Assembly (NCBI RefSeq): GCF_017875735.1
Contig: NZ_JAGGMZ010000001.1
Location: 1,984,001-2,048,000, forward strand
Direction: 5' to 3'
From: Arthrobacter sp. CAN_C5
GTDB lineage: Bacteria > Actinomycetota > Actinomycetes > Actinomycetales > Micrococcaceae
DNA length: 64,000 nucleotides
Shown: in pieces, positions 1-64,000 of the stretch
How the letters are laid out: every line of letters begins with the position of its first letter
Numbering within the stretch: position 1 is the first letter of the stretch
Notes under the pieces: model-generated
Database searches by the model: none
Seen by the model: the letters and a program-made list of their open reading frames with translations, nothing else
What the model was told of the DNA's origin: nothing
Position numbers and translations under genes: made by a program

Positions 1-2388
1 GTCGTCGTCGACGGCGCCCGGATCAACCTGCCCGGACTGGCGGCAGAGAACACCGTCACGGTGACGGGAACAGCTCTCTACAGCCGGAGCGGCGAAGGAA
101 TGCACCGCTTCACCGACCCGGCCGACGGCGAGACCTACCTCTACACGCAGTACGAGCCAGCCGACGCCCGCCGTGTTTTCGCAAACTTTGAGCAGCCGGA
201 TCTGAAAGCCTCCTTCACCTTCTCGGTGACCGCGCCGAACGGGTGGATCGTGGCTTCCAACGGCGCGGAGGTCTCCCGGACAGAAGAGGAGCCACCCGCC
301 GCGGCTGGGGACCGCGTGGCGGTGTGGAGGTTCGCTCCGACCGAACGGATCTCCACGTACATCACCACGGTCCTCGCCGGACCCTACTTCGCAGCCACCG
401 ACCATTGGTCCGGCACCCTGTCCGACGGCGGCACCCTGGAGATCCCGCTGGGTCTCTACTGCAGGGCGTCCCTGGCCAGTGCGTTCGACACCGATACCAT
501 TTTCGACGTCACCAAGCGCGGGCTTGAGTACTTCCACGAGCGGTTCGAATATCCCTACCCGTTCGGCAAATACGACCAGGCGTTCGTTCCGGAGTACAAC
601 CTCGGAGCCATGGAGAACCCGGGCCTGGTCACGTTCACCGAGAGCTACATCTTCCGGTCCAAGGCAACCCACGACGAGTACGAAGCCCGCGCCAACACCA
701 TCCTGCACGAGATGGCCCACATGTGGTTCGGCGACCTGGTGACCATGTTCTGGTGGGACGACCTCTGGCTGAAGGAGTCCTTCGCCGACTACATGGGCGC
801 CCTCGCGGTGGCCGAGGCAACCGGCTCCGCCACCTCGTGGGTGAGTTTCGCGAACCGCCGCAAGGCGTGGGCCTACCTCCAGGACCAACTGCCCTCCACC
901 CACCCGATCACCGCTGACATTGTTGATCTGGAAGCAGCCAAGCAGAACTTCGACGGCATTACCTACGCCAAGGGTGCCTCGGTGCTGAAGCAGTTGGTGG
1001 CCTACGCCGGCAGCGACGCGTTCTTCGAAGCGGCCCGCGCCTACTTCAGGAACCATGCCTTCGGGAACACCCGACTGGCCGACCTGCTCTCAGCCCTGAC
1101 CGACGCCACCGGCCAGGACATGACCGGGTGGGCCCAACAGTGGCTCCAGACCTCCGGTGTGCCTTCGCTGGGTGCCGAGGTGACGGTCGACGACGACGGC
1201 GCCTACCGCTCCGTAGTGATCCATCAGGAGGCCGTAGACCCGGTCACCGGTGAATCAGCGTTGCGGCCGCACCAGATCCGGCTGGGACTCTACAGTCGGG
1301 TCGCCGGGGCCCTCATCCGCACCGGCACCGTCGATGTGCGCATCAACGGTGCTCTCACAGAGGTTCCGGAACTGCGCGGTACGCTCCAACCGGATCTGCT
1401 CCTGATCAACGACGACGACCTGACCTACGCGAAGATCCGCTTCGACGACCGCTCCCTGGCGACCCTGCTGAAGAGTGTGGGGCAGCTGGACGAGCCGTTG
1501 GCACGCGCGGTGTGCCAGGCCGCACTGTGGTCGAACACCCGTGACGCCGCGCTCTCCGCGGCCGACTATGTCGGCGCTGTCCAGCTGGCTGCGCCCGGCG
1601 AGACGGGCGTCGGTGCGTTGCAGGTCATGCTGCGCAACGCGCACTACGCCGTCGAACACTATGCGTCGGCGGAGGGACGCGGGCAGCTCCGGGAGCGGTT
1701 GTTCGGCTTTGTGGTGGACGGCCTTCGCGCCGCGCGGCCCGAATCGGACCAGCAGCTGGTCTGGGCACGCGCTGCCGCCGCGCTGGGTCGTCACAGCGAC
1801 ACCCATTCGGACCTCTTCAGAGCGCTGCTGGAAGGACAGGACCGCGTGCCCGGACTCGCCGTCGACGCCGAACTGCGCTGGCTCCTCTGGCAGGCCCTCG
1901 CTGCCCAGGCACGTGCGTCCGCAGTGGACCTGGAGGCTGAGCTGGAACGCGACCGCACTGCGGCTGGCAAGGCCGGGTTCACCCGGGCATCCACCTCGGT
2001 TCCCGACCCGGCCATCAAGGAGAAGGCGTGGCAGGAAGCGGTGTTTGGCACCCGGCTCTCCAACGAGCTGCTCTCGGCGACGATCGCTGGGTTCGCTGAA
2101 GGCCCGGACGAGCTGCGCGCCCCCTACCTGGAACAGTACTTTGCCGAGATTGGGCGGGTGTGGGAAACCAGGGGCATCGAGATGGCCAGCCGGATTGTGC
2201 GCGGACTGTTCCCCGGCTCCCAGGACCTTGAGCCAGGGTTGCCAGCAGGGGAACATCGGGTGGTGCGGGCGGCCGATGCGTGGCTGGCGGACCACCACTC
2301 GGCCCCTGCCGCCCTGCGGCGGATCGTGCTGGAGGAACGCGACCACCTGCTGCGCTCACTCCGGGCGCAGGAGAAGCAGGCCCGGTAG
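1..2388 (+). CDS. pepN: Aminopeptidase N (M1 family), 5' end missing
   Basis: Zinc metallopeptidase that removes N-terminal residues from peptides in the cytoplasm. The frame is open from base 1, so the true start lies upstream; 795 codons are visible and M1 enzymes of this type are usually about 850 residues. The exopeptidase motif GAMEN is at codons 202-206, and the zinc site HEMAH is at 236-240 with the third ligand E259, the HExxH-x18-E arrangement of the family. The long C-terminal part matches the ERAP1-like domain of PepN. The next gene, lplA, is convergent, with stops 15 bp apart. Confidence 0.95.
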   Translation, partial: VVVDGARINLPGLAAENTVTVTGTALYSRSGEGMHRFTDPADGETYLYTQYEPADARRVFANFEQPDLKASFTFSVTAPNGWIVASNGAEVSRTEEEPPAAAGDRVAVWRFAPTERISTYITTVLAGPYFAATDHWSGTLSDGGTLEIPLGLYCRASLASAFDTDTIFDVTKRGLEYFHERFEYPYPFGKYDQAFVPEYNLGAMENPGLVTFTESYIFRSKATHDEYEARANTILHEMAHMWFGDLVTMFWWDDLWLKESFADYMGALAVAEATGSATSWVSFANRRKAWAYLQDQLPSTHPITADIVDLEAAKQNFDGITYAKGASVLKQLVAYAGSDAFFEAARAYFRNHAFGNTRLADLLSALTDATGQDMTGWAQQWLQTSGVPSLGAEVTVDDDGAYRSVVIHQEAVDPVTGESALRPHQIRLGLYSRVAGALIRTGTVDVRINGALTEVPELRGTLQPDLLLINDDDLTYAKIRFDDRSLATLLKSVGQLDEPLARAVCQAALWSNTRDAALSAADYVGAVQLAAPGETGVGALQVMLRNAHYAVEHYASAEGRGQLRERLFGFVVDGLRAARPESDQQLVWARAAAALGRHSDTHSDLFRALLEGQDRVPGLAVDAELRWLLWQALAAQARASAVDLEAELERDRTAAGKAGFTRASTSVPDPAIKEKAWQEAVFGTRLSNELLSATIAGFAEGPDELRAPYLEQYFAEIGRVWETRGIEMASRIVRGLFPGSQDLEPGLPAGEHRVVRAADAWLADHHSAPAALRRIVLEERDHLLRSLRAQEKQAR

Positions 2389-2403
2389 GGAAAGATCCGG
2401 TGC

Positions 2404-3480
2404 CTAGGGCACCCGGTAAAGCCAGTCGGAGGTGCCGAATTTCTCGTCCACGAGCTGTCCGGCGCGGGCGAGCTCAGCCTCGGTGAAGGTCGAGTCCTGC
2501 GCACCGTACCGCGCCTTGAACGTGTCAATCATGACCCTGATGATGTCCTCCCGGCTGCGACCGGTCTGGCGGCGGAGCGGGTCGACCCGTTTCTTGGCGC
2601 TCCGCGTGCCCTTGTCGGACAGCTTCTCCTTGCCGATCCGCAGCACCTCGAGCATCTTGTCCGCGTCGATGTCGTAGGACATGGTGACGTGGTGGAGCAT
2701 TCCGCCATTGCTCAGCCGTTTCTGCGCTGCCCCTCCGATCTTGCCGACGTCGGTGGCGATGTCGTTCAGCGGCTGGTACCAGGCCTCAATGCCGAGCGTC
2801 CGGAGGGCCTCCATCACCCAGGCATCCAGGAACGGGTAGGACTCGGCGAAGCTCAGCGAATCCACGAGGGTTTGCGGCAGGTACAGGGAGTAGGTGATGG
2901 CGTTACCGTGTTCCATGAACATCGCTCCCCCGCCGCTGACCCGCCGGACCACGCTCACGCCGTGCCGCGCCACCCCGTCAGGATCGACCTCGTTGCGCAT
3001 CGACTGGAAACTGCCGATCACCACCGACGGCGATTCCCACTCCCAGAACCGGAGGGTCGGGTTGCGACGGCCGTCGCCCACCTCACGGGTCAGCACCTCA
3101 TCCATGGCGACATGCATCTCGGTGGACAGGGGCGTGGGGGCGATGACATCCCACTGGTGGTCGGACCAGCCGGTAGCCAACCCCAGCGCGCGGCGGACCG
3201 CCGTCGCCACCGCCTCCGGGGAAAAGCCGAACAGCTGGGCTGCCGGGTCCAGGCCCTGCGCGACGGCCGCGGTCAGCTCCCCGTGCGTCGCAGCTGCCGG
3301 CTGGCCCTCCAGCGCCCGGTTGATGTCGTCGAGCGCCTCATCGGGTTCAAGGAAGAAGTCACCGTTAATTGACACCTTGGTCAGGAAACCGCCGTCAACG
3401 GTGAAGTCAGCGGCGACAAGCTTTCCGCCGGGCACCTTGTACTCGCCGTGCAGTTCTCCCGCGGGGAGTGGGCTGGTCAT
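2404..3480 (-). CDS. lplA: Lipoate-protein ligase A family protein, accessory domain at the N-terminus
   Basis: Predicted to activate lipoate with ATP and attach it to lipoyl domains of 2-oxoacid dehydrogenases or GcvH. A longer frame runs upstream to 3732, but the ATG at 3478-3480 is preceded by AAGGAG at good spacing and the homologous protein begins there (358 aa). Residues 1 to about 90 resemble the accessory domain that in E. coli LplA lies at the C-terminus (HGEYKVPGGK, GDFFLEPDEAL). The BPL/LplA catalytic domain follows, with RRVSGGGAMFMEHGN and the likely catalytic lysine in DVGKIGGAAQKR. The domains are therefore in swapped order. Octanoyl transfer is an alternative activity. Confidence 0.88.
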   Translation of the reverse strand: MTSPLPAGELHGEYKVPGGKLVAADFTVDGGFLTKVSINGDFFLEPDEALDDINRALEGQPAAATHGELTAAVAQGLDPAAQLFGFSPEAVATAVRRALGLATGWSDHQWDVIAPTPLSTEMHVAMDEVLTREVGDGRRNPTLRFWEWESPSVVIGSFQSMRNEVDPDGVARHGVSVVRRVSGGGAMFMEHGNAITYSLYLPQTLVDSLSFAESYPFLDAWVMEALRTLGIEAWYQPLNDIATDVGKIGGAAQKRLSNGGMLHHVTMSYDIDADKMLEVLRIGKEKLSDKGTRSAKKRVDPLRRQTGRSREDIIRVMIDTFKARYGAQDSTFTEAELARAGQLVDEKFGTSDWLYRVP

Positions 3481-3520
3481 CTGGTGGCTCCTTGGAGGCG
3501 TAGTGGGTGGTGAACGAGAA

Positions 3521-3554
3521 ATGGGTCCGGACCACCGAAGTGGTCCGGACCCAT
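3521..3554 (-). terminator. Strong intrinsic terminator downstream of L31
   Basis: A perfect 15-bp inverted repeat (ATGGGTCCGGACCAC and its complement) around a 4-nt loop, starting 27 bp after the L31 stop. On the minus strand it is followed by TTTCTCGTT. It separates L31 from lplA, which is read in the same direction and starts 41 bp further on. Confidence 0.8.
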
Positions 3555-3580
3555 CCGGCAGAACTAGGCCGCGGTCGGCG

Positions 3581-3835
3581 TTACTTCTTGCCGAAGCCCT
3601 TGAAGCGGGCGTTGAAGCGCTCCACGCGGCCGGCGGAGTCCATGATCCGCTGCTTGCCGGTGTAGAAAGGGTGCGATTCGGAGGAGATTTCGACCTCGAC
3701 CAGTGGGTAGGTGTTCCCGTCTTCCCATTCAATGGTCTTCTTGGAGGTCACGGTGGACCGGGTCAGGAATGACTTCTCGGACGCGAGGTCGCGGAAGACA
3801 ACCGTTGAGTACTTGGGGTGGATATCAGACTTCAC
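3581..3835 (-). CDS. rpmE2: 50S ribosomal protein L31 type B
   Basis: 84-aa large-subunit ribosomal protein. The frame extends to 3913, but L31 proteins begin with MKSDIHP, which places the start at the GTG 3833-3835, with GAAGG upstream. The sequence has DIHPKY, FRDLAS and the C-terminal RFNARFKGF typical of type B, and it lacks the CxxC pairs of zinc-binding type A L31. Zinc-free L31 paralogues are known to replace zinc forms under zinc limitation and are often Zur-controlled; no Zur box was identified here. It stands alone and ends in its own terminator. Confidence 0.95.
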
Positions 3836-3972
3836 AGTGTTACCTTCGTTAGTTGCCTGGATTTGGCCAGGCACAAGGGGGTTGGAAAAGTTGTTTGGCC
3901 CGTGGACCAGCAACCTACTCTACCGCACCGCGCGCCTTCGCGGCTAAAAGGCCAACGGTGCGCGTGGCCCGC

Positions 3973-4779
3973 CTAGCTGAGGCGGCATTCCCAGAACGCG
4001 ACGGCGCTGGCAGCGGCCACATTGAGCGAATCGACGCCCGCCCGCATCGGGATCTGCACGCTCTGGTCGGCGAGGTCCAGGGTCGCCTGGGTGAGCCCGT
4101 CGCCCTCGGTGCCGAGGACCAGGGCCAGCCGCTCGTGGCGTGCCGCGCTGAGCTCGTCGAGGTCCACGGACCGCTCCCCCAACGCCAGCCCCGCAACCAC
4201 AAACCCGGCGTCCTGCAAGTCGGCGAGCTGGGTTGGCCAGTCGGTCAGCCGCACCCAGGGCACCTGGAAAACGGCGCCCATACTGACCCGGATCGCCCTC
4301 CGGTACAGCGGGTCGGCACACCGGGGACTGATCAAGACGGCGTCGACGCCGAGCGCCGCAGCGGAACGGAAGATGGCACCGAGGTTGGTGTGGTCGACGA
4401 TGTCCTCCAGGACCGCGATCCGGCGGGCTCCGTTCAGGACGTCGGCAAGCGCCAGCGGGCGTGGCCGGTCCATGGCGGCCAGGGCCCCGCGGTGAAGATG
4501 GAAGCCGGTGATCTGCTCAAGGATGTGCTCGGTCCCGACGTACGCCGGGACGTCCGGGAACCTGTCCAGCAGGTCCTGCAGGTCGGGCAGCCACTTGTCG
4601 GTGAGGAAGAAGGACCGCGGCGTGTGGCCGGCGTCGACCGCGCGGCGAAGCACCTTGGTGCTTTCGGCGATGTAGAGACCCTCGGCAGGCTCCCTGCGAC
4701 GGCGCAGCTGGGTGTCGGTGAGCGAGGTGTAATCCGACACCCGCGGGTCGGCCGGGTCAACGAGCCGGTGGATGCTCAT
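3973..4779 (-). CDS. TrmH/SpoU family RNA 2'-O-methyltransferase
   Basis: 268-aa SAM-dependent methyltransferase of the SPOUT class, probably acting on 23S rRNA. Residues 1 to about 110 form the RNA-binding substrate domain (LRRRREPAEGLYIAEST). The C-terminal SPOUT domain carries the three family motifs: motif 1 near LEDIVDHTNLGAIFRSA, motif 2 LVLGTEGDGL, and motif 3 IPMRAGVDSLNVAAASAVA. A longer frame exists, but the ATG at 4777-4779 overlaps the stop of the upstream permease gene (ATGA), so translation is probably coupled. The exact target nucleotide cannot be told from sequence. Confidence 0.9.
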   Translation of the reverse strand: MSIHRLVDPADPRVSDYTSLTDTQLRRRREPAEGLYIAESTKVLRRAVDAGHTPRSFFLTDKWLPDLQDLLDRFPDVPAYVGTEHILEQITGFHLHRGALAAMDRPRPLALADVLNGARRIAVLEDIVDHTNLGAIFRSAAALGVDAVLISPRCADPLYRRAIRVSMGAVFQVPWVRLTDWPTQLADLQDAGFVVAGLALGERSVDLDELSAARHERLALVLGTEGDGLTQATLDLADQSVQIPMRAGVDSLNVAAASAVAFWECRLS

Positions 4780-5555
4780 CCGATCACCAACCGCGCAACC
4801 ATGATGTACAGGGCCACCAGTCCGAGCGCCACGATGATGGAGCGCAACACCACCGGCCGCAACCGGCGGCCGATCAGCGCGCCCAGGAACCCGCCAATCA
4901 GCGAGCTGACCGCGATGACCAGCACCACCCACCAGTTGATCCGGTCAAAGGCGAAGAGCATGTAGGAGATTCCCGCCACCACGTTCACAGCCAGTACCAG
5001 CAGGTTCTTCACCGCCGTGGCATTCTGGATGGTTCCGTGGAGGAAGATCCCCAGAATGCCCACCAGCAGGATCCCCTGCGCAGCCACGAAGTACCCGCCG
5101 TAGACGCCAGCCAGGTACACCAGGATGGTCAGTCCGACGGGGTGCGAACCGGTGGATTCTCGGCGTTCCGCCCGGAGGAGGACCCGTCGTTGCAAGGCGG
5201 GCTGAAAAATCACGAAGCCGAGGGCGATGATGATCAGCACCGGTGCGGCGAATTCGAACACCTGCTCCGGGAGATTCAGCAGCAGTGCCGCCCCGGTGAT
5301 GCCGCCCAGGATTGAGGCGGGCAGGAGGCGCAGGATGGTCGAGCGGAGGCCAGCGAGTTCCCGGCGGTACCCCCAGGTGCCCGAGACGCCGCCGGCAATC
5401 AGCCCCATCGCATTGCTGATCGTGGCAGTCACCGGCGCAAACCCCAGGGCGAGCAACACGGGGAAGGTCACGAGGGTGCCGGAGCCGACCACCGAGTTGA
5501 TGGCGCCCGCCCACAGCCCGGCGACAAAGATCAGGGCGCCCTGCAATAGTTCCAT
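4776..5555 (-). CDS. TauE/SafE (TSUP) family membrane permease
   Basis: 259-aa polytopic membrane protein with about seven to eight hydrophobic segments and the TSUP opening pattern (LWAGAINSVVGSGTLVTFPVLLALG). Family members export or import sulfite, sulfonates or other small anions; the substrate is unknown here. The 3' end overlaps the start of the TrmH gene by four bases. The gene lies 18 bp downstream of the ABC ATPase on the same strand, so the three genes probably form one transcript, without an obvious functional link. Confidence 0.88.
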   Translation of the reverse strand: MELLQGALIFVAGLWAGAINSVVGSGTLVTFPVLLALGFAPVTATISNAMGLIAGGVSGTWGYRRELAGLRSTILRLLPASILGGITGAALLLNLPEQVFEFAAPVLIIIALGFVIFQPALQRRVLLRAERRESTGSHPVGLTILVYLAGVYGGYFVAAQGILLVGILGIFLHGTIQNATAVKNLLVLAVNVVAGISYMLFAFDRINWWVVLVIAVSSLIGGFLGALIGRRLRPVVLRSIIVALGLVALYIMVARLVIG

Positions 5556-5573
5556 CAGCAGGTTCCCTGGATA

Positions 5574-6377
5574 TCAGGCGCTGACGCGGGCGACAGCCGT
5601 GTAGCGGCCGTCCTGCTGGCGGACGTCCAAGGGCACGTCGAACGCCGCGCTGAGATGCTCCTCGGTGAACACGGTGTCGATGGGGCCGGACGCCACGATC
5701 CCGCCGTCGCGCATCAGCATGGCGTGGGTGAACCCCGGAGGCACCTCTTCCAGGTGGTGGGTCACCAGGATCATGACGGGTGCTTCCTCGTCCTGCGCCA
5801 GGGTGGTGAGGCGGCTGATCAGGTCTTCCCGGCCGGCGAGGTCGAGTCCTGCGCCGGGCTCGTCCAACAGCAACAGTTCGGGGTCGGTCATCAGGGCACG
5901 GGCGATCTGGACCCGTTTGCGCTCCCCCTCACTGAGGGAGGAAAACTTGCGGTTCATGAAGGTCGACATGCCCCACGTGTCGAGAAGGGCGAAGGCCCGG
6001 CGCGCGTCCTGCTTCTCGTACTGCTCCCGCCACCGGCCGGTTACGCCGTAGGAGGCGGTAACGACCACGTTCAGCACCGTTTCGTGCTCGGGAATCTGTG
6101 CGGCGAGGGCCGCGGAGGCGAGCCCGATGCGTGGCCGTAGTTCAAACACGTCAACGGCACCGAGTACTTCATCGAGAATGCCTGCCACTCCGGTGGTGGG
6201 GTGGATCCGCGCTCCGGCCACCTGCAGCAAAGTGGTCTTGCCGGCACCATTGGGACCCATGATCACCCAGCGTTCGCCCTCCTTGACCTGCCAGTCCACA
6301 CTGTCCAACAGCTTCTTACCGCCCCGGACAAGGCTTACCCCAGCTAACTCAAGAACATCACTCATAGCACTAGACAT
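5574..6377 (-). CDS. ABC transporter ATP-binding protein (stand-alone)
   Basis: Single ABC ATPase of about 267 aa with Walker A GPNGAGKTT, Q-loop region, signature SLSEGERKR, Walker B LLLLDEPGAGLD and H-loop VTHH. No permease is adjacent except the unrelated TSUP protein. The overall pattern (short A-loop strand, ELRPRIG after Walker A) resembles the stand-alone YlmA/ModF-like ATPases of actinobacteria. Start choice is uncertain: ATG at 6377 or ATG at 6365, neither with a strong Shine-Dalgarno sequence; the longer frame to 6413 is unlikely. The cargo is unknown. Confidence 0.8.
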   Translation of the reverse strand: MSSAMSDVLELAGVSLVRGGKKLLDSVDWQVKEGERWVIMGPNGAGKTTLLQVAGARIHPTTGVAGILDEVLGAVDVFELRPRIGLASAALAAQIPEHETVLNVVVTASYGVTGRWREQYEKQDARRAFALLDTWGMSTFMNRKFSSLSEGERKRVQIARALMTDPELLLLDEPGAGLDLAGREDLISRLTTLAQDEEAPVMILVTHHLEEVPPGFTHAMLMRDGGIVASGPIDTVFTEEHLSAAFDVPLDVRQQDGRYTAVARVSA

Positions 6378-6547
6378 TAGGCCAACTGCCGGGGCAAACG
6401 CGAAACGGCTCACCCGTCACCGGATGGGTCCCGTGGACGGCGCCGTCGCCGGGCAACGATTTCGGACGCCGCCCGGCGCATGCCCATAATGACTAAAGGA
6501 AGCGGACGGCGATCCGGCTGCACGACGATTAGTGAAAGCTGAGGAAT

Positions 6548-7432
6548 ATGCCCAGGGAATTCGGTGTGGTCAGTTACGGCATGGAACTCGCGGATGACTT
6601 CCTGATCGCCGTGCAGGGCGCGGTGCAGGAGACCGGAGCGCAGATCGTCGAGTTGGAGAACGCCGACGAGTCCCGTTTCCAGGCGTCCACCCTCCTGGTT
6701 TCCTTCGACGGCACCGCAACAGAGCTCCGCACAGCGGTGCAGTCCCGGGTCACCGGCGGCCACGGGTGCGCCGTCGTTCCACCGGCATTGCTGGCGGAGG
6801 GCCGGAAACTGCTCATCATGGACGTTGACTCCACCCTGATCCGTCAGGAGGTCATCGAGCTGCTCGCTGCGCACGCCGGGCGTCAGGCCGAGGTCGCGGC
6901 GGTCACCGAGGCGGCAATGCGCGGGGACATCGACTTCACCCAGAGCCTGCGCTCACGGGTGGCGGTGCTCAAGGGACTTCCCGCCAGCGTCCTCACCGAT
7001 GTGGGGGCAACCATCGAACTCAGCGATGGCGCGGCGGAGCTGGTGCGGCACTATCTGGCCTCAGGGCACGCCGTCGCCGCTGTTTCGGGCGGGTTCACCC
7101 AGCTGCTGGATCCCCTCGCCGCGCAGCTCTGCCTGACGTTCGCCGAGGCCAACCTGTTGGGAATCAGTGCCGACGGGTACCTCACCGGTGAGGTGGTGGG
7201 CCCCGTGGTGGACCGTGCGGCGAAGGAGCGTTCCCTGCGGCGCTGGGCTGCTGAGGCGGGTGTTCCGGTGGATCGGACCATCGCCGTCGGCGACGGAGCG
7301 AATGACCTGGACATGCTCACGGCGGCCGGACTGGGCGTGGCGTTCAACGCGAAGCCCGCGGTGCGGGCCGCCGCGGACGCATCCATCGATCTGCCCTACC
7401 TGGACGTGGTCAAGTACTTCAGCAGGCACTGA
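6548..7432 (+). CDS. serB: Phosphoserine phosphatase SerB
   Basis: HAD-superfamily enzyme that hydrolyses O-phosphoserine in the last step of serine synthesis. A short regulatory-type N-terminal domain (about 80 residues) precedes the catalytic domain. The nucleophile motif DVDSTLIRQE starts at D92, motif II is AVSGGFTQLL, and motif III/IV is AVGDGANDLDML. GAGGA lies just upstream of the ATG. The gene is monocistronic, divergent from the ABC ATPase and convergent with the SDR gene. Confidence 0.95.
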   Translation: MPREFGVVSYGMELADDFLIAVQGAVQETGAQIVELENADESRFQASTLLVSFDGTATELRTAVQSRVTGGHGCAVVPPALLAEGRKLLIMDVDSTLIRQEVIELLAAHAGRQAEVAAVTEAAMRGDIDFTQSLRSRVAVLKGLPASVLTDVGATIELSDGAAELVRHYLASGHAVAAVSGGFTQLLDPLAAQLCLTFAEANLLGISADGYLTGEVVGPVVDRAAKERSLRRWAAEAGVPVDRTIAVGDGANDLDMLTAAGLGVAFNAKPAVRAAADASIDLPYLDVVKYFSRH

Positions 7433-7445
7433 CCTGATCCCCACT

Positions 7446-7469
7446 GCCCCCGGGAGTCGATCCGGGGGC
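7446..7469. terminator. Possible bidirectional terminator between serB and an SDR gene
   Basis: GCCCCCGG and CCGGGGGC form an 8-bp GC stem around an 8-nt loop in the 51-bp gap between two convergent genes. There is no clear T-tract on either side, so it may only be a stabilising 3' hairpin. Confidence 0.4.
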
Positions 7470-7483
7470 GGTGAGCGAACCGG

Positions 7484-8227
7484 TTACCTGGTGAAGTATT
7501 CGTGACCGCCGACGTACTCGGTGTGGCCGTTGGGCACATCCGCGGTGGCCATTTTCGCGATTTCGGCAGCAAACTCGGCGACTGAGTAGAGCTTCCCTGC
7601 CTGCTCGCGGCGTGCCTCGATAGCCCCCGGGGTGGCCCGGTCGAGCAGGGTGGCGGTGACAGTGCCCTCGATCATGTCGCCGGAGACCACCACAAGGGTG
7701 ATGCCCTTGGCTTCCAGCTCGGGGAGAAGCTCGCGGAGCGCGTCCTCGCCGGCACGCTTGCTGCGGGCAACGGCCTCGTAGGCTGCCATGGTGGGGACTT
7801 CATTGATGAAGTGCGCCTGGTGGCTGGTGATGAAAACCACCCGCGACCCTGCAGGCATGACCTCCATCGCGGCGCGCAGCATGTTGACCTGGGCATCGCG
7901 GTTGAGTTTCAGGGCGTAGTCTTCCTCGACCCCCGATTCCATCCCGCCGGACGCGTTGAGGACCAGCAGGCCTAGCCCGCCGAAGTTGTCGACGGCTGCC
8001 TGGATCAGCGCTGCCGACCCCTCAGCGGTGGTGAGGTCGGCGCCCACGGCGACGGCCTTGCCCCCGGCAGCCTCGATCCCGGCCACCACCTTCGCAGCGC
8101 GGGGTGCCTTCTGGCGGTAGTTCACGACGACGGCGGCACCCTCGTCGGCGAGCAGTTTCGCGACATCAGCCCCGATTCCCCGTGATGATCCAGTAACGAT
8201 TGCGGTTGTGCCGGTCAGCGCAGCCAT
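7484..8227 (-). CDS. Short-chain dehydrogenase/reductase (SDR family)
   Basis: 247-aa classical-type SDR. The NAD(P)-binding motif TGSSRGIG is at residues 12-19 and LNASGG replaces the usual NNAG. The usual Tyr-x3-Lys is present as YEAVARSKR, and the catalytic Ser position is within FITSHQAHF. AAGGAG precedes the ATG. It is followed upstream on the same strand by fabG (59 bp gap), so the two may be co-transcribed. The substrate is unknown. Confidence 0.85.
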   Translation of the reverse strand: MAALTGTTAIVTGSSRGIGADVAKLLADEGAAVVVNYRQKAPRAAKVVAGIEAAGGKAVAVGADLTTAEGSAALIQAAVDNFGGLGLLVLNASGGMESGVEEDYALKLNRDAQVNMLRAAMEVMPAGSRVVFITSHQAHFINEVPTMAAYEAVARSKRAGEDALRELLPELEAKGITLVVVSGDMIEGTVTATLLDRATPGAIEARREQAGKLYSVAEFAAEIAKMATADVPNGHTEYVGGHEYFTR

Positions 8228-8286
8228 GGGTACTCCTTAGGTTTGATGAATGAGGTGAAGATGCCGCACGGGGTTCTCACACGGCG

Positions 8287-9006
8287 CTAGTGGCCCATGC
8301 CCAGACCGCCGTCAACCGGGATGACGGCACCGGAGATGTAGCCGGCGTCGTCGCTGGCTATCCACTTCACCACGTTGGCTACCTCAGTGGGCTCGGCGAA
8401 GCGGCGGGCAGGGATCGTCGCGAGATAATTCTTGCGGGTGTCCTCAGGCAGTTCGGCGGTCATGTCGGTGTTGATGAAACCTGGGGCCACGACATTGGCG
8501 GTGATCCCCCGCGAGCCGAGCTCCCGGGTGAGCGAGCGGGCGATGCCGATCAGGCCCGCCTTGGAGGCCGAGTAATTGATCTGGCCTGGTGCGCCGTACA
8601 GGCCCGTGACGGAGGAGATCAGGACCACGCGGCCCTTGCGAAGCCGGATCATGCCCTTCGACGCGCGCTTGATGACGCGGAAAGCACCGGTGAGGTTGGT
8701 GTCGATGACGTCGGTGAAGTCGGACTCGCTCATCCGCATCAGCAGGGTGTCGCGGGTGATCCCGGCATTGGCGACGAGCACCTCAACCGGACCGTGGGCT
8801 TCCTCGACGGCGGAGAACGCCGCATCAACCTGGTCCTCGCTGGTGACGTCGGCCTTGACGCCCAGCATGCCCTCGGGAACGTCGCCGCTGCGGTAGGTGA
8901 TGGCCACCCGGTCGCCGTTCTCGACAAAGGCCTGCGCAATGGCGAGCCCGATGCCGCGGTTGCCTCCGGTTACCAAAACACTGCGTCCCTGTTCGGCGTC
9001 TGCCAC
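8287..9006 (-). CDS. fabG: 3-oxoacyl-[ACP] reductase FabG
   Basis: 239-aa SDR that reduces 3-oxoacyl-ACP in fatty acid elongation. It has TGGNRGIG (cofactor), NAG (NAGITRD), the SSVTGLYG serine, YSASKAG (Tyr/Lys) and the C-terminal GGLGMGH. The chosen start is the GTG at 9004-9006, because GGAGG lies 6 bp upstream and the protein then begins just before the first beta strand; an ATG at 9024 is the alternative and has only a poorly spaced GGAG. Actinobacteria often pair FabG with an enoyl reductase, but none is seen here. Confidence 0.88.
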   Translation of the reverse strand: MADAEQGRSVLVTGGNRGIGLAIAQAFVENGDRVAITYRSGDVPEGMLGVKADVTSEDQVDAAFSAVEEAHGPVEVLVANAGITRDTLLMRMSESDFTDVIDTNLTGAFRVIKRASKGMIRLRKGRVVLISSVTGLYGAPGQINYSASKAGLIGIARSLTRELGSRGITANVVAPGFINTDMTAELPEDTRKNYLATIPARRFAEPTEVANVVKWIASDDAGYISGAVIPVDGGLGMGH

Positions 9007-9161
9007 GGAATCCTCCAAAATCATTGCTCCAACTATCCCTGCCGATCCTAGCTGGCGCCCACGCAACCGCAAGTTTGCGGCAGGAGGGAACCTTTGGTGT
9101 CGCTGGGGCTTTTAACAACTGGAGCACTGGGTGAGACAATTGAGAAGTCCCTTGGAGTGTG

Positions 9162-9620
9162 ATGAGCAAGCAGATCCGGCACGGCGCTGACGTACACAGT
9201 ATTACTGACGCGCGAACCCCTCATAGTGACGAAGTCCGCGGGCGGATGATCAAGTACTCCATTTCGATGGGGATCCGCCTGGTGTGTCTCGTTCTGGTGT
9301 TCTTCGTCGAGGGTTGGCTGCAGTGGGTGGTCATCGCGGGCGCGGTTGTCCTCCCCTACTTCGCCGTGATCTTCGCCAACGGAGGATCCGACACAAGCGA
9401 CATCCCGCACAGCCAGTCCCTCATTGACAATGTGCCGCTCCCAGCGCTTGAGCCCATGGCTCCGGCCCCGGTGGAGCCTGCCGACGATGTGCTGCAGGGC
9501 GAGATTATCGACGACGACATCGATCCCACTGCCATCCAGGACGCTGACCGTGAGTACATCGACCGTGAGTACATCGACCGTGAGTACATCGACCGTGACA
9601 AGGGCCGACCCACCGCATGA
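9162..9620 (+). CDS. DUF3099 domain membrane protein
   Basis: 152-aa protein with two hydrophobic segments (about residues 35-53 and 56-70) and the sequence SITDARTPHSDEVRGRMIKY typical of the actinobacterial DUF3099 family; its function is unknown. The ATG at 9162 is preferred over the overlapping GTG at 9159 because of TTGGAG upstream. The C-terminus is acidic and carries three REYID copies. It overlaps the next gene by ATGA and is probably co-translated with it. Confidence 0.8.
   Translation: MSKQIRHGADVHSITDARTPHSDEVRGRMIKYSISMGIRLVCLVLVFFVEGWLQWVVIAGAVVLPYFAVIFANGGSDTSDIPHSQSLIDNVPLPALEPMAPAPVEPADDVLQGEIIDDDIDPTAIQDADREYIDREYIDREYIDRDKGRPTA
9549..9593 (+). repeat. Three 15-bp in-frame tandem repeats (REYID)3
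   Basis: Unit CGTGAGTACATCGAC, three identical copies at 9549, 9564 and 9579, followed by a partial CGTGAC. The copies encode Arg-Glu-Tyr-Ile-Asp near the DUF3099 C-terminus. Perfect identity at DNA level indicates a recent expansion. Confidence 0.95.
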
Positions 9621-10048
9621 ACCTTCTTGACCAGCTGCAGCAGCTCAACCCTGCCCCGGACGAGCGGCCCGCGGAGGCTGTCTGCTCGCGCAAGGCCTGC
9701 CGCCTGCCGGCTGCCTGGCAGCTGCTCTGGAACAACCCCAAAATCCACACCCCAGACCGCCGCAAGACCTGGGTGGCCTGTGCCGACCACCGGGACTGGC
9801 TTGAGGACTACCTGCAGACCCGTGGTCTGTGGAAGGAGACCCTTCCCCTGGCTGGGTCCCACCCGGAGGGGAACCCTTCACAAGGCACGGCATCGGGAGG
9901 AAGCAGCCCCGCTGACAGCACCACCGGAGAAAGTGCCACCGGAGAAAGCACCAACGCAGAGAGCGCCACCGCGGACAACACCACCGGAGCAAGTGCCACT
10001 GCAGAGAGTGCCACGGCGGAAAATTCTACTGGCGGGAACACGGACTAG
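9617..10048 (+). CDS. Hypothetical protein with conserved N-terminal half and Ser/Thr/Ala-rich tail
   Basis: 143-aa protein of unknown function. Residues 1 to about 75 look folded and contain two cysteines spaced by four (CSRKAC) plus a CADHRDW segment, which might bind a metal. Residues about 88-143 are low-complexity repeats of the type (S/T)(T/A)-G/A-E-S-(A/T). It starts inside the DUF3099 stop (ATGA) and its stop abuts the SURF1 start (TAGATG), so three genes appear translationally coupled. A role linked to the membrane or to cytochrome oxidase assembly is inference only. Confidence 0.7.
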   Translation: MNLLDQLQQLNPAPDERPAEAVCSRKACRLPAAWQLLWNNPKIHTPDRRKTWVACADHRDWLEDYLQTRGLWKETLPLAGSHPEGNPSQGTASGGSSPADSTTGESATGESTNAESATADNTTGASATAESATAENSTGGNTD

Positions 10049-10885
10049 ATGTACCGGTTCCTTATCTCACCCCGCTGGCTCGGTTGGCTGGCGCTCGTGA
10101 CTGTCCTGGCCCTCGCCTGCGGTGCGCTCGGCATGTGGCAGTTGGACCGTCGGGATCAGCTGGCTGACACGATCGAGCGGATCGAGGCCAACTACGATCA
10201 GCCGGCGGCGCCCTATGCTGCTGGGTCCGCTGATTTCAGGTCCTTCGACCCGGCGGAGGAGTGGCTGCCCCTTGAGCTGACCGGCACCTATGACACGGCC
10301 AACCAGCTTGTGGTCCGTAACCGCCCCTTCAGCGGGCGGCCGGGCTACGAGGTGCTGGTGCCACTGCAGCTCCCCGACGGGTCAGCCGTGGTCATCAACC
10401 GGGGCTGGCTTCCCATCGGCAACGATGAGGCGGGACGTCCCGACGCTTTCCCGCAACCGCCAGAGGGTGAAGTGACGGTGACCGCCAGGATCAAACCCGG
10501 TGAGCCAGAGCTGAATCGCGGCGCGCCCGACGGCCAGATCCCGTCGATTGACCTCACCCGGTACCAGGAGGTGGTCGACTACGACCTGCAGACCGGTGCT
10601 TACGGCCTGATGTCGGCAGAGAGTCCCAGCCCCGCGACGTCGCCCCAGATCTTCCCCCGTCCCTACCTGGACTCCGGACCACACCTGTCCTACTCGATGC
10701 AGTGGTTTGCGTTCGGCGCCCTCCTCTTCGTCGGCTTCGGCTACGCCGCCCGACAGCAGCAGCGTTCCGATGAGGAAGACCTGGCGGAAGCCAACGGCAC
10801 CGTGCAGGCCGCGCCGGTCAGGCGACAGCGCCGGCCGACCGCCGAGGAAGAAGAGGACGCCTATCTCGACGCGCGCGGCTACTAG
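10049..10885 (+). CDS. SURF1 family protein (cytochrome c oxidase assembly)
   Basis: 278-aa membrane protein with a hydrophobic segment near residues 10-28, a large extracytoplasmic domain, and a second hydrophobic segment near 212-230, the two-TM topology of SURF1. Family marks seen are LGMWQLDRR, VNRGW-like VVINRGWLP, and HLSYSMQWFAFG at the second TM. SURF1 helps insert heme a into cytochrome oxidase subunit I; ctaA and ctaB later in this window make that heme. The gene follows its neighbour with no gap and converges on the ABC-F gene. Confidence 0.9.
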   Translation: MYRFLISPRWLGWLALVTVLALACGALGMWQLDRRDQLADTIERIEANYDQPAAPYAAGSADFRSFDPAEEWLPLELTGTYDTANQLVVRNRPFSGRPGYEVLVPLQLPDGSAVVINRGWLPIGNDEAGRPDAFPQPPEGEVTVTARIKPGEPELNRGAPDGQIPSIDLTRYQEVVDYDLQTGAYGLMSAESPSPATSPQIFPRPYLDSGPHLSYSMQWFAFGALLFVGFGYAARQQQRSDEEDLAEANGTVQAAPVRRQRRPTAEEEEDAYLDARGY

Positions 10886-11030
10886 CGGACGGCTTCCAGG
10901 CAGCGGACGGCTTCCAGGTCGGTTGCAGCCAGCTCCGCCGTAGTCACGCTCACTGTAGTCACGCTCAGCAGTAGCCGGGCTCGCAAGAACCCGGCCCGCA
11001 CTCTCTAGGCCATCGTTCTAGGCCATCGTC
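10885..11030. repeat. Three consecutive short tandem duplications between two convergent genes
   Basis: Three different pairs: unit GCGGACGGCTTCCAGGCA (from 10885 and 10903), unit GTAGTCACGCTCA (from 10940 and 10955, period 15), and CTAGGCCATCGTT/C (11005-11017 and 11018-11030). The last one duplicates the stop codon and final codons of the ABC-F gene. A weak hairpin GCCGGG..CCCGGC (10974-10995) lies between them. Confidence 0.85.
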
Positions 11031-12616
11031 ACCAGGTCGAGGTAATCGTCGCTCCACAGGTCCTCGACGCCGTCGGGCAGCAGGACGACCCGCTCCGGGT
11101 TCAGTGCTTCCACTGCCCCCTCGTCGTGGCTGACCAGGACAACCGCGCCGCTGTAGTTGCGGAGCGCATCGAGAATTTCTGCGCGGCTCGCGGGGTCGAG
11201 GTTGTTGGTCGGTTCATCGAGGAGCAGGACATTCGCTGACGACGCGACGATCGTGGCCAGGGCCAGTCTCGTCTTCTCACCACCGGAAAGCACGCCCGCA
11301 GGCTTGTCGACGTCGTCACCCGTGAACAGGAACGACCCGAGAACACCACGGACCTCCGCGTCTTTCATGTCCGGCGCCGACGAGCGCATGTTCTCCAGCA
11401 CGGTCCGCTCGGTATCGAGGGTTTCGTGCTCCTGGGCGTAGTAGCCCACCTTCAGGCCGTGGCCGGGGATGACCTCGCCGGTATCGGGCTTGTCAACGCC
11501 CGCCAGCATCCGCAGCAGGGTGGTTTTGCCTGCACCGTTGAGTCCGAGGATCACGACCTTCGATCCCCTGTCGATGGCCAGGTCGACGTCGGTGAAGATC
11601 TCCAGTGACCCGTAGGACTTGCTGAGACCCTCAGCGGTCATCGGCGTCTTGCCACACGGCGAGGGTTCGGGGAAGCGCAGGGCGGCGACGCGGTCCTGCG
11701 CACGGACCGCTTCCAGCCCGCCAAGGAGACGTTCGGCGCGCTTCGCCATGTTCTGCGCGGCGACGGCCTTGGTGGCCTTCGCGCGCATCTTGTTGGCCTG
11801 ATCCATGAGAACCTGGGCCTTCTTCTCCGTGTTGGCACGCTCACGCTTCCGCGCGCGCTCGTCTGTTTCACGCTGCTGCAGGTAGCGCTTCCAGCCGATG
11901 TTGTAGATGTCGATCGTGGCGCGGTTGGCGTCCAGGTGGAATACCTTGTTCACCGTCGCCTCCAGGAGGTCCACATCGTGGCTGATCACGATCAGTCCAC
12001 CCTGGTGGTTCTTCAGGAATTCCCGCAGCCAGGTGATGGAATCGGCGTCGAGGTGGTTGGTGGGCTCATCGAGGAGCATCGTCTCGGCACCCGAATAGAG
12101 AATGCGCGCCAGCTCGACACGACGGCGCTGGCCACCGGAAAGGGTGCTCAAGGACTGGTTGAGGATCCGGTCCGGGAGGGCAAGGTTGGAGGAGATGGCA
12201 GCAGCTTCGGCTTCTGCCGCGTAGCCGCCGTGGGCGAGGAACTCCGCCTCAATCCGGTCGTAGCGGGCCATGGCCTTGTCACGCACCGCGTTGTTCTCGC
12301 TGGCCATGTCTTCCTGGGCCGCGCGGAGCTTGGTGACGACGACGTCCAGGTTGCGGGCGGACAGGATGCGGTCGCGTGCCAGCTGGGCCATGTCCGGGGT
12401 GCGCGGATCCTGGGGCAGGTAACCGATCTCACCCTTGCGGCTGACGGTGCCGCCGGCGGGCAGCCCCTCCCCCGCCATGACGCGGGTGAGTGTGGTCTTA
12501 CCGGCACCGTTGCGCCCCACCAGGCCAATCTTGTCCCCGCGGTCAACACGGAATGACACCGCATCCATGAGCAGGCGTGCTCCCGCGCGCAGCTCTAAGT
12601 TCGAGACGGTAATCAA
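11018..12616 (-). CDS. ABC-F family ATPase (ribosome-associated type)
   Basis: 532-aa protein with two ABC domains and no membrane segments. The first Walker A is GRNGAGKTT with signature TLSGGQRRR and B-motif MLLDEPTNHLD. The second is GLNGAGKTT, VLSGGEKTR and LLLDEPTNNLD. A charged linker rich in Lys, Arg and Ala (about residues 240-300) corresponds to the P-site tRNA interaction motif region. ABC-F proteins act on the ribosome in translation or antibiotic protection; the subfamily cannot be fixed here. The start is a TTG (12614-12616) with GAAAGG upstream. Confidence 0.9.
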   Translation of the reverse strand: MITVSNLELRAGARLLMDAVSFRVDRGDKIGLVGRNGAGKTTLTRVMAGEGLPAGGTVSRKGEIGYLPQDPRTPDMAQLARDRILSARNLDVVVTKLRAAQEDMASENNAVRDKAMARYDRIEAEFLAHGGYAAEAEAAAISSNLALPDRILNQSLSTLSGGQRRRVELARILYSGAETMLLDEPTNHLDADSITWLREFLKNHQGGLIVISHDVDLLEATVNKVFHLDANRATIDIYNIGWKRYLQQRETDERARKRERANTEKKAQVLMDQANKMRAKATKAVAAQNMAKRAERLLGGLEAVRAQDRVAALRFPEPSPCGKTPMTAEGLSKSYGSLEIFTDVDLAIDRGSKVVILGLNGAGKTTLLRMLAGVDKPDTGEVIPGHGLKVGYYAQEHETLDTERTVLENMRSSAPDMKDAEVRGVLGSFLFTGDDVDKPAGVLSGGEKTRLALATIVASSANVLLLDEPTNNLDPASRAEILDALRNYSGAVVLVSHDEGAVEALNPERVVLLPDGVEDLWSDDYLDLVTMA

Positions 12617-12674
12617 TTACGTGGCCTTTCAATGGACGGGTCCGCACCATCGGATGGTTGCTGGATGCCTAGTT

Positions 12675-12691
12675 TTGTAGGAAACCTACAA
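12675..12691. promoter_or_regulatory. Perfect palindrome upstream of bioY (candidate biotin operator)
   Basis: TTGTAGG-AAA-CCTACAA, a perfect 7-bp inverted repeat with a 3-bp centre, located 77 bp before the bioY ATG and 59 bp before the divergent ABC-F start. Its size and symmetry fit a dimeric repressor. The regulator is unknown; BirA- or GntR/TetR-type biotin repressors are candidates. Confidence 0.5.
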
Positions 12692-12767
12692 GCGAATTTG
12701 GATCCGGGGGCACTAATCTCAGTAAGTGACGGCAAGCTGTTGTCGATAACTAACAGAAAGAGCCATC

Positions 12768-13424
12768 ATGCGTCTGAAGAATCAGGTTCCGGCGGCCGCC
12801 GCTGTGGATACTCCCACTCACGCCAGGCGCCGCTGGAATGCCACGGATCTTTCGCTGATCGCGGTCTTCGCGGCCTTGGTGGCCGCTCTTGCAATCCTAC
12901 CCGCTATCCCCGTCGGCCCGCTCGGTGTGCCGCTGACCCTCCAGACCCTCGCCGTCATGGTCACGGGAATTGTCCTCGGCCCGGGCCGAGGATTCGCGGC
13001 GGTGGCCCTGTATCTGGTCGTCGGACTGGCCGGACTTCCCATTTTCAGCGGCTTCAGCGGGGGTGTCGGGGTTCTCGCGGGCCCGTCCGCCGGGTACCTG
13101 CTGGCCTTTCCCCTTGCCGCGCTGGTCGCCGGTTTCCTGGCACGACTGGTGCTGGCCAGGGTCCAAAGGTTCCGGTACGCAGCTCTTTTCGCGGCCTGCC
13201 TGGTCAGCAGCCTGCTGGTCATCCATCCCCTCGGTATTGCGGGTCTGATGATCAACGGAAAGCTGGATCTGATGGCAGCCGTCGCCGCCGACGTCATCTA
13301 TTTGCCCGGCGATGTGCTGAAAAACCTGGTCGCCGCGGCCATCGGGCTGAGCGTGCACCGTGCGTTCCCCCGGTTGATCGGTACCGGTCGGCGCCCGGTA
13401 ACCGCCGCCGGGACTGCTTCCTGA
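12768..13424 (+). CDS. bioY: Biotin ECF transporter substrate-binding subunit BioY
   Basis: 218-aa membrane protein with about six hydrophobic segments. It shows the BioY signatures: PVGPLGVPLTLQTLAVM, the glycine-rich turn GLAGLPIFSGFSGG, and GPSAGYLLAF. It binds biotin in the membrane and works with the BioM ATPase and BioN transmembrane protein encoded directly downstream. AAAGAG lies before the ATG. The palindrome upstream suggests biotin-dependent control. Confidence 0.95.
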   Translation: MRLKNQVPAAAAVDTPTHARRRWNATDLSLIAVFAALVAALAILPAIPVGPLGVPLTLQTLAVMVTGIVLGPGRGFAAVALYLVVGLAGLPIFSGFSGGVGVLAGPSAGYLLAFPLAALVAGFLARLVLARVQRFRYAALFAACLVSSLLVIHPLGIAGLMINGKLDLMAAVAADVIYLPGDVLKNLVAAAIGLSVHRAFPRLIGTGRRPVTAAGTAS

Positions 13425-13449
13425 GCGGGCGGTCGCACCGGATAAAACC

Positions 13450-14166
13450 ATGATTGTCTTTGAGGGTGCCGCGGTCAGCGTCACGGGACCGGAGGGTGAG
13501 CGCCGGATCCTGGCGCCCCTTAACCTCAGTCTCACCGAGCGTCGGATCGCGGTGATCGGTGCCAATGGGTCGGGTAAATCCACCCTGCTGAAGCTCATCA
13601 ACGGCCTGGTCCCCCCTACGGCCGGACGGGTGGCGGTGGAGGGACTCGACACGGTCAAGGCCGGCCGGGCGGTCCGCCAGCGCGTCGGGTTCGTCTTCAC
13701 CGATCCCTTGTCGCAACTCGTGATGCCCACGGGACTCGAAGACGTGGAGCTGTCGTTGCGCGCCCGTCTCCGGAACCCCACCGAACGACGGACCGCCGCC
13801 CTGGCTGTCCTGGAGCGCCTGGGGCTGGCGTCCCTGGCCGAGCAGAGTATCTATGACCTTTCGGGTGGTGAGCGGCAGCTGATGGCACTGGCTGCCGTCC
13901 TCGCCGTCGACCCCGGCATCCTTGTGGCCGACGAACCCACCACCCTCCTGGACCTGCGCAATGAGCGCCGGGTCCGGCGGCTGTTCAGCGGCCTGGACCA
14001 GCAGCTGGTCTTCACGACGCATGACCTGGAGTTCGCGGGCGACAGCGACCGGGTTTTAGTGATCGACGACGGACGACTGGTGTTCGACGGCGCTCCCCGC
14101 ACCGCCATCGACCACTACCGCCGCCTGCACCTGGACGCGGAAGCGCTGCCGGGAGACGACCGGTGA
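13450..14166 (+). CDS. bioM: Biotin ECF transporter ATPase BioM
   Basis: 238-aa ECF-type ATP-binding subunit that powers biotin uptake. It has Walker A GANGSGKST, Q-loop FVFTDPLSQLV, signature LSGGERQL, Walker B ILVADEPTTLLD and H-loop TTHD. Walker A sits at about residues 37-45 and overall length is normal. It begins 25 bp after bioY and overlaps bioN by four bases (GTGA). Confidence 0.93.
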   Translation: MIVFEGAAVSVTGPEGERRILAPLNLSLTERRIAVIGANGSGKSTLLKLINGLVPPTAGRVAVEGLDTVKAGRAVRQRVGFVFTDPLSQLVMPTGLEDVELSLRARLRNPTERRTAALAVLERLGLASLAEQSIYDLSGGERQLMALAAVLAVDPGILVADEPTTLLDLRNERRVRRLFSGLDQQLVFTTHDLEFAGDSDRVLVIDDGRLVFDGAPRTAIDHYRRLHLDAEALPGDDR

Positions 14167-14798
14167 GGGGCCACGGAAGCCTGTTGGGCACCTACGTGGA
14201 GGGTGACTCGCGGCTGCACCGCGCTCCTCTATGGTCGAAGGGCCTCGCCGTCCTGCTCCTGTCGACGGGCGTACTGCTGGCCAATCGTCCCGCGGTCACC
14301 GGGGCGGCCCTGGTGCTGGTCGTCGTCGGGTATCTGGTGGGTGCTCGGCTGGCGCCGGTGCACCTGTGGCGGCCGTTGGCCCCGGTCTGGCCGATGCTGG
14401 TCATCCTCGGCGGGTACCAGGTGATCGTCAACGGCCCTGCGCCGGCGGTGCTGCTCGTGGGGAACATTGCCACCTGTCTCCTGGCTGCCCGCCTGCTCAC
14501 CCTGACCACCGAGGGGCAGCGTCTGCTGGATGGGCTGGTAACCCTTGCCGTCCCGTTCCGCCGGGTGGGAGCAGATCCGGAGCGGTTTGGGCTGACCCTT
14601 GCCCTCATGACCCGCAGCATTCCCTACCTTGTCGGCTCGGTCGCTGACGTCCGGGACGCGGCGAGGGCGCGCGGCCTGGAGCGGAACCCGCGGGCCCTGG
14701 TCATCCCGGTGGTCATCGGCGCGGTCGCCTACGCGCACCAGACCGGTGAAGCGCTGGCTGCCCGCGGGCTTGGCGAGTCCGGCCCGGAGGATGGCTAA
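14163..14798 (+). CDS. bioN: Biotin ECF transporter transmembrane subunit BioN
   Basis: 211-aa energy-coupling (T) subunit with five or so hydrophobic segments. The two Ala-Arg-Gly coupling-helix motifs of the family are visible: ARARGLERNP (about residues 168-177) and ALAARGLGE near the C-terminus. These contact the ATPase. The GTG start overlaps the bioM stop. The operon ends in the strong hairpin at 14859-14902. Confidence 0.92.
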   Translation: MRGHGSLLGTYVEGDSRLHRAPLWSKGLAVLLLSTGVLLANRPAVTGAALVLVVVGYLVGARLAPVHLWRPLAPVWPMLVILGGYQVIVNGPAPAVLLVGNIATCLLAARLLTLTTEGQRLLDGLVTLAVPFRRVGADPERFGLTLALMTRSIPYLVGSVADVRDAARARGLERNPRALVIPVVIGAVAYAHQTGEALAARGLGESGPEDG

Positions 14799-14858
14799 CG
14801 CACCAGGAAACGGCGACCGCAGTGAAAATGGCAGCCGCAGAACGGCCGGCACAGCAGA

Positions 14859-14902
14859 AAAACGGCAGCCGCACCAGAAATATCTGGTGCGGCTGCCGTT
14901 TT
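14859..14902. terminator. Bidirectional intrinsic terminator after bioYMN
   Basis: A perfect 20-bp inverted repeat (from AAAACGGCAGCCG to its complement) with loop AATA, flanked by A4 and T4, 60 bp after bioN. It is symmetric, so it can stop transcripts from both bioN and the oppositely oriented sufT end. Confidence 0.9.
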
Positions 14903-14929
14903 ACACTGCGGACTACCGGATCGCCCTGT

Positions 14930-14997
14930 CCTGAATGCTGCGCCGTCCTAAATACTGCGTTGTCTTGAATCCTGCGTTGTCTTGAATCCTGCGCTGT
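14930..14997. repeat. Four degenerate 17-bp tandem repeats
   Basis: Units start at 14930, 14947, 14964 and 14981; consensus CTTGAATCCTGCGTTGT with one to four changes. They lie between the terminator and the sufT stop codon (15005). No coding role is apparent. Confidence 0.85.
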
Positions 14998-15004
14998 CCT
15001 AGAC

Positions 15005-15334
15005 CTAGATGTTGAACCCGAGGGCCCGCATCTGGTCGCGGCCGTCCTCGGTGATCTTCTCGGGACCCCAGGGCGGCATCCACACCCAGTTCAGACGCCA
15101 GTCGTCGACGACCCCGTCGAGCGACTGCCCCACCTGCTCCTCGATGACGTCCGTCAGCGGGCAGGCCGCCGTCGTGAGCGTCATGTCGATCAGGAGGGCG
15201 CCGTCGTCGGCGTACTTGAGCCCGTAGAGGAGACCCAGGTCGACGATGTTGACGCCCAGCTCGGGGTCAATCACGTCCTTGAGGGCTTCCTCGACGTCGT
15301 CTATCGCGGTCTGTCCCGCGTTCACTTCACTCAT
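15005..15334 (-). CDS. sufT: SufT-like metal-sulfur cluster assembly factor (DUF59/MIP18)
   Basis: 109-aa protein of the MIP18/PaaD-like family, implicated in maturation of Fe-S proteins. It has DVIDPELGVNIVDLGL and the conserved cysteine in TTAACPLTDVIE, plus the C-terminal WVWMPPWGPEKIT typical of SufT partners. It is the last gene of the suf operon, 46 bp after sufC. Confidence 0.9.
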   Translation of the reverse strand: MSEVNAGQTAIDDVEEALKDVIDPELGVNIVDLGLLYGLKYADDGALLIDMTLTTAACPLTDVIEEQVGQSLDGVVDDWRLNWVWMPPWGPEKITEDGRDQMRALGFNI

Positions 15335-15380
15335 TGTTGTCTACCTTCTCGAAGCGTTACCGAGCTCACTACCAACGAAC

Positions 15381-16169
15381 CTAGGCGCCGGCCGGGGCAG
15401 CAGCTGAAGCCGGGGCGGGGGTTCCGAAGCGGTCGTAGCCTTCGGCCTCAAGCCGGTCGGCCAGCTCGGGGCCACCCTGCTCGGCGATCCTGCCGTCGAC
15501 GAACACGTGCACAAAGTCAGGCTTGATGTAGCGCAGGATCCGTGTGTAGTGGGTAATCAACAGGGTACCCATTCCGCCCTTGGAGTGCTCGCGGTTGACG
15601 CCCTCTGAAACCACTTTGAGCGCGTCGACGTCGAGGCCGGAGTCGGTCTCGTCGAGGATGGCGAAGCGGGGCTTGAAGAGCTCGAGCTGGAGGATCTCGA
15701 CGCGCTTTTTCTCGCCGCCGGAGAAGCCCTCGTTGACGTTGCGCTGGGCGAAGTCGGCGTCGATGCGCAGCTGCGACATCGCTTCCTTGACGTCCTTGGT
15801 CCAGTGGCGCAGGCTCGGGGCCTTGCCGTCCAGGGCGGTCTTCGCGGTGCGCAGGAAGTTGGTCATGGTCACGCCGGGCACCTCAACGGGGTACTGCATG
15901 GCCAGGAAGAGGCCTGCGCGGGCACGCTCGTCGACGCTCATGTCGAGGACGTCCTCACCGTCGAGGGTGATGGATCCGCTGTCCACGAGGTACCGGGGGT
16001 GGCCGGCGATCGTGGAGGCGAGGGTTGACTTGCCGGAACCGTTGGGCCCCATGATGGCGTGGGACTCGCCGGTGTTGATGGTCAGGCTGACGCCTTTGAG
16101 GATCTGCTTCCGGGCCCCCTGCTCCGTCTCGATGCTGACGTGGAGGTCCTTGATTTCAAGGGTGGACAT
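15381..16169 (-). CDS. sufC: Fe-S cluster assembly ATPase SufC
   Basis: 262-aa ABC-type ATPase of the SufBCD scaffold, which builds Fe-S clusters in the cytoplasm. It has Walker A GPNGSGKST (about residues 39-47), signature GFSGGEKKR and Walker B FAILDETDSGLD, where ETDSGLD is SufC-specific. The C-terminus ends in an Ala/Pro-rich stretch. GGAG lies before the ATG. It lies 78 bp downstream of the Rieske gene. Confidence 0.97.
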   Translation of the reverse strand: MSTLEIKDLHVSIETEQGARKQILKGVSLTINTGESHAIMGPNGSGKSTLASTIAGHPRYLVDSGSITLDGEDVLDMSVDERARAGLFLAMQYPVEVPGVTMTNFLRTAKTALDGKAPSLRHWTKDVKEAMSQLRIDADFAQRNVNEGFSGGEKKRVEILQLELFKPRFAILDETDSGLDVDALKVVSEGVNREHSKGGMGTLLITHYTRILRYIKPDFVHVFVDGRIAEQGGPELADRLEAEGYDRFGTPAPASAAAPAGA

Positions 16170-16247
16170 CTGTGGTTCTCCTTCGCGCCCTGCGTGGCAG
16201 GGAGTGCAATGTGGGTTAGACCGTGGTGGTCGAAAGTGTGTGGGTGG

Positions 16248-16607
16248 CTAACCGAGGTCAGGGACAGCGGCACCGTTGGTGACGGTGCTGATGTCCACGT
16301 AGACCTCGTCGCCGTGGATTTCCAGGGCAAACACCGGGACGGGTTCGTAGGCTGGCAGCTGCAGCGGGGCACCGCTGCGCAGGTCGAACTGCGACCCGTG
16401 GCCCCAGCACTCGATGACGCACCCCTCGACGTCGCCCTCGGAGAGGGAGATGTCGGCGTGGGAGCAGGTGTCTCCGAGGGCGTGGATGGCGCCCTCGGAG
16501 TCCTTCACCACTGCCACCGGGTAGTCGTCGATCAGGATGCGCAGTGCCTGCCGGACCTCAATGTCGTTGACATTGCAGACCAGCTCGCCCTTCGGTGCGT
16601 CGGCCAT
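16248..16607 (-). CDS. Rieske-type ferredoxin in the suf operon
   Basis: 119-aa protein with the Rieske [2Fe-2S] ligands: CSH (C46/H48 region, DTCSHADISL) and CWGHGSQFDLRSG about 17 residues later, the CxH-x17-CxxH pattern. It resembles small ferredoxin subunits of non-heme oxygenases, but its place between sufD and sufC points to electron delivery or another role in cluster assembly. Start and sufD stop overlap (TAATG). Confidence 0.9.
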   Translation of the reverse strand: MADAPKGELVCNVNDIEVRQALRILIDDYPVAVVKDSEGAIHALGDTCSHADISLSEGDVEGCVIECWGHGSQFDLRSGAPLQLPAYEPVPVFALEIHGDEVYVDISTVTNGAAVPDLG

Positions 16608-17872
16608 TAGATGTTTCCTGCCGCGAGTTCCCGCTCGACGGCGTCAGTGAGCCGTTCCTCGAGCTCTGGCACCTTGATCTGCTGGATGACCTCGTTGAGG
16701 AACCCGCGGACCACCAGCCGGCGGGCGGTCTTCTCGTCGATGCCGCGTGCCATCAGGTAGAACAGGTGCTCGTCGTCGAACCGGCCGGTGGCGCTGGCGT
16801 GGCCGGCACCCTCGATGAGCCCGGTCTCGATCTCCAGGTTGGGGACCGAGTCGGAGCGCGTGCCGTCGGTCAACAGGAGGTTACGGTTCGTCTCGTACGT
16901 GTCCGTTCCCTCGGCCGCCTTGCGGATCAGCACGTCGCCGACCCACACGGTGTGGGCGTCCTGGCCCTGCAGTGCGCCCTTGTACGTGACACGGGATTTG
17001 CAGTTCGGTACGGCGTGGTCCACCAGGAGCCGCTGCTCCAGGTGCTGGCCGGCGTCGGCGAAGTACAGTCCGTACATTTCCACCTCGGACCCGGGTCCGG
17101 TGAAGAGCGACGACGGGGTCATCCGCACCAGGTCTCCGCCGAGGCTGACCACCACGTGCTTGAACTTTGCGTTCCGACCGATTTTGGCCTGCTGGGTGGA
17201 GGCGTGAACGGCGTCGTCGTCCCATTCCTGCACGCTGACTACCGTGAGCTCGGCCCCGTCTCCGACGACGATCTCGACGTTCTGCGCGAGGGTGGTTTTC
17301 CCGTGATGGTCCAGGACCACCACTGCCTTCGAGAAGCGTTCCGCGTTGATGATCAGGTGCTGCGCGGCCGGAGCCTCGTCGACACCGTTGATGCTGATCT
17401 TTACGTCGGCGTCGGCAATGGTCTCCACCGGAATGGTCACCACTGTCGCCTCGGTGAACGCCTCCCAGGCAGCAGCCGACACCCGGTCGTCGGGAACGGA
17501 CGCGGAGCCGATCCGCGAGTCGTCCCGACCGACCGTCTCAACGGTGACGTTGGTGGCACCCGTCACGTCAACAGTGGGTCCCGCGCCGGTCAGCGGCTGG
17601 TTGTGCAGGCCGCGCAGACGCTTCAGCGGCGTGAACCGCCAGTCCTCTTCCCGGCCATTCAGTGGCGCAAAGTCGGCCAGCTTGTAGGACTTCAGACGTT
17701 CCCCGCGGGACGCCTCCGGGATGACCGGGGCGTCGCCGTGGCTATGCTTCTTGGCGCCGTGCTGCACAGTCCCTTCGTTGAAGGGGGAAAGGTTCTCCCC
17801 TTCCTCGGTGAAACCGTCGATGGCAATTTTCTCTGCGGACGCTGGTGCGTCCAGCTGGGTAGCTTCAGCCAT
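16607..17872 (-). CDS. sufD: Fe-S cluster assembly protein SufD
   Basis: 421-aa scaffold partner of SufB and SufC. The C-terminal part carries the SufB/SufD core beta-helix with GHASATGRFDDEHLFYLMARGID and the conserved LVVRGFLNEV. The N-terminus is acidic and variable. It lies 3 bp downstream of sufB and overlaps the Rieske gene by one base, so it is part of one translation-coupled operon. Confidence 0.96.
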   Translation of the reverse strand: MAEATQLDAPASAEKIAIDGFTEEGENLSPFNEGTVQHGAKKHSHGDAPVIPEASRGERLKSYKLADFAPLNGREEDWRFTPLKRLRGLHNQPLTGAGPTVDVTGATNVTVETVGRDDSRIGSASVPDDRVSAAAWEAFTEATVVTIPVETIADADVKISINGVDEAPAAQHLIINAERFSKAVVVLDHHGKTTLAQNVEIVVGDGAELTVVSVQEWDDDAVHASTQQAKIGRNAKFKHVVVSLGGDLVRMTPSSLFTGPGSEVEMYGLYFADAGQHLEQRLLVDHAVPNCKSRVTYKGALQGQDAHTVWVGDVLIRKAAEGTDTYETNRNLLLTDGTRSDSVPNLEIETGLIEGAGHASATGRFDDEHLFYLMARGIDEKTARRLVVRGFLNEVIQQIKVPELEERLTDAVERELAAGNI

Positions 17873-17875
17873 GTG

Positions 17876-19351
17876 TTAGCCCACGGCCCCTTCCATCTGG
17901 AGTTCGATCAGGCGGTTCAGTTCTAGTGCGTACTCCATGGGGAGCTCACGGGCGATCGGCTCGATGAATCCGCGCACTATCATTGCCATGGCCTCATCCT
18001 CGGGCATGCCGCGGGACATCAGGTAGAACAGCTGTTCCTCGCTGACCCGCGAGACGGTTGCCTCGTGGCCCATCGTGACGTCGTCCTCACGGATGTCCAC
18101 GTATGGGTACGTGTCCGACCGCGAGATCGTGTCGACCAGCAGAGCGTCGCACCGCACGGTGTTCGCCGAATGCTTGGCACCCTCGCGAACCTGGACCAGG
18201 CCGCGGTAGGCGGCTCGCCCACCACCCCGGGCAACCGACTTCGAAATGATCGATGACTTGGTGTTCGGCGCGATGTGCACCATCTTCGACCCGGTGTCCT
18301 GGTGCTGGCCCTCGCCGGCAAACGCGATCGACAGGGTCTCGCCCTTGGCATGCTCGCCGACCAGGTACACGGCCGGGTACTTCATGGTGACCTTCGAGCC
18401 GATGTTGCCGTCGACCCACTCCATGGTGGCGCCCTCGTGGGCGATGGCCCGCTTGGTGACCAGGTTGTACACGTTGTTCGACCAGTTCTGGATGGTGGTG
18501 TAGCGGACGCGGGCGTCCTTCTTCACCACGATCTCGACGACGGCCGAGTGCAGGGAGTCCGACGTGTAGATCGGGGCGGTGCAGCCCTCGATGTAGTGCA
18601 CGTAGGAACCCTCGTCGGCAATGATGAGGGTGCGCTCGAACTGGCCCATGTTCTCGGTGTTGATGCGGAAGTAGGCCTGCAGCGGGATTTCGACGTGTAC
18701 GCCGGGTGGCACGTAGACGAAAGAGCCGCCGGACCAGACCGCGGTGTTCAGCGAGGCGAACTTGTTGTCGCCCACCGGGATGATGGAGCCGAAGTACTCC
18801 TCAAAGAACTCGGGGTGTTCCTTCAACGCGGTGTCGGTGTCCATGAAGATGACACCCTGGCGTTCGAGTTCCTCGTTGATCTGGTGGTAGACCACCTCGG
18901 ACTCGTACTGGGCTGCCACGCCGGAAACGAGGCGGTTACGCTCGGCCTCGGGAATCCCGAGCTTCTCGTAGGTGTTCTTGATGTCCTCCGGGAGTTCCTC
19001 CCAGCTGCCAGCCTGCTTCTCCGTGGAACGCACGAAGTACTTGATGTTGTCGAAGTCGATGCCCGACAGGTCGGCACCCCATGCGGGCATGGGCTTCCGG
19101 TCGAAGTACTTCAGGCCCTTCAGCCGCAGGTCGAGCATCCATTCTGGCTCGTCCTTCTTGGCCGAAATGTCGCGGACCACCTCTTCGCTGAGTCCACGCT
19201 TGGCGTTGGCACCGACGTCGTTCTTGTCGGACCAACCGAAGGCATAGTTACCGATGCCTTCGAGCTCGGGGTTGCGCTCCAGGATGTCGCTGATTACTGC
19301 TTCCGGAACGGCTGCCTCTGCCATTGTCTTCTGGTCTACTTGATCCGTCAT
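17876..19351 (-). CDS. sufB: Fe-S cluster assembly protein SufB
   Basis: 491-aa main scaffold of the SUF system. Conserved segments seen: [18 protein letters not shown] near the N-terminus, [21 protein letters not shown] with the conserved cysteine, and the C-terminal [21 protein letters not shown]. The ATG at 19349-19351 has AAGAAAGG upstream; a GTG directly in front (19354) is an alternative. It overlaps the sufR stop (TGATG). Confidence 0.97.
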
Positions 19352-20166
19352 CACGGCCTTTCTTGCTGATGGGTGGATACGGTCGGTTCTAGCTCGGAGG
19401 TGTCAGCTCCGGCGGGGGCAGGTGTAACCCGGCCCACGGGAATATGGGTGGTGCAGACGTGGCCGCCGCGGGCGAGCGTCGACAGCCGCCGTACATCGAC
19501 GCCGAGCAGCCGGGAGAACACTTCGGTCTCCTGATCGCAGAACGACGGGAATTCGGCGGCCAGCTCCTGGACGGGGCAGTGCCCCTGGCAGAGCTGGACG
19601 GCCAGCATGGCAGCGTTGGGGGCGTTCCGGCCCACGACCGTGGTCGACCCGACAAAACCGTCGGTGGTCAGGGCGCTGGCCAGGGCACGCGCCCGGTCTT
19701 CGAGGTCCGGGCCTGCGGCTTCCACCAGGGGACGGTACCGGGACTCCATTTCGGCGAACCGGGTGCGGGCGAACTGCTCGACGGCGTCCGGGCCGGCCAC
19801 GTCCTGCAACTGTGTGAGTGCGGCCTTGGCGATGGAAAGGTAGTCGGTGCCGAGCTCGGTCTGCCCACGCTGGCTCAGGACGTAGCGCCGGGCGGGACGG
19901 CCGGCGCCGGAGGACGGATTACCGACGAGTTTCACTTCGATGAGCTGCTTGCGGGACAGGGCGTCAAGATGGCGTCGGACCGCTGCGGGGGTGAAGCCGA
20001 GGCGTTCGCCGAGTTCGGCGGCGCTGACGGGTCCGTGCTCCAGGACCGCTGCCAGGACCTTGCTGCGGGTCCGGTCTTCTGCGTCGGAGGGGCGGGGCAT
20101 CACGGACCGGGAACCGGCTGGGCGTGCTGGAGCCGGATAGGTATTGGCTGGCTGTATCTGGCTCAT
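19351..20166 (-). CDS. sufR: SufR-type Fe-S-responsive transcriptional regulator
   Basis: 271-aa regulator with an N-terminal winged helix ([26 protein letters not shown] in segments) and a C-terminal domain with clustered cysteines ([10 protein letters not shown], then FCDQ and HVCTTH) that can hold an Fe-S cluster. Known SufR proteins repress the suf operon when their cluster is present. The start is set at the ATG 20164-20166 because AGAGGAGG lies just upstream; the open frame runs on to 20241. It is the first gene of the operon and faces a palindromic site 35 bp away. Confidence 0.93.
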
Positions 20167-20200
20167 TTCGCCTCCTCTGGAATCCGGCCTCGTCGGGAGC

Positions 20201-20216
20201 CACAGAAATTTCTGTG
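20201..20216. promoter_or_regulatory. Perfect 16-bp palindrome, candidate SufR operator
   Basis: CACAGAAATTTCTGTG lies 35 bp upstream of the sufR start in the gap between the divergent suf operon and the ABC exporter. Position and symmetry fit autoregulation by SufR. The assignment is inferred; the exact SufR site in this group is not known to me. Confidence 0.6.
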
Positions 20217-20266
20217 TCCATTGAATAGACAACACAATCATGTCCTAATCTGTTCCCTACTGCCAG

Positions 20267-20285
20267 TAAGGTGAGGCTACCCAGC
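20267..20285. promoter_or_regulatory. Weak iron-box-like (IdeR/DtxR) match
   Basis: TAAGGTGAGGCTACCCAGC agrees at about 14 of 19 positions with the IdeR consensus TWAGGTWAGSCTWACCTWA, best in the left half. It lies 50 bp before the ABC ATPase start, in the same gap as the sufR palindrome. It could be chance. Confidence 0.3.
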
Positions 20286-20334
20286 GCGCCGCTCGCAGGA
20301 TGGGCACCTGTACTACATGCCGTAGAATAATTGA

Positions 20335-21285
20335 GTGCCAAACCCGTCTCCCGCGCTTGAAGTCACAGCGCTCGTCAAGGACTTTGGACCCGTATCGGCG
20401 CTCGACGGCAAAATGGTCAGGGTGCTCGACGGCGTCCACCTTCGAGCCTACCCCGGGCAGGTGACGGCCCTCCTGGGCGCCAACGGTGCCGGCAAGACCA
20501 CCACCCTTGAATGCGCGCAGGGTCTGCAACGCCCTAACGGTGGGACCGTCAGGTTGCTGGGGGAAGACCCATTCAACGCCGGGGCGGCACTGCGCAGCAG
20601 GGTGGGGGTCATGCTGCAGGAGGGCGGGCTTCCGCCGTCGGCCCGACCGTTGGCCCTGTTGAACCACGTGGCGGCCATGTATGGCTCGCCGAGGCCCGTC
20701 GCTGAACTGGCCGGCCGGCTGGGCATCAATTCCTACGCCGGCACCGGCATCCGGCGGCTATCCGGCGGTCAGAAGCAGCGGCTCGCCTTGGCCTGCGCGC
20801 TGATCGGCAACCCCGAAGTGCTGTTCCTTGATGAGCCGAGCGCTGGCCTGGATCCGCAGTCACGCACCATCGTCTTCGACCTGATCCGCGAACTCCGCGC
20901 CGAGGGGTTGGCCATCATCCTCACCACCCACCTGCTCGACGACGCCCAGAAGCTCGCCGACTACGTCTATATTCTCGACGGCGGCCGGACGGTGACCCAC
21001 GGCACGGTGGCCGACCTGACCGCCGACGACGCTGGGGACACCTACCGTGACCTGCGATTCCAGGCCGTCCCCAGCCTGGACCTCCCGGCAGCAGCGTTTC
21101 CAGCACTCACCCTGCGGGAAACCGAGCCGGGACGGTATTCGGTGGCCGGCTGCTTCACCCCTGCCGACCTGACGGCGCTGGCGCGGTGGTGGGAAGACGC
21201 CGGAATTCTGCCGGTCGCCATCACCATGGAGCCACGCTCCCTGGAAGACGTGTTCCTTGACATCTCCGGACGGGAAATCCGATGA
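20335..21285 (+). CDS. ABC exporter ATP-binding protein
   Basis: 316-aa drug-exporter-type (CcmA/DrrA-like) ATPase with Walker A GANGAGKTT, Q-loop MLQEGGLP, signature RLSGGQKQR, Walker B LFLDEPSAGLD and H-loop TTHLL, and a C-terminal extension of about 90 residues. The GTG at 20335 is the likely start. The permease gene overlaps by ATGA. In Mycobacterium the same pair sits between sufR and ctaA (Rv1456c-Rv1458c region), so the linkage is ancient. The cargo is unknown. Confidence 0.9.
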   Translation: MPNPSPALEVTALVKDFGPVSALDGKMVRVLDGVHLRAYPGQVTALLGANGAGKTTTLECAQGLQRPNGGTVRLLGEDPFNAGAALRSRVGVMLQEGGLPPSARPLALLNHVAAMYGSPRPVAELAGRLGINSYAGTGIRRLSGGQKQRLALACALIGNPEVLFLDEPSAGLDPQSRTIVFDLIRELRAEGLAIILTTHLLDDAQKLADYVYILDGGRTVTHGTVADLTADDAGDTYRDLRFQAVPSLDLPAAAFPALTLRETEPGRYSVAGCFTPADLTALARWWEDAGILPVAITMEPRSLEDVFLDISGREIR

Positions 21286-22025
21286 GTACGGCCGCTCCCC
21301 TGACCAAACGGATCCTCCTTCAGGGCCGCTACGAGGCGCTGGCCATGCTCCGCAACGGTGAGCAGCTGGTCCTCGCCATCGCCCTCCCACTGCTGGGGCT
21401 GGTGGTACTGGTCCTCACCCCGTTCCTCGACGGAATGGCATCGAGCCGGATCGACGCCGCAACCCCCGGCATCATCGCCCTCTGCGCCATGTCCACCGCG
21501 TTCACCGGACAGGGGATCGCTACCGGGTTTGACCGCCGGTACGGGGTACTGCGGTTTCTCTCGACCACTCCCCTGGGCAAACCCGGGCTGATCCTGGGCA
21601 AGGCGCTCGGCGTCGTCGTGGTGCTGGCGGTGCAACTGGTGGTGATCTGCACGGCCGCGGCGCTCCTGGGATGGCGGCCCGATCCTGCGGGCCTGCTGAT
21701 CGGGCTGGTGCAATTGATCCTGGGCGCTGCCGCGTTCACCGGCCTCGGCCTCCTGGTGGCCGGAACCCTCCGCCCGGAGGCTACCCTCGCTGTGACCAAC
21801 CTGCTGTGGATCCTGCTGGCGGTCGGCGGCGGCATCGTGCTGCCGGGAACCCTGCTGCCCGACGCCATCCGTCCGTTTGTCGACATCCTGCCGTCCGCCG
21901 CGCTCGGCGATGGACTGCGCTCAGCGCTCATCGACGGGGCGTTCAACCTCCCCGCCCTGCTCATCCTCGTGGCCTGGGCAGTCCTGTCCAGCCTCGCCGC
22001 CATCCGCTGGTTCAAATGGAGTTAG
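21282..22025 (+). CDS. ABC exporter permease
   Basis: 247-aa membrane protein with six hydrophobic segments, of the ABC-2 type, partner of the ATPase encoded upstream (4-bp overlap). No soluble domain. It is followed after 4 bp by ctaA. The neighbouring heme and Fe-S genes invite, but do not prove, a role in export of a heme- or redox-related compound. Confidence 0.85.
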   Translation: MSTAAPLTKRILLQGRYEALAMLRNGEQLVLAIALPLLGLVVLVLTPFLDGMASSRIDAATPGIIALCAMSTAFTGQGIATGFDRRYGVLRFLSTTPLGKPGLILGKALGVVVVLAVQLVVICTAAALLGWRPDPAGLLIGLVQLILGAAAFTGLGLLVAGTLRPEATLAVTNLLWILLAVGGGIVLPGTLLPDAIRPFVDILPSAALGDGLRSALIDGAFNLPALLILVAWAVLSSLAAIRWFKWS

Positions 22026-22029
22026 TTTC

Positions 22030-23046
22030 ATGACACACCCTGCACCCACCGGCTGGAGCCGCGTCACGGCGAAGCTCCCCCGCACCACCTCCCGGCTCGT
22101 CCGTCGACTGGCCCTTGCTTCGCTGATCTCCCAGATCATGATCGTGGTCACCGGGGGCGCCGTCCGGCTCACCGCGTCGGGGCTGGGTTGCCCCGAATGG
22201 CCCCGGTGCACCGCCACCTCGATCGTCAACACCCCGGAGATGGGCATCCACGGGGTCATCGAGTTCGGGAACCGGCTGCTCACCTTCGTCCTGACGGCGA
22301 TCGCCATCGCCATGGTGGTGTCGCTCTGGAACCTCCGCAAGGAGCGCAAAGATCTGTTCCGGCTCGCGATCGCCCTGGCCGCCGGCATCCCCGCCCAGGC
22401 CATCCTCGGCGGTATCACCGTCCTGACCCAGCTCAACCCCTGGGTGGTGGGCTGGCACTTCATCGTCTCGATGGTCCTGATTGTGCTGGCGACTGTGCTT
22501 CTCAACCGGGTCCGGCTCAGCACCGCACAGGCGGCGAGCTCAGCCTCGCCCCTCGGCTCGCGGCTGCTGCGGCAGATCCTGACCGCCGCGGCGGCCCTCA
22601 CCGCGATTACGGTCTTCCTCGGCGTCATCGTCACCGGTTCCGGACCCCACGCGGGCGACGCCGGCGCCGCCCGGAACAACCTCGACCCGGACCTGATGAC
22701 CCGCATCCATGCGGCGCCCGTCTACCTGCTGGTCCTGACGGTCGCCGTCGCGCTGGTTCTCGTCTACCGCGAATCTTCGGCACCACGGCTGAGGAAGTCG
22801 GTGGAACTCCTCGCCGCCGTGGTGCTGGCGCAGGGCGCCGTCGGCTACCTGCAGCATTTCCTCCACCTGCCGGTCGCCCTGGTGGCCCTGCACATGCTGG
22901 GGGCCTCAGTGTTGACAGCAGCAATGGCGAACAGCCTGTATCTGGCGGTCAGCCGCAAGGAGCGCGCCACGCTGACGACCAATTCCGCAGGCGCCGGTTC
23001 AGCGGGCGCCGGGGTGGCACCGGCGGATCTCAGAGACGCCCGGTAA
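22030..23046 (+). CDS. ctaA: Heme A synthase (CtaA/COX15)
   Basis: 338-aa membrane protein with eight hydrophobic segments that oxidises heme O to heme A for cytochrome aa3 oxidase. Conserved residues: GGAVRLTASGLGCPEWPRC near TM1 with a cysteine pair in the first loop, IEFGNRLLTF, the second histidine WHFIVSM, and TGSGPHAGD followed by IHAAPVY and ALHMLGAS. A longer frame starts at 21877 inside the permease gene; the ATG at 22030 with GGAG upstream is right. The last 17 bp overlap the convergent DapA-like gene. Confidence 0.93.
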   Translation: MTHPAPTGWSRVTAKLPRTTSRLVRRLALASLISQIMIVVTGGAVRLTASGLGCPEWPRCTATSIVNTPEMGIHGVIEFGNRLLTFVLTAIAIAMVVSLWNLRKERKDLFRLAIALAAGIPAQAILGGITVLTQLNPWVVGWHFIVSMVLIVLATVLLNRVRLSTAQAASSASPLGSRLLRQILTAAAALTAITVFLGVIVTGSGPHAGDAGAARNNLDPDLMTRIHAAPVYLLVLTVAVALVLVYRESSAPRLRKSVELLAAVVLAQGAVGYLQHFLHLPVALVALHMLGASVLTAAMANSLYLAVSRKERATLTTNSAGAGSAGAGVAPADLRDAR

Positions 23047-23935
23047 CCTCCAGCGCGTCGACCAGGCGGGCAAGGTCGCGCTGCTCGCTGCCCGGGACCG
23101 GCAGGACGGGTAGCCGGGGTTCGCCGGCGTTCACGCCGCAGGCCTTCGCCAGCGAGTGGAGCCCGCTCAGTTTCCGTAGCCGCAGGACCGCCTGGACCAC
23201 GGGGAGCAAGAGTTTCCGCGACTCAGCGATGCGTGCCGCATCATCGCTGAGGACCGCCGCCCGGAACTCGGTGTAGGCGACGGGAAGCAGCGCAGCCGGG
23301 CCTGTGTGCCAGGCGTCGGCGGCGACATCGCCTGAGGCAATCAGGAGGTCGCCGCTGAGTCCGTGGCTCACCGGCTGGTTGGTCAGGGACCGCAACCGGT
23401 CGTAACGCTGCCTGAAGGTTACGACGTCGGCGGCAGTGTCCTTGAAGGCGACCACGTTGGGCAGGTCCAGGAGTTCGGCAACCAGTTCCAGATCGTAGTG
23501 GAACTGCGTGGTGCCCGGATTGTTGTAGAGGCAAATAGGCAGGTTCGTCACGTCGCAGACGGCAGCGGTCTGCGCGGCCACCTCGTCGTTGTTCAGGGGC
23601 ACGTACGAGACCGGTGACAGCACCACGCCCGACGCACCGACGCGCTCCGCGTCGCGGGCGGCGTCCAGCACCTCCCGGGTGCCCACCGAGCTGATGCCGA
23701 CCACCACCGGGACGTCGGCGCCCGACGCGCTGACGGCGTCCACGGCGGTCGCGGCCACCCGGGAGCGCTCCTCGGCGCTCAGGTAGGCAAAACTGCCCGA
23801 TGAACCGAGCACCGCTATCGCATCAACCCCTGAGGACGCCAGCGACGCCACCAGCGAGGACAGCTCGGGGAAATTGATGTCACCGTTCTCGAGGAAGGGA
23901 GTGACCGGATACGCGATAAGACCGTTGAACACCAT
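23030..23935 (-). CDS. DapA-like aldolase (dihydrodipicolinate synthase family)
   Basis: 301-aa TIM-barrel lyase of the DHDPS/NAL family. It has YPVTPFLENGDI at the N-terminus, GSSGSFAYLS (phosphate/carboxylate loop), the tyrosine region LYNNPGTTQF, and the Schiff-base lysine in VVAFKDTAAD. GSSGSFAYLS departs from the GTTGE motif of true DapA, so a pyruvate-dependent aldolase other than lysine synthesis is likely. It sits between ctaA and ctaB, on the opposite strand from ctaA. Confidence 0.85.
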   Translation of the reverse strand: MVFNGLIAYPVTPFLENGDINFPELSSLVASLASSGVDAIAVLGSSGSFAYLSAEERSRVAATAVDAVSASGADVPVVVGISSVGTREVLDAARDAERVGASGVVLSPVSYVPLNNDEVAAQTAAVCDVTNLPICLYNNPGTTQFHYDLELVAELLDLPNVVAFKDTAADVVTFRQRYDRLRSLTNQPVSHGLSGDLLIASGDVAADAWHTGPAALLPVAYTEFRAAVLSDDAARIAESRKLLLPVVQAVLRLRKLSGLHSLAKACGVNAGEPRLPVLPVPGSEQRDLARLVDALEVTGRL

Positions 23936-23977
23936 GTGCTCATGCTAGCTGTCTTGCCCCCGGCGGGGCGCACAGGG

Positions 23978-24922
23978 TTAGAAGACCGGGCCGCCGATGA
24001 AGGGGTCGATGGCCAGTGCCAGGAACACAACGGTGAGATAGCTGATGGAGCCGTGGAAGACCTTCATCGAGCCCTTGTCGGTCACGGTCCCGCGGACGGC
24101 CGAGGTGTGCAGCTTGTGCGTTTCCGACAGGAACCAGATGCCAGCGGCAACGGCGGCCCCGGTGAACACCCAGCCGGCACCGCCCACGGGGATCAGCAGC
24201 AGGGAGCAGGCGACGGTGGCGTAGGCGTAGAGAACCACCTGGACGGAGACCACGCGGGCTCCCGCGATGGCGCCCAGCATGGGTACCTTCGCTGCGTTGT
24301 AGTCGTCGCTGTACTTCATGGAGAGCGGCCAGTAGTGCGGCGGCGTCCACAGGAAGATGATGAGGAAGAGGACGACGGCGGGCCACTCGACGGTGTTGGT
24401 CACCGCGGCCCAGGCGATCAGGACCGGCATGCAGCCAGCGGCGCCGCCCCACACGATGTTCTGCGGGGTGCGGCGCTTGAGTATCAGCGAGTACACCACC
24501 ACGTAGAAGAAGATCGCGGCCACGCCGAGCGCGGCGGCCAGCGGGTTCGCACCGAACCACAGCACGGTGATGGCTGCGATGCCGAGGACCCAGGAGAAGA
24601 TCAGTGCTTCCCGCGGTGTCACCTCACCGGTGACCAGCGGGCGCTTCTCCGTACGGTGCATGACCTTGTCAATGTCCCGGTCGATATAGCAGTTGAACGA
24701 GCCTGCACTACCTGCCGCCAGGGCCCCGCCCACCATGGTGGAGATGATCAGCCAAACACCGGGCAGACCGCCCTGGGCAAAGATCATGGTAGGTAGCGTG
24801 GTCACCAGAAGCAGCTCAATGACCCGCGGTTTGGTCAGCGCGAGGTAGGCCTTCGCCTTGCGTTTGAAACCCGTACTGCTGCCCGTTGTACTGGCAAGGC
24901 CCGGATCCTGCTCGGTCTTCAC
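23978..24922 (-). CDS. ctaB: Protoheme IX farnesyltransferase (heme O synthase)
   Basis: 314-aa UbiA-family prenyltransferase with eight or nine membrane helices that attaches farnesyl to heme B. Motifs: [12 protein letters not shown], the Asp-rich [20 protein letters not shown] and the second [13 protein letters not shown]. The start is a GTG (24920-24922) with a poor Shine-Dalgarno sequence. It is divergent from tkt and lies 42 bp downstream of the DapA-like gene. Confidence 0.95.
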
Positions 24923-25291
24923 GAGGTAACACTGCCGTTTCTGCTGGGGGGAAAGTCCTCTCTCATCATACCGTCCCGTCCATCCCAGATTTTACAGCGT
25001 GTAGAAGTATGGGCCCCCGTTGCTGGGGCGAGACTCTCCGCGTCACGATGTGCACAATGAATTTGATTAACTGCCCAAAGCGATAGGGTTGACGGTAACG
25101 CCCAGGCCGTTTCCGTCGGTGCCATCTGCCGGTGTGAGCGGAGCGTGGGTAGCGACAATGCAGATCTAGACGACAATGCAGATTTTCAACGGTGAACGGC
25201 CAGCTGGCCAGGTGCTAGGGGACGGCGATCGCCAGTCTTACTGAGGCGCCGCGGCGCTGGCCGTGGAGCACAGAGAGGGGCTGAGGTTTTC
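24923..25291. other. 369-bp intergenic region between divergent ctaB and tkt
   Basis: No ORF with coding character. It must carry the promoters of ctaB and of the tkt operon. TTGACG (25089-25094) on the + strand could be a -35 box. Two identical 13-bp repeats lie nearer tkt (see 25153-25183). Confidence 0.6.
25153..25183 (+). repeat. Two direct repeats CGACAATGCAGAT upstream of tkt
   Basis: Copies at 25153-25165 and 25171-25183, 18 bp apart, ending 108 bp before the tkt start. This could be a regulator site or a small duplication like others in this core. Confidence 0.7.
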
Positions 25292-27472
25292 GTGCCGCAG
25301 CTTGATACGCAAGAACTGACCTGGACTGACCTGGACAACCGCGCGGTGGATGCCGTGCGCGTGCTGGCAGCCGACGCTGTGGAGAAGGTGGGTAACGGCC
25401 ACCCGGGCACGGCGATGAGCCTGGCGCCCGCGGCCTACCTCCTCTTCCAGAAACTGATCAGGCACGACCCCTCCCAGCCTGAGTGGACCGGCAGGGATCG
25501 TTTCGTCCTCTCCCCCGGTCACACCTCGCTCACCCTTTACATCCAGCTCTTCCTCTCCGGCTACGGCCTGGAGCTCGAGGACCTGCAGTCCCTGCGAACG
25601 TGGGGCTCCAAGACCCCCGGACACCCGGAGTACCGGCACACGGCCGGCGTTGAGATCACCACCGGGCCGCTCGGCCAGGGCCTGGCTTCCGCTGTCGGTT
25701 TCGCCTACGCCCAGCGCCGCATGCGCGGCATGATGGACCCCGACGCCGCAATCGGCGAGAGCCCGTTCGACCACACCATCTGGGTCATCGCTTCCGACGG
25801 CGACCTGCAGGAGGGTGTCACGGCCGAGGCCTCCTCGCTGGCCGGGCACCAGGAACTCGGCAACCTGGTGGTGCTCTATGACGAGAACCACATCTCGATC
25901 GAGGATGACACCGACATCGCGTTCACCGAGAACGTTCTGGGCCGGTACGAGGCGTACGGCTGGCATGTCCAGCGCGTCGACTGGACCAAGACCGGCGAAT
26001 ACGTCGAAGACATCGAAGAGCTCCACCGTGCCCTGACGGCTGCCCGGGCCGAGACGTCGAAGCCGTCGATCGTCTCCCTGCGCACCATCATCGGCTGGCC
26101 CGCCCCCACCAAGCAGAACACCGGAAAAATCCACGGCTCCGCCCTCGGCGCCGACGAGGTTGCGGCTTTGAAGGAGACGCTCGGCCTCGATCCGGCCAAG
26201 CACTTCGACGTGGCCCCCGAGGTCCTGGACCATGCACGGCAGGTGGGTGAGCGCGGGAGGGCCCTGCGGACTGAGTGGGAGCAGTCGTTCGCCACCTGGC
26301 AGCAGGCCAACCCGGACAACGCGAAGCTCCTGGACCGGATTTCTTCCCGCACGCTTCCTGATAACTGGGATGACGCACTCCCCACCTTCGAGGCCGGCAA
26401 GGACATGTCCACGCGTGCGGCGTCGGGCAAGGTGCTCTCGGCGATCGGCCCGGTGCTCCCCGAGCTGTGGGGCGGCTCCGCTGACCTCGCGGAATCGAAC
26501 AACACCACGATCGAAGGATCGCCGTCGTTCGTCCCCGTGGGCAAGCAGACCGACGCCTGGCAGGGCAACCCGTACGGCAGGGTGCTGCACTTCGGCATCC
26601 GGGAGCATGCGGCAGCGGCGATCGTCAACGGCATCGTCATGCACAGCAGCACCCGGGCCTTCTCCGGTACCTTCCTCATCTTCAGCGACTACCAGCGGCC
26701 AGCCGTCCGGTTGGGCGCGTTGATGGGAGTGCCGTCCATTTACGTGTGGACCCACGACTCGATCGGCCTCGGCGAGGACGGTCCCACCCACCAGCCCGTG
26801 GAACAGCTCGCGGCGCTCCGCGCAATCCCCGGTCTCGACGTCGTCCGCCCGGGCGACGCGAACGAGGTTGCCGTCGCGTGGCGCACCATCCTGGAGAACA
26901 CCGAAAACCCGGCCGGCATTGTGCTCACCCGGCAGAACATCCCGACGTACGAGCGTGGTGAGGGTGCCGCCAACGGCGATACGTTCGGCTCGGCCGAAGG
27001 CGCTGCCCGCGGAGCGTACATCCTTGCCGAAGCAGCGCAGGGAACCCCCGACGTCATCCTCATCGGCACCGGGTCGGAGGTCCAGCTGGCTGTCGAGGCG
27101 CGCGCGACGCTTCAGGCCGAAGGGATCGCCGCACGCGTCGTCTCGATGCCGAGCCTCGAATGGTTCAACCGGCAGGACGAGGCGTACCGCGAGTCGGTAC
27201 TGCCCGGCAACGTCCTGGCACGGGTCTCCGTTGAAGCCGGCGTAGCCCTGGGCTGGCGCGAACTCATTGGCGACGCCGGCCGATCGGTCTCGCTGGAGCA
27301 CTTCGGTGCGTCAGCCGACTACAAGCGCCTGTTCAACGAGTTCGGCATCACCGCCGAAGCCGTGACCCAGGCCGCCCGCGACTCCATCGCCGCGGCAGGC
27401 AACCACCGGGCACCGAACGGCACGCCGGCCTGGTCCGGCCCCACCTCATCCGAAACCGGCGACCAGCAGTAA
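25292..27472 (+). CDS. tkt: Transketolase
   Basis: 726-aa thiamine-diphosphate enzyme of the non-oxidative pentose-phosphate pathway. It has [13 protein letters not shown] near the N-terminus, the ThDP motif GDGDLQEG-like [10 protein letters not shown]...EN (about residues 169-200), and SADLAESNN with REHA in the pyrimidine domain. The GTG at 25292 is the likely start (GCTGAGG upstream). First gene of tkt-tal-pgi-zwf-opcA-pgl. Confidence 0.97.
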
Positions 27473-27498
27473 CCGTCGACAATCCAAGGAGATCCACT

Positions 27499-28611
27499 AT
27501 GACTTCTACTCCCACGGCAGACCTTTCTGCCGCCGGCGTTTCCATCTGGCTCGACGACCTCTCCCGGGAGCGCATCAACTCGGGCGCGTTCAAGCACCTC
27601 ATCGAGGAGCGCAACGTGGTTGGTGTGACCACCAACCCGAGCATCTTCGCTGCCGCACTGCAGCAGGGCGAATCGTACGCCACCCAGGTTGAAGCCCTCG
27701 CGGCCGCCGACATCCCCGTCAATGACGCCGTCTTTGACATCACCACCCACGACGTCGCCCAGGCCTGCGACATTTTCGCTGCGGCAGCGAAGAGCACCGA
27801 CGGTGTCGACGGCCGGGTGTCCATTGAGGTGGACCCACGCCTGTCGAAGGACACCGAGGGCACCATCGCCGAGGCGAAACGGCTCCACGCCAAGGTGCAG
27901 CGCTCCAACGTCCTGATCAAGATCCCCGCCACGGTGGAAGGTCTCGAAGCCATCGCGGCGACCATTGCCGAGGGGATCAGCGTGAACGTGACGCTCATCT
28001 TCTCGCTGGAACGCTACCGTGCCGTCATCAACGCCTTCATGCTGGGCATTGAGCAGGCCAAGGAGAACGGACACGACCTCTCCACCATCCACTCGGTAGC
28101 CTCCTTCTTCGTGTCCCGCGTGGACAGCGAAGTGGACAAGCGGCTGGACGCCATCGGCACCGACGAGGCAGCGGCCCTCAAGGGCAAGGCCGGGCTCGCG
28201 AACGCACGACTGGCCTACCAGGTATACGAGGAGCTGTTCGACACCGAGCGGTGGGCGGTACTCGCAGCAGCAGGTGCCCGTCCTCAGCGCCCGCTGTGGG
28301 CCTCGACCGGCGTCAAGGATCCCGCCCTGCCGGATACCCTGTACGTCACCGAGCTGGTGGCACCCGGCGTCGTCAACACGATGCCGGAAAAGACGCTGGA
28401 GGCCACCGCTGACCACGGCGTCATCACCGGGGACACCGTCACCGGGTCCTACGAAGACTCCCACGCGGTCCTCAACGACCTCGAGAACATCGGTGTTTTC
28501 TACGTTGAAGTGGTTGAACAGCTGGAAATCGAAGGGCTGGACAAGTTCGTGGTGAGCTGGAACGAGCTCCTCGAAACCGTTCAGACCGCATTGGACAAGG
28601 CGAAGGGCTAA
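27499..28611 (+). CDS. tal: Transaldolase
   Basis: 370-aa enzyme that transfers dihydroxyacetone units between sugar phosphates. The Schiff-base lysine lies in [15 protein letters not shown], with GVTTNPSIF and [11 protein letters not shown] further matching the long actinobacterial transaldolases. AAGGAGA is 8 bp upstream of the ATG, 26 bp after tkt. Confidence 0.97.
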
Positions 28612-28616
28612 ACCAG

Positions 28617-30272
28617 ATGAGTTCCATGACGCTCGCGGCGGCCGGCGCCGCTTTGGAAGCCATCGACCGCGTCACCGCCACCCTCGTCGAGGACAGGGTG
28701 GCGTCGCGGCTGATGGCCAAGGATTCCACCCTGTGGGGTCACGACGCCGAAGCGGAGGCGGCGGTCCGGTTGGGCTGGGTTGACCTCGTCGACGCGTCCC
28801 GCGGCCTCGTCCCGGGCATCATGGAACTGCGGGATTCCCTGCGGGCGGAAGGGGTCAGCCGGATCGTCCTGTGCGGCATGGGAGGTTCCTCCCTGGCGCC
28901 CGAGGTGATCACCCAGACCGCAGGCGTCGAGCTGACGGTGCTCGACTCCACCGACCCGGACCAGGTCCGCCGGACGGTCGGGGAACGGGTGGCGGAGACG
29001 GCCGTGGTGGTCTCCTCGAAGTCGGGGTCGACCGTCGAAACCGACTCCCAGCGCCGGATCTTCGAGGCTACCTTCACTGCAGCAGGCATCGACCCGCTGA
29101 GCAGGGTGGTCATCGTCACCGACCCGGGGTCTCCGCTGGACGCCTCAGCCCGTGAGGCCGGCTACCGCGCCGTATTCAACGCTGACCCCACCGTCGGCGG
29201 CAGGTACTCAGCCCTGACCGCGTTCGGGCTCGTCCCTTCCGGTCTGGCGGGAGTCGACCTCGATGCCCTGCTGGACGACGCTGAGGAAACTGTCGAGTTC
29301 CTCGGCGAGGACGATCCGACGAACATCGGATTGCGGCTCGGAGCCGTGCTGGGCGGCACGAGCCCCCTGCGGGACAAGATTGTGTTCGCCGATGAGGCGT
29401 CGGGGATCCCCGGACTCGCCGACTGGGCGGAGCAGCTCATCGCTGAATCGACCGGCAAACTGGGCACCGGGGTACTGCCGGTGGTCGCCGAGGAGGGCGC
29501 GCCGGAGATCCTTGCCGGCGACGACGACGTCCTCGCCGTCCGCCTGACCGCACCGGACGCCGACATTGAGCCCGTGGGGAACCAGATCACCGTCAGCGGT
29601 AGCCTCGGCAGCCAACTACTCGTGTGGGAGTTCGCCACCGCGGTTGCCGGACGGCTCCTGGGCATCAACCCGTTCGACCAGCCCGACGTGGAGGCCGCCA
29701 AGACAGCCGCCCGCGGCCTGCTCGATGCGCAACCCGAGTCCACCCCCGCGAATTTCGTGGACGGTGCCGTGGAGATCCGCGCCGATGGAGGACTGCTCGG
29801 GGACGCCAGCACCCTCGGCGATGCTCTGCAGCAACTCTTTGCGACCCTCGAGCCCAACGGGTACCTGGCCGTCCAGGCCTACCTGGACAGGTCCGTGCAG
29901 TCACGGCTGGAAGACATCAGGTCACCACTCGCGTCCCTGACAGGGCGTCCCGTTACGTTTGGCTGGGGTCCCAGGTTCCTGCACTCCACCGGGCAGTTCC
30001 ACAAGGGTGGTCCGGCGCAGGGTGTGTTCCTCACCATCACCGGTGCAGCGGCTGAAGACCTGGACATCCCCGAGCGTCCCTTCACCTTTGGTGAACTGAT
30101 TACCGCGCAGGCGGCAGGCGACGCCCAGGTCCTCGCCGGCAAGGGACGCCCGGTGCTGAGCCTGCACCTGGCAGACCGGACTGCTGGCCTGGACCAGCTC
30201 GTTCAGGTGGTCTCCCATCTGCTCAGCGGTGCCGCAGGCCAGCGGGCCGTCAACGAGAACGGCACACCATAG
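28617..30272 (+). CDS. pgi: Glucose-6-phosphate isomerase
   Basis: 551-aa isomerase linking glycolysis and the pentose-phosphate pathway. It has the sugar-isomerase domain with VLCGMGGSSLAPEV and SSKSGSTVET (phosphate loop) and a C-terminal FGWGPRFLHSTGQFHKGGP that carries the family's catalytic lysine region. It is the divergent actinobacterial type. It begins 5 bp after tal and overlaps zwf by one base. Confidence 0.93.
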   Translation: MSSMTLAAAGAALEAIDRVTATLVEDRVASRLMAKDSTLWGHDAEAEAAVRLGWVDLVDASRGLVPGIMELRDSLRAEGVSRIVLCGMGGSSLAPEVITQTAGVELTVLDSTDPDQVRRTVGERVAETAVVVSSKSGSTVETDSQRRIFEATFTAAGIDPLSRVVIVTDPGSPLDASAREAGYRAVFNADPTVGGRYSALTAFGLVPSGLAGVDLDALLDDAEETVEFLGEDDPTNIGLRLGAVLGGTSPLRDKIVFADEASGIPGLADWAEQLIAESTGKLGTGVLPVVAEEGAPEILAGDDDVLAVRLTAPDADIEPVGNQITVSGSLGSQLLVWEFATAVAGRLLGINPFDQPDVEAAKTAARGLLDAQPESTPANFVDGAVEIRADGGLLGDASTLGDALQQLFATLEPNGYLAVQAYLDRSVQSRLEDIRSPLASLTGRPVTFGWGPRFLHSTGQFHKGGPAQGVFLTITGAAAEDLDIPERPFTFGELITAQAAGDAQVLAGKGRPVLSLHLADRTAGLDQLVQVVSHLLSGAAGQRAVNENGTP

Positions 30273-31816
30273 TGCCCGACTCAACCGACGCGCGACCCGC
30301 CAACCCGCTGCGGGACCCGCGCGACCGCCGGCTCAGCCGTATCGCCGGGCCGTCGTCGCTGGTGCTCTTCGGGGTCACCGGGGACCTGGCCCGCAAGAAG
30401 CTGATGCCAGCGATCTACGACCTGGCGAACCGGGGGCTGCTGCCGCCGAGTTTCGCGCTGATCGGGTTTGGCCGGCGGGACTGGGACGATGAGAGGTTCG
30501 TCGAGGAGGTGCGCGAGGCTGTCACCCAGTACTCGCGGACCCCGTTCGATGAGACCGTCTGGGAGCAGCTTTCCGCCGGGATCAGGTTCGTGCAGGGAAA
30601 CTTCGACGACGACGACGCCTTCGGGCGGCTGGAGGTTACCCTTCAGGAGCTGGACTCCAGTCGCGGAACCCGGGGGAACCACGCGTTCTACCTGTCCATC
30701 CCGCCGAAAGATTTCGAACTGGTCTGCCAAAAGCTCTCGGAGCACGGCCTCGCCCAGCCCAACGAGGGCCAGTGGCGACGGGTGGTCATCGAGAAACCCT
30801 TCGGGCACAACCTGCAGTCGGCCCGCGAACTCAACGCCGTGGTGGAACAGGTCTTCCCACCGGACGCCGTGTTCCGGATCGACCACTATCTGGGCAAGGA
30901 AACCGTCCAGAACATCCTGGCCCTCCGGTTCGCGAACCAGCTGTTCGAACCACTGTGGAACGCCAACTACGTGGACCACGTCCAAATCACCATGGCCGAG
31001 GACATCGGCATCGGCAGCCGGGCCGGCTACTACGACGGGGTCGGCGCGGCCCGCGACGTCATCCAGAACCACCTGCTGCAACTGCTGGCACTGACCGCAA
31101 TGGAAGAACCCATCTCCTTCAACGCCAACGACCTCCGGGCGGAAAAGGAGAAGGTCCTCGCAGCGGTGAAACTCCCGGACGACCTCTCCGGTTCCTCCGC
31201 GCGTGGTCAGTACGACGCCGGATGGCAGGGCGGTGAGCAGGTCAGGGGCTTCCTGGAGGAAGAAGGCATCCCCGCACAATCCACCTCCGAAAGCTTCGCT
31301 GCGCTCCGCCTCGACATCCATACCCGCAGGTGGAGCGGCGTTCCCTTCTACCTGCGGGCGGGTAAGCGGCTGGGCCGCCGGGTGACCGAGATCGCCGTTG
31401 TCTTCAAACGTGCACCCAACCTGCTGTTCCGGGACCACGGGGAGGACGACTTCGGCCAGAACGCCGTGGTCATCCGCGTGCAACCGGATGAGGGCGCGAC
31501 CATCAGGTTCGGTTCCAAAGTGCCCGGCACCCAGATGGAGGTCCGGGATGTCACCATGGACTTCGGCTACGGGCACTCGTTCACTGAGTCGAGCCCCGAA
31601 GCCTATGAGCGGCTGATCCTCGACGTGCTGCTCGGCGAGCCGCCCCTGTTCCCCCGGCACGAAGAGGTGGAACTGTCCTGGAAGATTCTCGATCCTTTCG
31701 AGGAATACTGGGCATCCCTCGGCGACCAGCCGGAGAAGTACGTGCCGGGAAGCTGGGGCCCGGCCTCCGCTGACGAGCTCCTCGCCCGTGATGGAAGGAC
31801 GTGGCGCAGGCCATGA
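30272..31816 (+). CDS. zwf: Glucose-6-phosphate 1-dehydrogenase
   Basis: 514-aa NADP-dependent enzyme of the oxidative pentose-phosphate pathway. It has the cofactor site FGVTGDLARKKLMPA (about residues 33-47) and the substrate/catalytic motif RIDHYLGKE (about 206-214). The start is a GTG directly at the pgi stop. The stop overlaps the opcA ATG. Confidence 0.97.
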   Translation: MPDSTDARPANPLRDPRDRRLSRIAGPSSLVLFGVTGDLARKKLMPAIYDLANRGLLPPSFALIGFGRRDWDDERFVEEVREAVTQYSRTPFDETVWEQLSAGIRFVQGNFDDDDAFGRLEVTLQELDSSRGTRGNHAFYLSIPPKDFELVCQKLSEHGLAQPNEGQWRRVVIEKPFGHNLQSARELNAVVEQVFPPDAVFRIDHYLGKETVQNILALRFANQLFEPLWNANYVDHVQITMAEDIGIGSRAGYYDGVGAARDVIQNHLLQLLALTAMEEPISFNANDLRAEKEKVLAAVKLPDDLSGSSARGQYDAGWQGGEQVRGFLEEEGIPAQSTSESFAALRLDIHTRRWSGVPFYLRAGKRLGRRVTEIAVVFKRAPNLLFRDHGEDDFGQNAVVIRVQPDEGATIRFGSKVPGTQMEVRDVTMDFGYGHSFTESSPEAYERLILDVLLGEPPLFPRHEEVELSWKILDPFEEYWASLGDQPEKYVPGSWGPASADELLARDGRTWRRP

Positions 31817-32754
31817 TCGTCGAACTGCCTGACACCACCACCTCAAAGGTGTCCAAAGAAATCATGACGCTGCGCGACAAGGGCGGAGTCGTCGCGCTGG
31901 GTCGGGTGCTCACCCTGGTGGTCATCACGTCGTCCGGCCACGAGGAGGAGGCGATCCTCGCTGCGAACCTGGCCAGCCGTGAGCACCCCTGCCGGATTAT
32001 CGTCCTCGCGCTCGGCTCCGATGAGGAGCAGACCCGGCTGGACGCCCAGATCCGGGTGGGCGGTGACGCCGGCGCCTCCGACGTGATCGTCCTCAAGGGC
32101 TACGGGCAACTCGCCGAGGAAAACGAATCCCTCGTGTCGGCGCTGCTGCTCCCCGATGCTCCCATAGTGGCCTGGTGGCCCCACGGTGCACCGGAAAACG
32201 CCTCCCGGACATCCATCGGCAGTATTGCGCACCGGCGGATCACCGATGCAGCCAACGAGCCGGACCCCGTGGCTGCCCTGTCAACGATCCGGGGGACCTA
32301 CGCGGCCGGTGACACCGACCTGGCCTGGACCCGGCTGACAAATTGGCGGATCCAGCTCGCGGCGGTCCTCGACCAACTGGACGACTCACCCATTACCGCT
32401 GTCACAGTGGAGGGTGCAGTGGATTCGCCCAGCACCGTGCTCCTTGCCGCCTGGCTTACCCTGGCGCTGGACGCACCGGTCACCATCGCAGCCGGACCGG
32501 CGGGCACCGGACTGCGTCGGGTGAGGTTGTCCCGACCCGCAGGCGACGTCGAATTGAACCGGCCCCACCAGTCCGTCGCCGAGCTTTACCAGCCGGGCCA
32601 GCCGGTGCAGCGGATTTCCCTGCCACGGCGGAGCCTGCAAGACTGTTTGGCAGAAGAGCTCCGCCGTCTCGACCCGGATGAGGTATTCGGCGAGGTGATT
32701 ATGGAGGGGCTCGCACGGACCAACCTAAGGAGCGTGCGTCCAAGTGAACGCTGA
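31813..32754 (+). CDS. opcA: Glucose-6-phosphate dehydrogenase assembly protein OpcA
   Basis: 313-aa partner required for full G6PDH activity in actinobacteria and cyanobacteria. It shows the actinobacterial pattern DTTTSKVSKEI..LRDKGG and the central PIVAWWPHGAPE. A frame start at 31801 exists, but the ATG at 31813 makes the ATGA overlap with zwf. It overlaps pgl by 11 bp. Confidence 0.94.
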   Translation: MIVELPDTTTSKVSKEIMTLRDKGGVVALGRVLTLVVITSSGHEEEAILAANLASREHPCRIIVLALGSDEEQTRLDAQIRVGGDAGASDVIVLKGYGQLAEENESLVSALLLPDAPIVAWWPHGAPENASRTSIGSIAHRRITDAANEPDPVAALSTIRGTYAAGDTDLAWTRLTNWRIQLAAVLDQLDDSPITAVTVEGAVDSPSTVLLAAWLTLALDAPVTIAAGPAGTGLRRVRLSRPAGDVELNRPHQSVAELYQPGQPVQRISLPRRSLQDCLAEELRRLDPDEVFGEVIMEGLARTNLRSVRPSER

Positions 32755-33595
32755 ACCCAAAGTAAGTATCCACCCTGATTCCTCGTTGCTGGCGGCCACT
32801 GTCGCCGCCCGGTTGATCACCCGGCTCGTCGACGTGCAAAACGAACGCGGATCCGCGACCGTGGTGCTCACCGGTGGCGCAATCGGTACTGCGGCACTCG
32901 CGGCCGTCGCCGAATCGCCGGCCTGCTCGGCGGTCGACTGGAGCAGGGTCGACTTCTGGTGGGGAGACGAACGCTTCCTCAGCGCCAGCGACCCGGATCG
33001 CAACGCAGTCCAGGCACGTGAGGCCCTTCTCGGGAAGCTCGGCCTTGCCGAGTCCCAGGTCAACGAGTTCGGTTCGAGCGATGACTTCGCAGACCAGGAC
33101 GCTGCCGCGGCCGACTATGCCGCGCGGCTTCAGGACGCCGCCGACGCCGAACGGGCCCTCGCCGGTGATGGAACCGCCGACGGCAACCGTGCGGGAGACA
33201 GCCAGGATGCACGGCTCCCCCGGTTCGATGTCCTCTTGCTGGGGGTGGGACCGGACGCCCACATTGCGTCCCTGTTTCCGGAGATGCCCGGTATCAGGAC
33301 CAAGGAGCAGACCGTGGTGGGAGTGACGGACGCGCCGAAACAGCCACCGTTGCGCATTTCCCTGACCCTCGAGGCGTTGAACTCCGCGCAGGAGATCTGG
33401 ATCGCCGCGGGCGGGCAGGACAAGGCGGGCGCAGTGGGCCTTGCCCTGGCCGGTGCAGGCACTGTGCAGGTTCCAGCGTCGGGTGCACGCGGCCGGCGCA
33501 AGACGCTCTGGCTTATCGATCAGGAAGCAGCGGCTCAACTTCCCGGGCGGCTGATCGACTCCGGGAATGACGAACCCGACGACGAGGCTCCTTGA
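32744..33595 (+). CDS. pgl: 6-phosphogluconolactonase
   Basis: 283-aa hydrolase of 6-phosphogluconolactone. Conserved DFWWGDERFL, the LLGVGPDAHIASLFPE segment and a terminal lactonase fold like NagB. Residues about 110-160 include an Asp/Ala-rich insert. The GTG start has TAAGGAG upstream. Last gene of the pentose-phosphate operon. Confidence 0.95.
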   Translation: MNAEPKVSIHPDSSLLAATVAARLITRLVDVQNERGSATVVLTGGAIGTAALAAVAESPACSAVDWSRVDFWWGDERFLSASDPDRNAVQAREALLGKLGLAESQVNEFGSSDDFADQDAAAADYAARLQDAADAERALAGDGTADGNRAGDSQDARLPRFDVLLLGVGPDAHIASLFPEMPGIRTKEQTVVGVTDAPKQPPLRISLTLEALNSAQEIWIAAGGQDKAGAVGLALAGAGTVQVPASGARGRRKTLWLIDQEAAAQLPGRLIDSGNDEPDDEAP

Positions 33596-33607
33596 GATTC
33601 AGCTGCG

Positions 33608-33639
33608 CTAGGTAACCAGAAGACTAGGTAACCCGAAGA
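33608..33639. repeat. 16-bp tandem duplication at the rbpA stop codon
   Basis: CTAGGTAACCAGAAGA and CTAGGTAACCCGAAGA are adjacent. The second contains the rbpA stop codon and last codons (minus strand), the first lies just beyond it. Confidence 0.9.
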
Positions 33640-34010
33640 CCTGACCGCCGGGCCCGCAGGTTGCAGAGTGCCTGCTCGAGGACGGAAGCCGCTTCCTCGT
33701 CGGTGCGGCGCTCCTTCGCGTACTGCAGGTGGCTCTTGAACGGTTCGATGCAATCCACGAGGGGTTCCACGCCGGGCAGCCTGCCAGCTGCACGACCGCA
33801 CGACCCGCATTCCCAGACTTCGGGGATCTCGTCCTCGTGGAGTTTGGCAAACGTCGGTTTCGTCTCGTGGTTTTCGATGCACCAATAGCTCACTACGGTT
33901 CGGTCCACGACAGCCGGACTCCGTCCGGATTCGGCTTGCCAGCCAGCCATTCCCCCGTAGGAATCAGTTCCGATTCGTGTGCCCTTAAATGCGTTTCCCG
34001 CGATAACCAT
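33624..34010 (-). CDS. rbpA: RNA polymerase-binding protein RbpA
   Basis: 128-aa actinobacterial transcription factor that binds RNA polymerase and the principal sigma factor and stabilises open complexes. It shows the family pattern GTRIGTDSYG near the N-terminus, then FAKLHEDEIPEVWECGSCGRAAG with a CxxC, and the sigma-binding C-terminus HLQYAKERRTDEEAASVLEQAL (in parts). Normal length. Convergent with pgl, 28 bp apart. Confidence 0.96.
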   Translation of the reverse strand: MVIAGNAFKGTRIGTDSYGGMAGWQAESGRSPAVVDRTVVSYWCIENHETKPTFAKLHEDEIPEVWECGSCGRAAGRLPGVEPLVDCIEPFKSHLQYAKERRTDEEAASVLEQALCNLRARRSGLRVT

Positions 34011-34090
34011 GGATTGCTCCTGGACTAGGCTCCGACAACAGGGTCAGTCTACGCCCAGTAAATGATGGTTAACGCGGGAAAGCAAAAAAC

Positions 34091-34127
34091 TTTTGCCGTG
34101 CCGGCGCGGAAGAGACGGCCGGCAAAA
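34091..34127 (-). terminator. Intrinsic terminator after secG
   Basis: TTTTGCCG..GCCG pairs with CGGCCGGCAAAA, with one bulge. On the minus strand the stem is followed by GTTTTTTGC. It lies just beyond the secG stop. Confidence 0.7.
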
Positions 34128-34130
34128 CTG

Positions 34131-34376
34131 CTAGTCGGCGAACCGCTGGATCAGTCCAAGCGCCACGATGACTACGCCCCAGCTCAGCCCGAGGGCGACC
34201 GTGAAACGATTGAGGTTCCGCTCAGCAACACCTGACGAGCCCATGCTGGTGGTCATGCCGCCACCGAACATGTCGGACATGCCACCGCCGCGGCCCTTGT
34301 GCAGCAGGATCAGCAGGACGAGCAGCATGCTGGTGATGGCAAGGAGAACCAACAAGATGATTCGGAGAATGTCCAC
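34131..34376 (-). CDS. secG: Preprotein translocase subunit SecG
   Basis: 81-aa membrane protein with two hydrophobic helices (about residues 4-24 and 58-75) joined by the glycine-rich loop HKGRGGGMSDMFGGG that is diagnostic for SecG. It assists SecYE-mediated export. It follows tpiA by 55 bp, as usual in actinobacteria. Confidence 0.95.
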   Translation of the reverse strand: MDILRIILLVLLAITSMLLVLLILLHKGRGGGMSDMFGGGMTTSMGSSGVAERNLNRFTVALGLSWGVVIVALGLIQRFAD

Positions 34377-34431
34377 AGTGGCCTTTCAGGGGTAACTGAC
34401 GTGCGCGATCGGCCGACAGCAGGAAGCGTTC

Positions 34432-35247
34432 TTAGTCAGTGACCAGAAGATGTTCGAACCTGACAATACTAGCAAACTCGGCAGCGTCCAGGCTGGCACC
34501 ACCGACCAGCAAGCCGTCAACGTCGCGGCCCTTCAGGATGGAGCCTGCGTTCGCGGCCTTGACCGATCCGCCGTAGAGCAGGCGCACCTTCCCAGCCGTC
34601 TCCGCGTCGTACAGGGTGGTAAGTTCGGCCCGCAGGGCGGCGCACATCTCCTGCGCATCCTCCGGACCCGCCACCTCGCCGGTGCCGATGGCCCAGACCG
34701 GCTCGTACGCGACGACCAGCTCGGCGACCTGCTCGGCGCTGAGTCCTTCGATGCCGCTCCGCAGCTGGCTGAGGGTATGCTCCACATGGTTGCCGGCCTG
34801 CCGTACCTCAAGGCCCTCGCCGGCGCACAGGATGGGGGTCAGGTTGTGACGGAACGCAGCCTTGACCTTGCTGGCTAGCAGCTCGTCGGACTCCTGGTGG
34901 ATCGCCCGCCGCTCGGAGTGGCCGACGAGAACGTAGGAGCATCCCAATTTCTCGAGGAACTGCCCGGAAATATCCCCGGTGTAGGCCCCGGAGTCGTGCG
35001 GGGACAGATCCTGGCCGCCGTACACCACCTGCAGGTCGTCGCCCCGGACGAGGGTCTGCACCCCGCGGAGGTCGGTGAAGGGCGGGAAAACTGCCACTTC
35101 GGCGCACCGGTAGTCATGCCCGGCATCGTCGAGGGTCCAGGCGAGCTTCTGGAGAAGAGTGATTCCCTGGACGTGGTCCAGGTTCATCTTCCAGTTGCCA
35201 GCGATCAGGGGACGGCGGTCGTACGTGCCGTTGGTTGAGGAAGTCAT
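34432..35247 (-). CDS. tpiA: Triosephosphate isomerase
   Basis: 271-aa glycolytic enzyme. Catalytic residues visible: N/K in GNWKMN, the histidine in VGHSERR, the glutamate in [11 protein letters not shown], and the phosphate loop YGGSVKAAN. Nine bp separate it from pgk. Confidence 0.97.
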
Positions 35248-35256
35248 CTGCTGCTC

Positions 35257-36501
35257 CTACTGCCCGAGGGCGGTCAGTCCGGGGAGTTCCTTGCCTTCGA
35301 GGTACTCGAGGCTGGCACCTCCGCCGGTCGAAATATGGCCAAACTGGTTGTCGCTGAAACCGAGTGAGCGGACCGCCGCGGCAGAGTCGCCACCGCCGAC
35401 CACCGTCAGTGCACCGCGGGTGGTCGCCTCGGTGAGGGCCTGCGCCACGGCTTTGGTACCGCCCGCGAAGGCGTCGAACTCGAACACACCCATCGGCCCG
35501 TTCCAGAACACGGTCCCTGCGGTCGCGATGGACTCGGCAAAGGCGGCACCCGACTCGGGTCCGATGTCGAGGCCGATCCCGTCGGCGCCGAAAGAGCTTC
35601 CTTCAATGGCATCCGCGGCGACGGTCTCGTGCTCGGCGTCGGCAGCGAACTTCGCGGCCACCACAATGTCGGTGGGGAGCACGAACTCGGTGCCCGCCTG
35701 CTGCGCCCGTTCGAGGTAGCTCCTGACGACGTCGAGCTGGTCTTCCTCGAGGAGGCTCGCGCCCACCCTGTGGCCCTGCGCAGCAAGGAAGGTGAACACC
35801 ATGCCGCCGCCGACGAGGATGCGGTCCGCGATACCCAGCAGGTTTTCGATCACCGCAAGCTTGTCCGACACCTTGGACCCCCCGAGCACCACCACGAAGG
35901 GTGCCACCGGTTCGCCGGTGAGACGCTGCAGCACTTCCACCTCAGTCCTGACCAGGTCGCCCTGGTAGGACGGCAGGACCGCTGCGATGTCGTAGACGCT
36001 CGCGTGTTTCCGGTGCACCGCACCGAAGGCATCGTTGACGTAAGCGCCGTCGTCGCCGGTAAGAGCGGCGAGTTCGGCAGCGAAGGCCTGCCGTTCGCCG
36101 TCGTCCTTGCTGGTCTCCCGGGCGTCGAAGCGCACGTTCTCCAACACCAGGACGCTACCGGAGCGCAGCCCCGCGGCCTGCTCCCTGGCGTCCTCCCCGG
36201 TGGTGTCCCCGGCGAGCGTGACGGGGAAATCTGCCAGCTCGGCGAGCCGGTCAACCGCTGGTTTCAGCGAATACCGCTCATCGGGTGCACCCTTCGGGCG
36301 TCCCAGATGAGCCATCACGATCACCGCGGCCCCCTCCTGGGTGAGCTTCTGCAGCACCGGCAGGGAAGCCCTGAGCCGGCCATCATCGGTCACCCGCGGG
36401 GCGGACCCCGAGGTGTCGAGCGGGACGTTCAGGTCCGACCGGACCAGGACGGTGCGTCCACGGACGCCGAGCTGCAGGAGGTCATCAAGGGAGGAGGCCA
36501 C
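35257..36501 (-). CDS. pgk: Phosphoglycerate kinase
   Basis: 414-aa glycolytic kinase. It has RSDLNVPLD at the N-terminus, [15 protein letters not shown], and the C-terminal ATP site [13 protein letters not shown] with [13 protein letters not shown]. It lies between gap (15 bp upstream) and tpiA in one operon. Confidence 0.98.
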
Positions 36502-36516
36502 TTCGGTCCTTCGGGG

Positions 36517-38252
<1,736 letters not shown>

Positions 38253-38388
38253 GAATTCCTCCAGGTCGGTCCGACACAGCGGGTGATTTGGCACCGCAGC
38301 AGGTCAGACACCGTAGTTGGTTCAATATGGCATGGAACCCCGCCGTAGTCGGAGGTATTCCCGTGCCTCTTCCATCCTATGCAGAGAT

Positions 38389-39369
38389 TCACTCGTCCAA
38401 CATGTCGGCTGTCACATTGGCGTCGGTTCCCGGTATTCCAATCTCTATGGCACGCTTGTCGGCCATCGCGAGCAGCCGTCGAATACGCCCAGCGATCGCG
38501 TCCTTGGTCATGGGAGGGCTGGCCAGTCCACCGAGTTCGTCAAGACTGGCCTGCTTGTGGGCCACCCGCAACTCACCGGCGTACTTGAGGTGGTCGGGTA
38601 CACCCTCCCCCAGAATTTCGAGGGCACGCTCCACCCGCGCCCCCGCAGCGACCGCCGCCTGGGCGGATCTGCGGAGGTTGGCGTCGTCGAAGTTGGCCAG
38701 CCGGTTCGCGGTAGCGCGCACTTCCTTGCGCATCCTGCGTTCCTCCCAGACCATGAGTGCGTCGTGTGCTCCCATGCGGGTGAGCAGAGCGGCGATGGTG
38801 TCCCCGTCGCGGATGACCACACGGTCCACTCCCCTGACCTCGCGTGCCTTGGCAGCGATGCCGAGCCGGCGTGCTGCGCCCACCAGTGCCAGCGCGGACT
38901 CCGGGCCGGGACAGGTGACTTCGAGGGAGGAGGAGCGCCCAGGCTCGGTCAGGGAGCCGTGGGCGAGAAAGGCGCCCCGCCACACCGCTTCGGCGTCGGC
39001 CGTGGAACCGTTCACCACGGCGGAGGGGAGCCCGCGGACCGGGCGGCCACGGTTGTCGAGGAGGCCGGTTTGCCGGGCGAGGGATTCGCCGTCGCGCACC
39101 ACCCGGACCACATACCGGTTGCCGCGGCGCAGGCCGCCTCCGGAGACGACGATGATTTCGCTGTTGTGTCCATACACTTCGGCGATGGTGGTGCGCAGCC
39201 GACGTGCAGTCGACGCGAGGTCCACCTCCGCTTCAATGACAATCCGGCCGGAAATGATGTGCAGGCCCCCAGCGAATCGCAGCAGGGCCGACACCTCGGC
39301 TTTGCGAACCGATGACTTCTTGACAGAGAGGTGCGACAGCTCCTCTTTAACGTCCGCAGTCAGCGCCAC
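38389..39369 (-). CDS. whiA: DNA-binding protein WhiA
   Basis: 326-aa transcription factor required for sporulation in Streptomyces and cell division elsewhere. An N-terminal LAGLIDADG-like domain ([14 protein letters not shown]) is followed by a C-terminal helix-turn-helix ([31 protein letters not shown] in parts). The frame runs to 39441; the GTG at 39367-39369 gives the usual [11 protein letters not shown] start. Third in uvrC-rapZ-yvcK-whiA. Confidence 0.95.
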
Positions 39370-39388
39370 AAATACACCCTCAGCTCGA

Positions 39389-40420
39389 TTAGTCTTCACC
39401 AAACATGTCATGGAACGCCGTTGCGAGGCGCAGGGGATCATGAACAGGTTTGCCCGTTGAAGAACCTACCTTACCCAACACGGCACGGCCTCCCATCTCG
39501 GCGACGGCAGCAACAAATTGCTCGCGGTTGCCAATGACTGCAGGATCTGCGATGACGACGTCGACGGTGAAATCGGGAGCGTACCGCCTGATCACTTCCA
39601 GATGGTCGACCGCCGACATGCCCGCGGTTTCTTTGGTCTCGTTGCTCAGGTTCATGGTCAGGCACCGCTTGGCGGTGGTGCTGCACAGGGCTTCCCGCAG
39701 TTCGGGCAGGAGGAGGTGGGGTAGTACCGAGGTGTACCAGGAGCCGGGGCCCAGGATGACCCAGTCGGCAAGCTCCACCGCGGTCAGCGCATCAACGCAG
39801 GCGGGGGCATCGGCCGGGAGCAGGCGGACATTGTTGACATTCGCTGCGCTGCCGGCCACGGCCAGCTGGGATTGCCCACTGACGGTGCGCAGCCGCAGGG
39901 AGCCGTTTTCCTCGGTGAGCACGTCGCCCTCGATGGTCAGTGGCACGCTGGCCATCGGCAGCACGCGCCCGCGTGCACCGAGCAGCGCACCGGCCCACTG
40001 CAGGCCCGCCACAGGGTCACCAAGCAGTTCCCAGAGCGTCACGATGAGCAGGTTGCCGAGCGCGTGGTTGTCCAGGGAGCCGTCGATTCCTTCCCGGGAC
40101 GTGAAGCGGTGCTGCATCACGTCGCGCCAGGTCCGCCCCCAGTCGGTGTCGTCGCAGAGCGCGGCGAGGGCCATCCGCAGGTCACCGGGTGGCAGTACCC
40201 CGAGTTCCTGGCGCAGCTTCCCCGAGGAACCGCCGTCGTCGGCGACGGTCACGATGGCAGTCAGTTCGGAGGTGAGCAGCCGCAGCGCGGAGAGCGACGA
40301 CGACAGGCCGTGCCCGCCTCCGAGCGCCACCACCGAGGGGGCGTTCTCCTGCGGACCGGAGCCGCGACGGTTGGCCGCCGCTGCGGGGAGCAGCGGGAGG
40401 GAACCGGTGAGGAGTGCCAC
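39389..40420 (-). CDS. yvcK: YvcK/CofD-like uridine diphosphate-sugar-binding factor
   Basis: 343-aa protein of the gluconeogenesis-factor family, related to CofD (2-phospho-L-lactate transferase) but acting in cell-wall homeostasis. It has [18 protein letters not shown] and [15 protein letters not shown] near the N-terminus, and [10 protein letters not shown]. The GTG start overlaps the rapZ stop by one base. Confidence 0.93.
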
Positions 40421-41322
40421 TACTCCCTGCCCAGATCACGGTGGTGGGCGCTCACCTGCAGGTGGGGTTGCTGGGCGAGGCGCTTGGCGATCTCCTCGGT
40501 CACGGCCACCGAGCGGTGCTTGCCGCCGGTACAGCCGATGGCGATCGTCGCATAGTGCTTATTCTCACGTCGGTAGCCGTCCAGGACGGGTTCGAGCGCG
40601 TGCACGTACCGGTTGACGAACTCGGCGGCTCCGGTGGCTCCCAGCACGTAGTCTCGGACGGGCTGGTCCAGTCCGGTCTGCGGCCTGAGGACCGGGACCC
40701 AGTGCGGGTTGGGAATGAAGCGCACATCCGCCACATAGTTGGAGTCGACCGGGAGTCCGTACTTGAAGCCGAAGCTCATCACGTTGATCCGCAGGACGAT
40801 CGGACCTGATTCGGAGAACAGTTCGGTGATGGAGGTGGCGAGGGCATGCACGTTCAGTTCCGACGTGTCGACCACCAGTTCGGCAGCTTCCTTGAGTTCC
40901 TTGAGCACCTCCCGCTCGGCAGCGATGCCGTCGAGGATCCGGCCCTCATCCTGCAGCGGGTGGGGGCGGCGGCCCTGTTCGAACCGGCGGACCAGGGTGT
41001 CATCATTCGCGTCCAGGAAGAGGACCCGGTAGTTGACCCCCGAGACCCGGAGGGCTTCGAGGGAGCTGCGGATGTCATGGAACAGTTCCTGGCTGCGGAC
41101 GTCGACGACGACGGCGAGCTTCGGGATGGTCTGGGGCATGCGGGCGACCAGGTCGGTCAGGGTGCCCAGCATCTGGGGCGGAAGGTTCTCCACCACATAC
41201 CAGCCGTGGTCTTCCAATGCGTTGGCGGCAGTGCTTCTGCCGGCCCCGGACATACCGGTCACCACCAGCAGTTCCGATTCGGCAGGTTTGATCGGAGTCA
41301 GGGTGGCTTCGCCCTCAGTCAT
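40420..41322 (-). CDS. rapZ: RNase adapter-type nucleotide-binding protein RapZ (YvcJ)
   Basis: 300-aa P-loop protein. Walker A is GMSGAGRSTA (about residues 23-32) and Walker B-like VVDVRS. The C-terminal domain has FGFKYGLPVDSNYVADVRFIPNPHW in segments and IGCTGGKHRSVAV. In Gram-positives its role is less clear than in E. coli, where it guides GlmZ decay. Between uvrC and yvcK, as conserved. Confidence 0.95.
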   Translation of the reverse strand: MTEGEATLTPIKPAESELLVVTGMSGAGRSTAANALEDHGWYVVENLPPQMLGTLTDLVARMPQTIPKLAVVVDVRSQELFHDIRSSLEALRVSGVNYRVLFLDANDDTLVRRFEQGRRPHPLQDEGRILDGIAAEREVLKELKEAAELVVDTSELNVHALATSITELFSESGPIVLRINVMSFGFKYGLPVDSNYVADVRFIPNPHWVPVLRPQTGLDQPVRDYVLGATGAAEFVNRYVHALEPVLDGYRRENKHYATIAIGCTGGKHRSVAVTEEIAKRLAQQPHLQVSAHHRDLGRE

Positions 41323-41384
41323 TTGCGTGTTCCATCCCGGCAGGTATTAGCGGTTCTTGCGGATTCCCCCACGCTCTACCCTAG

Positions 41385-43412
41385 CTAAGAATCGAGGATT
41401 TCGCCGGTGGCCATATTCACGGCCGGGGCCGGTGCGTTGCCGGAACCGTCGGCCGTCGCGGCGGCCAGGGCACTGCGCACCGTTTCGGCAAGGGACGGTC
41501 CCACCCCGGGCACCGCCTGGAGTTCCTCCACCGAGGCGCCGCGCACCTTCTTTACCGACCCGAAGTGCGCTAACAGGGCCTTCCGCTTGGCCGGGCCCAG
41601 GCCCGGGATCGCGTCGAGCGCCGACGCCGTCATCGATTTGCCGCGCTTCTGCCGGTGGAAGGCGATGGCGAACCGGTGCGCTTCATCGCGGATCCGCTGC
41701 AGCAGGAAAAGCCCCTCGGAGGCGCGGGGCAGGATGACCGGGAAGTCGCTGTCGGGGAGCCAGACCTCCTCCAGCCGCTTTGCGAGTCCGATCACGAAGA
41801 CGTCGTCGATCCCCAGGTCCTTCAGCGCCCGCGCGGCGGCGTGTACCTGCGGCTGCCCGCCGTCGACCACCACCAGGTTGGGTGGGTAGGCGAACTTCTG
41901 GCGGGTGGACGCCGTGGTTGTGTCGGCCAGCGGGACCGGTGGAGCACCGCCGTCGACCATACCGCCGTCGGGCACGCTGCTGCCAGCAGGCTGGACAGCG
42001 GGTGCCGCCTTCTCCTGGAGGTAGTTGCGGAAGCGGCGCTGGATCACGTCGTACATCGAGGCGGTGTCGTCCCGGGCGGCGTCGCCGGTGATGGAGAACC
42101 GGCGGTAGTCGGCCTTGCGGGGCAGCCCGTCCTCGACGACCACCATCGACGCGACCACGTTGGTGCCCTGCACGTGGGAGATGTCGAAGCACTCGATGCG
42201 CATCAGGGGCTGGGGCAGGTCCAGTGCCTCCTGCAGTTCCTGGAGGGCGGCGGACCGGGTGGTGATGTCGCCAGCGCGGCGGCTCTTGTGGAGCCTGAGG
42301 GCGTCCGCGGCGTTCTGTTCCACCGTCCCGAGGAGGGTGGCCTTGTCGCCGCGCCGCGGGACCCGGAGGTCCACCCGGGCGCCCCGGAGTCCGGCGAGCC
42401 AGACGGACATCTCCTCCGCGTTGCTCGGCAGCTCGGGGACGAGCACCTCGCGGGGAATCTGGTTGTTACTGCTGCTGCCGTCGCCGTAGACCTGCTGCAG
42501 GAGGTGCTCCACCAGGTCGGCAGTGCTCATGTCCTCGACCTTTTCCACCATCCAGCCCCGCTGGCCACGGATTCTGCCACCGCGCACGTGGAAGACCTGG
42601 ACCGCCGCCTCGAGTTCGTCTTCCTTGAGCGCGAAAATGTCGGCGTCGGTGTCCTCGGACAGCACCACCGTGTTGCGTTCGAACACCCGTTTCAGTGCAG
42701 CGATGTCGTCGCGGATCCTCGCCGCGGACTCGTAGTCCAGGTCGGCGACGGCGGCGGCCATCCGCTTCTCCAGGTCGACGATGAACCGGGTGGCCTGCCC
42801 GCCCATGAAGTCGCAGAACTGGGCTGCCAGTTCCTTGTGGTCCTCGGGACTGATGCGTCCCACGCAGGGAGCTGAGCATTTGTCGATGTACCCGAGCAGG
42901 CAGGGCCTGCCGGTACGCTCTGCCCGTTTGAAGACGCCGCTGCTGCAGGTACGGACGGGGAAAACGCGGAGCAGGGTGTCGACCGTCTCGCGGATTGCCT
43001 TGGCGGGGTAGAAGGGGCCGAAGTAGCGGGTGTCCTTCCGCCGGTCACCGCGCATGACCTGGACGCGGGGGTACTTCTCCCCCATCGTGACGGCCAGGTA
43101 AGGGTAGGACTTGTCGTCACGGAACATGACGTTGAAGCGGGGGTTGAACTCCTTGATCCAGGTGTACTCGAGCTGCAATGCTTCGAGCTCGCTGCCGACG
43201 ACCGTCCATTCAACGCTCGCCGCGGTGAACACCATCGCCCGGGTGCGCGGCAACAGGCCCTGCGGGTTGGCGAAGTAGGAGTTCAGCCGGGAGCGCAGGT
43301 TCTTGGCCTTGCCCACGTAGACCACCCGTGAGTGTTCGTCGCGGAAGCGGTAGACGCCCGGATCGACCGGGATCTCTCCGGTCTGCGGGCGGTAGCTGCG
43401 GGGATCTGCCAT
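41385..43412 (-). CDS. uvrC: Excinuclease ABC subunit UvrC
   Basis: 675-aa nuclease of nucleotide excision repair. Domain order: GIY-YIG nuclease ([23 protein letters not shown]) at residues about 15-95; a Cys-rich region ([19 protein letters not shown]); UvrB-binding UVR motif around 205-240; RNase H-like 5' nuclease domain with [11 protein letters not shown]; and helix-hairpin-helix pair at the end ([22 protein letters not shown]). No LexA box was seen upstream. Confidence 0.97.
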
Positions 43413-44080
43413 CAGTCGAGGACCGGGCTCTGGTTGTAGCTGGCCGAGCGCTGCTGGCCGCTCAGTTGGGCGATTGAATCCATGATGGTGTCAGTGACTT
43501 GCCGGCGGGCCGGTAGGGAGTGCCCGGGTCCGGTTTTCTCGAAGTACAGGGGCACGCCGATCCTCATGGTGAAGTGTTGGGGTTTGATCCGTTTCTGGCC
43601 TGCCGGCTGCAGGTTCTCGGTACCCAGCAGACCGACGGGAAGCACCGGCGCACCGGTGGTCAGCGCGAGCCAGCCGACGCCGGTCCGCCCCCGGTACAGC
43701 AACCCGTCACGGGACCGGGTGCCCTCCGGGTAAATGCCGATCCCGTTGCCGCCTTCCAGCAGTTCATGAAGGGTCTTCAGCGCCTGCACACTGGCCGCCT
43801 GCTGTCCCCGCTCCACCGGGATGGAGCCGACTCCCTCGAAGAAGGAGCGCATTGCTTTGCCTTTCAGGCCGCGGCCGTTGAAGTACTCGGCCTTCGCGAA
43901 AAACGCGACCGGACGGGGCATCAGGGCCTGGATCAGGACGCTGTCCAGGAATGAAAGGTGGTTGGCGGCGACAATGAGCGGACCGTCCGCCGGGACATTG
44001 GCCAGACCTTCGACGGTGGGGCGGCAGAGCCCGGCGATCAGTCCCCGGGTGCCGCTGCGGGTGAGGTCATAGATGCCCAT
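43412..44080 (-). CDS. plsC: 1-acyl-sn-glycerol-3-phosphate acyltransferase family protein
   Basis: 222-aa acyltransferase that likely acylates lysophosphatidate at the membrane. The HX4D catalytic motif is NHLSFLDS and the substrate motif is [10 protein letters not shown]. Overlaps uvrC (TGATG) and the HAD gene (14 bp), suggesting one transcript. Confidence 0.9.
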
Positions 44081-44759
44081 GACGCACCTCCCGCGGCACC
44101 CGTGCGAGGATCAGGTCCAGCAGGACCTCAGCCGTATCGGCCGTTTCGGTGGCGCCCGCGGCACGGAACTCCTCGGGTGAGCCGAAGCCCCAGCCCACGG
44201 GGATGCAGTCAAGCCCGTTGGCCGCCGCTCCGCTGATGTCGTGCGATCGGTCGCCCACCATGACGGCGCCGTCGTACCTGCCCTCGTGACGGGCGAGTGC
44301 CGCGGCGATAATCGGGGTCTTGCCGTCCGGGCCTGGAACCTGTTCCTCGTCGGGCGAACCATCGACCGAGTCGAACAATCCTTCCATCTGCTGGACGCGG
44401 AGCAGCTCACCCGCCAGCCCCTGCGGCTTCTGGGTCGCGACGGCGACCAGGTGTCCGGCGGCACGCAGCCGTTCCACGACCGCGATAATCCCGGGGTAAG
44501 GCTGGCTGCCTGCCATGCCCTTTAGTCGGTAACCCTCCCGGTAATGGGCGATGACCGGGTCCAAGAGATGCTCCGGAACCGCTGCGATCTCGCGCAGGGA
44601 GGTGACCAGCGGCGGCCCCACCATGGCGCGCAGCTGATCATCCGACGCCTCCGGAAGCCCGTGGGCCTTCAACGACGCGGTGATTCCGCCGGTGATGGCG
44701 CCTGCAGGGTCGACGAGGGTTCCGTCGAGGTCAAAGAGCACGAGCAGGCGGTAGTTCAT
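44067..44759 (-). CDS. HAD family hydrolase (phosphoglycolate phosphatase-like)
   Basis: 230-aa HAD phosphatase. Motif I FDLDGTLVD near the N-terminus, motif II VATQKPQ, motif III lysine in the following helix, and motif IV MVGDRSHDISGA. The start at ATG 44757-44759 puts motif I at the normal distance; upstream in-frame ATGs at 44804 and 44813 are possible. Substrate unknown; phosphoglycolate or pyrophosphate are typical of the subgroup. Confidence 0.85.
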   Translation of the reverse strand: MNYRLLVLFDLDGTLVDPAGAITGGITASLKAHGLPEASDDQLRAMVGPPLVTSLREIAAVPEHLLDPVIAHYREGYRLKGMAGSQPYPGIIAVVERLRAAGHLVAVATQKPQGLAGELLRVQQMEGLFDSVDGSPDEEQVPGPDGKTPIIAAALARHEGRYDGAVMVGDRSHDISGAAANGLDCIPVGWGFGSPEEFRAAGATETADTAEVLLDLILARVPREVRHGHL

Positions 44760-44832
44760 CACCGGCCAAGTTTCCCACAGCCGGTCCCCAGTGGAAAACT
44801 GCATTCCCTTCACGGAATATATCGACCGCTAC

Positions 44833-47733
44833 CTATCGTCCGAGGGTTTCGGCGAGGAAGGTCCCGGTGTAGCTCTTCGTCGACTTGGCCACCTGCTCGG
44901 GGGTGCCGGTTGCGATAATCTGGCCGCCACCTGATCCGCCGTCGGGCCCGAGGTCGATGACCCAGTCGGCACTCTTGATCACGTCGAGGTTGTGCTCGAT
45001 CGTGATCACGGTGTTCCCCTTGTCGACGAGTCCCTGCAGGACGAGCAGGAGCTTGCGGATGTCTTCGAAGTGCAGGCCGGTGGTCGGCTCGTCGAGCACG
45101 TAGATGCTGCGTCCGTTGGATCGCTTCTGTAGCTCGCTGGCCAGTTTCACGCGCTGCGCCTCACCACCGGACAGGGTGGTTGCAGGCTGACCCAGCCGCA
45201 CATAACCGAGGCCCACCTCGACGAGCGTGTTGAGGTGCCGGGCGATCGGGCTGAAGGCGGCGAAGAACTCGGCTCCCTCCTCGATGGGCATGTTCAGCAC
45301 GTCGGCGATGGTCTTGCCCTTGTAATGCACTTCAAGGGTTTCACGGTTGTAGCGCTGTCCGTGGCAGACCTCGCACGGCACATAGACGTCGGGGAGGAAG
45401 TTCATTTCGATCTTCAGGGTGCCGTCGCCGGAGCAGGCTTCGCAGCGGCCGCCCTTCACGTTGAAGGAGAAACGGCCGGGAAGGTAGCCGCGCACCTTTG
45501 CCTCGGTGGTCTCGGCGAAGAGCTTCCTGATGTTGTCGAAGACCCCGGTGTAGGTGGCGGGGTTGGAGCGCGGCGTCCGGCCGATCGGACTCTGGTCGAC
45601 GTGAACCACCTTGTCCAGGTGCTCCAGACCGTCGATCCGCTTGTGCCGGCCGGCAACCTGCTTCGCCCCGTTCAGCTTGTTGGCGAGGACCTTGTAGAGG
45701 ATCTCGTTGACCAGGGTCGACTTTCCGGATCCGCTGACACCCGTCACTGCGGTCAGCACACCCAGGGGGAATGCGATGTCGAACGAGGTCAGGTTGTGCT
45801 CACGTGCTCCGATGACCTTGAGCTGGCGTGACTTGTCGATCTTCCGGCGCTTCTTGGGAATCTCGATCTTCCGACGCCCCGAAAGATAGTCGCCGGTGAT
45901 CGAGCGCTCGTTGGTGAGCAGGTCTTCGAGCAGACCGGAGTGGACCACCTCGCCACCGTGCTCCCCCGCGCCCGGACCGATGTCGACAATCCAGTCGGCT
46001 TCCTGGATGGTGTCCTCATCATGCTCGACCACGATCAGGGTGTTACCCAGGTTGCGGAGCCGGGCGAGCGTTTCGATCAGGCGTCGATTGTCCCGCTGGT
46101 GCAGGCCAATGGACGGCTCGTCGAGTACGTAGAGCACTCCCACCAGGCCGGAGCCAATCTGGGTAGCCAGCCGGATCCGTTGGGCCTCGCCACCGGAGAG
46201 GGTGCCGGAGGAACGTTCCAGGTTCAGGTATTCCAGCCCGACGTCGAGCAGGAACTGCAGGCGCGCCTGGATCTCCTTGAGCACCTGGGCTGCGATGTGG
46301 GCTTCCCGCCCGGTCAGGACCAGGTTGTTCAGGAAGTCGCTGCAGTCCCGCATCGGCATCGCGGCGACTGAAGCGATGGATTTGCCGTTGATCAGCACCG
46401 ACAGGGACGCGGGGTTCAGCCGGGCTCCCCCACACGTGGGGCACGGAATCTGCCGCATGTACTCTTCGTAACGGTCACGGGCGTGATCCGACTCGGTTTC
46501 CAGGTGCTTGCGGTGGATGTACTGCACCGCGCCTTCGAAACCGGTGCTGTACTTCCGCTCGCGTCCAAAGCGGTTCTTGTACTGCACAACCACCTTGTGG
46601 TCCTTGCCGTACAGGGCGGCCTCGCGGGCGCGGTCCGGCAGTTTCCGCCAGGGCACGTCCATCTTGAAGTTCAGTTCCTTGGACAGGCCCTCGAGGAGCC
46701 GGGTCCAGTATTCAAGGGTTGCGGTGCCCAGTGACCAGGGGGCGATGGCGCCTTCCGCGAGGGAGAGGTCGGGGTTGGGTACCACCAGTTCCTCGTCAAC
46801 CTCTAGCTTGGTGCCAATACCGGTGCAGGCCGGGCAGGCACCGAAGGGGTTGTTGAAGGAGAAGGAGCGAGGCTCGATCTCGTCGATCGCCAGCGGGTGC
46901 TCGTTGGGGCAGGCGAGGTGCTCGGAGAAGGCCCTGATGCGCTTGGCATCCTTCTCGGGGAGGTCGACAAAGTCGGCGAGGACGCGACCGTCGGCGAGTT
47001 TGAGCGCGGTTTCCACCGAGTCGGTCAGGCGCTGGCGGATGCCGTCCTTGACCACCAGGCGGTCGATGATCACCTCGATGGTGTGCTTGTACTGCTTGCC
47101 GAGCTTCGGGGGGTCGGACAGCTGGATGACGTCGCCGTCCACGCGGGCCCGGGCGTAGCCCTTGGCGGTAAGTTCCTGGAACAGGTCGACGAACTCGCCC
47201 TTGCGTCCGCGGACCACGGGGGCGAGGACCTGGAAACGCGTGCCCTCTTCCAGTTCCAGCAACTGATCGACGATCTGCTGGGGGGTCTGCTTCGCCACCG
47301 GCTCACCGCAGGTGGGGCAGTGCGGGCGTCCCACACGGGCCCAGAGCAGCCGCATGTAGTCGTAGATCTCGGTGATGGTGCCAACAGTGGACCGGGGGTT
47401 CTTGTTGGTGGACTTCTGGTCGATTGAGACCGCCGGCGAGAGGCCCTCGATGAAGTCGACGTCGGGCTTGTCCACCTGGCCAAGGAACTGCCGGGCGTAC
47501 GCGGACAGGGACTCCACGTAGCGTCGCTGTCCTTCGGCGAAGATGGTGTCGAACGCCAGGGAGGATTTACCGGACCCGGACAGCCCGGTAAACACGATCA
47601 TGGCATCCCGAGGCAGGTCCAGATCGACGTTGCGGAGGTTGTGCTCACGCGCCCCCTTGACGATCAGGCGCGACAGGTCCTGGGACATTCTCGGGTCGGA
47701 AAACTCTGATTCGAGCGAAGTTGCAATAGACAC
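44833..47733 (-). CDS. uvrA: Excinuclease ABC subunit UvrA
   Basis: 966-aa damage-recognition ATPase of nucleotide excision repair. Two ABC modules with inserted zinc sites: Walker [11 protein letters not shown] at the start and [10 protein letters not shown] in the C-terminal half; signatures [12 protein letters not shown] and [12 protein letters not shown]; zinc fingers CPTCG, CPACTG and [14 protein letters not shown]. Start uncertain: GTG at 47733 or ATG at 47688. A near-consensus LexA box lies 26 bp upstream of the GTG. Confidence 0.97.
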
Positions 47734-47758
47734 CTGACTACTCTAATTGAAACTGCGT

Positions 47759-47774
47759 TCGAATACATGTTCGA
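47759..47774. promoter_or_regulatory. LexA (SOS) box of uvrA
   Basis: TCGAATACATGTTCGA matches the Gram-positive/actinobacterial SOS consensus TCGAAC-N4-GTTCGA with a single change (C to T). It is 26 bp upstream of uvrA, a classic SOS gene. Confidence 0.8.
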
Positions 47775-47818
47775 TCAGCGTGTTTTCAGCGTGTCGTCGG
47801 CGGGTTGGGGCGGGATGT

Positions 47819-48214
47819 TCACCGACGGCGCAGAGCCGCCCGTAAATAGGCGACTGCTTCGTCCTCGGTCAGGCCGTTGGCCTTGATCACATCCGCATAG
47901 TCGTCAGCGGCTTCTGCGGCGCGTTGGCGGGCTTCGTCTCCAGCTGCTGCCACGACGGTTCCGGCCCGGGAGCGGGTGACGACGATGTTCGCCTGCTCCA
48001 GTTCCCGATAGGCCCGGGCGACGGTGTTCACCGCGACGCCCAGGTGGCCGGCGAGGGTCCGCACCGGTGGCAGCCGGGTGCCAACGGGCAGGGTCCCACT
48101 GTTCGCGGCGTCCAGGATCTGGACGCGGAGCTGTTCATACGGGGGAACCGAGCTTGCCTGGTCGATGCGCAGCCAGCCGGTGACATCGGTGCTGTCTGTT
48201 GCGCCAGGATTCAC
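47819..48214 (-). CDS. GntR family transcriptional regulator (YtrA-like)
   Basis: 131-aa regulator: an N-terminal GntR winged helix (PPYEQLRVQILDAANSGTL..LPPVRTLAGHLGVAVNTVARAY in parts) and a short C-terminal helical tail, typical of the YtrA group, which controls neighbouring transporters. Here no transporter is adjacent. It is divergent from the truncated hydrolase gene; the gap of 136 bp must hold both promoters. Confidence 0.88.
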   Translation of the reverse strand: MNPGATDSTDVTGWLRIDQASSVPPYEQLRVQILDAANSGTLPVGTRLPPVRTLAGHLGVAVNTVARAYRELEQANIVVTRSRAGTVVAAAGDEARQRAAEAADDYADVIKANGLTEDEAVAYLRAALRRR

Positions 48215-48350
48215 TGTTGCCTTTCGGTCTGAGGACTATCTTGTGCTCTATCAGCCCGCATTACGGGCGCTGTGCAGATTCAGACATTGTTCCACGCGTC
48301 GATTCGACCCGATAGTCCCGCCCACTTCCCGGCGTGCCTAGACTTGGGCC

Positions 48351-48419
48351 ATGCATAATCTTCAGGACCTCACCATCCGCTCCATCTCCGTCAGCGAGAT
48401 GGACAACAACACCCTTTGA
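48351..48419 (+). pseudogene. 5' remnant of an MBL-fold hydrolase gene cut by the integrated element
   Basis: 22 codons starting MHNLQDLTIRSISVSEMDNN and ending in a stop two codons later. To my knowledge this matches the N-terminal pattern of small MBL-fold hydrolases (..VSEMDNNxYLLT..) found near uvrA/uvrB in actinobacteria. TAGACT at 48339-48344 ends 7 bp before the ATG and would give a leaderless mRNA. The rest of the gene should lie at the far end of the element. The family call rests on only about 20 residues. Confidence 0.55.
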
Positions 48420-48436
48420 ATGTAGCGTGAAAATTT

Positions 48437-49921
48437 ATGACCGCTTCGCCGGCTCCGAAACGTGCAGCTATCTACATCCGTCAGTCTCAGACTTCAGACG
48501 GCACCATCTCCCCTGCCTTGCAGGAACAGCACGTTAGGGAGTTCATTGCACGGCAGGACGGCTGGACGGTCACTAAGGTCTACTCCGATATCGACATATC
48601 CGGACGCAAGACCACCAATCGACCGGAACTGCTCGCTCTGGTAGCTGACTACAACAAAAAGAAGTTCGACATAGCGGTAGCTGACGACTACAGCAGGTTC
48701 GCACGGAACATGGCAGATGGTGCGGATCTCATCGGTTCAATGTCGGTTGCTACCTATGCTGAAGGCATCCCAGATCCGGAGGACGACTTCGCGCCATTGC
48801 TGTATATGTTGCTCGCTCATAAATACGGCAAAGAAATGGGCAAGCGCTGGAGGGCTGCGCACGCATACCGGATAGCGGCAAAGCTACCGCCCAATGGAGT
48901 CAAGCAGTTTGGTTATGACCGGTTTGATAAGGACGGAAAGCCGGTACTGCCGACCGCCAAGGGCAGCGTGCAAGAATACCGGATCAACGAGGATGAAGCC
49001 GCGATCCTTCATGACCTATATAAGAGGTATACCCAAGGAGAAGGCTCGATTGCTCTTGTGCAAGACCTGACTAAGCGCGGCGTCAAGACAGTGCGCGGTG
49101 GAGACTTCTCAAGCTCACAGCTCCTAGACCTTTTGGATAAGCCGTTCGCCGCTGGCTACTTCATCTGGGACGGCAAGGAGTACGAGGGAAAACATGAGCC
49201 GATCCTGACCGCTACTGAATGGGAGCGATACCAAGCAAAGCGACTGGAGCGCAAGGTGCATCAAGCACCACGGAATCCGAAGTGGTGGCTGGCAGGCATT
49301 GCCAAGTGCGGCAGATGTGGCGCGAACCTCGTCAGTACAACCATCAAAGGTAAGCAGTCCGTGAACTGCTCTGTCTATAACAACAAAGGTAAGGCCGCAT
49401 GCGCTGGAGTGTTCAGGAAGCGTGCCACGGTGAACTATCACACGATAATGTGGCTCTTCCGTCAGCGTGAGGCTCTGGCCGCTGTGATGCCCACGGATGA
49501 TGAAGCACGCTTGGCCGCAGAGAGTGCAGTCGAGGAAGCACAGACGAGTTTGGACAAGTCCAGGAAGGCGTTAACGGATCTCCTGTTGACCATGGCTAAG
49601 CATGGTTTGACTGAGGAAATGGCCGCTGACGCTATCGCAGTCCGCAAGACTGAACTTGCTGACGCGTCAGAAGACCTCAGGCAGGCTCAGCTAGCCCTTG
49701 GGGGATTCATCCCGGCGACGACCATCAGTGAGCAACTTGATAAGGGCTTTGAGCTTATGGGGATGAAGCCTGAGGATGAAGAGCTTTCCGAGCAAGCGAT
49801 TCCAGCATTCAGGGAAGCTGTCTCAAAACTCTTGAAAGAGGTACGCGTGCTTCCTCCTGTGGACGGCAACCGGAGCCCTAACCGGGATATGCGACCGGAG
49901 ATAGTTTTCGTTCCGCAGTGA
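48437..49921 (+). CDS. int: Large serine recombinase (integrase)
   Basis: 494-aa site-specific recombinase. The resolvase catalytic domain has the nucleophile S17 in YIRQSQ and the arginine motif DDYSRFARN at residues 83-91. The recombinase domain follows (FGYDRF..), then a zinc ribbon with C291, C294, C311 and C322, and a coiled-coil arm around residues 355-410. This is the layout of phage and ICE integrases that recombine attP with attB. It starts 17 bp beyond the cut hydrolase gene and is read away from the core. Confidence 0.93.
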   Translation: MTASPAPKRAAIYIRQSQTSDGTISPALQEQHVREFIARQDGWTVTKVYSDIDISGRKTTNRPELLALVADYNKKKFDIAVADDYSRFARNMADGADLIGSMSVATYAEGIPDPEDDFAPLLYMLLAHKYGKEMGKRWRAAHAYRIAAKLPPNGVKQFGYDRFDKDGKPVLPTAKGSVQEYRINEDEAAILHDLYKRYTQGEGSIALVQDLTKRGVKTVRGGDFSSSQLLDLLDKPFAAGYFIWDGKEYEGKHEPILTATEWERYQAKRLERKVHQAPRNPKWWLAGIAKCGRCGANLVSTTIKGKQSVNCSVYNNKGKAACAGVFRKRATVNYHTIMWLFRQREALAAVMPTDDEARLAAESAVEEAQTSLDKSRKALTDLLLTMAKHGLTEEMAADAIAVRKTELADASEDLRQAQLALGGFIPATTISEQLDKGFELMGMKPEDEELSEQAIPAFREAVSKLLKEVRVLPPVDGNRSPNRDMRPEIVFVPQ

Positions 49922-49947
49922 GTCCGTGGTAGGATCCAGGTTGCACT

Positions 49948-49971
49948 AAGCGCTCCGGTTTCGGGGCGCTT
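49948..49971 (+). terminator. Terminator after the integrase gene
   Basis: AAGCGCTCCG/CGGGGCGCTT forms a 10-bp stem (one G-T pair) with loop GTTT, followed by TCTGCGTT, 26 bp after the integrase stop. Confidence 0.65.
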
Positions 49972-50139
49972 TCTGCGTTAAAGGCCGACTTAGATAGTCT
50001 ATGACTCCCAAAAACGTTTATATATTGCACGGGGGTATTGTATATATTCGCGACCCGTTAAACTCAAAACAATGTAAAGAGGTCGAAATTCATGATACAA
50101 TAGATGTATACAATCAACTTGTCAAGGAAAGACCAAGGC

Positions 50140-50307
50140 ATGAAACGTGGAACACACACTAGGACCCCTCTAACGCTTGCGCGCTACAGGCTCTCACGTG
50201 CTGAGAGCAGGCTCATCAGGATGCAAGAAAAACTGAATCAAGCACTGAGAGAAAAGTACGAGATCGCTCAGGAAGTTGCCCAGTTGGAAATCTCAAGAGC
50301 ATCTTGA
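50140..50307 (+). CDS. Small coiled-coil protein
   Basis: 55-aa basic, helical protein (LSRAESRLIRMQEKLNQ, EIAQEVAQLE). A longer start exists at 50104, but TACAAT (50096-50101) just upstream looks like a -10 box, which would place that ATG before the transcript start; AAGG before 50140 supports the shorter form. It lies between integrase and primase, where small DNA-binding or excision factors are often found. Function unknown. Confidence 0.5.
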   Translation: MKRGTHTRTPLTLARYRLSRAESRLIRMQEKLNQALREKYEIAQEVAQLEISRAS

Positions 50308-50430
50308 CCTGACGACCTCATTCGACCATCCAGCTTTGACACGATAATTCGCCGGCGGTGCAAAAGCAGCATTCCGGTAAATAGCGACAGGAGTACATGG
50401 ACCCACCGAACACCTACAGAAAGATGAACA

Positions 50431-52029
50431 ATGGAAACCGAAACACAAGCACTAGAGACCGCAGCAGGAACCCTTAACCTCAAGGAATGGCACCACGCCC
50501 TACTGGGGCAGAAGCCCGACCACAGTAAGTTCAACATCGAGCTAGCTTTGGGCACACTCCCCCGCACCGAAGTTAGAGCCGCTGAAGCAATCAAGGGAAA
50601 GTTCGCGAATACCGTTTCCTACGTTGCGGCATCAGGTACTTGGTACATCTGGGATGGGCGAATCCACCGTCCATGCGTCGATGACGGAATTGCTATCAAG
50701 GTAGCCAAGTACTACTACAAGGCGACCGTAGACGCGCTGGACTTCATCAAGGAACACTACGAGCGTCAAGCGAAGGTCATTGAATCTGCTCAAGGCCAGG
50801 ATTGGGAGAAGAAAGCGAAAGCACAGCGTGATGAGTACAACAAAGGCGAAGCGCTCAAGCATAAGAAGTTCCGTGAACGTATCGCTACCGCTGATGGAAA
50901 CTCCGCACTGGTTCGCCTTCTGAAGACAGAGCTTGATGTGAATCATGACTACTTCGGAGATGACCGCCGCTGGTTCGTCGTAGAGAACGGCGTGTTCGAC
51001 ATGGAAGGCGTCCGCCGGGATGAGCGCTTCGACCTGCTCCCCCATGACTCAGCCCGTCCGGTCTACAGAATGTGGAGCATCACTGATACTCCCGGCGCTC
51101 CCTGCCCAGCACTGAATAAGTTCCTCGATGAATCCATCGAGGACCGTGGACAGAGCCACTTCTTCTCCAAAGCAGTCGCACTGGCATGCATGGGCGCTCC
51201 GATATCCAGCAGAACCATTGTCAGCCTCCAAGGGAAGCGCAAGAGTGGCAAGTCAATGATCAACCGAGCGATTGACAGACTCACCAACAAAAACGGAATC
51301 TACGCTGAACCTCCGAGGGATGCCATTGTCAAAGGTGGCACTAACCCCAAGCACGCACGCCACGATATGCGCATTGCACGCTACATTGCCTTCACCGAGA
51401 TCACGGACCCCTTGGACCGCGAGTTCGTTCTCAAATACACTGGCGGCGACGGTATGCCCGTAGAGCAGAAGTATGAAGTAGGCGGTACCGTCAAGCCACA
51501 GGGAATCATCTTCATGGCTTCCAATCACGGCATGGACATAGACAAGACAGACGAAGCCGTCTTCGAACGGATCGCCCCGATTACCTTCCCGCGCACATTC
51601 GAGAAGGTTTCAACGGATGGTACGCACATCCTTGACCCTGATCTGGAAGACAAGATCGTTTCCGAAGCGCCAGGATTTCTTGAGTGGATGAAGCGCTCAT
51701 ATCTGGAGTACCTGAAGAGTGGACTCGACAAAACCGAGACCATGGAAGCGGCCAAGCGATCCGAGCGCGACGACGAGGTATCTGTCACTCAGTACATCAA
51801 GGACCGAGTGGAGACCAAGTACCTCCGTATTGATCCGGCGGCCAAGGATGCACTGTCCGTTCCAATGGCCACCCTCTACTCGGACTATTACCAGTGGTGC
51901 ATAGCCTACGGAGTGCCCGTCAATTCCCGTATGCAGCGCAAGCAGTTCAATCTAGAAGTGGCTCGCACGTATCCAAAGGTCACCTATCAGACCGTCCGAT
52001 TCTCCGGTTTGGTACTCGCCAGCATCTAA
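50431..52029 (+). CDS. P4-type primase/helicase-like replication protein
   Basis: 532-aa protein. The C-terminal half matches the phage/plasmid primase P4-family helicase (SF3): Walker A GKRKSGKS at about residues 268-275, Walker B-like YIAFTEITD, and GIIFMASNHGMD as motif C with the sensor Asn. The middle shows the D5_N-like segment (LLKTELDVNHDYFGDDRRWFVVENGVFD in parts). The N-terminus lacks a visible primase zinc motif, so it may be helicase only. It is followed by repeat-rich DNA. Confidence 0.85.
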   Translation: METETQALETAAGTLNLKEWHHALLGQKPDHSKFNIELALGTLPRTEVRAAEAIKGKFANTVSYVAASGTWYIWDGRIHRPCVDDGIAIKVAKYYYKATVDALDFIKEHYERQAKVIESAQGQDWEKKAKAQRDEYNKGEALKHKKFRERIATADGNSALVRLLKTELDVNHDYFGDDRRWFVVENGVFDMEGVRRDERFDLLPHDSARPVYRMWSITDTPGAPCPALNKFLDESIEDRGQSHFFSKAVALACMGAPISSRTIVSLQGKRKSGKSMINRAIDRLTNKNGIYAEPPRDAIVKGGTNPKHARHDMRIARYIAFTEITDPLDREFVLKYTGGDGMPVEQKYEVGGTVKPQGIIFMASNHGMDIDKTDEAVFERIAPITFPRTFEKVSTDGTHILDPDLEDKIVSEAPGFLEWMKRSYLEYLKSGLDKTETMEAAKRSERDDEVSVTQYIKDRVETKYLRIDPAAKDALSVPMATLYSDYYQWCIAYGVPVNSRMQRKQFNLEVARTYPKVTYQTVRFSGLVLASI

Positions 52030-52041
52030 GGACGGGTATTT

Positions 52042-52257
52042 ACTCTAAAACTCTAACAAAACTCTAAAGTTGAAATCCTTATAAACAAAGGGATGCACTA
52101 CCGTCTTTAGAGAAATAGAGTTTTAGAGTAGATATTGTAAAAGTATCTATAGAGGTATAGAAGTAGTAGATATAGGAGTAGGTAGGGGTATATGCCTCAG
52201 ATATTCACTCTAGTAGAAAGTCTCGGGCCCCCCATCTAAAACTCTAAAACTCTAAAA
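52042..52257. repeat. Iteron-like ACTCTAAAA repeats, candidate replication origin
   Basis: Copies of ACTCTAAA(A) run forward at 52042, 52050 (variant) and 52061, in reverse at 52105-52112 and 52116-52129, and forward again with 8-bp period at 52234-52257. ACTCTAAAACTCTA (52042) and TAGAGTTTTAGAGT (52116) form a long inverted repeat. The DNA between is AT-rich and holds no gene. Location right after a P4-type helicase gene fits an origin. Confidence 0.7.
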
Positions 52258-52320
52258 CCTGAGCAACACGACGAAACGACGCCCTTCTCAACACCCCCAA
52301 TCGCCTGAAAGGCGGACAGC

Positions 52321-52518
52321 ATGAACGATAACCCACATGGCCTCACCAATGAGATCGTAGACAACGACGATTGGAAACCGAAACCGGAATCGGAAGCCCA
52401 TCCATGGCGCAGGCCACGCAAGTACCCATCACCGGAGTACGTCTACGAGCCAGAAATCACACTCGCTGATATCTTGACTGAGCTTCAGGCAATCAGGAAA
52501 GCGCTGACTGAGAGATGA
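52321..52518 (+). CDS. Small acidic hypothetical protein
   Basis: 65-aa protein with a Pro/Glu/Trp-rich first half (DDWKPKPES, HPWRRPRKYPSPEYVYEPE) and a helical C-terminus (LADILTELQAIRKALTE). AAAGGCGG lies before the ATG. It begins 63 bp after the repeat array. Unrecognised. Confidence 0.55.
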   Translation: MNDNPHGLTNEIVDNDDWKPKPESEAHPWRRPRKYPSPEYVYEPEITLADILTELQAIRKALTER

Positions 52519-52549
52519 TCAGCTCATTAATACTTATCGCCGGATACTC

Positions 52550-52602
52550 AGTGGTTCGCTTACACTCGGTGCGCATAGAGTACCTGCGAGTTCTGAACCA
52601 CT
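52550..52602. repeat. Inverted repeat AGTGGTTC..GAACCACT
   Basis: 8-bp arms at 52550-52557 and 52595-52602 around a 37-bp centre, in a 289-bp gap with no convincing gene. It could be an RNA hairpin or a protein site, or chance. Confidence 0.4.
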
Positions 52603-52807
52603 CAGGATAGTCACAGGAAAGCATCGATATAATCGACGCAGCACTAATTTCAGTAAGTCAAAAATTGGTGGTTGTTATGTTGACGGCAGGGAAAGACCTG
52701 CGTATTCCTCCGAACCCACGGATCATATCGAGGTGACAGCCGGAAAGACGGCACTCAAGACGCTCTGAGGGCACTCGCAGGGCGTTCCTGCTCTAAGAGG
52801 AACCCGC

Positions 52808-53035
52808 ATGACCGGTACACAAAAAATCCCCGTAGAACGCCTTGTGCCGCCCTTCCATGTAGAGGCAGAGCTGCCTGAACCGTTCAGGGAAAATGAGCTG
52901 TTGCACTGCCACACGGACTCTTCGGACACGGCGGACTCGACAACGGCCGGCGCAACTATATGCAATGGCATAGCTTCAAGAGCGTTAGTTCCGGAGACGG
53001 TTCCTTACGTGGAGGTTCCAGGTGCTAGTTCCTAG
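52808..53035 (+). CDS. Small hypothetical protein
   Basis: 75-aa ORF with AGAGGAA 6 bp before the ATG. Composition is acidic and Thr/Ser-rich (HCHTDSSDTADSTTAG). No family recognised. The Shine-Dalgarno sequence is the main support; it may not be translated. Confidence 0.4.
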   Translation: MTGTQKIPVERLVPPFHVEAELPEPFRENELLHCHTDSSDTADSTTAGATICNGIASRALVPETVPYVEVPGASS

Positions 53036-53292
53036 GGGCCTACTTCCAAGGCTGGACTTGACGAGGGGGTATGTTGTGAACATTTCGCAGCTATTTCATC
53101 AAAGAGGCTAGGCCATAGGTCCTGAAAACTGCCCTAATAGTTTTTGTAAACTACCGCCGCATCCCTGTTCAGGAACCCACTGTCCAGGAAGGACGGGGCG
53201 GGCTAAATTTTTTTTTGCAAATCCCCTGGACCGAGCAAAAGCCGCTAAAACTTTTTGTAACTCATGGACTGGTCAGGGCGGAGAATAGACCT

Positions 53293-53466
53293 ATGGATCA
53301 AAAGCAGATCGAGCGAGCAGCTGACACGTTGGGCGCAATTATCGTTCAGATCGAATCGGGCGACATTGAAGCGACCCCGTCGCAAAGAGCCTACGTTGCA
53401 GGTGCGGAACATGCATTGAGGCTGGTTCGGGCAAGCCATCTCGAAACCGGGCATTCGACTAAGTGA
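53293..53466 (+). CDS. Small hypothetical protein
   Basis: 57-aa mostly helical, acidic protein (MDQKQIERAADTLGAIIVQ..). The frame extends to 53215 without an ATG; GGCGGAG lies 9 bp before this ATG. The 257-bp gap before it is AT-rich in places, with three TTTTTGTAA-like runs (around 53135, 53210 and 53252). Confidence 0.45.
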   Translation: MDQKQIERAADTLGAIIVQIESGDIEATPSQRAYVAGAEHALRLVRASHLETGHSTK

Positions 53467-53515
53467 AGCCGTCGAGCGATGCTCCCCAATAACTGGTCGA
53501 AAGATATATTTATAT

Positions 53516-53533
53516 ACAAAAGGAACCTTTTGT
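53516..53533. promoter_or_regulatory. Palindrome just upstream of the second serine recombinase
   Basis: ACAAAAGG-AA-CCTTTTGT, perfect 8-bp arms, extended with one bulge to TATAC..GTGTATA. It ends 16 bp before the recombinase ATG. It could be a resolvase (res) binding site or an operator. Confidence 0.6.
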
Positions 53534-53549
53534 GTATAAAGTGAGGGGT

Positions 53550-54212
53550 ATGACACAGCCATCGAGCACACGCATCAGGCCCCTCGCCCTCGGATACGTC
53601 CGCGTCTCCACGGCGGAGCAAGTAGAGCAGGGTGCCTCACTCGATGCACAACGTGCAGCCCTCATCGCAGAGGCAGATAAGCGCGGCTGGGATGTCGAGA
53701 TCGTCGCTGACGAAGGCGTGAGCGCAAAGACGCTGAACCGTCCCGGCCTGCAAGGGGCGCTTGCCCGTCTCGATGGCGGCGCCGCCGACTACCTACTGAG
53801 CATCCGCCTCGACCGCGTATCCCGCTCCGTCGCTGACTTTGCTGGCCTGCTCGACCGCAGCGTAAAGCGCTGTTGGGGACTCGTCCTGCTGTCCCCAAAC
53901 ATTGATACCACCGACCCGGCCGGGCGCTTCACGGGTAACGTCCTGGCCTCAGCAGCTCAGTACGAGCGGGAGCTGATTGGAGCCCGCACGCGGGAGGGCA
54001 TGGCGCAGCGAAAGATCGAGGGCGTGAAGATGGGCCGGCCACGGATGCTTGGGGCGGCCACAGTTGGGAGAATTACCAATATGAGGTCCACCGGCATGAG
54101 TATGGGGAGAATTGCAGACGCTCTCAACGCCGATGGTGTTGCTACGGCGCACGGTGGGGCGCAATGGTACGCCTCGACCGTCAAGCGCGTTCTAGACTCC
54201 GTAGCGCGGTGA
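53550..54212 (+). CDS. Small serine recombinase (resolvase/invertase type)
   Basis: 220-aa protein: catalytic domain with nucleophile S20 in GYVRVSTAEQ, the RLDRVSRS arginine motif and the dimer/E-helix region (LASAAQYERELIGART), then a C-terminal helix-turn-helix (RSTGMSMGRIADALNADGV). The length and lack of a zinc domain mark a resolvase/DNA-invertase, unlike the large integrase. The ATG at 53550 follows GAGGGG; a GTG at 53532 is unlikely. It may resolve multimers of the element. Confidence 0.9.
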   Translation: MTQPSSTRIRPLALGYVRVSTAEQVEQGASLDAQRAALIAEADKRGWDVEIVADEGVSAKTLNRPGLQGALARLDGGAADYLLSIRLDRVSRSVADFAGLLDRSVKRCWGLVLLSPNIDTTDPAGRFTGNVLASAAQYERELIGARTREGMAQRKIEGVKMGRPRMLGAATVGRITNMRSTGMSMGRIADALNADGVATAHGGAQWYASTVKRVLDSVAR

Positions 54213-54272
54213 GAAGCGCGCGAGTGATCGTGTCCCGCAGAACGTCGTCGAGAAGTACCAAACCGCGCAACG

Positions 54273-54605
54273 CTAGGAAAGGGAAACACGGCTTCCTGCC
54301 CGCAGTGTCACCAAGAGCTTCCAGTCACCGACCCGGTTCTTCGTCCACCGGAACTCGGGTCGGACGCCTAGTTGGCCTGTGTGCTTGAGTTGCCGGCCTA
54401 CGTAATCTTGAACCCGCAACCCGACCGCCTTACCGAACTGATGCCGATCCCACTGCCGAATGCCTCGGTAGTAGAGGTGCTTTGCTGTCATAGCGGTCTG
54501 GATTAGGTGGGGCTGAGGAGAATACCGAGGGCCTGAGCCAAGGTCGATTATCGGCGTCCTCACCAGGGTTTGTAGGCGTATCTTGGATACTCGAAAGGAT
54601 GTTTG
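54273..54605 (-). pseudogene. Decayed gene fragment, possibly a PD-(D/E)XK-like protein
   Basis: Open frame of 96 codons from 54563 that reads on upstream without a clear start. It contains HLYYRGIRQWDRHQFGK, QDYVGRQLKHTG and RPEFRWTKNRVGDW, a pattern like the N-terminal part of nuclease-like proteins whose catalytic E-x-K follows. Here the frame ends before that region. No Shine-Dalgarno sequence. Low certainty. Confidence 0.35.
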
Positions 54606-54641
54606 ATTACGCTCCGTGCGTCCGGCTTTGCTTCCTCGACG

Positions 54642-54740
54642 GTAGCGGATAGCCGTTCGAGCACGAGGGCTGCCACAGCTCTTGGGGCGAAATGGTACGC
54701 GGGGCCCGTGAAGCGCGTGTTGAACTCCGCGGTGGGGTAG
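54642..54740 (+). pseudogene. Decayed 3' end of a second serine recombinase gene
   Basis: 33 codons ending in TAG align with the end of the recombinase at 53550-54212: VAD..AATALGAKWYAGPVKRVL here against IAD..VATAHGGAQWYASTVKRVL there, with one codon missing. The DNA match is around three quarters. Only the helix-turn-helix end survives. Confidence 0.65.
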
Positions 54741-54964
54741 AAGCCCTTACAGTTGCCCTCTGGCGTGCACGAGAGGGGTGGAGTTGCCGCCGGGGCTGTA
54801 CAGAACACATTCGGGTGGAAGGCATCTTTGCGCACAAATTAGTCAGGATCCCTCCGAGCCGGCTTTCCAAACACCTCAGATGGCGGGCTCAAAACCGGTT
54901 TGGAGTGGTCAACGGAGAAGTAGGCTTTCCAATAACTTTATCTGAGAATCCCGGAGGAGATCTG

Positions 54965-55307
54965 ATGGCCTGGTTGAAACGCAACGTATTCGTGTTGGTT
55001 ACTGTAGCAATCATGGTCAGCGCTATTGGTCTCGCAGTTAACCTTTTGCACCCTGTGCTATCGATTTCCCCTACCGACGAGAACGCTGTGCCAGCATTAG
55101 CTGCAGCCATAGCAGTGACCGGCGTACTGACCGCGGCAGCTGCTACCCTCACCGGGGCCTTGCTAAAACAGTCCATCGATCTCCGGACAACCGCATTAGC
55201 CGAGCAAGCGGCGGACAGGGCTACTGCCGATCAACAGCGGCTGTTGATGGAAACAGCCTTGCAGACCGTAAAGCTCCTAGGCTCCGATCAAGGCAGCGCA
55301 CCTGTAG
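54965..55307 (+). pseudogene. Membrane protein gene, 5' half (split by the IS3 insertion)
   Basis: The ATG at 54965 follows GGAGGAGA. Two hydrophobic segments (about residues 8-28 and 40-66) precede a helical stretch. The frame continues after the insertion at 56865: joining the copies of GTAG restores an uninterrupted frame of 255 codons (..GSAPV-GGSAALIVLSKLGEL..). Function unknown. The open frame upstream to 54692 covers the recombinase remnant and is not part of the gene. Confidence 0.7.
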
Positions 55308-55349
55308 TGCGGGGACGGAATTTGTCAAGGTGAATGAGGCCAGTGGGAA

Positions 55350-56351
55350 TTAGGCTGCTGCTTTTGTGTCGTTTTTCTCGGTTGGTTTGTTGATCCAGGC
55401 GGTGTTGGGGATGGCGAGGATTTTGGGGTCGTTGTTGGTGGTGAATCGTTCGGGTGTTTTTGCCCGTGCGGCGGCCAAGATTTTGGCTCGTTCGAGGGCT
55501 TTGCTGGCGGCCAGTCCGTAGTGGACATCCGCCGGTGTGTTGAGGCCGATTCCGGTGTGGCAATGGGTGTGGTTGTACCCGTCGACAAAGAAGTCCATGA
55601 ACGCTCTCGCGTCGGGTAGGGAACTGAAGCGTTCGGGGAACGTGGGAGCGAACTTCAGCGACTTGAACCAGGCCTCACTGTACGGATTATCATTGCTGAC
55701 CCGGGGACGGGAATGGGACCGGGTGACCTCCAGGTCCGAGAGCAGCGCCGCGACTGTTTTGGAGGTCATCGAGGTGCCACGGTCGGCGTGGACGATCTGC
55801 GGGATGCCGTGGATGCCGAAGATTTCCTTCATCATTTCCACGGCCAGTTCCCCGGACTCGTGGGCATGGACGTAGGCGCCGACGATGTAGCGGGAATAGA
55901 TGTCGATCATGACGTAGCAGTCGTAGTATTTTCCCTTGATCGGGCCAGCGAGTTTGGTGATGTCCCAGGTGTAAACCTGTCCGGGTCCGGTCGCGACCAG
56001 CTCCGGCACGGCCCGCGCCGGGTGGCGTGCGATCCGGCGGCGTTCCTTGACCTGGCAGTTCTCCTCCAGGACGCGATAGAACGTGGAGATTGAGCACAAA
56101 TAGACGCCTTCGTCCAGGAGCCGGGCATAGATCTGCACCGGCGGCAGGTCCACGAAATCCTTCGAATTCACGGTCGCCAGGATGTGGGCGCGCTCGGCCA
56201 CTGAGAGCTTGTTTGCCGGCGCCGGGACCGGCGGAGGGTCTTCCACCGCGATGCGGGGTTTGCGGGTCGCTGTGGCCCTGGATACCCCTGCAATCACGGC
56301 CGCTTCCCGGGTAGAAATGTCCGCCAGGGTGAGGGCGGTGTAGGCGCTCAT
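55350..56351 (-). CDS. IS3 family transposase OrfB (DDE integrase core)
   Basis: 333-aa transposase with the rve fold. Catalytic residues: first Asp in YTWDITKL, second in VHADRGTSM, and Glu in YSEAWFKSLKF. The N-terminus has an HTH_21-like region. The start overlaps the orfA stop (TGATG), so it is made by re-initiation or frameshifting. It seems complete. Confidence 0.93.
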   Translation of the reverse strand: MSAYTALTLADISTREAAVIAGVSRATATRKPRIAVEDPPPVPAPANKLSVAERAHILATVNSKDFVDLPPVQIYARLLDEGVYLCSISTFYRVLEENCQVKERRRIARHPARAVPELVATGPGQVYTWDITKLAGPIKGKYYDCYVMIDIYSRYIVGAYVHAHESGELAVEMMKEIFGIHGIPQIVHADRGTSMTSKTVAALLSDLEVTRSHSRPRVSNDNPYSEAWFKSLKFAPTFPERFSSLPDARAFMDFFVDGYNHTHCHTGIGLNTPADVHYGLAASKALERAKILAAARAKTPERFTTNNDPKILAIPNTAWINKPTEKNDTKAAA

Positions 56352-56746
56352 CAGGGTTTCTTGTACCAGGGCTGCTGCTCCGCGCTTTCGGAGATATCCT
56401 CCAAAAGCAGCCGTGCTTTTTCCATTATCGACAACGCAGCTGCAGTCCGTGCCAGCTTGCGTTCACTCACCTCCAGCTGCCGACGTAGACGCCCGATTTC
56501 TGCCTGTTCAGCAGTGGGCTTGCCGATCTTTTCCCCGGGCTTTTTGCCCTCGAGGACACCGGCGTCGCGGAGCTTACGCCACTCGGTGATCTGGGAGGAA
56601 TACAGGCCCTCGCGGCGCAGGTAAGCCCCGCCGCCGGTGCCATCGTCACAGGCCTGCTGGTACGCATCCAAGTACGCCAATTTTTGTGCCGGAGTGAACG
56701 ACCTACGAGGGGTCGGGCCTCCGGACCTGGGGCCAGGATTACTCAT
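56351..56746 (-). CDS. IS3 family transposase OrfA
   Basis: 131-aa helix-turn-helix protein with a C-terminal leucine zipper-like stretch (IGRLRRQLEVSERKLARTAAAL). The RRSFTPAQKLAYLDAY start matches IS3 OrfA. The ATG at 56746 has GGGAG upstream; an ATG at 56788 is the alternative. It works with OrfB in transposition. Confidence 0.88.
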   Translation of the reverse strand: MSNPGPRSGGPTPRRSFTPAQKLAYLDAYQQACDDGTGGGAYLRREGLYSSQITEWRKLRDAGVLEGKKPGEKIGKPTAEQAEIGRLRRQLEVSERKLARTAAALSIMEKARLLLEDISESAEQQPWYKKP

Positions 56747-56864
56747 GGACCCATTCTCCCGCGGCGGGGAAATTGTGGAGATAGACATTAGTGGTGATCC
56801 TGGTTCTCGCCCTACGAACTAGACGAAGTTGCTACGAAGTACTGGCCTCACCCAACCCTGACAC

Positions 56865-57290
56865 GTAGGGGGATCCGCTGCACTCATCGTACTCTCCAAA
56901 CTCGGTGAATTGCGCTTAGCGCTGGACCTGGCGCACGAGCTATGGCCTAACGATGAGATATCAGCGAGTTCTGCGGTTCAACTCATTCAAGCCGGTCTCC
57001 TGAGCACCGAAACCGATACGCAATATGAAGCCGCAATGCTCCTGCGAAACAATACAAAACGCTTGGACGTATTTGAGAATCAATATGAATGGCCCCGTGT
57101 ATTGGACCACTGGCCGATTGCATTCCCAGCGGATGTCCGCCTATTGATAGCCATTACTCTTCAGGAGTGGATTCGCGTACGCTCAGCAAGCGATCAGGAT
57201 TGGCGCCTCGAACTGATTCGAGAGGGGCTCGCGGTCGACCAAGACAAACGGATAGAGGGAACACTTAGGTCAATCCAGTTAATGCACTGA
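56865..57290 (+). pseudogene. Membrane protein gene, 3' half (split by the IS3 insertion)
   Basis: Open from 56862 without a start codon of its own until internal TTG codons; continues the frame of 54965-55307. It encodes a helical, acidic domain (LRLALDLAHELWPNDE.., YEAAMLLRNNTKRL.., LEWIRVRS-like LQEWIRVRSAS) that looks like a repeat of alpha hairpins. Its last 26 bp overlap the convergent gene at 57265. Confidence 0.65.
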
Positions 57291-57927
57291 GGTAAGACTC
57301 CGTTTGATGCAGGAGATTCAGAACAGCCTTCTTGGCGGCTTCCCCCCTCTTCTCCAAAAGCTCCAATTCCGCATCCTGTGCAGAAAGACCTCGAGACAGC
57401 CTCTGCTCTTCAGTAGCGTCATAGAATCTGGTTAGCTTGAGGTGCCGGTCGAGTAGCGCGACCGTCTTATGAGCTTCAGCAAGCGGGCTTTCATTCTTGA
57501 ACAAACCACGGTTGATGTTTCCGTCGAGGGACTCGATGTATTTGCGCAAATCGTAGACAAAATTAAAAACTTTCTGAAAAACCTCCTCGTTATCTGTCGG
57601 AAAAACGTTTGACTCGAGATCGACCATGGCTAGACGAAGCCCTTCCAAGGCTTTAGCAGCTGCGTCTGCACTGACCACAGGTGTAGTTACGTCTGTACTG
57701 ACCCCAGGTGTAGCTACGTCTGTACTGACCACAGGTGTAGCTACGTCTGCACTGACCACAGGTGTAGCTACGTCTGCACTGACCACAGGTGTAGCTACGT
57801 CTGCACTGACCACAGGTGTAGCTACGTCCGGACTGACCACAGGTGGCTGAGTATTTTGAAGATCCGTAGCAGACGAGATCTGCGCGTTTGCCCTTATAAG
57901 AACCGCAACATCCTCACGGGGGCTCAT
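57265..57927 (-). CDS. Hypothetical protein with a nine-residue tandem repeat
   Basis: 220-aa protein. Residues about 28-88 are six to seven copies of a nine-residue unit (SADVATPVV-like), encoded by 27-bp DNA repeats. The remaining C-terminal 130 residues are helical and charged (NEEVFQKVFNFVYDLRKYIESL.., LDRHLKLTRFYD..). No family recognised. It starts 3 bp after the stop of the 171-aa gene and is co-transcribed with it. The repeat tract could act as an extended linker. Confidence 0.6.
   Translation of the reverse strand: MSPREDVAVLIRANAQISSATDLQNTQPPVVSPDVATPVVSADVATPVVSADVATPVVSADVATPVVSTDVATPGVSTDVTTPVVSADAAAKALEGLRLAMVDLESNVFPTDNEEVFQKVFNFVYDLRKYIESLDGNINRGLFKNESPLAEAHKTVALLDRHLKLTRFYDATEEQRLSRGLSAQDAELELLEKRGEAAKKAVLNLLHQTESYLSALTGLT
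57670..57846. repeat. 27-bp tandem repeats, about 6.5 copies
   Basis: Units start at 57670, 57697, 57724, 57751, 57778, 57805 and (partial) 57832; consensus ACTGACCACAGGTGTAGCTA plus CGTCTGC. Neighbouring copies differ at zero to three positions. Period 27 keeps the reading frame of the gene. Confidence 0.95.
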
Positions 57928-57929
57928 TG

Positions 57930-58445
57930 CTAACGCACTAGGTTGAATGAAAGGTGAACTTCGTGACCAAGTACGGATAAGCCTTCCTGAACCGCCTGAT
58001 CGTCCAGCTTCTCAGAAATCAGAAGCTTGTCTTGCGCAAGTTCAATCAGTGATGAGATGCTCTGCAGGGCCGCAGCACAGGCGGGCGGTGTCTCCGGGCG
58101 TGAAGTACATGCTTTTATCAATTCGCGGCGTAGTTCTAAACCAATTGCAACACTGCCCGGGGTAGCCCCATCTGGATTGAAAAGGGCAACTTTTGATAAA
58201 TACTCTCCGAGCTCGCGTGCTATCTGTCCGGCCGTCCAACTATTGTGCGCTAGCTTTCGTTCATGTACCACTCTGTGACTAAGCGCAGCGAAGTTGGTCG
58301 TCTTGGTTCTCGAAGTACTTCCACCTAAACTGGCCATCGCAGCCTCGACTGATTCGCCCATAGCAATATATATGTAACGTCTTTCATCTGGAAGGATAAC
58401 AGTTTCCCTCGCCGGGTCAAGGGCACTCGAGAATATGAATATCAT
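57930..58445 (-). CDS. Hypothetical protein, 171 aa
   Basis: Unrecognised, mostly helical soluble protein. The N-terminus (ETVILPDERRYIYIAMGES) looks like a beta hairpin; the rest contains HRVVHERKLAHNSWTAGQIARELG in parts and LRRELIKACTSRPETPPACAAAL with two cysteines. The start is uncertain (ATG at 58445 or 58361), neither with a Shine-Dalgarno sequence. It is 226 bp downstream of the membrane nuclease-like gene, on the same strand. That gap has no clear gene. Confidence 0.5.
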   Translation of the reverse strand: MIFIFSSALDPARETVILPDERRYIYIAMGESVEAAMASLGGSTSRTKTTNFAALSHRVVHERKLAHNSWTAGQIARELGEYLSKVALFNPDGATPGSVAIGLELRRELIKACTSRPETPPACAAALQSISSLIELAQDKLLISEKLDDQAVQEGLSVLGHEVHLSFNLVR

Positions 58446-58671
58446 TTGGTGCGCTCACAACCACAAGATGGCGTGGTTCGAAACAAGAGCAAGGTTGAAC
58501 TTCCAGCCGGTCTACCCCGGCCCACCAGCACCTTGCACCCTGCGCCGTCGCCTGTCGCCAGCCTCAGCTGAGCCTGAGTCCTCGGGCTCGTATCCAGAAG
58601 ACAGCGCTTTCCCATTCAAGCCATAGCGACATTTCAGGAGCTCAAGGAACGGAGTTGTGAATTGTTTAAAT

Positions 58672-59673
58672 TCAGATCCCATGTCCACCCACAGAGCCGT
58701 CCAGTCCTTGCTCACCGATGAGCCTCACAATGGCATTCCTAATATCGATCGGATCATCACCGATGTTCCACATCGTGTACGTAAAGCTGTCGGGATACCT
58801 CGCTATGGCTTGCTTAGCGCTTGCGCTTAGATCCTGATTACCGATCAACAGTGCCCTGGATACTTCCCCTGAAGAATGTGAGGAGAGCAGCCTTGGACCG
58901 ACACTGCCCAACTCGCCAAGGATCTGTTCCACAACCCTACGGTCTATCAACCGAGACCGAAGTTTCGCCTCAATACCGATGAGTTGTCCGTCTTGCGTTT
59001 CAAGTATCCAGTCAAACCTTTGGCCATAGTTCGAGCGACTTTCGTGTATGTGCGCGCCTTCTGGAACAACTGACCGCAGAACGTGATCGACGGAGCGCTC
59101 GTAAACAGCGTATTCGGCGGCTGGACCGAGGAGTGGTGCGGGTATGGCCGCCAGTGAATCTTCCACCGCGTCCTTGACCACGGGATCCTTTGCCTCGCTG
59201 AACATTCCAAGTACTTCCCGCACTGTATCGGCCTGCAACTCGGAAAGAGATCCCTGTTCCGATAGGGATCGGAGGATTGATACAACGGCCAGAATCTCTC
59301 CAGATTGCTTCGTTCTGAACTCTTTGGCCTCAGAATAAGCCCACCTCAGCGTGGACCACCATTGATCTTCCGTATTTTTCCGCGCAGTTTCACTATTCGC
59401 GCGATCTGCGCTCCTGTTCGCGTCTTGGTTAAGCTGATTTGCTGCTCTTGTCTCAGAAACTTGCTGGTTAATTCCGTGCAGGGCTATCAATGCCGCGCCT
59501 ACAGCGAACAGTCCAGCCATCGGCGGACCGGTTAGAAAGTCATGTGCGAAGTTACCAAGATGAAAGAACACGTGGTCGCCCACCTCCACGAGTCGAACCA
59601 ACAAAGGGAGATGCTGGGACCACTGCCAGGCTAGCGCTGCTGCAAGAAAGCCGACCACCTGCTCTGCCGTCAT
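58672..59673 (-). CDS. Membrane-anchored protein with PD-(D/E)XK-like nuclease motif
   Basis: 333-aa protein. Hydrophobic segments at about residues 5-17 and 52-68 place the N-terminus in the membrane; a charged helical region (QWWSTLRWAYSEAKEF) follows. The C-terminal third has RFDWILETQDG..LIGIEAKLRSR: D221, E235 and K237 approximately, in D-x13-E-x-K spacing, the core of Mrr/PD-(D/E)XK endonucleases. Its ATG overlaps the stop of the restriction-modification gene (ATGA). Not recognised as a known family. A defence role is inferred from the motif and coupling. Confidence 0.65.
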   Translation of the reverse strand: MTAEQVVGFLAAALAWQWSQHLPLLVRLVEVGDHVFFHLGNFAHDFLTGPPMAGLFAVGAALIALHGINQQVSETRAANQLNQDANRSADRANSETARKNTEDQWWSTLRWAYSEAKEFRTKQSGEILAVVSILRSLSEQGSLSELQADTVREVLGMFSEAKDPVVKDAVEDSLAAIPAPLLGPAAEYAVYERSVDHVLRSVVPEGAHIHESRSNYGQRFDWILETQDGQLIGIEAKLRSRLIDRRVVEQILGELGSVGPRLLSSHSSGEVSRALLIGNQDLSASAKQAIARYPDSFTYTMWNIGDDPIDIRNAIVRLIGEQGLDGSVGGHGI

Positions 59674-62600
59674 TCAAGAATATCCATACTTGGAAGGGCG
59701 GCAACGATCCGGTTTGTTTTAATCGAAATCGTAACGATCCGCTTAATCAGGTCAATGATGTATCGCGGATTATCAACTTCACGGCAATAATCATTGGGAT
59801 CGTTAGCGATCTGCGAATCCTTGTGCGTGGTCACCTGGTATCGGTCAAGAATCCACTCAAGCGCGGACTTGCCATTGACCTGGTACTCGAAGGCCTCGTC
59901 CGGGATTCCGGCAAGTGTAATGCGCGAGTTGTAGATAATCCGGGACCGGTCCTTCCGAGCACCGAAGGACATCTTCGTTACACGGTAATATTCGTATCGA
60001 GCCTCTTGTCCGTCGATGTCCCCTGAAGGCGCGAGCGATGAAGACATCTCTTCAAGAGGGTGGGGGTCCACCGTTTCGTAGTTGAGATGCAGATCGGCGA
60101 GACTGCGGCCAGCAAAGCTGAATCCCCAGAAGTCCTTCAACTTGGGGATACGTGGCAACATCTTCATTAGATCCGCCTTGTACGTCTCCCTGTATGCCTG
60201 GCTGTGCAGGAGGCCGTATACGTAATAGAAGACGTCTTCCTTACCTATCTTCGAATCCTTATAAAAGCTCTGGTAGGTAGCAAGTGTTGCCGCTGTCACA
60301 TTATCGCGACGAACGTACCCGTCCATGACAACGCTGTCTTTCGCTTTCAACGGCAGCTCGCCTTCAGGAAGCGGCTCGTACGTGTAGAGGCTGAAGAACT
60401 GCGTGGCGCTTAGTAGATTGAGGTCGGGCAGCACATCGACCATTAGAACCGACCAATCCTTGCGGTAGTCAGTAGTCATGCCGATCGCTCGGTTATGGTG
60501 GGCACGTGTTGGAAACAGCTTCGGCAAGGAGTACACATACTCATTTAGGATGCGATCGAAGTAAACATTTTGTTTGCAATACGGGCGATACACCGCTGGG
60601 CGAATTCTATCATGTGAGTAACGAATCTCCCGGCTGACTTCTGCGCTCTTTTTGAGTGCACGTGTCCAGCTGATTGACTTTGGATCATAATCCATCGCGA
60701 CGGTCAACCGGTTGTCTGACCGCTGGCGGTCGTATTCGTCAATCATCCCCGAGATGTTCGAAGTCAGCTTTTGCATCGAAAAGTTATATGCCCAACTGTC
60801 ACGAGCTGTAGTCAATCCTAGGCAATACGTCTCAAATAAGGGCTTCTTGGTGGTGACTCGCTTCGATGTTCTTACTCCGACCGGCTGAAAAGCGTCGTAC
60901 CGTTCGTCTCGTTGATTAACCCAGTCACCGTGCTCGTTTGGGACAATACGATCCCAATTTGTCCCTTCAATGGACTGCTCGGTGTCCAATATGTCGAGCT
61001 TCTGTTCTCTTGTTAGGTAATCGCCGATATCTCGATAGTGAATTTCCGTGGGGTCTGTGCTTGCGGAGTTTTTAATTAGCACGCAAACGGCAACCTGTGT
61101 GCGTGACCCGCTGCCGAATACCTTACCGCCTTCCTTTCGGGAGAGGTCGCCCGAAGTCCGTTGGTTTCCACGAAGGTTGTAGATGAACATCCGACTAAAC
61201 TCGTTCGCAAATGTCTTCCGTATCCCGTCCGCAGTGTTGGCGTCGATGAAACTGCCATTCGAAACGAAAGCTATGACGCCGTCGCGATTAATTCGATTTG
61301 AAGCCCAGCGGATGCTGCGAATGTACGAATCGTATAGATTGGCACTGTTGGTCGCGGTGCTGCTTCGGACGTAAGTAGCGGAAATTGAGGCATCCAAAAC
61401 GGGGTACGCCTGATTTTGGTTGTCGTCGTTCGCGTTGCTCTGTCCTGCTGAATACGGCGGATTCATCACAATAACCCGGATATCCTGCGTCTTCTGCCGC
61501 TGCACGCGCTCTGAGTTCTCCGGGAATACCACTGACTCGAACGCACCGTCCGATTCATTCAACTGGAAAGTGTCTGTCAGGGTAATACCCTCGAAGGGAA
61601 CATATCCGTGGTCTAGCCCTTGCCGCGTCGATTCCTCGGCGAACACAGCCTCGATGTTGATTGCCGCGATGTAGTAACTAAGCAGAACAATCTCGTTGGC
61701 GAAGAGTTCCTGCGTGTACTTTCGGTGCAAATCCTCCGGCTTGATTAGCCCGGTCTGCAACAGCCGAGTCAGGAACGTTCCTGTGCCCACGAAGGGTTCC
61801 AGGATGGATACGCCTTCATCGGATAGAGACTTGCCGAACTCAAGCCGCAGCGCTGCGTCTGCCGACCGGAGAATGTAGTCGACTACGGGGACAGGGGTGA
61901 ATACTATGCCAAGCCGGTCCGCGACGCGGGGAAAGGCATTACGGAAGAAGTTGTCATACAGCTCCAGAATGATTTTCTGCTTGGCGGCTGCGTTGTCGAT
62001 CGACTGTACTCGGGCTCGGACGGAATCGTAGAACTTCTCCAAGCCAGCGCGTTCCCTCTCGAAAGCCGAGTTCTCATCGAGTTGGTTCAGGATGTTCTGC
62101 ATCGCCACGGACACGGGGTTGTGCTCGGTAAAGTTGGAGTCCTTGAACATGGCGTCAAAGACGGGCTTGGTGACCAAGTGCTGAGCGAGCATCTCGACTG
62201 CCTGCGCTTGGTCGATGTCCGGGTTCAGGTTCGCTTGCAGGCCTTGAATGAAGTCATCAAAGGCTTCTCGATGTTCTGAGTTCGCTTCGTTCAGGAGGTT
62301 GTTGATGAGGGCGATATGCTTGCCGGCGATGTCCGCGATATCCTTGGACCAGTCTTCCCAGTACATACGATTGCCGCACTTGTCCACGATCTTCGCGTAG
62401 ACGGCGTCCTTCCACTCATTCACCGGGAACAACAGCTCGGGCTGCTCATAGACGGACTGGCTCTCGCCACTTTCGCGCTCGCCGCCTGCGTCACCGGAGG
62501 AATATCCACTTTGGGAGTTCGCGCCAACGTTGGTTTTGGCCTTCTTCTTCGGTGCCAGGTCGACAGTCTCGACGAGAATAGATTCGGGTGCTTTGGCGTT

Positions 62601-64000
62601 GAGCTCGATCTGGTTGATTGCGGCGTCCATCCGCTCATCGTGGGCGCGCAGAGCTTGCAGGACCTGCCAGACCACCTTGTACCGGTCGTTATCCCGAAGC
62701 GCCTCGGATGTGGACATACCGTCGGGGATGGCGATCGGCAGGACGATGTACCCGAACTGCTTGCCCTCGGCGATGCGCATCACGCGACCGACGGCCTGGA
62801 TGACGTCAACCATTGAGTTTCGAGGGTTGAGGAACAGGACAGCGTCCAGGGAAGGGACGTCGATGCCTTCGGTGAGGCAGCGGGCGTTGGTGAGGATCCG
62901 ACACTTCGGGTGATCGGTATCGAGCTCCTCCTTGAGCCAGTCCAGGCGCTCGGCGCGGGTAATGGCGTTGAAGCCACCGTCTACGTGTTTCACTTCGACG
63001 CTCAGGTCGTCTGTGACATCGTCGTTGTCGAGATTGGTCAGATGCACACGAACTAAGTCCCCAAACTCAGACTCGACGAGCTTGGAGGACTTAATGTCCC
63101 GATTGAAGGCGACCGCTCGGCGCATGGGAGCAGTGTCGTTGCCGAAGGACGCTTCATGCAGGCCGGAGCGGCGTTTGGCAAGCCCGTTCCAGCAGCCGAT
63201 GAGTTTCGCGACGTCGTCGATCTGCAATTCCATGTTGGAGTCCGCGAGCTGGTCTTGAAAGCTCGACACGACCTGGCTTTGCTCTACCCCCAAGACTAGG
63301 ACTTTGTAGTCGGTCAGAAGCTTCTTAGTGACTGCTTCGCCGAAGCCGATGCGGTAAAACACCGGCCCGTACATGCTCTCGTCGTCCATGGAGCACAGGA
63401 TTGCGTCGCGCTCAAGTGCTTTGTTCTTTGTGTCGTCGTTGAACAGGCGGGGTGTGGCTGTCATGTACAAGCGCTTCACGCCGGAAACGATGTCATTGCG
63501 GTGCACCTTCACAAAGTGGGATTCCGCAGTGCCGGCCAAGGTGGCACCGGTTGTCCGGTGAGCCTCGTCGCAGATGATCAGATCAAAGTCTGGAAGCCCG
63601 GCCTTCTGCGCCTGGGATACCGCTTCGATGGACTGGTAGGTGGAGAACACCACCGTCATGCCCTCATCAAGCTCGCGAGAGCCCATCGCGTCAAGCAGCG
63701 TGGTCCCATCCGTGGTGGCTGGGATCTGCAGGTCGTGGAGAGCGACGTCGGTAAAGTCTGAGTTTTTCTGCCGCCCGACCTTCGTATCAGAGCACACTGC
63801 ATAGGCGTGCAGGACCTGCGTCGTCTCATCCGACCATTCCTTAAGCGTCTGAGACATCAACGCAAGTGAGGGGACAAGGAACAGGATCCGGGCGTGGCCC
63901 TCCTGCTCAGCAAAACGCTCTGCGACCTTCAGCGCGGTGAAGGTCTTGCCGGTACCGCAGGCCATAATGAGCTTGCCGCGATGGTTAGTCTCAAAACCCT
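59670..64000 (-). CDS. Type ISP-like restriction-modification protein (helicase plus N6-adenine methylase), N-terminus missing
   Basis: At least 1442 residues; the frame is open past the right edge. SF2 helicase: Walker A CGTGKT (63942-63962), DEAH (63559-63570), TATPR (about 63450-63465) and motif VI AVGRVMRI. An N6_Mtase domain follows: SAM motif EPFVGTGTF (about 61773-61799) and catalytic NPPYS (about 61450-61465). A C-terminal part of about 500 residues is the likely target-recognition region. This order matches single-chain LlaGI/LlaBIII-type enzymes, whose Mrr-like nuclease would lie N-terminal, outside the window. Confidence 0.88.
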   Translation of the reverse strand, partial: GFETNHRGKLIMACGTGKTFTALKVAERFAEQEGHARILFLVPSLALMSQTLKEWSDETTQVLHAYAVCSDTKVGRQKNSDFTDVALHDLQIPATTDGTTLLDAMGSRELDEGMTVVFSTYQSIEAVSQAQKAGLPDFDLIICDEAHRTTGATLAGTAESHFVKVHRNDIVSGVKRLYMTATPRLFNDDTKNKALERDAILCSMDDESMYGPVFYRIGFGEAVTKKLLTDYKVLVLGVEQSQVVSSFQDQLADSNMELQIDDVAKLIGCWNGLAKRRSGLHEASFGNDTAPMRRAVAFNRDIKSSKLVESEFGDLVRVHLTNLDNDDVTDDLSVEVKHVDGGFNAITRAERLDWLKEELDTDHPKCRILTNARCLTEGIDVPSLDAVLFLNPRNSMVDVIQAVGRVMRIAEGKQFGYIVLPIAIPDGMSTSEALRDNDRYKVVWQVLQALRAHDERMDAAINQIELNAKAPESILVETVDLAPKKKAKTNVGANSQSGYSSGDAGGERESGESQSVYEQPELLFPVNEWKDAVYAKIVDKCGNRMYWEDWSKDIADIAGKHIALINNLLNEANSEHREAFDDFIQGLQANLNPDIDQAQAVEMLAQHLVTKPVFDAMFKDSNFTEHNPVSVAMQNILNQLDENSAFERERAGLEKFYDSVRARVQSIDNAAAKQKIILELYDNFFRNAFPRVADRLGIVFTPVPVVDYILRSADAALRLEFGKSLSDEGVSILEPFVGTGTFLTRLLQTGLIKPEDLHRKYTQELFANEIVLLSYYIAAINIEAVFAEESTRQGLDHGYVPFEGITLTDTFQLNESDGAFESVVFPENSERVQRQKTQDIRVIVMNPPYSAGQSNANDDNQNQAYPVLDASISATYVRSSTATNSANLYDSYIRSIRWASNRINRDGVIAFVSNGSFIDANTADGIRKTFANEFSRMFIYNLRGNQRTSGDLSRKEGGKVFGSGSRTQVAVCVLIKNSASTDPTEIHYRDIGDYLTREQKLDILDTEQSIEGTNWDRIVPNEHGDWVNQRDERYDAFQPVGVRTSKRVTTKKPLFETYCLGLTTARDSWAYNFSMQKLTSNISGMIDEYDRQRSDNRLTVAMDYDPKSISWTRALKKSAEVSREIRYSHDRIRPAVYRPYCKQNVYFDRILNEYVYSLPKLFPTRAHHNRAIGMTTDYRKDWSVLMVDVLPDLNLLSATQFFSLYTYEPLPEGELPLKAKDSVVMDGYVRRDNVTAATLATYQSFYKDSKIGKEDVFYYVYGLLHSQAYRETYKADLMKMLPRIPKLKDFWGFSFAGRSLADLHLNYETVDPHPLEEMSSSLAPSGDIDGQEARYEYYRVTKMSFGARKDRSRIIYNSRITLAGIPDEAFEYQVNGKSALEWILDRYQVTTHKDSQIANDPNDYCREVDNPRYIIDLIKRIVTISIKTNRIVAALPSMDILE

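Follow-up and report, generated by a model that had tools for sequence, protein, structure and literature searches.

The DNA analyzed is a 64,000-nt window of Arthrobacter sp. CAN_C5 (assembly GCF_017875735.1, contig NZ_JAGGMZ010000001.1, positions 1,984,001 to 2,048,000 of the forward strand), near the right-hand end of which a Type ISP restriction-modification gene is followed on the minus strand by the gene of a 333-aa protein. Both are carried on an 18.4-kb serine-integrase element, whose integrase gene is missing at empty sites. The features are as follows, in window coordinates:

48396..48410, no strand: left att-like core repeat of the integrative element
48437..49921, plus strand: serine-type recombinase/integrase adjoining the left att repeat (ORF; family recognized by eye)
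58672..59673, minus strand: gene of the 333-aa protein, predicted to be membrane-anchored, with a PD-(D/E)XK-like C-terminal domain (ORF, translation, relatives, and alignments)
58714..59127, minus strand: C-terminal nuclease-like domain, residues about 183 to 320 (seven-relative profile; the profile matches restriction nucleases)
58963..58971, minus strand: codons of E235-x-K237, replaced by N-x-Q or N-x-T in 2 of 7 C-terminal domains
59011..59013, minus strand: codon of D221
59464..59541, minus strand: hydrophobic segment, residues 45 to 70, predicted membrane anchor (Kyte-Doolittle; matching place in P0003 and P0004)
59670..59673, minus strand: ATGA overlap, joining the ISP stop codon TGA and the start codon ATG of the 333-aa gene
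59670..64000, minus strand: Type ISP restriction-modification gene, in-window part (Pfam Type_ISP_C and ISP_coupler; PADLOC)
66813-66827 (L002:10813-10827), outside the window: right att-like core repeat, 14/15 identical to the left copy

The ATGA overlap is thus present as the initial annotation had claimed, and a simple consensus scan found promoter-like sites near it in numbers not above chance. The ISP gene has a GTG start and extends past position 64000 to window coordinate 64544 (L002:3670-8544). The initial annotation had proposed looking there for an Mrr-like domain, and the sequence indeed completes a 1,624-aa protein with an N-terminal Mrr-like nuclease motif of its own (D65...Q79-x-K81), which is found in all seven ISP proteins aligned. 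ResIII, ISP_coupler, and Type_ISP_C match this protein over their Pfam cut-offs, and N6_Mtase, at 19.9 bits, falls just short of its cut-off of 20.4. The parts of PMC4666363 consulted describe LlaGI and LlaBIII as single chains comprising an Mrr nuclease, an SF2 helicase, a coupler, a methylase, and a recognition domain, the same domains as in the window ISP gene; unlike the window gene, however, they are presented as single proteins, with no downstream partner found discussed in the literature searched. Judged by its sequence, the upstream gene encodes a Type ISP restriction-modification enzyme that is complete and has a nuclease motif of its own, so that a partner would not be needed to supply a nuclease.

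For the 333-aa protein, several N-terminal membrane segments had been claimed, of which a 19-residue Kyte-Doolittle scan supports one clear hydrophobic segment but not more; residues 3 to 30 were modeled as a helix with low confidence. The segment is followed by a helical linker, after which comes the C-terminal domain bearing D221 and E235-x-K237, the D-x13-E-x-K motif noticed in the initial annotation. As sufficient evidence for a nuclease this motif was rejected, because D-x8-16-[D/E]-x-K is present in 30% of shuffles of the protein; a stricter pattern with flanking hydrophobic strands is unmatched by the 333-aa protein itself. What lifts the motif above chance is its conservation in six relatives at 18 to 30% identity: the aspartate is kept in 7/7 proteins and E-x-K in 5/7, namely, in the window protein and four relatives. 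When a profile of the C-terminal domain was compared with the 4,525 ORFs of 80 ISP loci, only two matches were obtained at E ≤ 0.5. The stronger (L108, E 5.9e-4) is a predicted restriction nuclease and the other (L112, E 0.14) the Mrr-type domain of an ISP protein; the catalytic residues line up in each.

Neither Pfam, PADLOC, nor NCBIfam gave an over-cut-off match for the 333-aa protein, the sub-cut-off matches being DUF4143 (E 0.15) and SfsA (E 0.0061). Searches of the PDB returned MGME1 as the best row for a four-member profile (E 0.055) and, for the seven-member profile, 2p6c (E 0.026), not aligned at the motif, followed by 4ic1 (E 0.26), aligned at the motif. We take 4ic1 to be a Cas4 nuclease and both SfsA and MGME1 to be PD-(D/E)XK nucleases. 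Two structure models, predicted from the single sequence, were too poor for fold testing (mean pLDDT 55.8 and 43.3), and it is at this confidence that their element order and motif position fit an alpha-beta-beta-beta-alpha-beta core. Foldseek found no match at E ≤ 0.001 with either low-confidence model; EndoMS and MspJI came third and fourth in the second list (E about 0.01, TM-score at most 0.25), below two ASFV RNA polymerase rows, and this list was not used as evidence. As far as sequence comparison can tell, a domain of PD-(D/E)XK type very probably follows the membrane segment of the 333-aa protein, which would presumably act as a nuclease located at the membrane.

Searches for relatives at the class and order levels gave matches in 21/394 and 23/396 genomes, respectively, the own genome included. 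Pentapeptide proteins, short membrane proteins lacking the nuclease-like domain, and matches due to chance (e.g., a DNA ligase) made up most of these; the family members kept by eye came from G476 in one search and from G934, G093, and G895 in the other, and the remaining hits of a separate search, G124, a short membrane protein, and G269, which looks like chance, were dropped. No relatives were found in genome contigs, viral contigs, or phages, and plasmids yielded one record with the window protein as the query and three with its Corynebacterium relative. The initial annotation had suggested surveying how often homologues accompany ISP genes and had inferred a two-component defense system. 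An ISP match is absent from the fetched flanks of six relatives (tblastn, E ≤ 1e-3), and the C-terminal profile did not find the 333-aa family in the 80 other ISP loci, which leaves the pair without a second case in either set. A dedicated, conserved system of ISP enzyme plus membrane nuclease was therefore rejected as a general statement, since the pair does not recur. Instead, one relative lies on a plasmid about 4 kb from a XamI-type restriction gene (L010), others adjoin an ABC-3C system (L180), a YaaC-like gene (L070), or a TIR gene (L181), and one has no evident defense neighbor (L179). Because of the XamI-type gene and the ABC-3C system, we conclude that relatives of the 333-aa protein do keep defense company; restriction company is rare.

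The genes behind other ISP genes were surveyed in the 80 other loci, reduced to 77 by dropping three with less than 400 nt downstream (L086, L130, and L146); genes were called by a simple greedy longest-first script rather than a trained predictor, and four ORFs that it did not keep were left out (L080, L094, L118, and L133). ISP genes sit among mobile and defense genes anyway. A same-strand gene at −40 to +60 nt follows 34/77 ISP genes and 99/314 control genes (Fisher p 0.044, uncorrected), and a 4- or 1-base overlap with the next gene occurs in 12/77 versus 21/314 (Fisher p 0.020, uncorrected), which amounts to a modest excess of close or overlapping genes downstream of ISP genes. The partners found in this place include Mrr in two loci (L106 and L145, both at −4), a VRR-nuclease (VRR_NUC, at −4), GmrSD, a Cap4 nuclease, GajA, and ApeA, and DNA homology among nine close ISP loci ends near the ISP stop codon except where loci have the same partner. 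Given that relatives of the ISP enzyme often carry different genes there, many of them defense genes, the window pair looks like one version of an exchangeable second line of antiviral defense. The place recurs and the pair does not, and a possible role as back-up effector, as suggested in the initial annotation, is best described in terms of a modular slot downstream of ISP genes and not of a dedicated pair.

Shield is among the closest known systems. Its ShdA is described in the consulted parts of PMC10270631 as a membrane-bound protein that begins with a membrane segment and ends with a nuclease domain of restriction-endonuclease-like fold, is encoded beside other defense systems and on mobile DNA, and is reported only from Pseudomonas; Type I restriction loci of this genus are described as containing a long coiled-coil version (PMC11090510, likewise in part). 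The 333-aa protein shares the N-terminal membrane segment with ShdA as so described and has a nuclease-like domain at the corresponding end. In contrast to ShdA, which has an RmuC domain (PF02646), it has no PF02646 match in Pfam, and its partner is a Type ISP enzyme; the sole PF02646 match in the host genome is at another locus, and BLASTP against this host RmuC gave E 0.12, outside the nuclease-like domain. The best reading is that the 333-aa protein would work like Shield's ShdA without being Shield. According to the sections of PMC12707154 consulted, PrrC is an anticodon nuclease embedded in, and silenced by, the Type I locus EcoprrI; like this and other guardians of restriction-modification systems, the window gene would be an accessory effector sharing an operon with a DNA-restricting enzyme, whereas no sign of the tRNA cleavage or silencing described there was seen at the window pair. 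Mrr-type (Type IV) nucleases, as PD-(D/E)XK nucleases that also stand behind ISP genes, are another parallel, but the 333-aa protein has no Mrr_N or Mrr_cat match in Pfam, and a profile comparison of its family with Mrr domains was weak (probability 5%).

The explanation that we favor, with a probability of about 0.45, is that the 333-aa protein, anchored in the membrane and probably able to cut DNA, occupies an interchangeable accessory slot behind a complete ISP gene and acts as a second layer. The ISP protein alone would recognize, methylate, and cut DNA; the partner would be made from the ISP transcript by a re-start of translation at ATGA and so, as we propose, in amounts that follow those of the ISP protein. 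Once at the membrane, it might cut DNA missed by the ISP enzyme or, alternatively, be let loose once a phage blocks or evades this enzyme. Such a role would parallel that of ShdA beside other systems and of PrrC beside EcoprrI. A wider version, which we regard as unlikely, would make the 3' end of ISP genes a general effector slot, with the ISP enzyme as sensor and first line and with each coupled partner (Mrr, VRR-nuclease, GmrSD, DNA glycosylases, ATPases, or the membrane-anchored nuclease) as a guardian, set off or permitted to act by the activity or the inhibition of the ISP enzyme. In that version, the window pair would supply the first nuclease bound to the membrane in a slot of this kind.

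Alternatively, the mobile element might carry the 333-aa gene as a self-standing defense or DNA-processing gene that does no more than share the ISP transcript, a serious contender to which we would nevertheless give somewhat less than an even chance. Relatives (L070, L180, L181, L010, and L179) have no ISP gene in their fetched flanks, 43/77 ISP genes have no close partner, which argues that ISP enzymes need none, and the close same-strand followers of control genes show that such neighbors are common elsewhere too. A functionally unlinked gene sits less easily, however, with a start codon placed within the ISP stop codon, with the raised frequency of 4- or 1-base overlaps downstream of ISP genes, and with the consensus scan, which gave the gene no promoter-like site of its own above chance near the overlap.

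Two further alternatives concern the protein itself. Its C-terminal domain could be catalytically dead or do no more than bind DNA, serving to tether DNA or the ISP enzyme to the membrane, as the loss of E-x-K from two of the seven proteins with the rest of the domain kept might indicate; yet D221, E235, and K237 are all kept in the window protein and four relatives, which makes a tether improbable. That the D/E/K motif is a coincidence in some other kind of membrane protein would agree with its frequency in shuffles and with the weak and mixed fold and family matches, but conservation over seven proteins and a profile that matches restriction nucleases render this very improbable indeed.

Type ISP enzymes have been studied as self-contained machines; should the slot regularly hold a second effector, the enzymes studied may be only half of the natural defense units, and the slot would offer an easy starting point in the search for new effectors. 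Moreover, if actinobacteria have a family of membrane-anchored nucleases as a counterpart of Shield in Pseudomonas, the fixing of a DNA-cutting domain at the membrane would have arisen more than once.

The 333-aa protein and the Type ISP restriction gene ahead of it lie on an integrative element that extends into L002, the record carrying the DNA to the right of the window:

Window 48396 to 66827 (L002:10827): 18.4-kb integrative element inserted in a metallo-beta-lactamase-fold gene (5' end), with empty sites in relatives
Window 48396-48410 and L002:10813-10827: 15-base att-like repeats at both element ends, 14/15 identical
L002:3670-8544 (-), GTG start at window coordinate 64544: Type ISP restriction-modification gene, 1,624 aa
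Window 58672-59673 (-): gene of the 333-aa protein

A serine recombinase is located at one end of the element, and G+C drops from about 0.63-0.68 to 0.49-0.61 between ~48 and 66.8 kb. Of 36 relatives holding the metallo-beta-lactamase-fold gene, loci were fetched from 11, and 10 of these keep it together with uvrA and the GntR-type gene; these names and that of the recombinase were assigned by eye. The element also carries a 27-base tandem repeat (57658-57845; seven copies, 94% matches), translated as a repeated nine-residue unit within a 220-aa ORF (57265-57927, -) for which no family was found, and two further predicted small membrane-segment-plus-helix proteins (window 54692-55333 and L002:10262-10696), neither having a clear family match (for the second, in NCBIfam).

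In the ISP protein, the Pfam scan covered the window part, which exceeded the cut-off for Type_ISP_C (E 7.4e-102), ISP_coupler (5.7e-49), and ResIII, while PADLOC gave a full-length restriction-methylase match. The initial annotation had left it to the sequence right of 64000 whether this enzyme holds its own Mrr-like nuclease domain; the completed gene does encode one, because its N-terminus carries the Mrr-type motif D65...Q79-x-K81 common to all seven aligned ISPs. By sequence reading, the ATGA at 59670-59673 (-) supplies both the TGA stop of the ISP gene and the ATG start of the 333-aa gene.

Along the 333-aa protein, a hydrophobic segment (45-70) is followed by a long helix and then by a helical region; D221 and E235-x-K237 lie in the C-terminal domain. 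The N-terminal membrane segments described earlier thus stand as a predicted membrane segment, but as one clear segment and not several. Nothing exceeded the cut-off in the Pfam, PADLOC, or NCBIfam libraries. The D221/E235-x-K237 motif taken alone means little as nuclease evidence, a motif of this type appearing in 30% of shuffles of the protein. PDB searches returned weak and mixed matches, and profile comparison with Mrr domains was likewise weak; in two low-confidence structure models, the order of elements and the placement of D221 and E235/K237 fit a PD-(D/E)XK core. In a test meant as unbiased, the C-terminal profile was run against the 4,525 ORFs (80 aa or longer) of 80 ISP loci. Only two matches reached E<=0.5: in L112 the ISP protein's own N-terminal Mrr-type domain (E 0.14) and, near locus L108, a protein predicted to be a restriction nuclease (E 5.9e-4). 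Both carry the D and E/Q-x-K in register. We consider it very probable (about 0.85) that the C-terminal domain has a PD-(D/E)XK fold. Proteins related to the N-terminal part only are mostly short; they combine a membrane segment with a WW pair and lack the nuclease-like domain. The membrane module is therefore a common actinobacterial building block, joined to such a domain in a few cases.

Slot partners of ISP genes were defined as called genes on the same strand, 100 aa or longer, that start -40 to +60 nt from the ISP stop. The named-genome scan yielded at least 581 ISP loci, of which the best 80 were kept, so the sample is non-random; judged by length, some of its contigs (L112, L136, L141) repeat those of the survey of 197 family genomes. 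Among these best 80, a partner was present at 34 of the 77 ISP genes with enough downstream sequence, and 12 of the 77 overlapped the next gene by 4 or 1 bases, compared with 99/314 and 21/314, respectively, for control genes (at least 300 aa) from the same loci. This excess is real but modest (two-sided Fisher p 0.044 and 0.020, uncorrected for relatedness). Of the 34 partners, 28 were scanned with Pfam, L136 and L141 by way of their copies (L057 and L041), and 19 had a match over the cut-off. These include GmrSD, Cap4 nuclease, Mrr in two, VRR_NUC, ApeA, FRG, AAA_15 with an OLD-type TOPRIM, AAA_13, AAA_15, OGG-like and UDG, but also HAD, NA37, EcsC, PIF1, DUF4357, and DUF6883; one of the 19, a Dor1 match in the L090 partner, is probably a coiled-coil artefact. 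PADLOC, applied to ten proteins, identified GajA in L126 (E 1.5e-225), candidate family PDC-S06 in L122, a Type IV enzyme in L106, and 'Orf5' in L075, with no match for L099, L121, and L055. Four of the 34 partners are hydrophobic enough for membrane proteins, and no partner combines membrane-protein character with a D...E-x-K motif.

Within the family, 20 of 197 genomes held an ISP match at E<=1e-100. The ISP stop is overlapped by a UDG-family gene in G034, an AAA_15 gene in G169, and, in G132, a gene whose 665-aa product matches the GNAT acetyltransferase domain and, weakly, PIN (L056:6230-8227, -); in G104, a GIY-YIG gene starts at -8. In G181, an 814-aa protein (L055:4931-7375, -) overlaps the stop by 4 bases and had no match in Pfam, NCBIfam (E<=0.01), or PADLOC (E<=1e-5). 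At ~1 kb upstream of its ISP gene, the G132 locus also encodes a short membrane protein of the 333-aa protein's N-terminal type (L056:14186-14968).

Among the ISP loci scanned, the window ISP and its nearest relatives (75-79% identity; Pseudarthrobacter, Arthrobacter, Paeniglutamicibacter) have different followers: the membrane protein in the window and GmrSD at +5 in L075, L077, and L078, whereas L076 has another gene, at +134, and L074 no same-strand gene within 100 nt of the stop. Across these close loci, DNA homology is lost ~9 to 66 nt ahead of the ISP stop (at +2 in one pair); only in the GmrSD trio does it extend through the partner gene. Whatever stands behind the ISP gene is thus exchanged as a unit.

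Relatives of the 333-aa protein, chosen by eye from the listed proteins, are rare in the overlapping genome samples: one other in the genus (38 genomes, its own included), none convincing in 295 genomes of the family sampled anew, three in the order (396 genomes), one in the class (394), and one on plasmids, in three Corynebacterium glutamicum records. Seven family proteins could be aligned, the relatives sharing 18-30% identity with the window protein. An alignment restricted to the C-terminal parts keeps the D and, downstream of it, W302 invariant; at full length, gaps shift the D column in some rows, and D drops out of the invariant positions. Five proteins retain E-x-K (the window protein, the plasmid protein P0004, L070, L155, L176); in two it is replaced, by N-x-Q in P0003 of the same genus (L007:8721-9713) and by N-x-T in L156:1294-2454 of the same family; both have lost E-x-K and kept the remaining domain.

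What, then, is the gene doing behind the ISP gene? The main rival reading, nearly as likely as the one we prefer, is that it is a hitch-hiker with no functional link to ISP. The expected co-occurrence of homologues with ISP genes did not materialize: tblastn with the ISP protein, run on the fetched flanks of the six relatives (10-20 kb apiece), found nothing at E<=1e-3. P0003 stands alone close to an apparent recombinase remnant; P0004 is encoded by a small mobilizable plasmid, with a XamI-type restriction gene ~4 kb away; the class relative (G476) has a YaaC-like gene 3 nt behind and a facing HATPase gene; and among the order relatives, one (G093) precedes a gene for a protein bearing the ABC-3C C-terminal domain CTD6 (E 4.2e-36), one (G895) has a TIR gene nearby (E 3e-9), and one (G934) has no evidently defence-related neighbour in its fetched locus. 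Defence company is thus frequent and restriction company rare. The open-access literature searched, including PMC11090510, PMC12707154, PMC4666363, and PMC10270631, yielded no description of a gene partner of Type ISP enzymes.

The best model for the partner is ShdA, the core protein of the Shield defence system, which is reported to be membrane-bound and a nuclease in vitro; truncated versions lacking the anchor resisted cloning, presumably through toxicity (PMC10270631). We infer the partner's nuclease activity, membrane location, coupling, and trigger; most likely, it would serve as a second-layer effector co-produced with the ISP protein.
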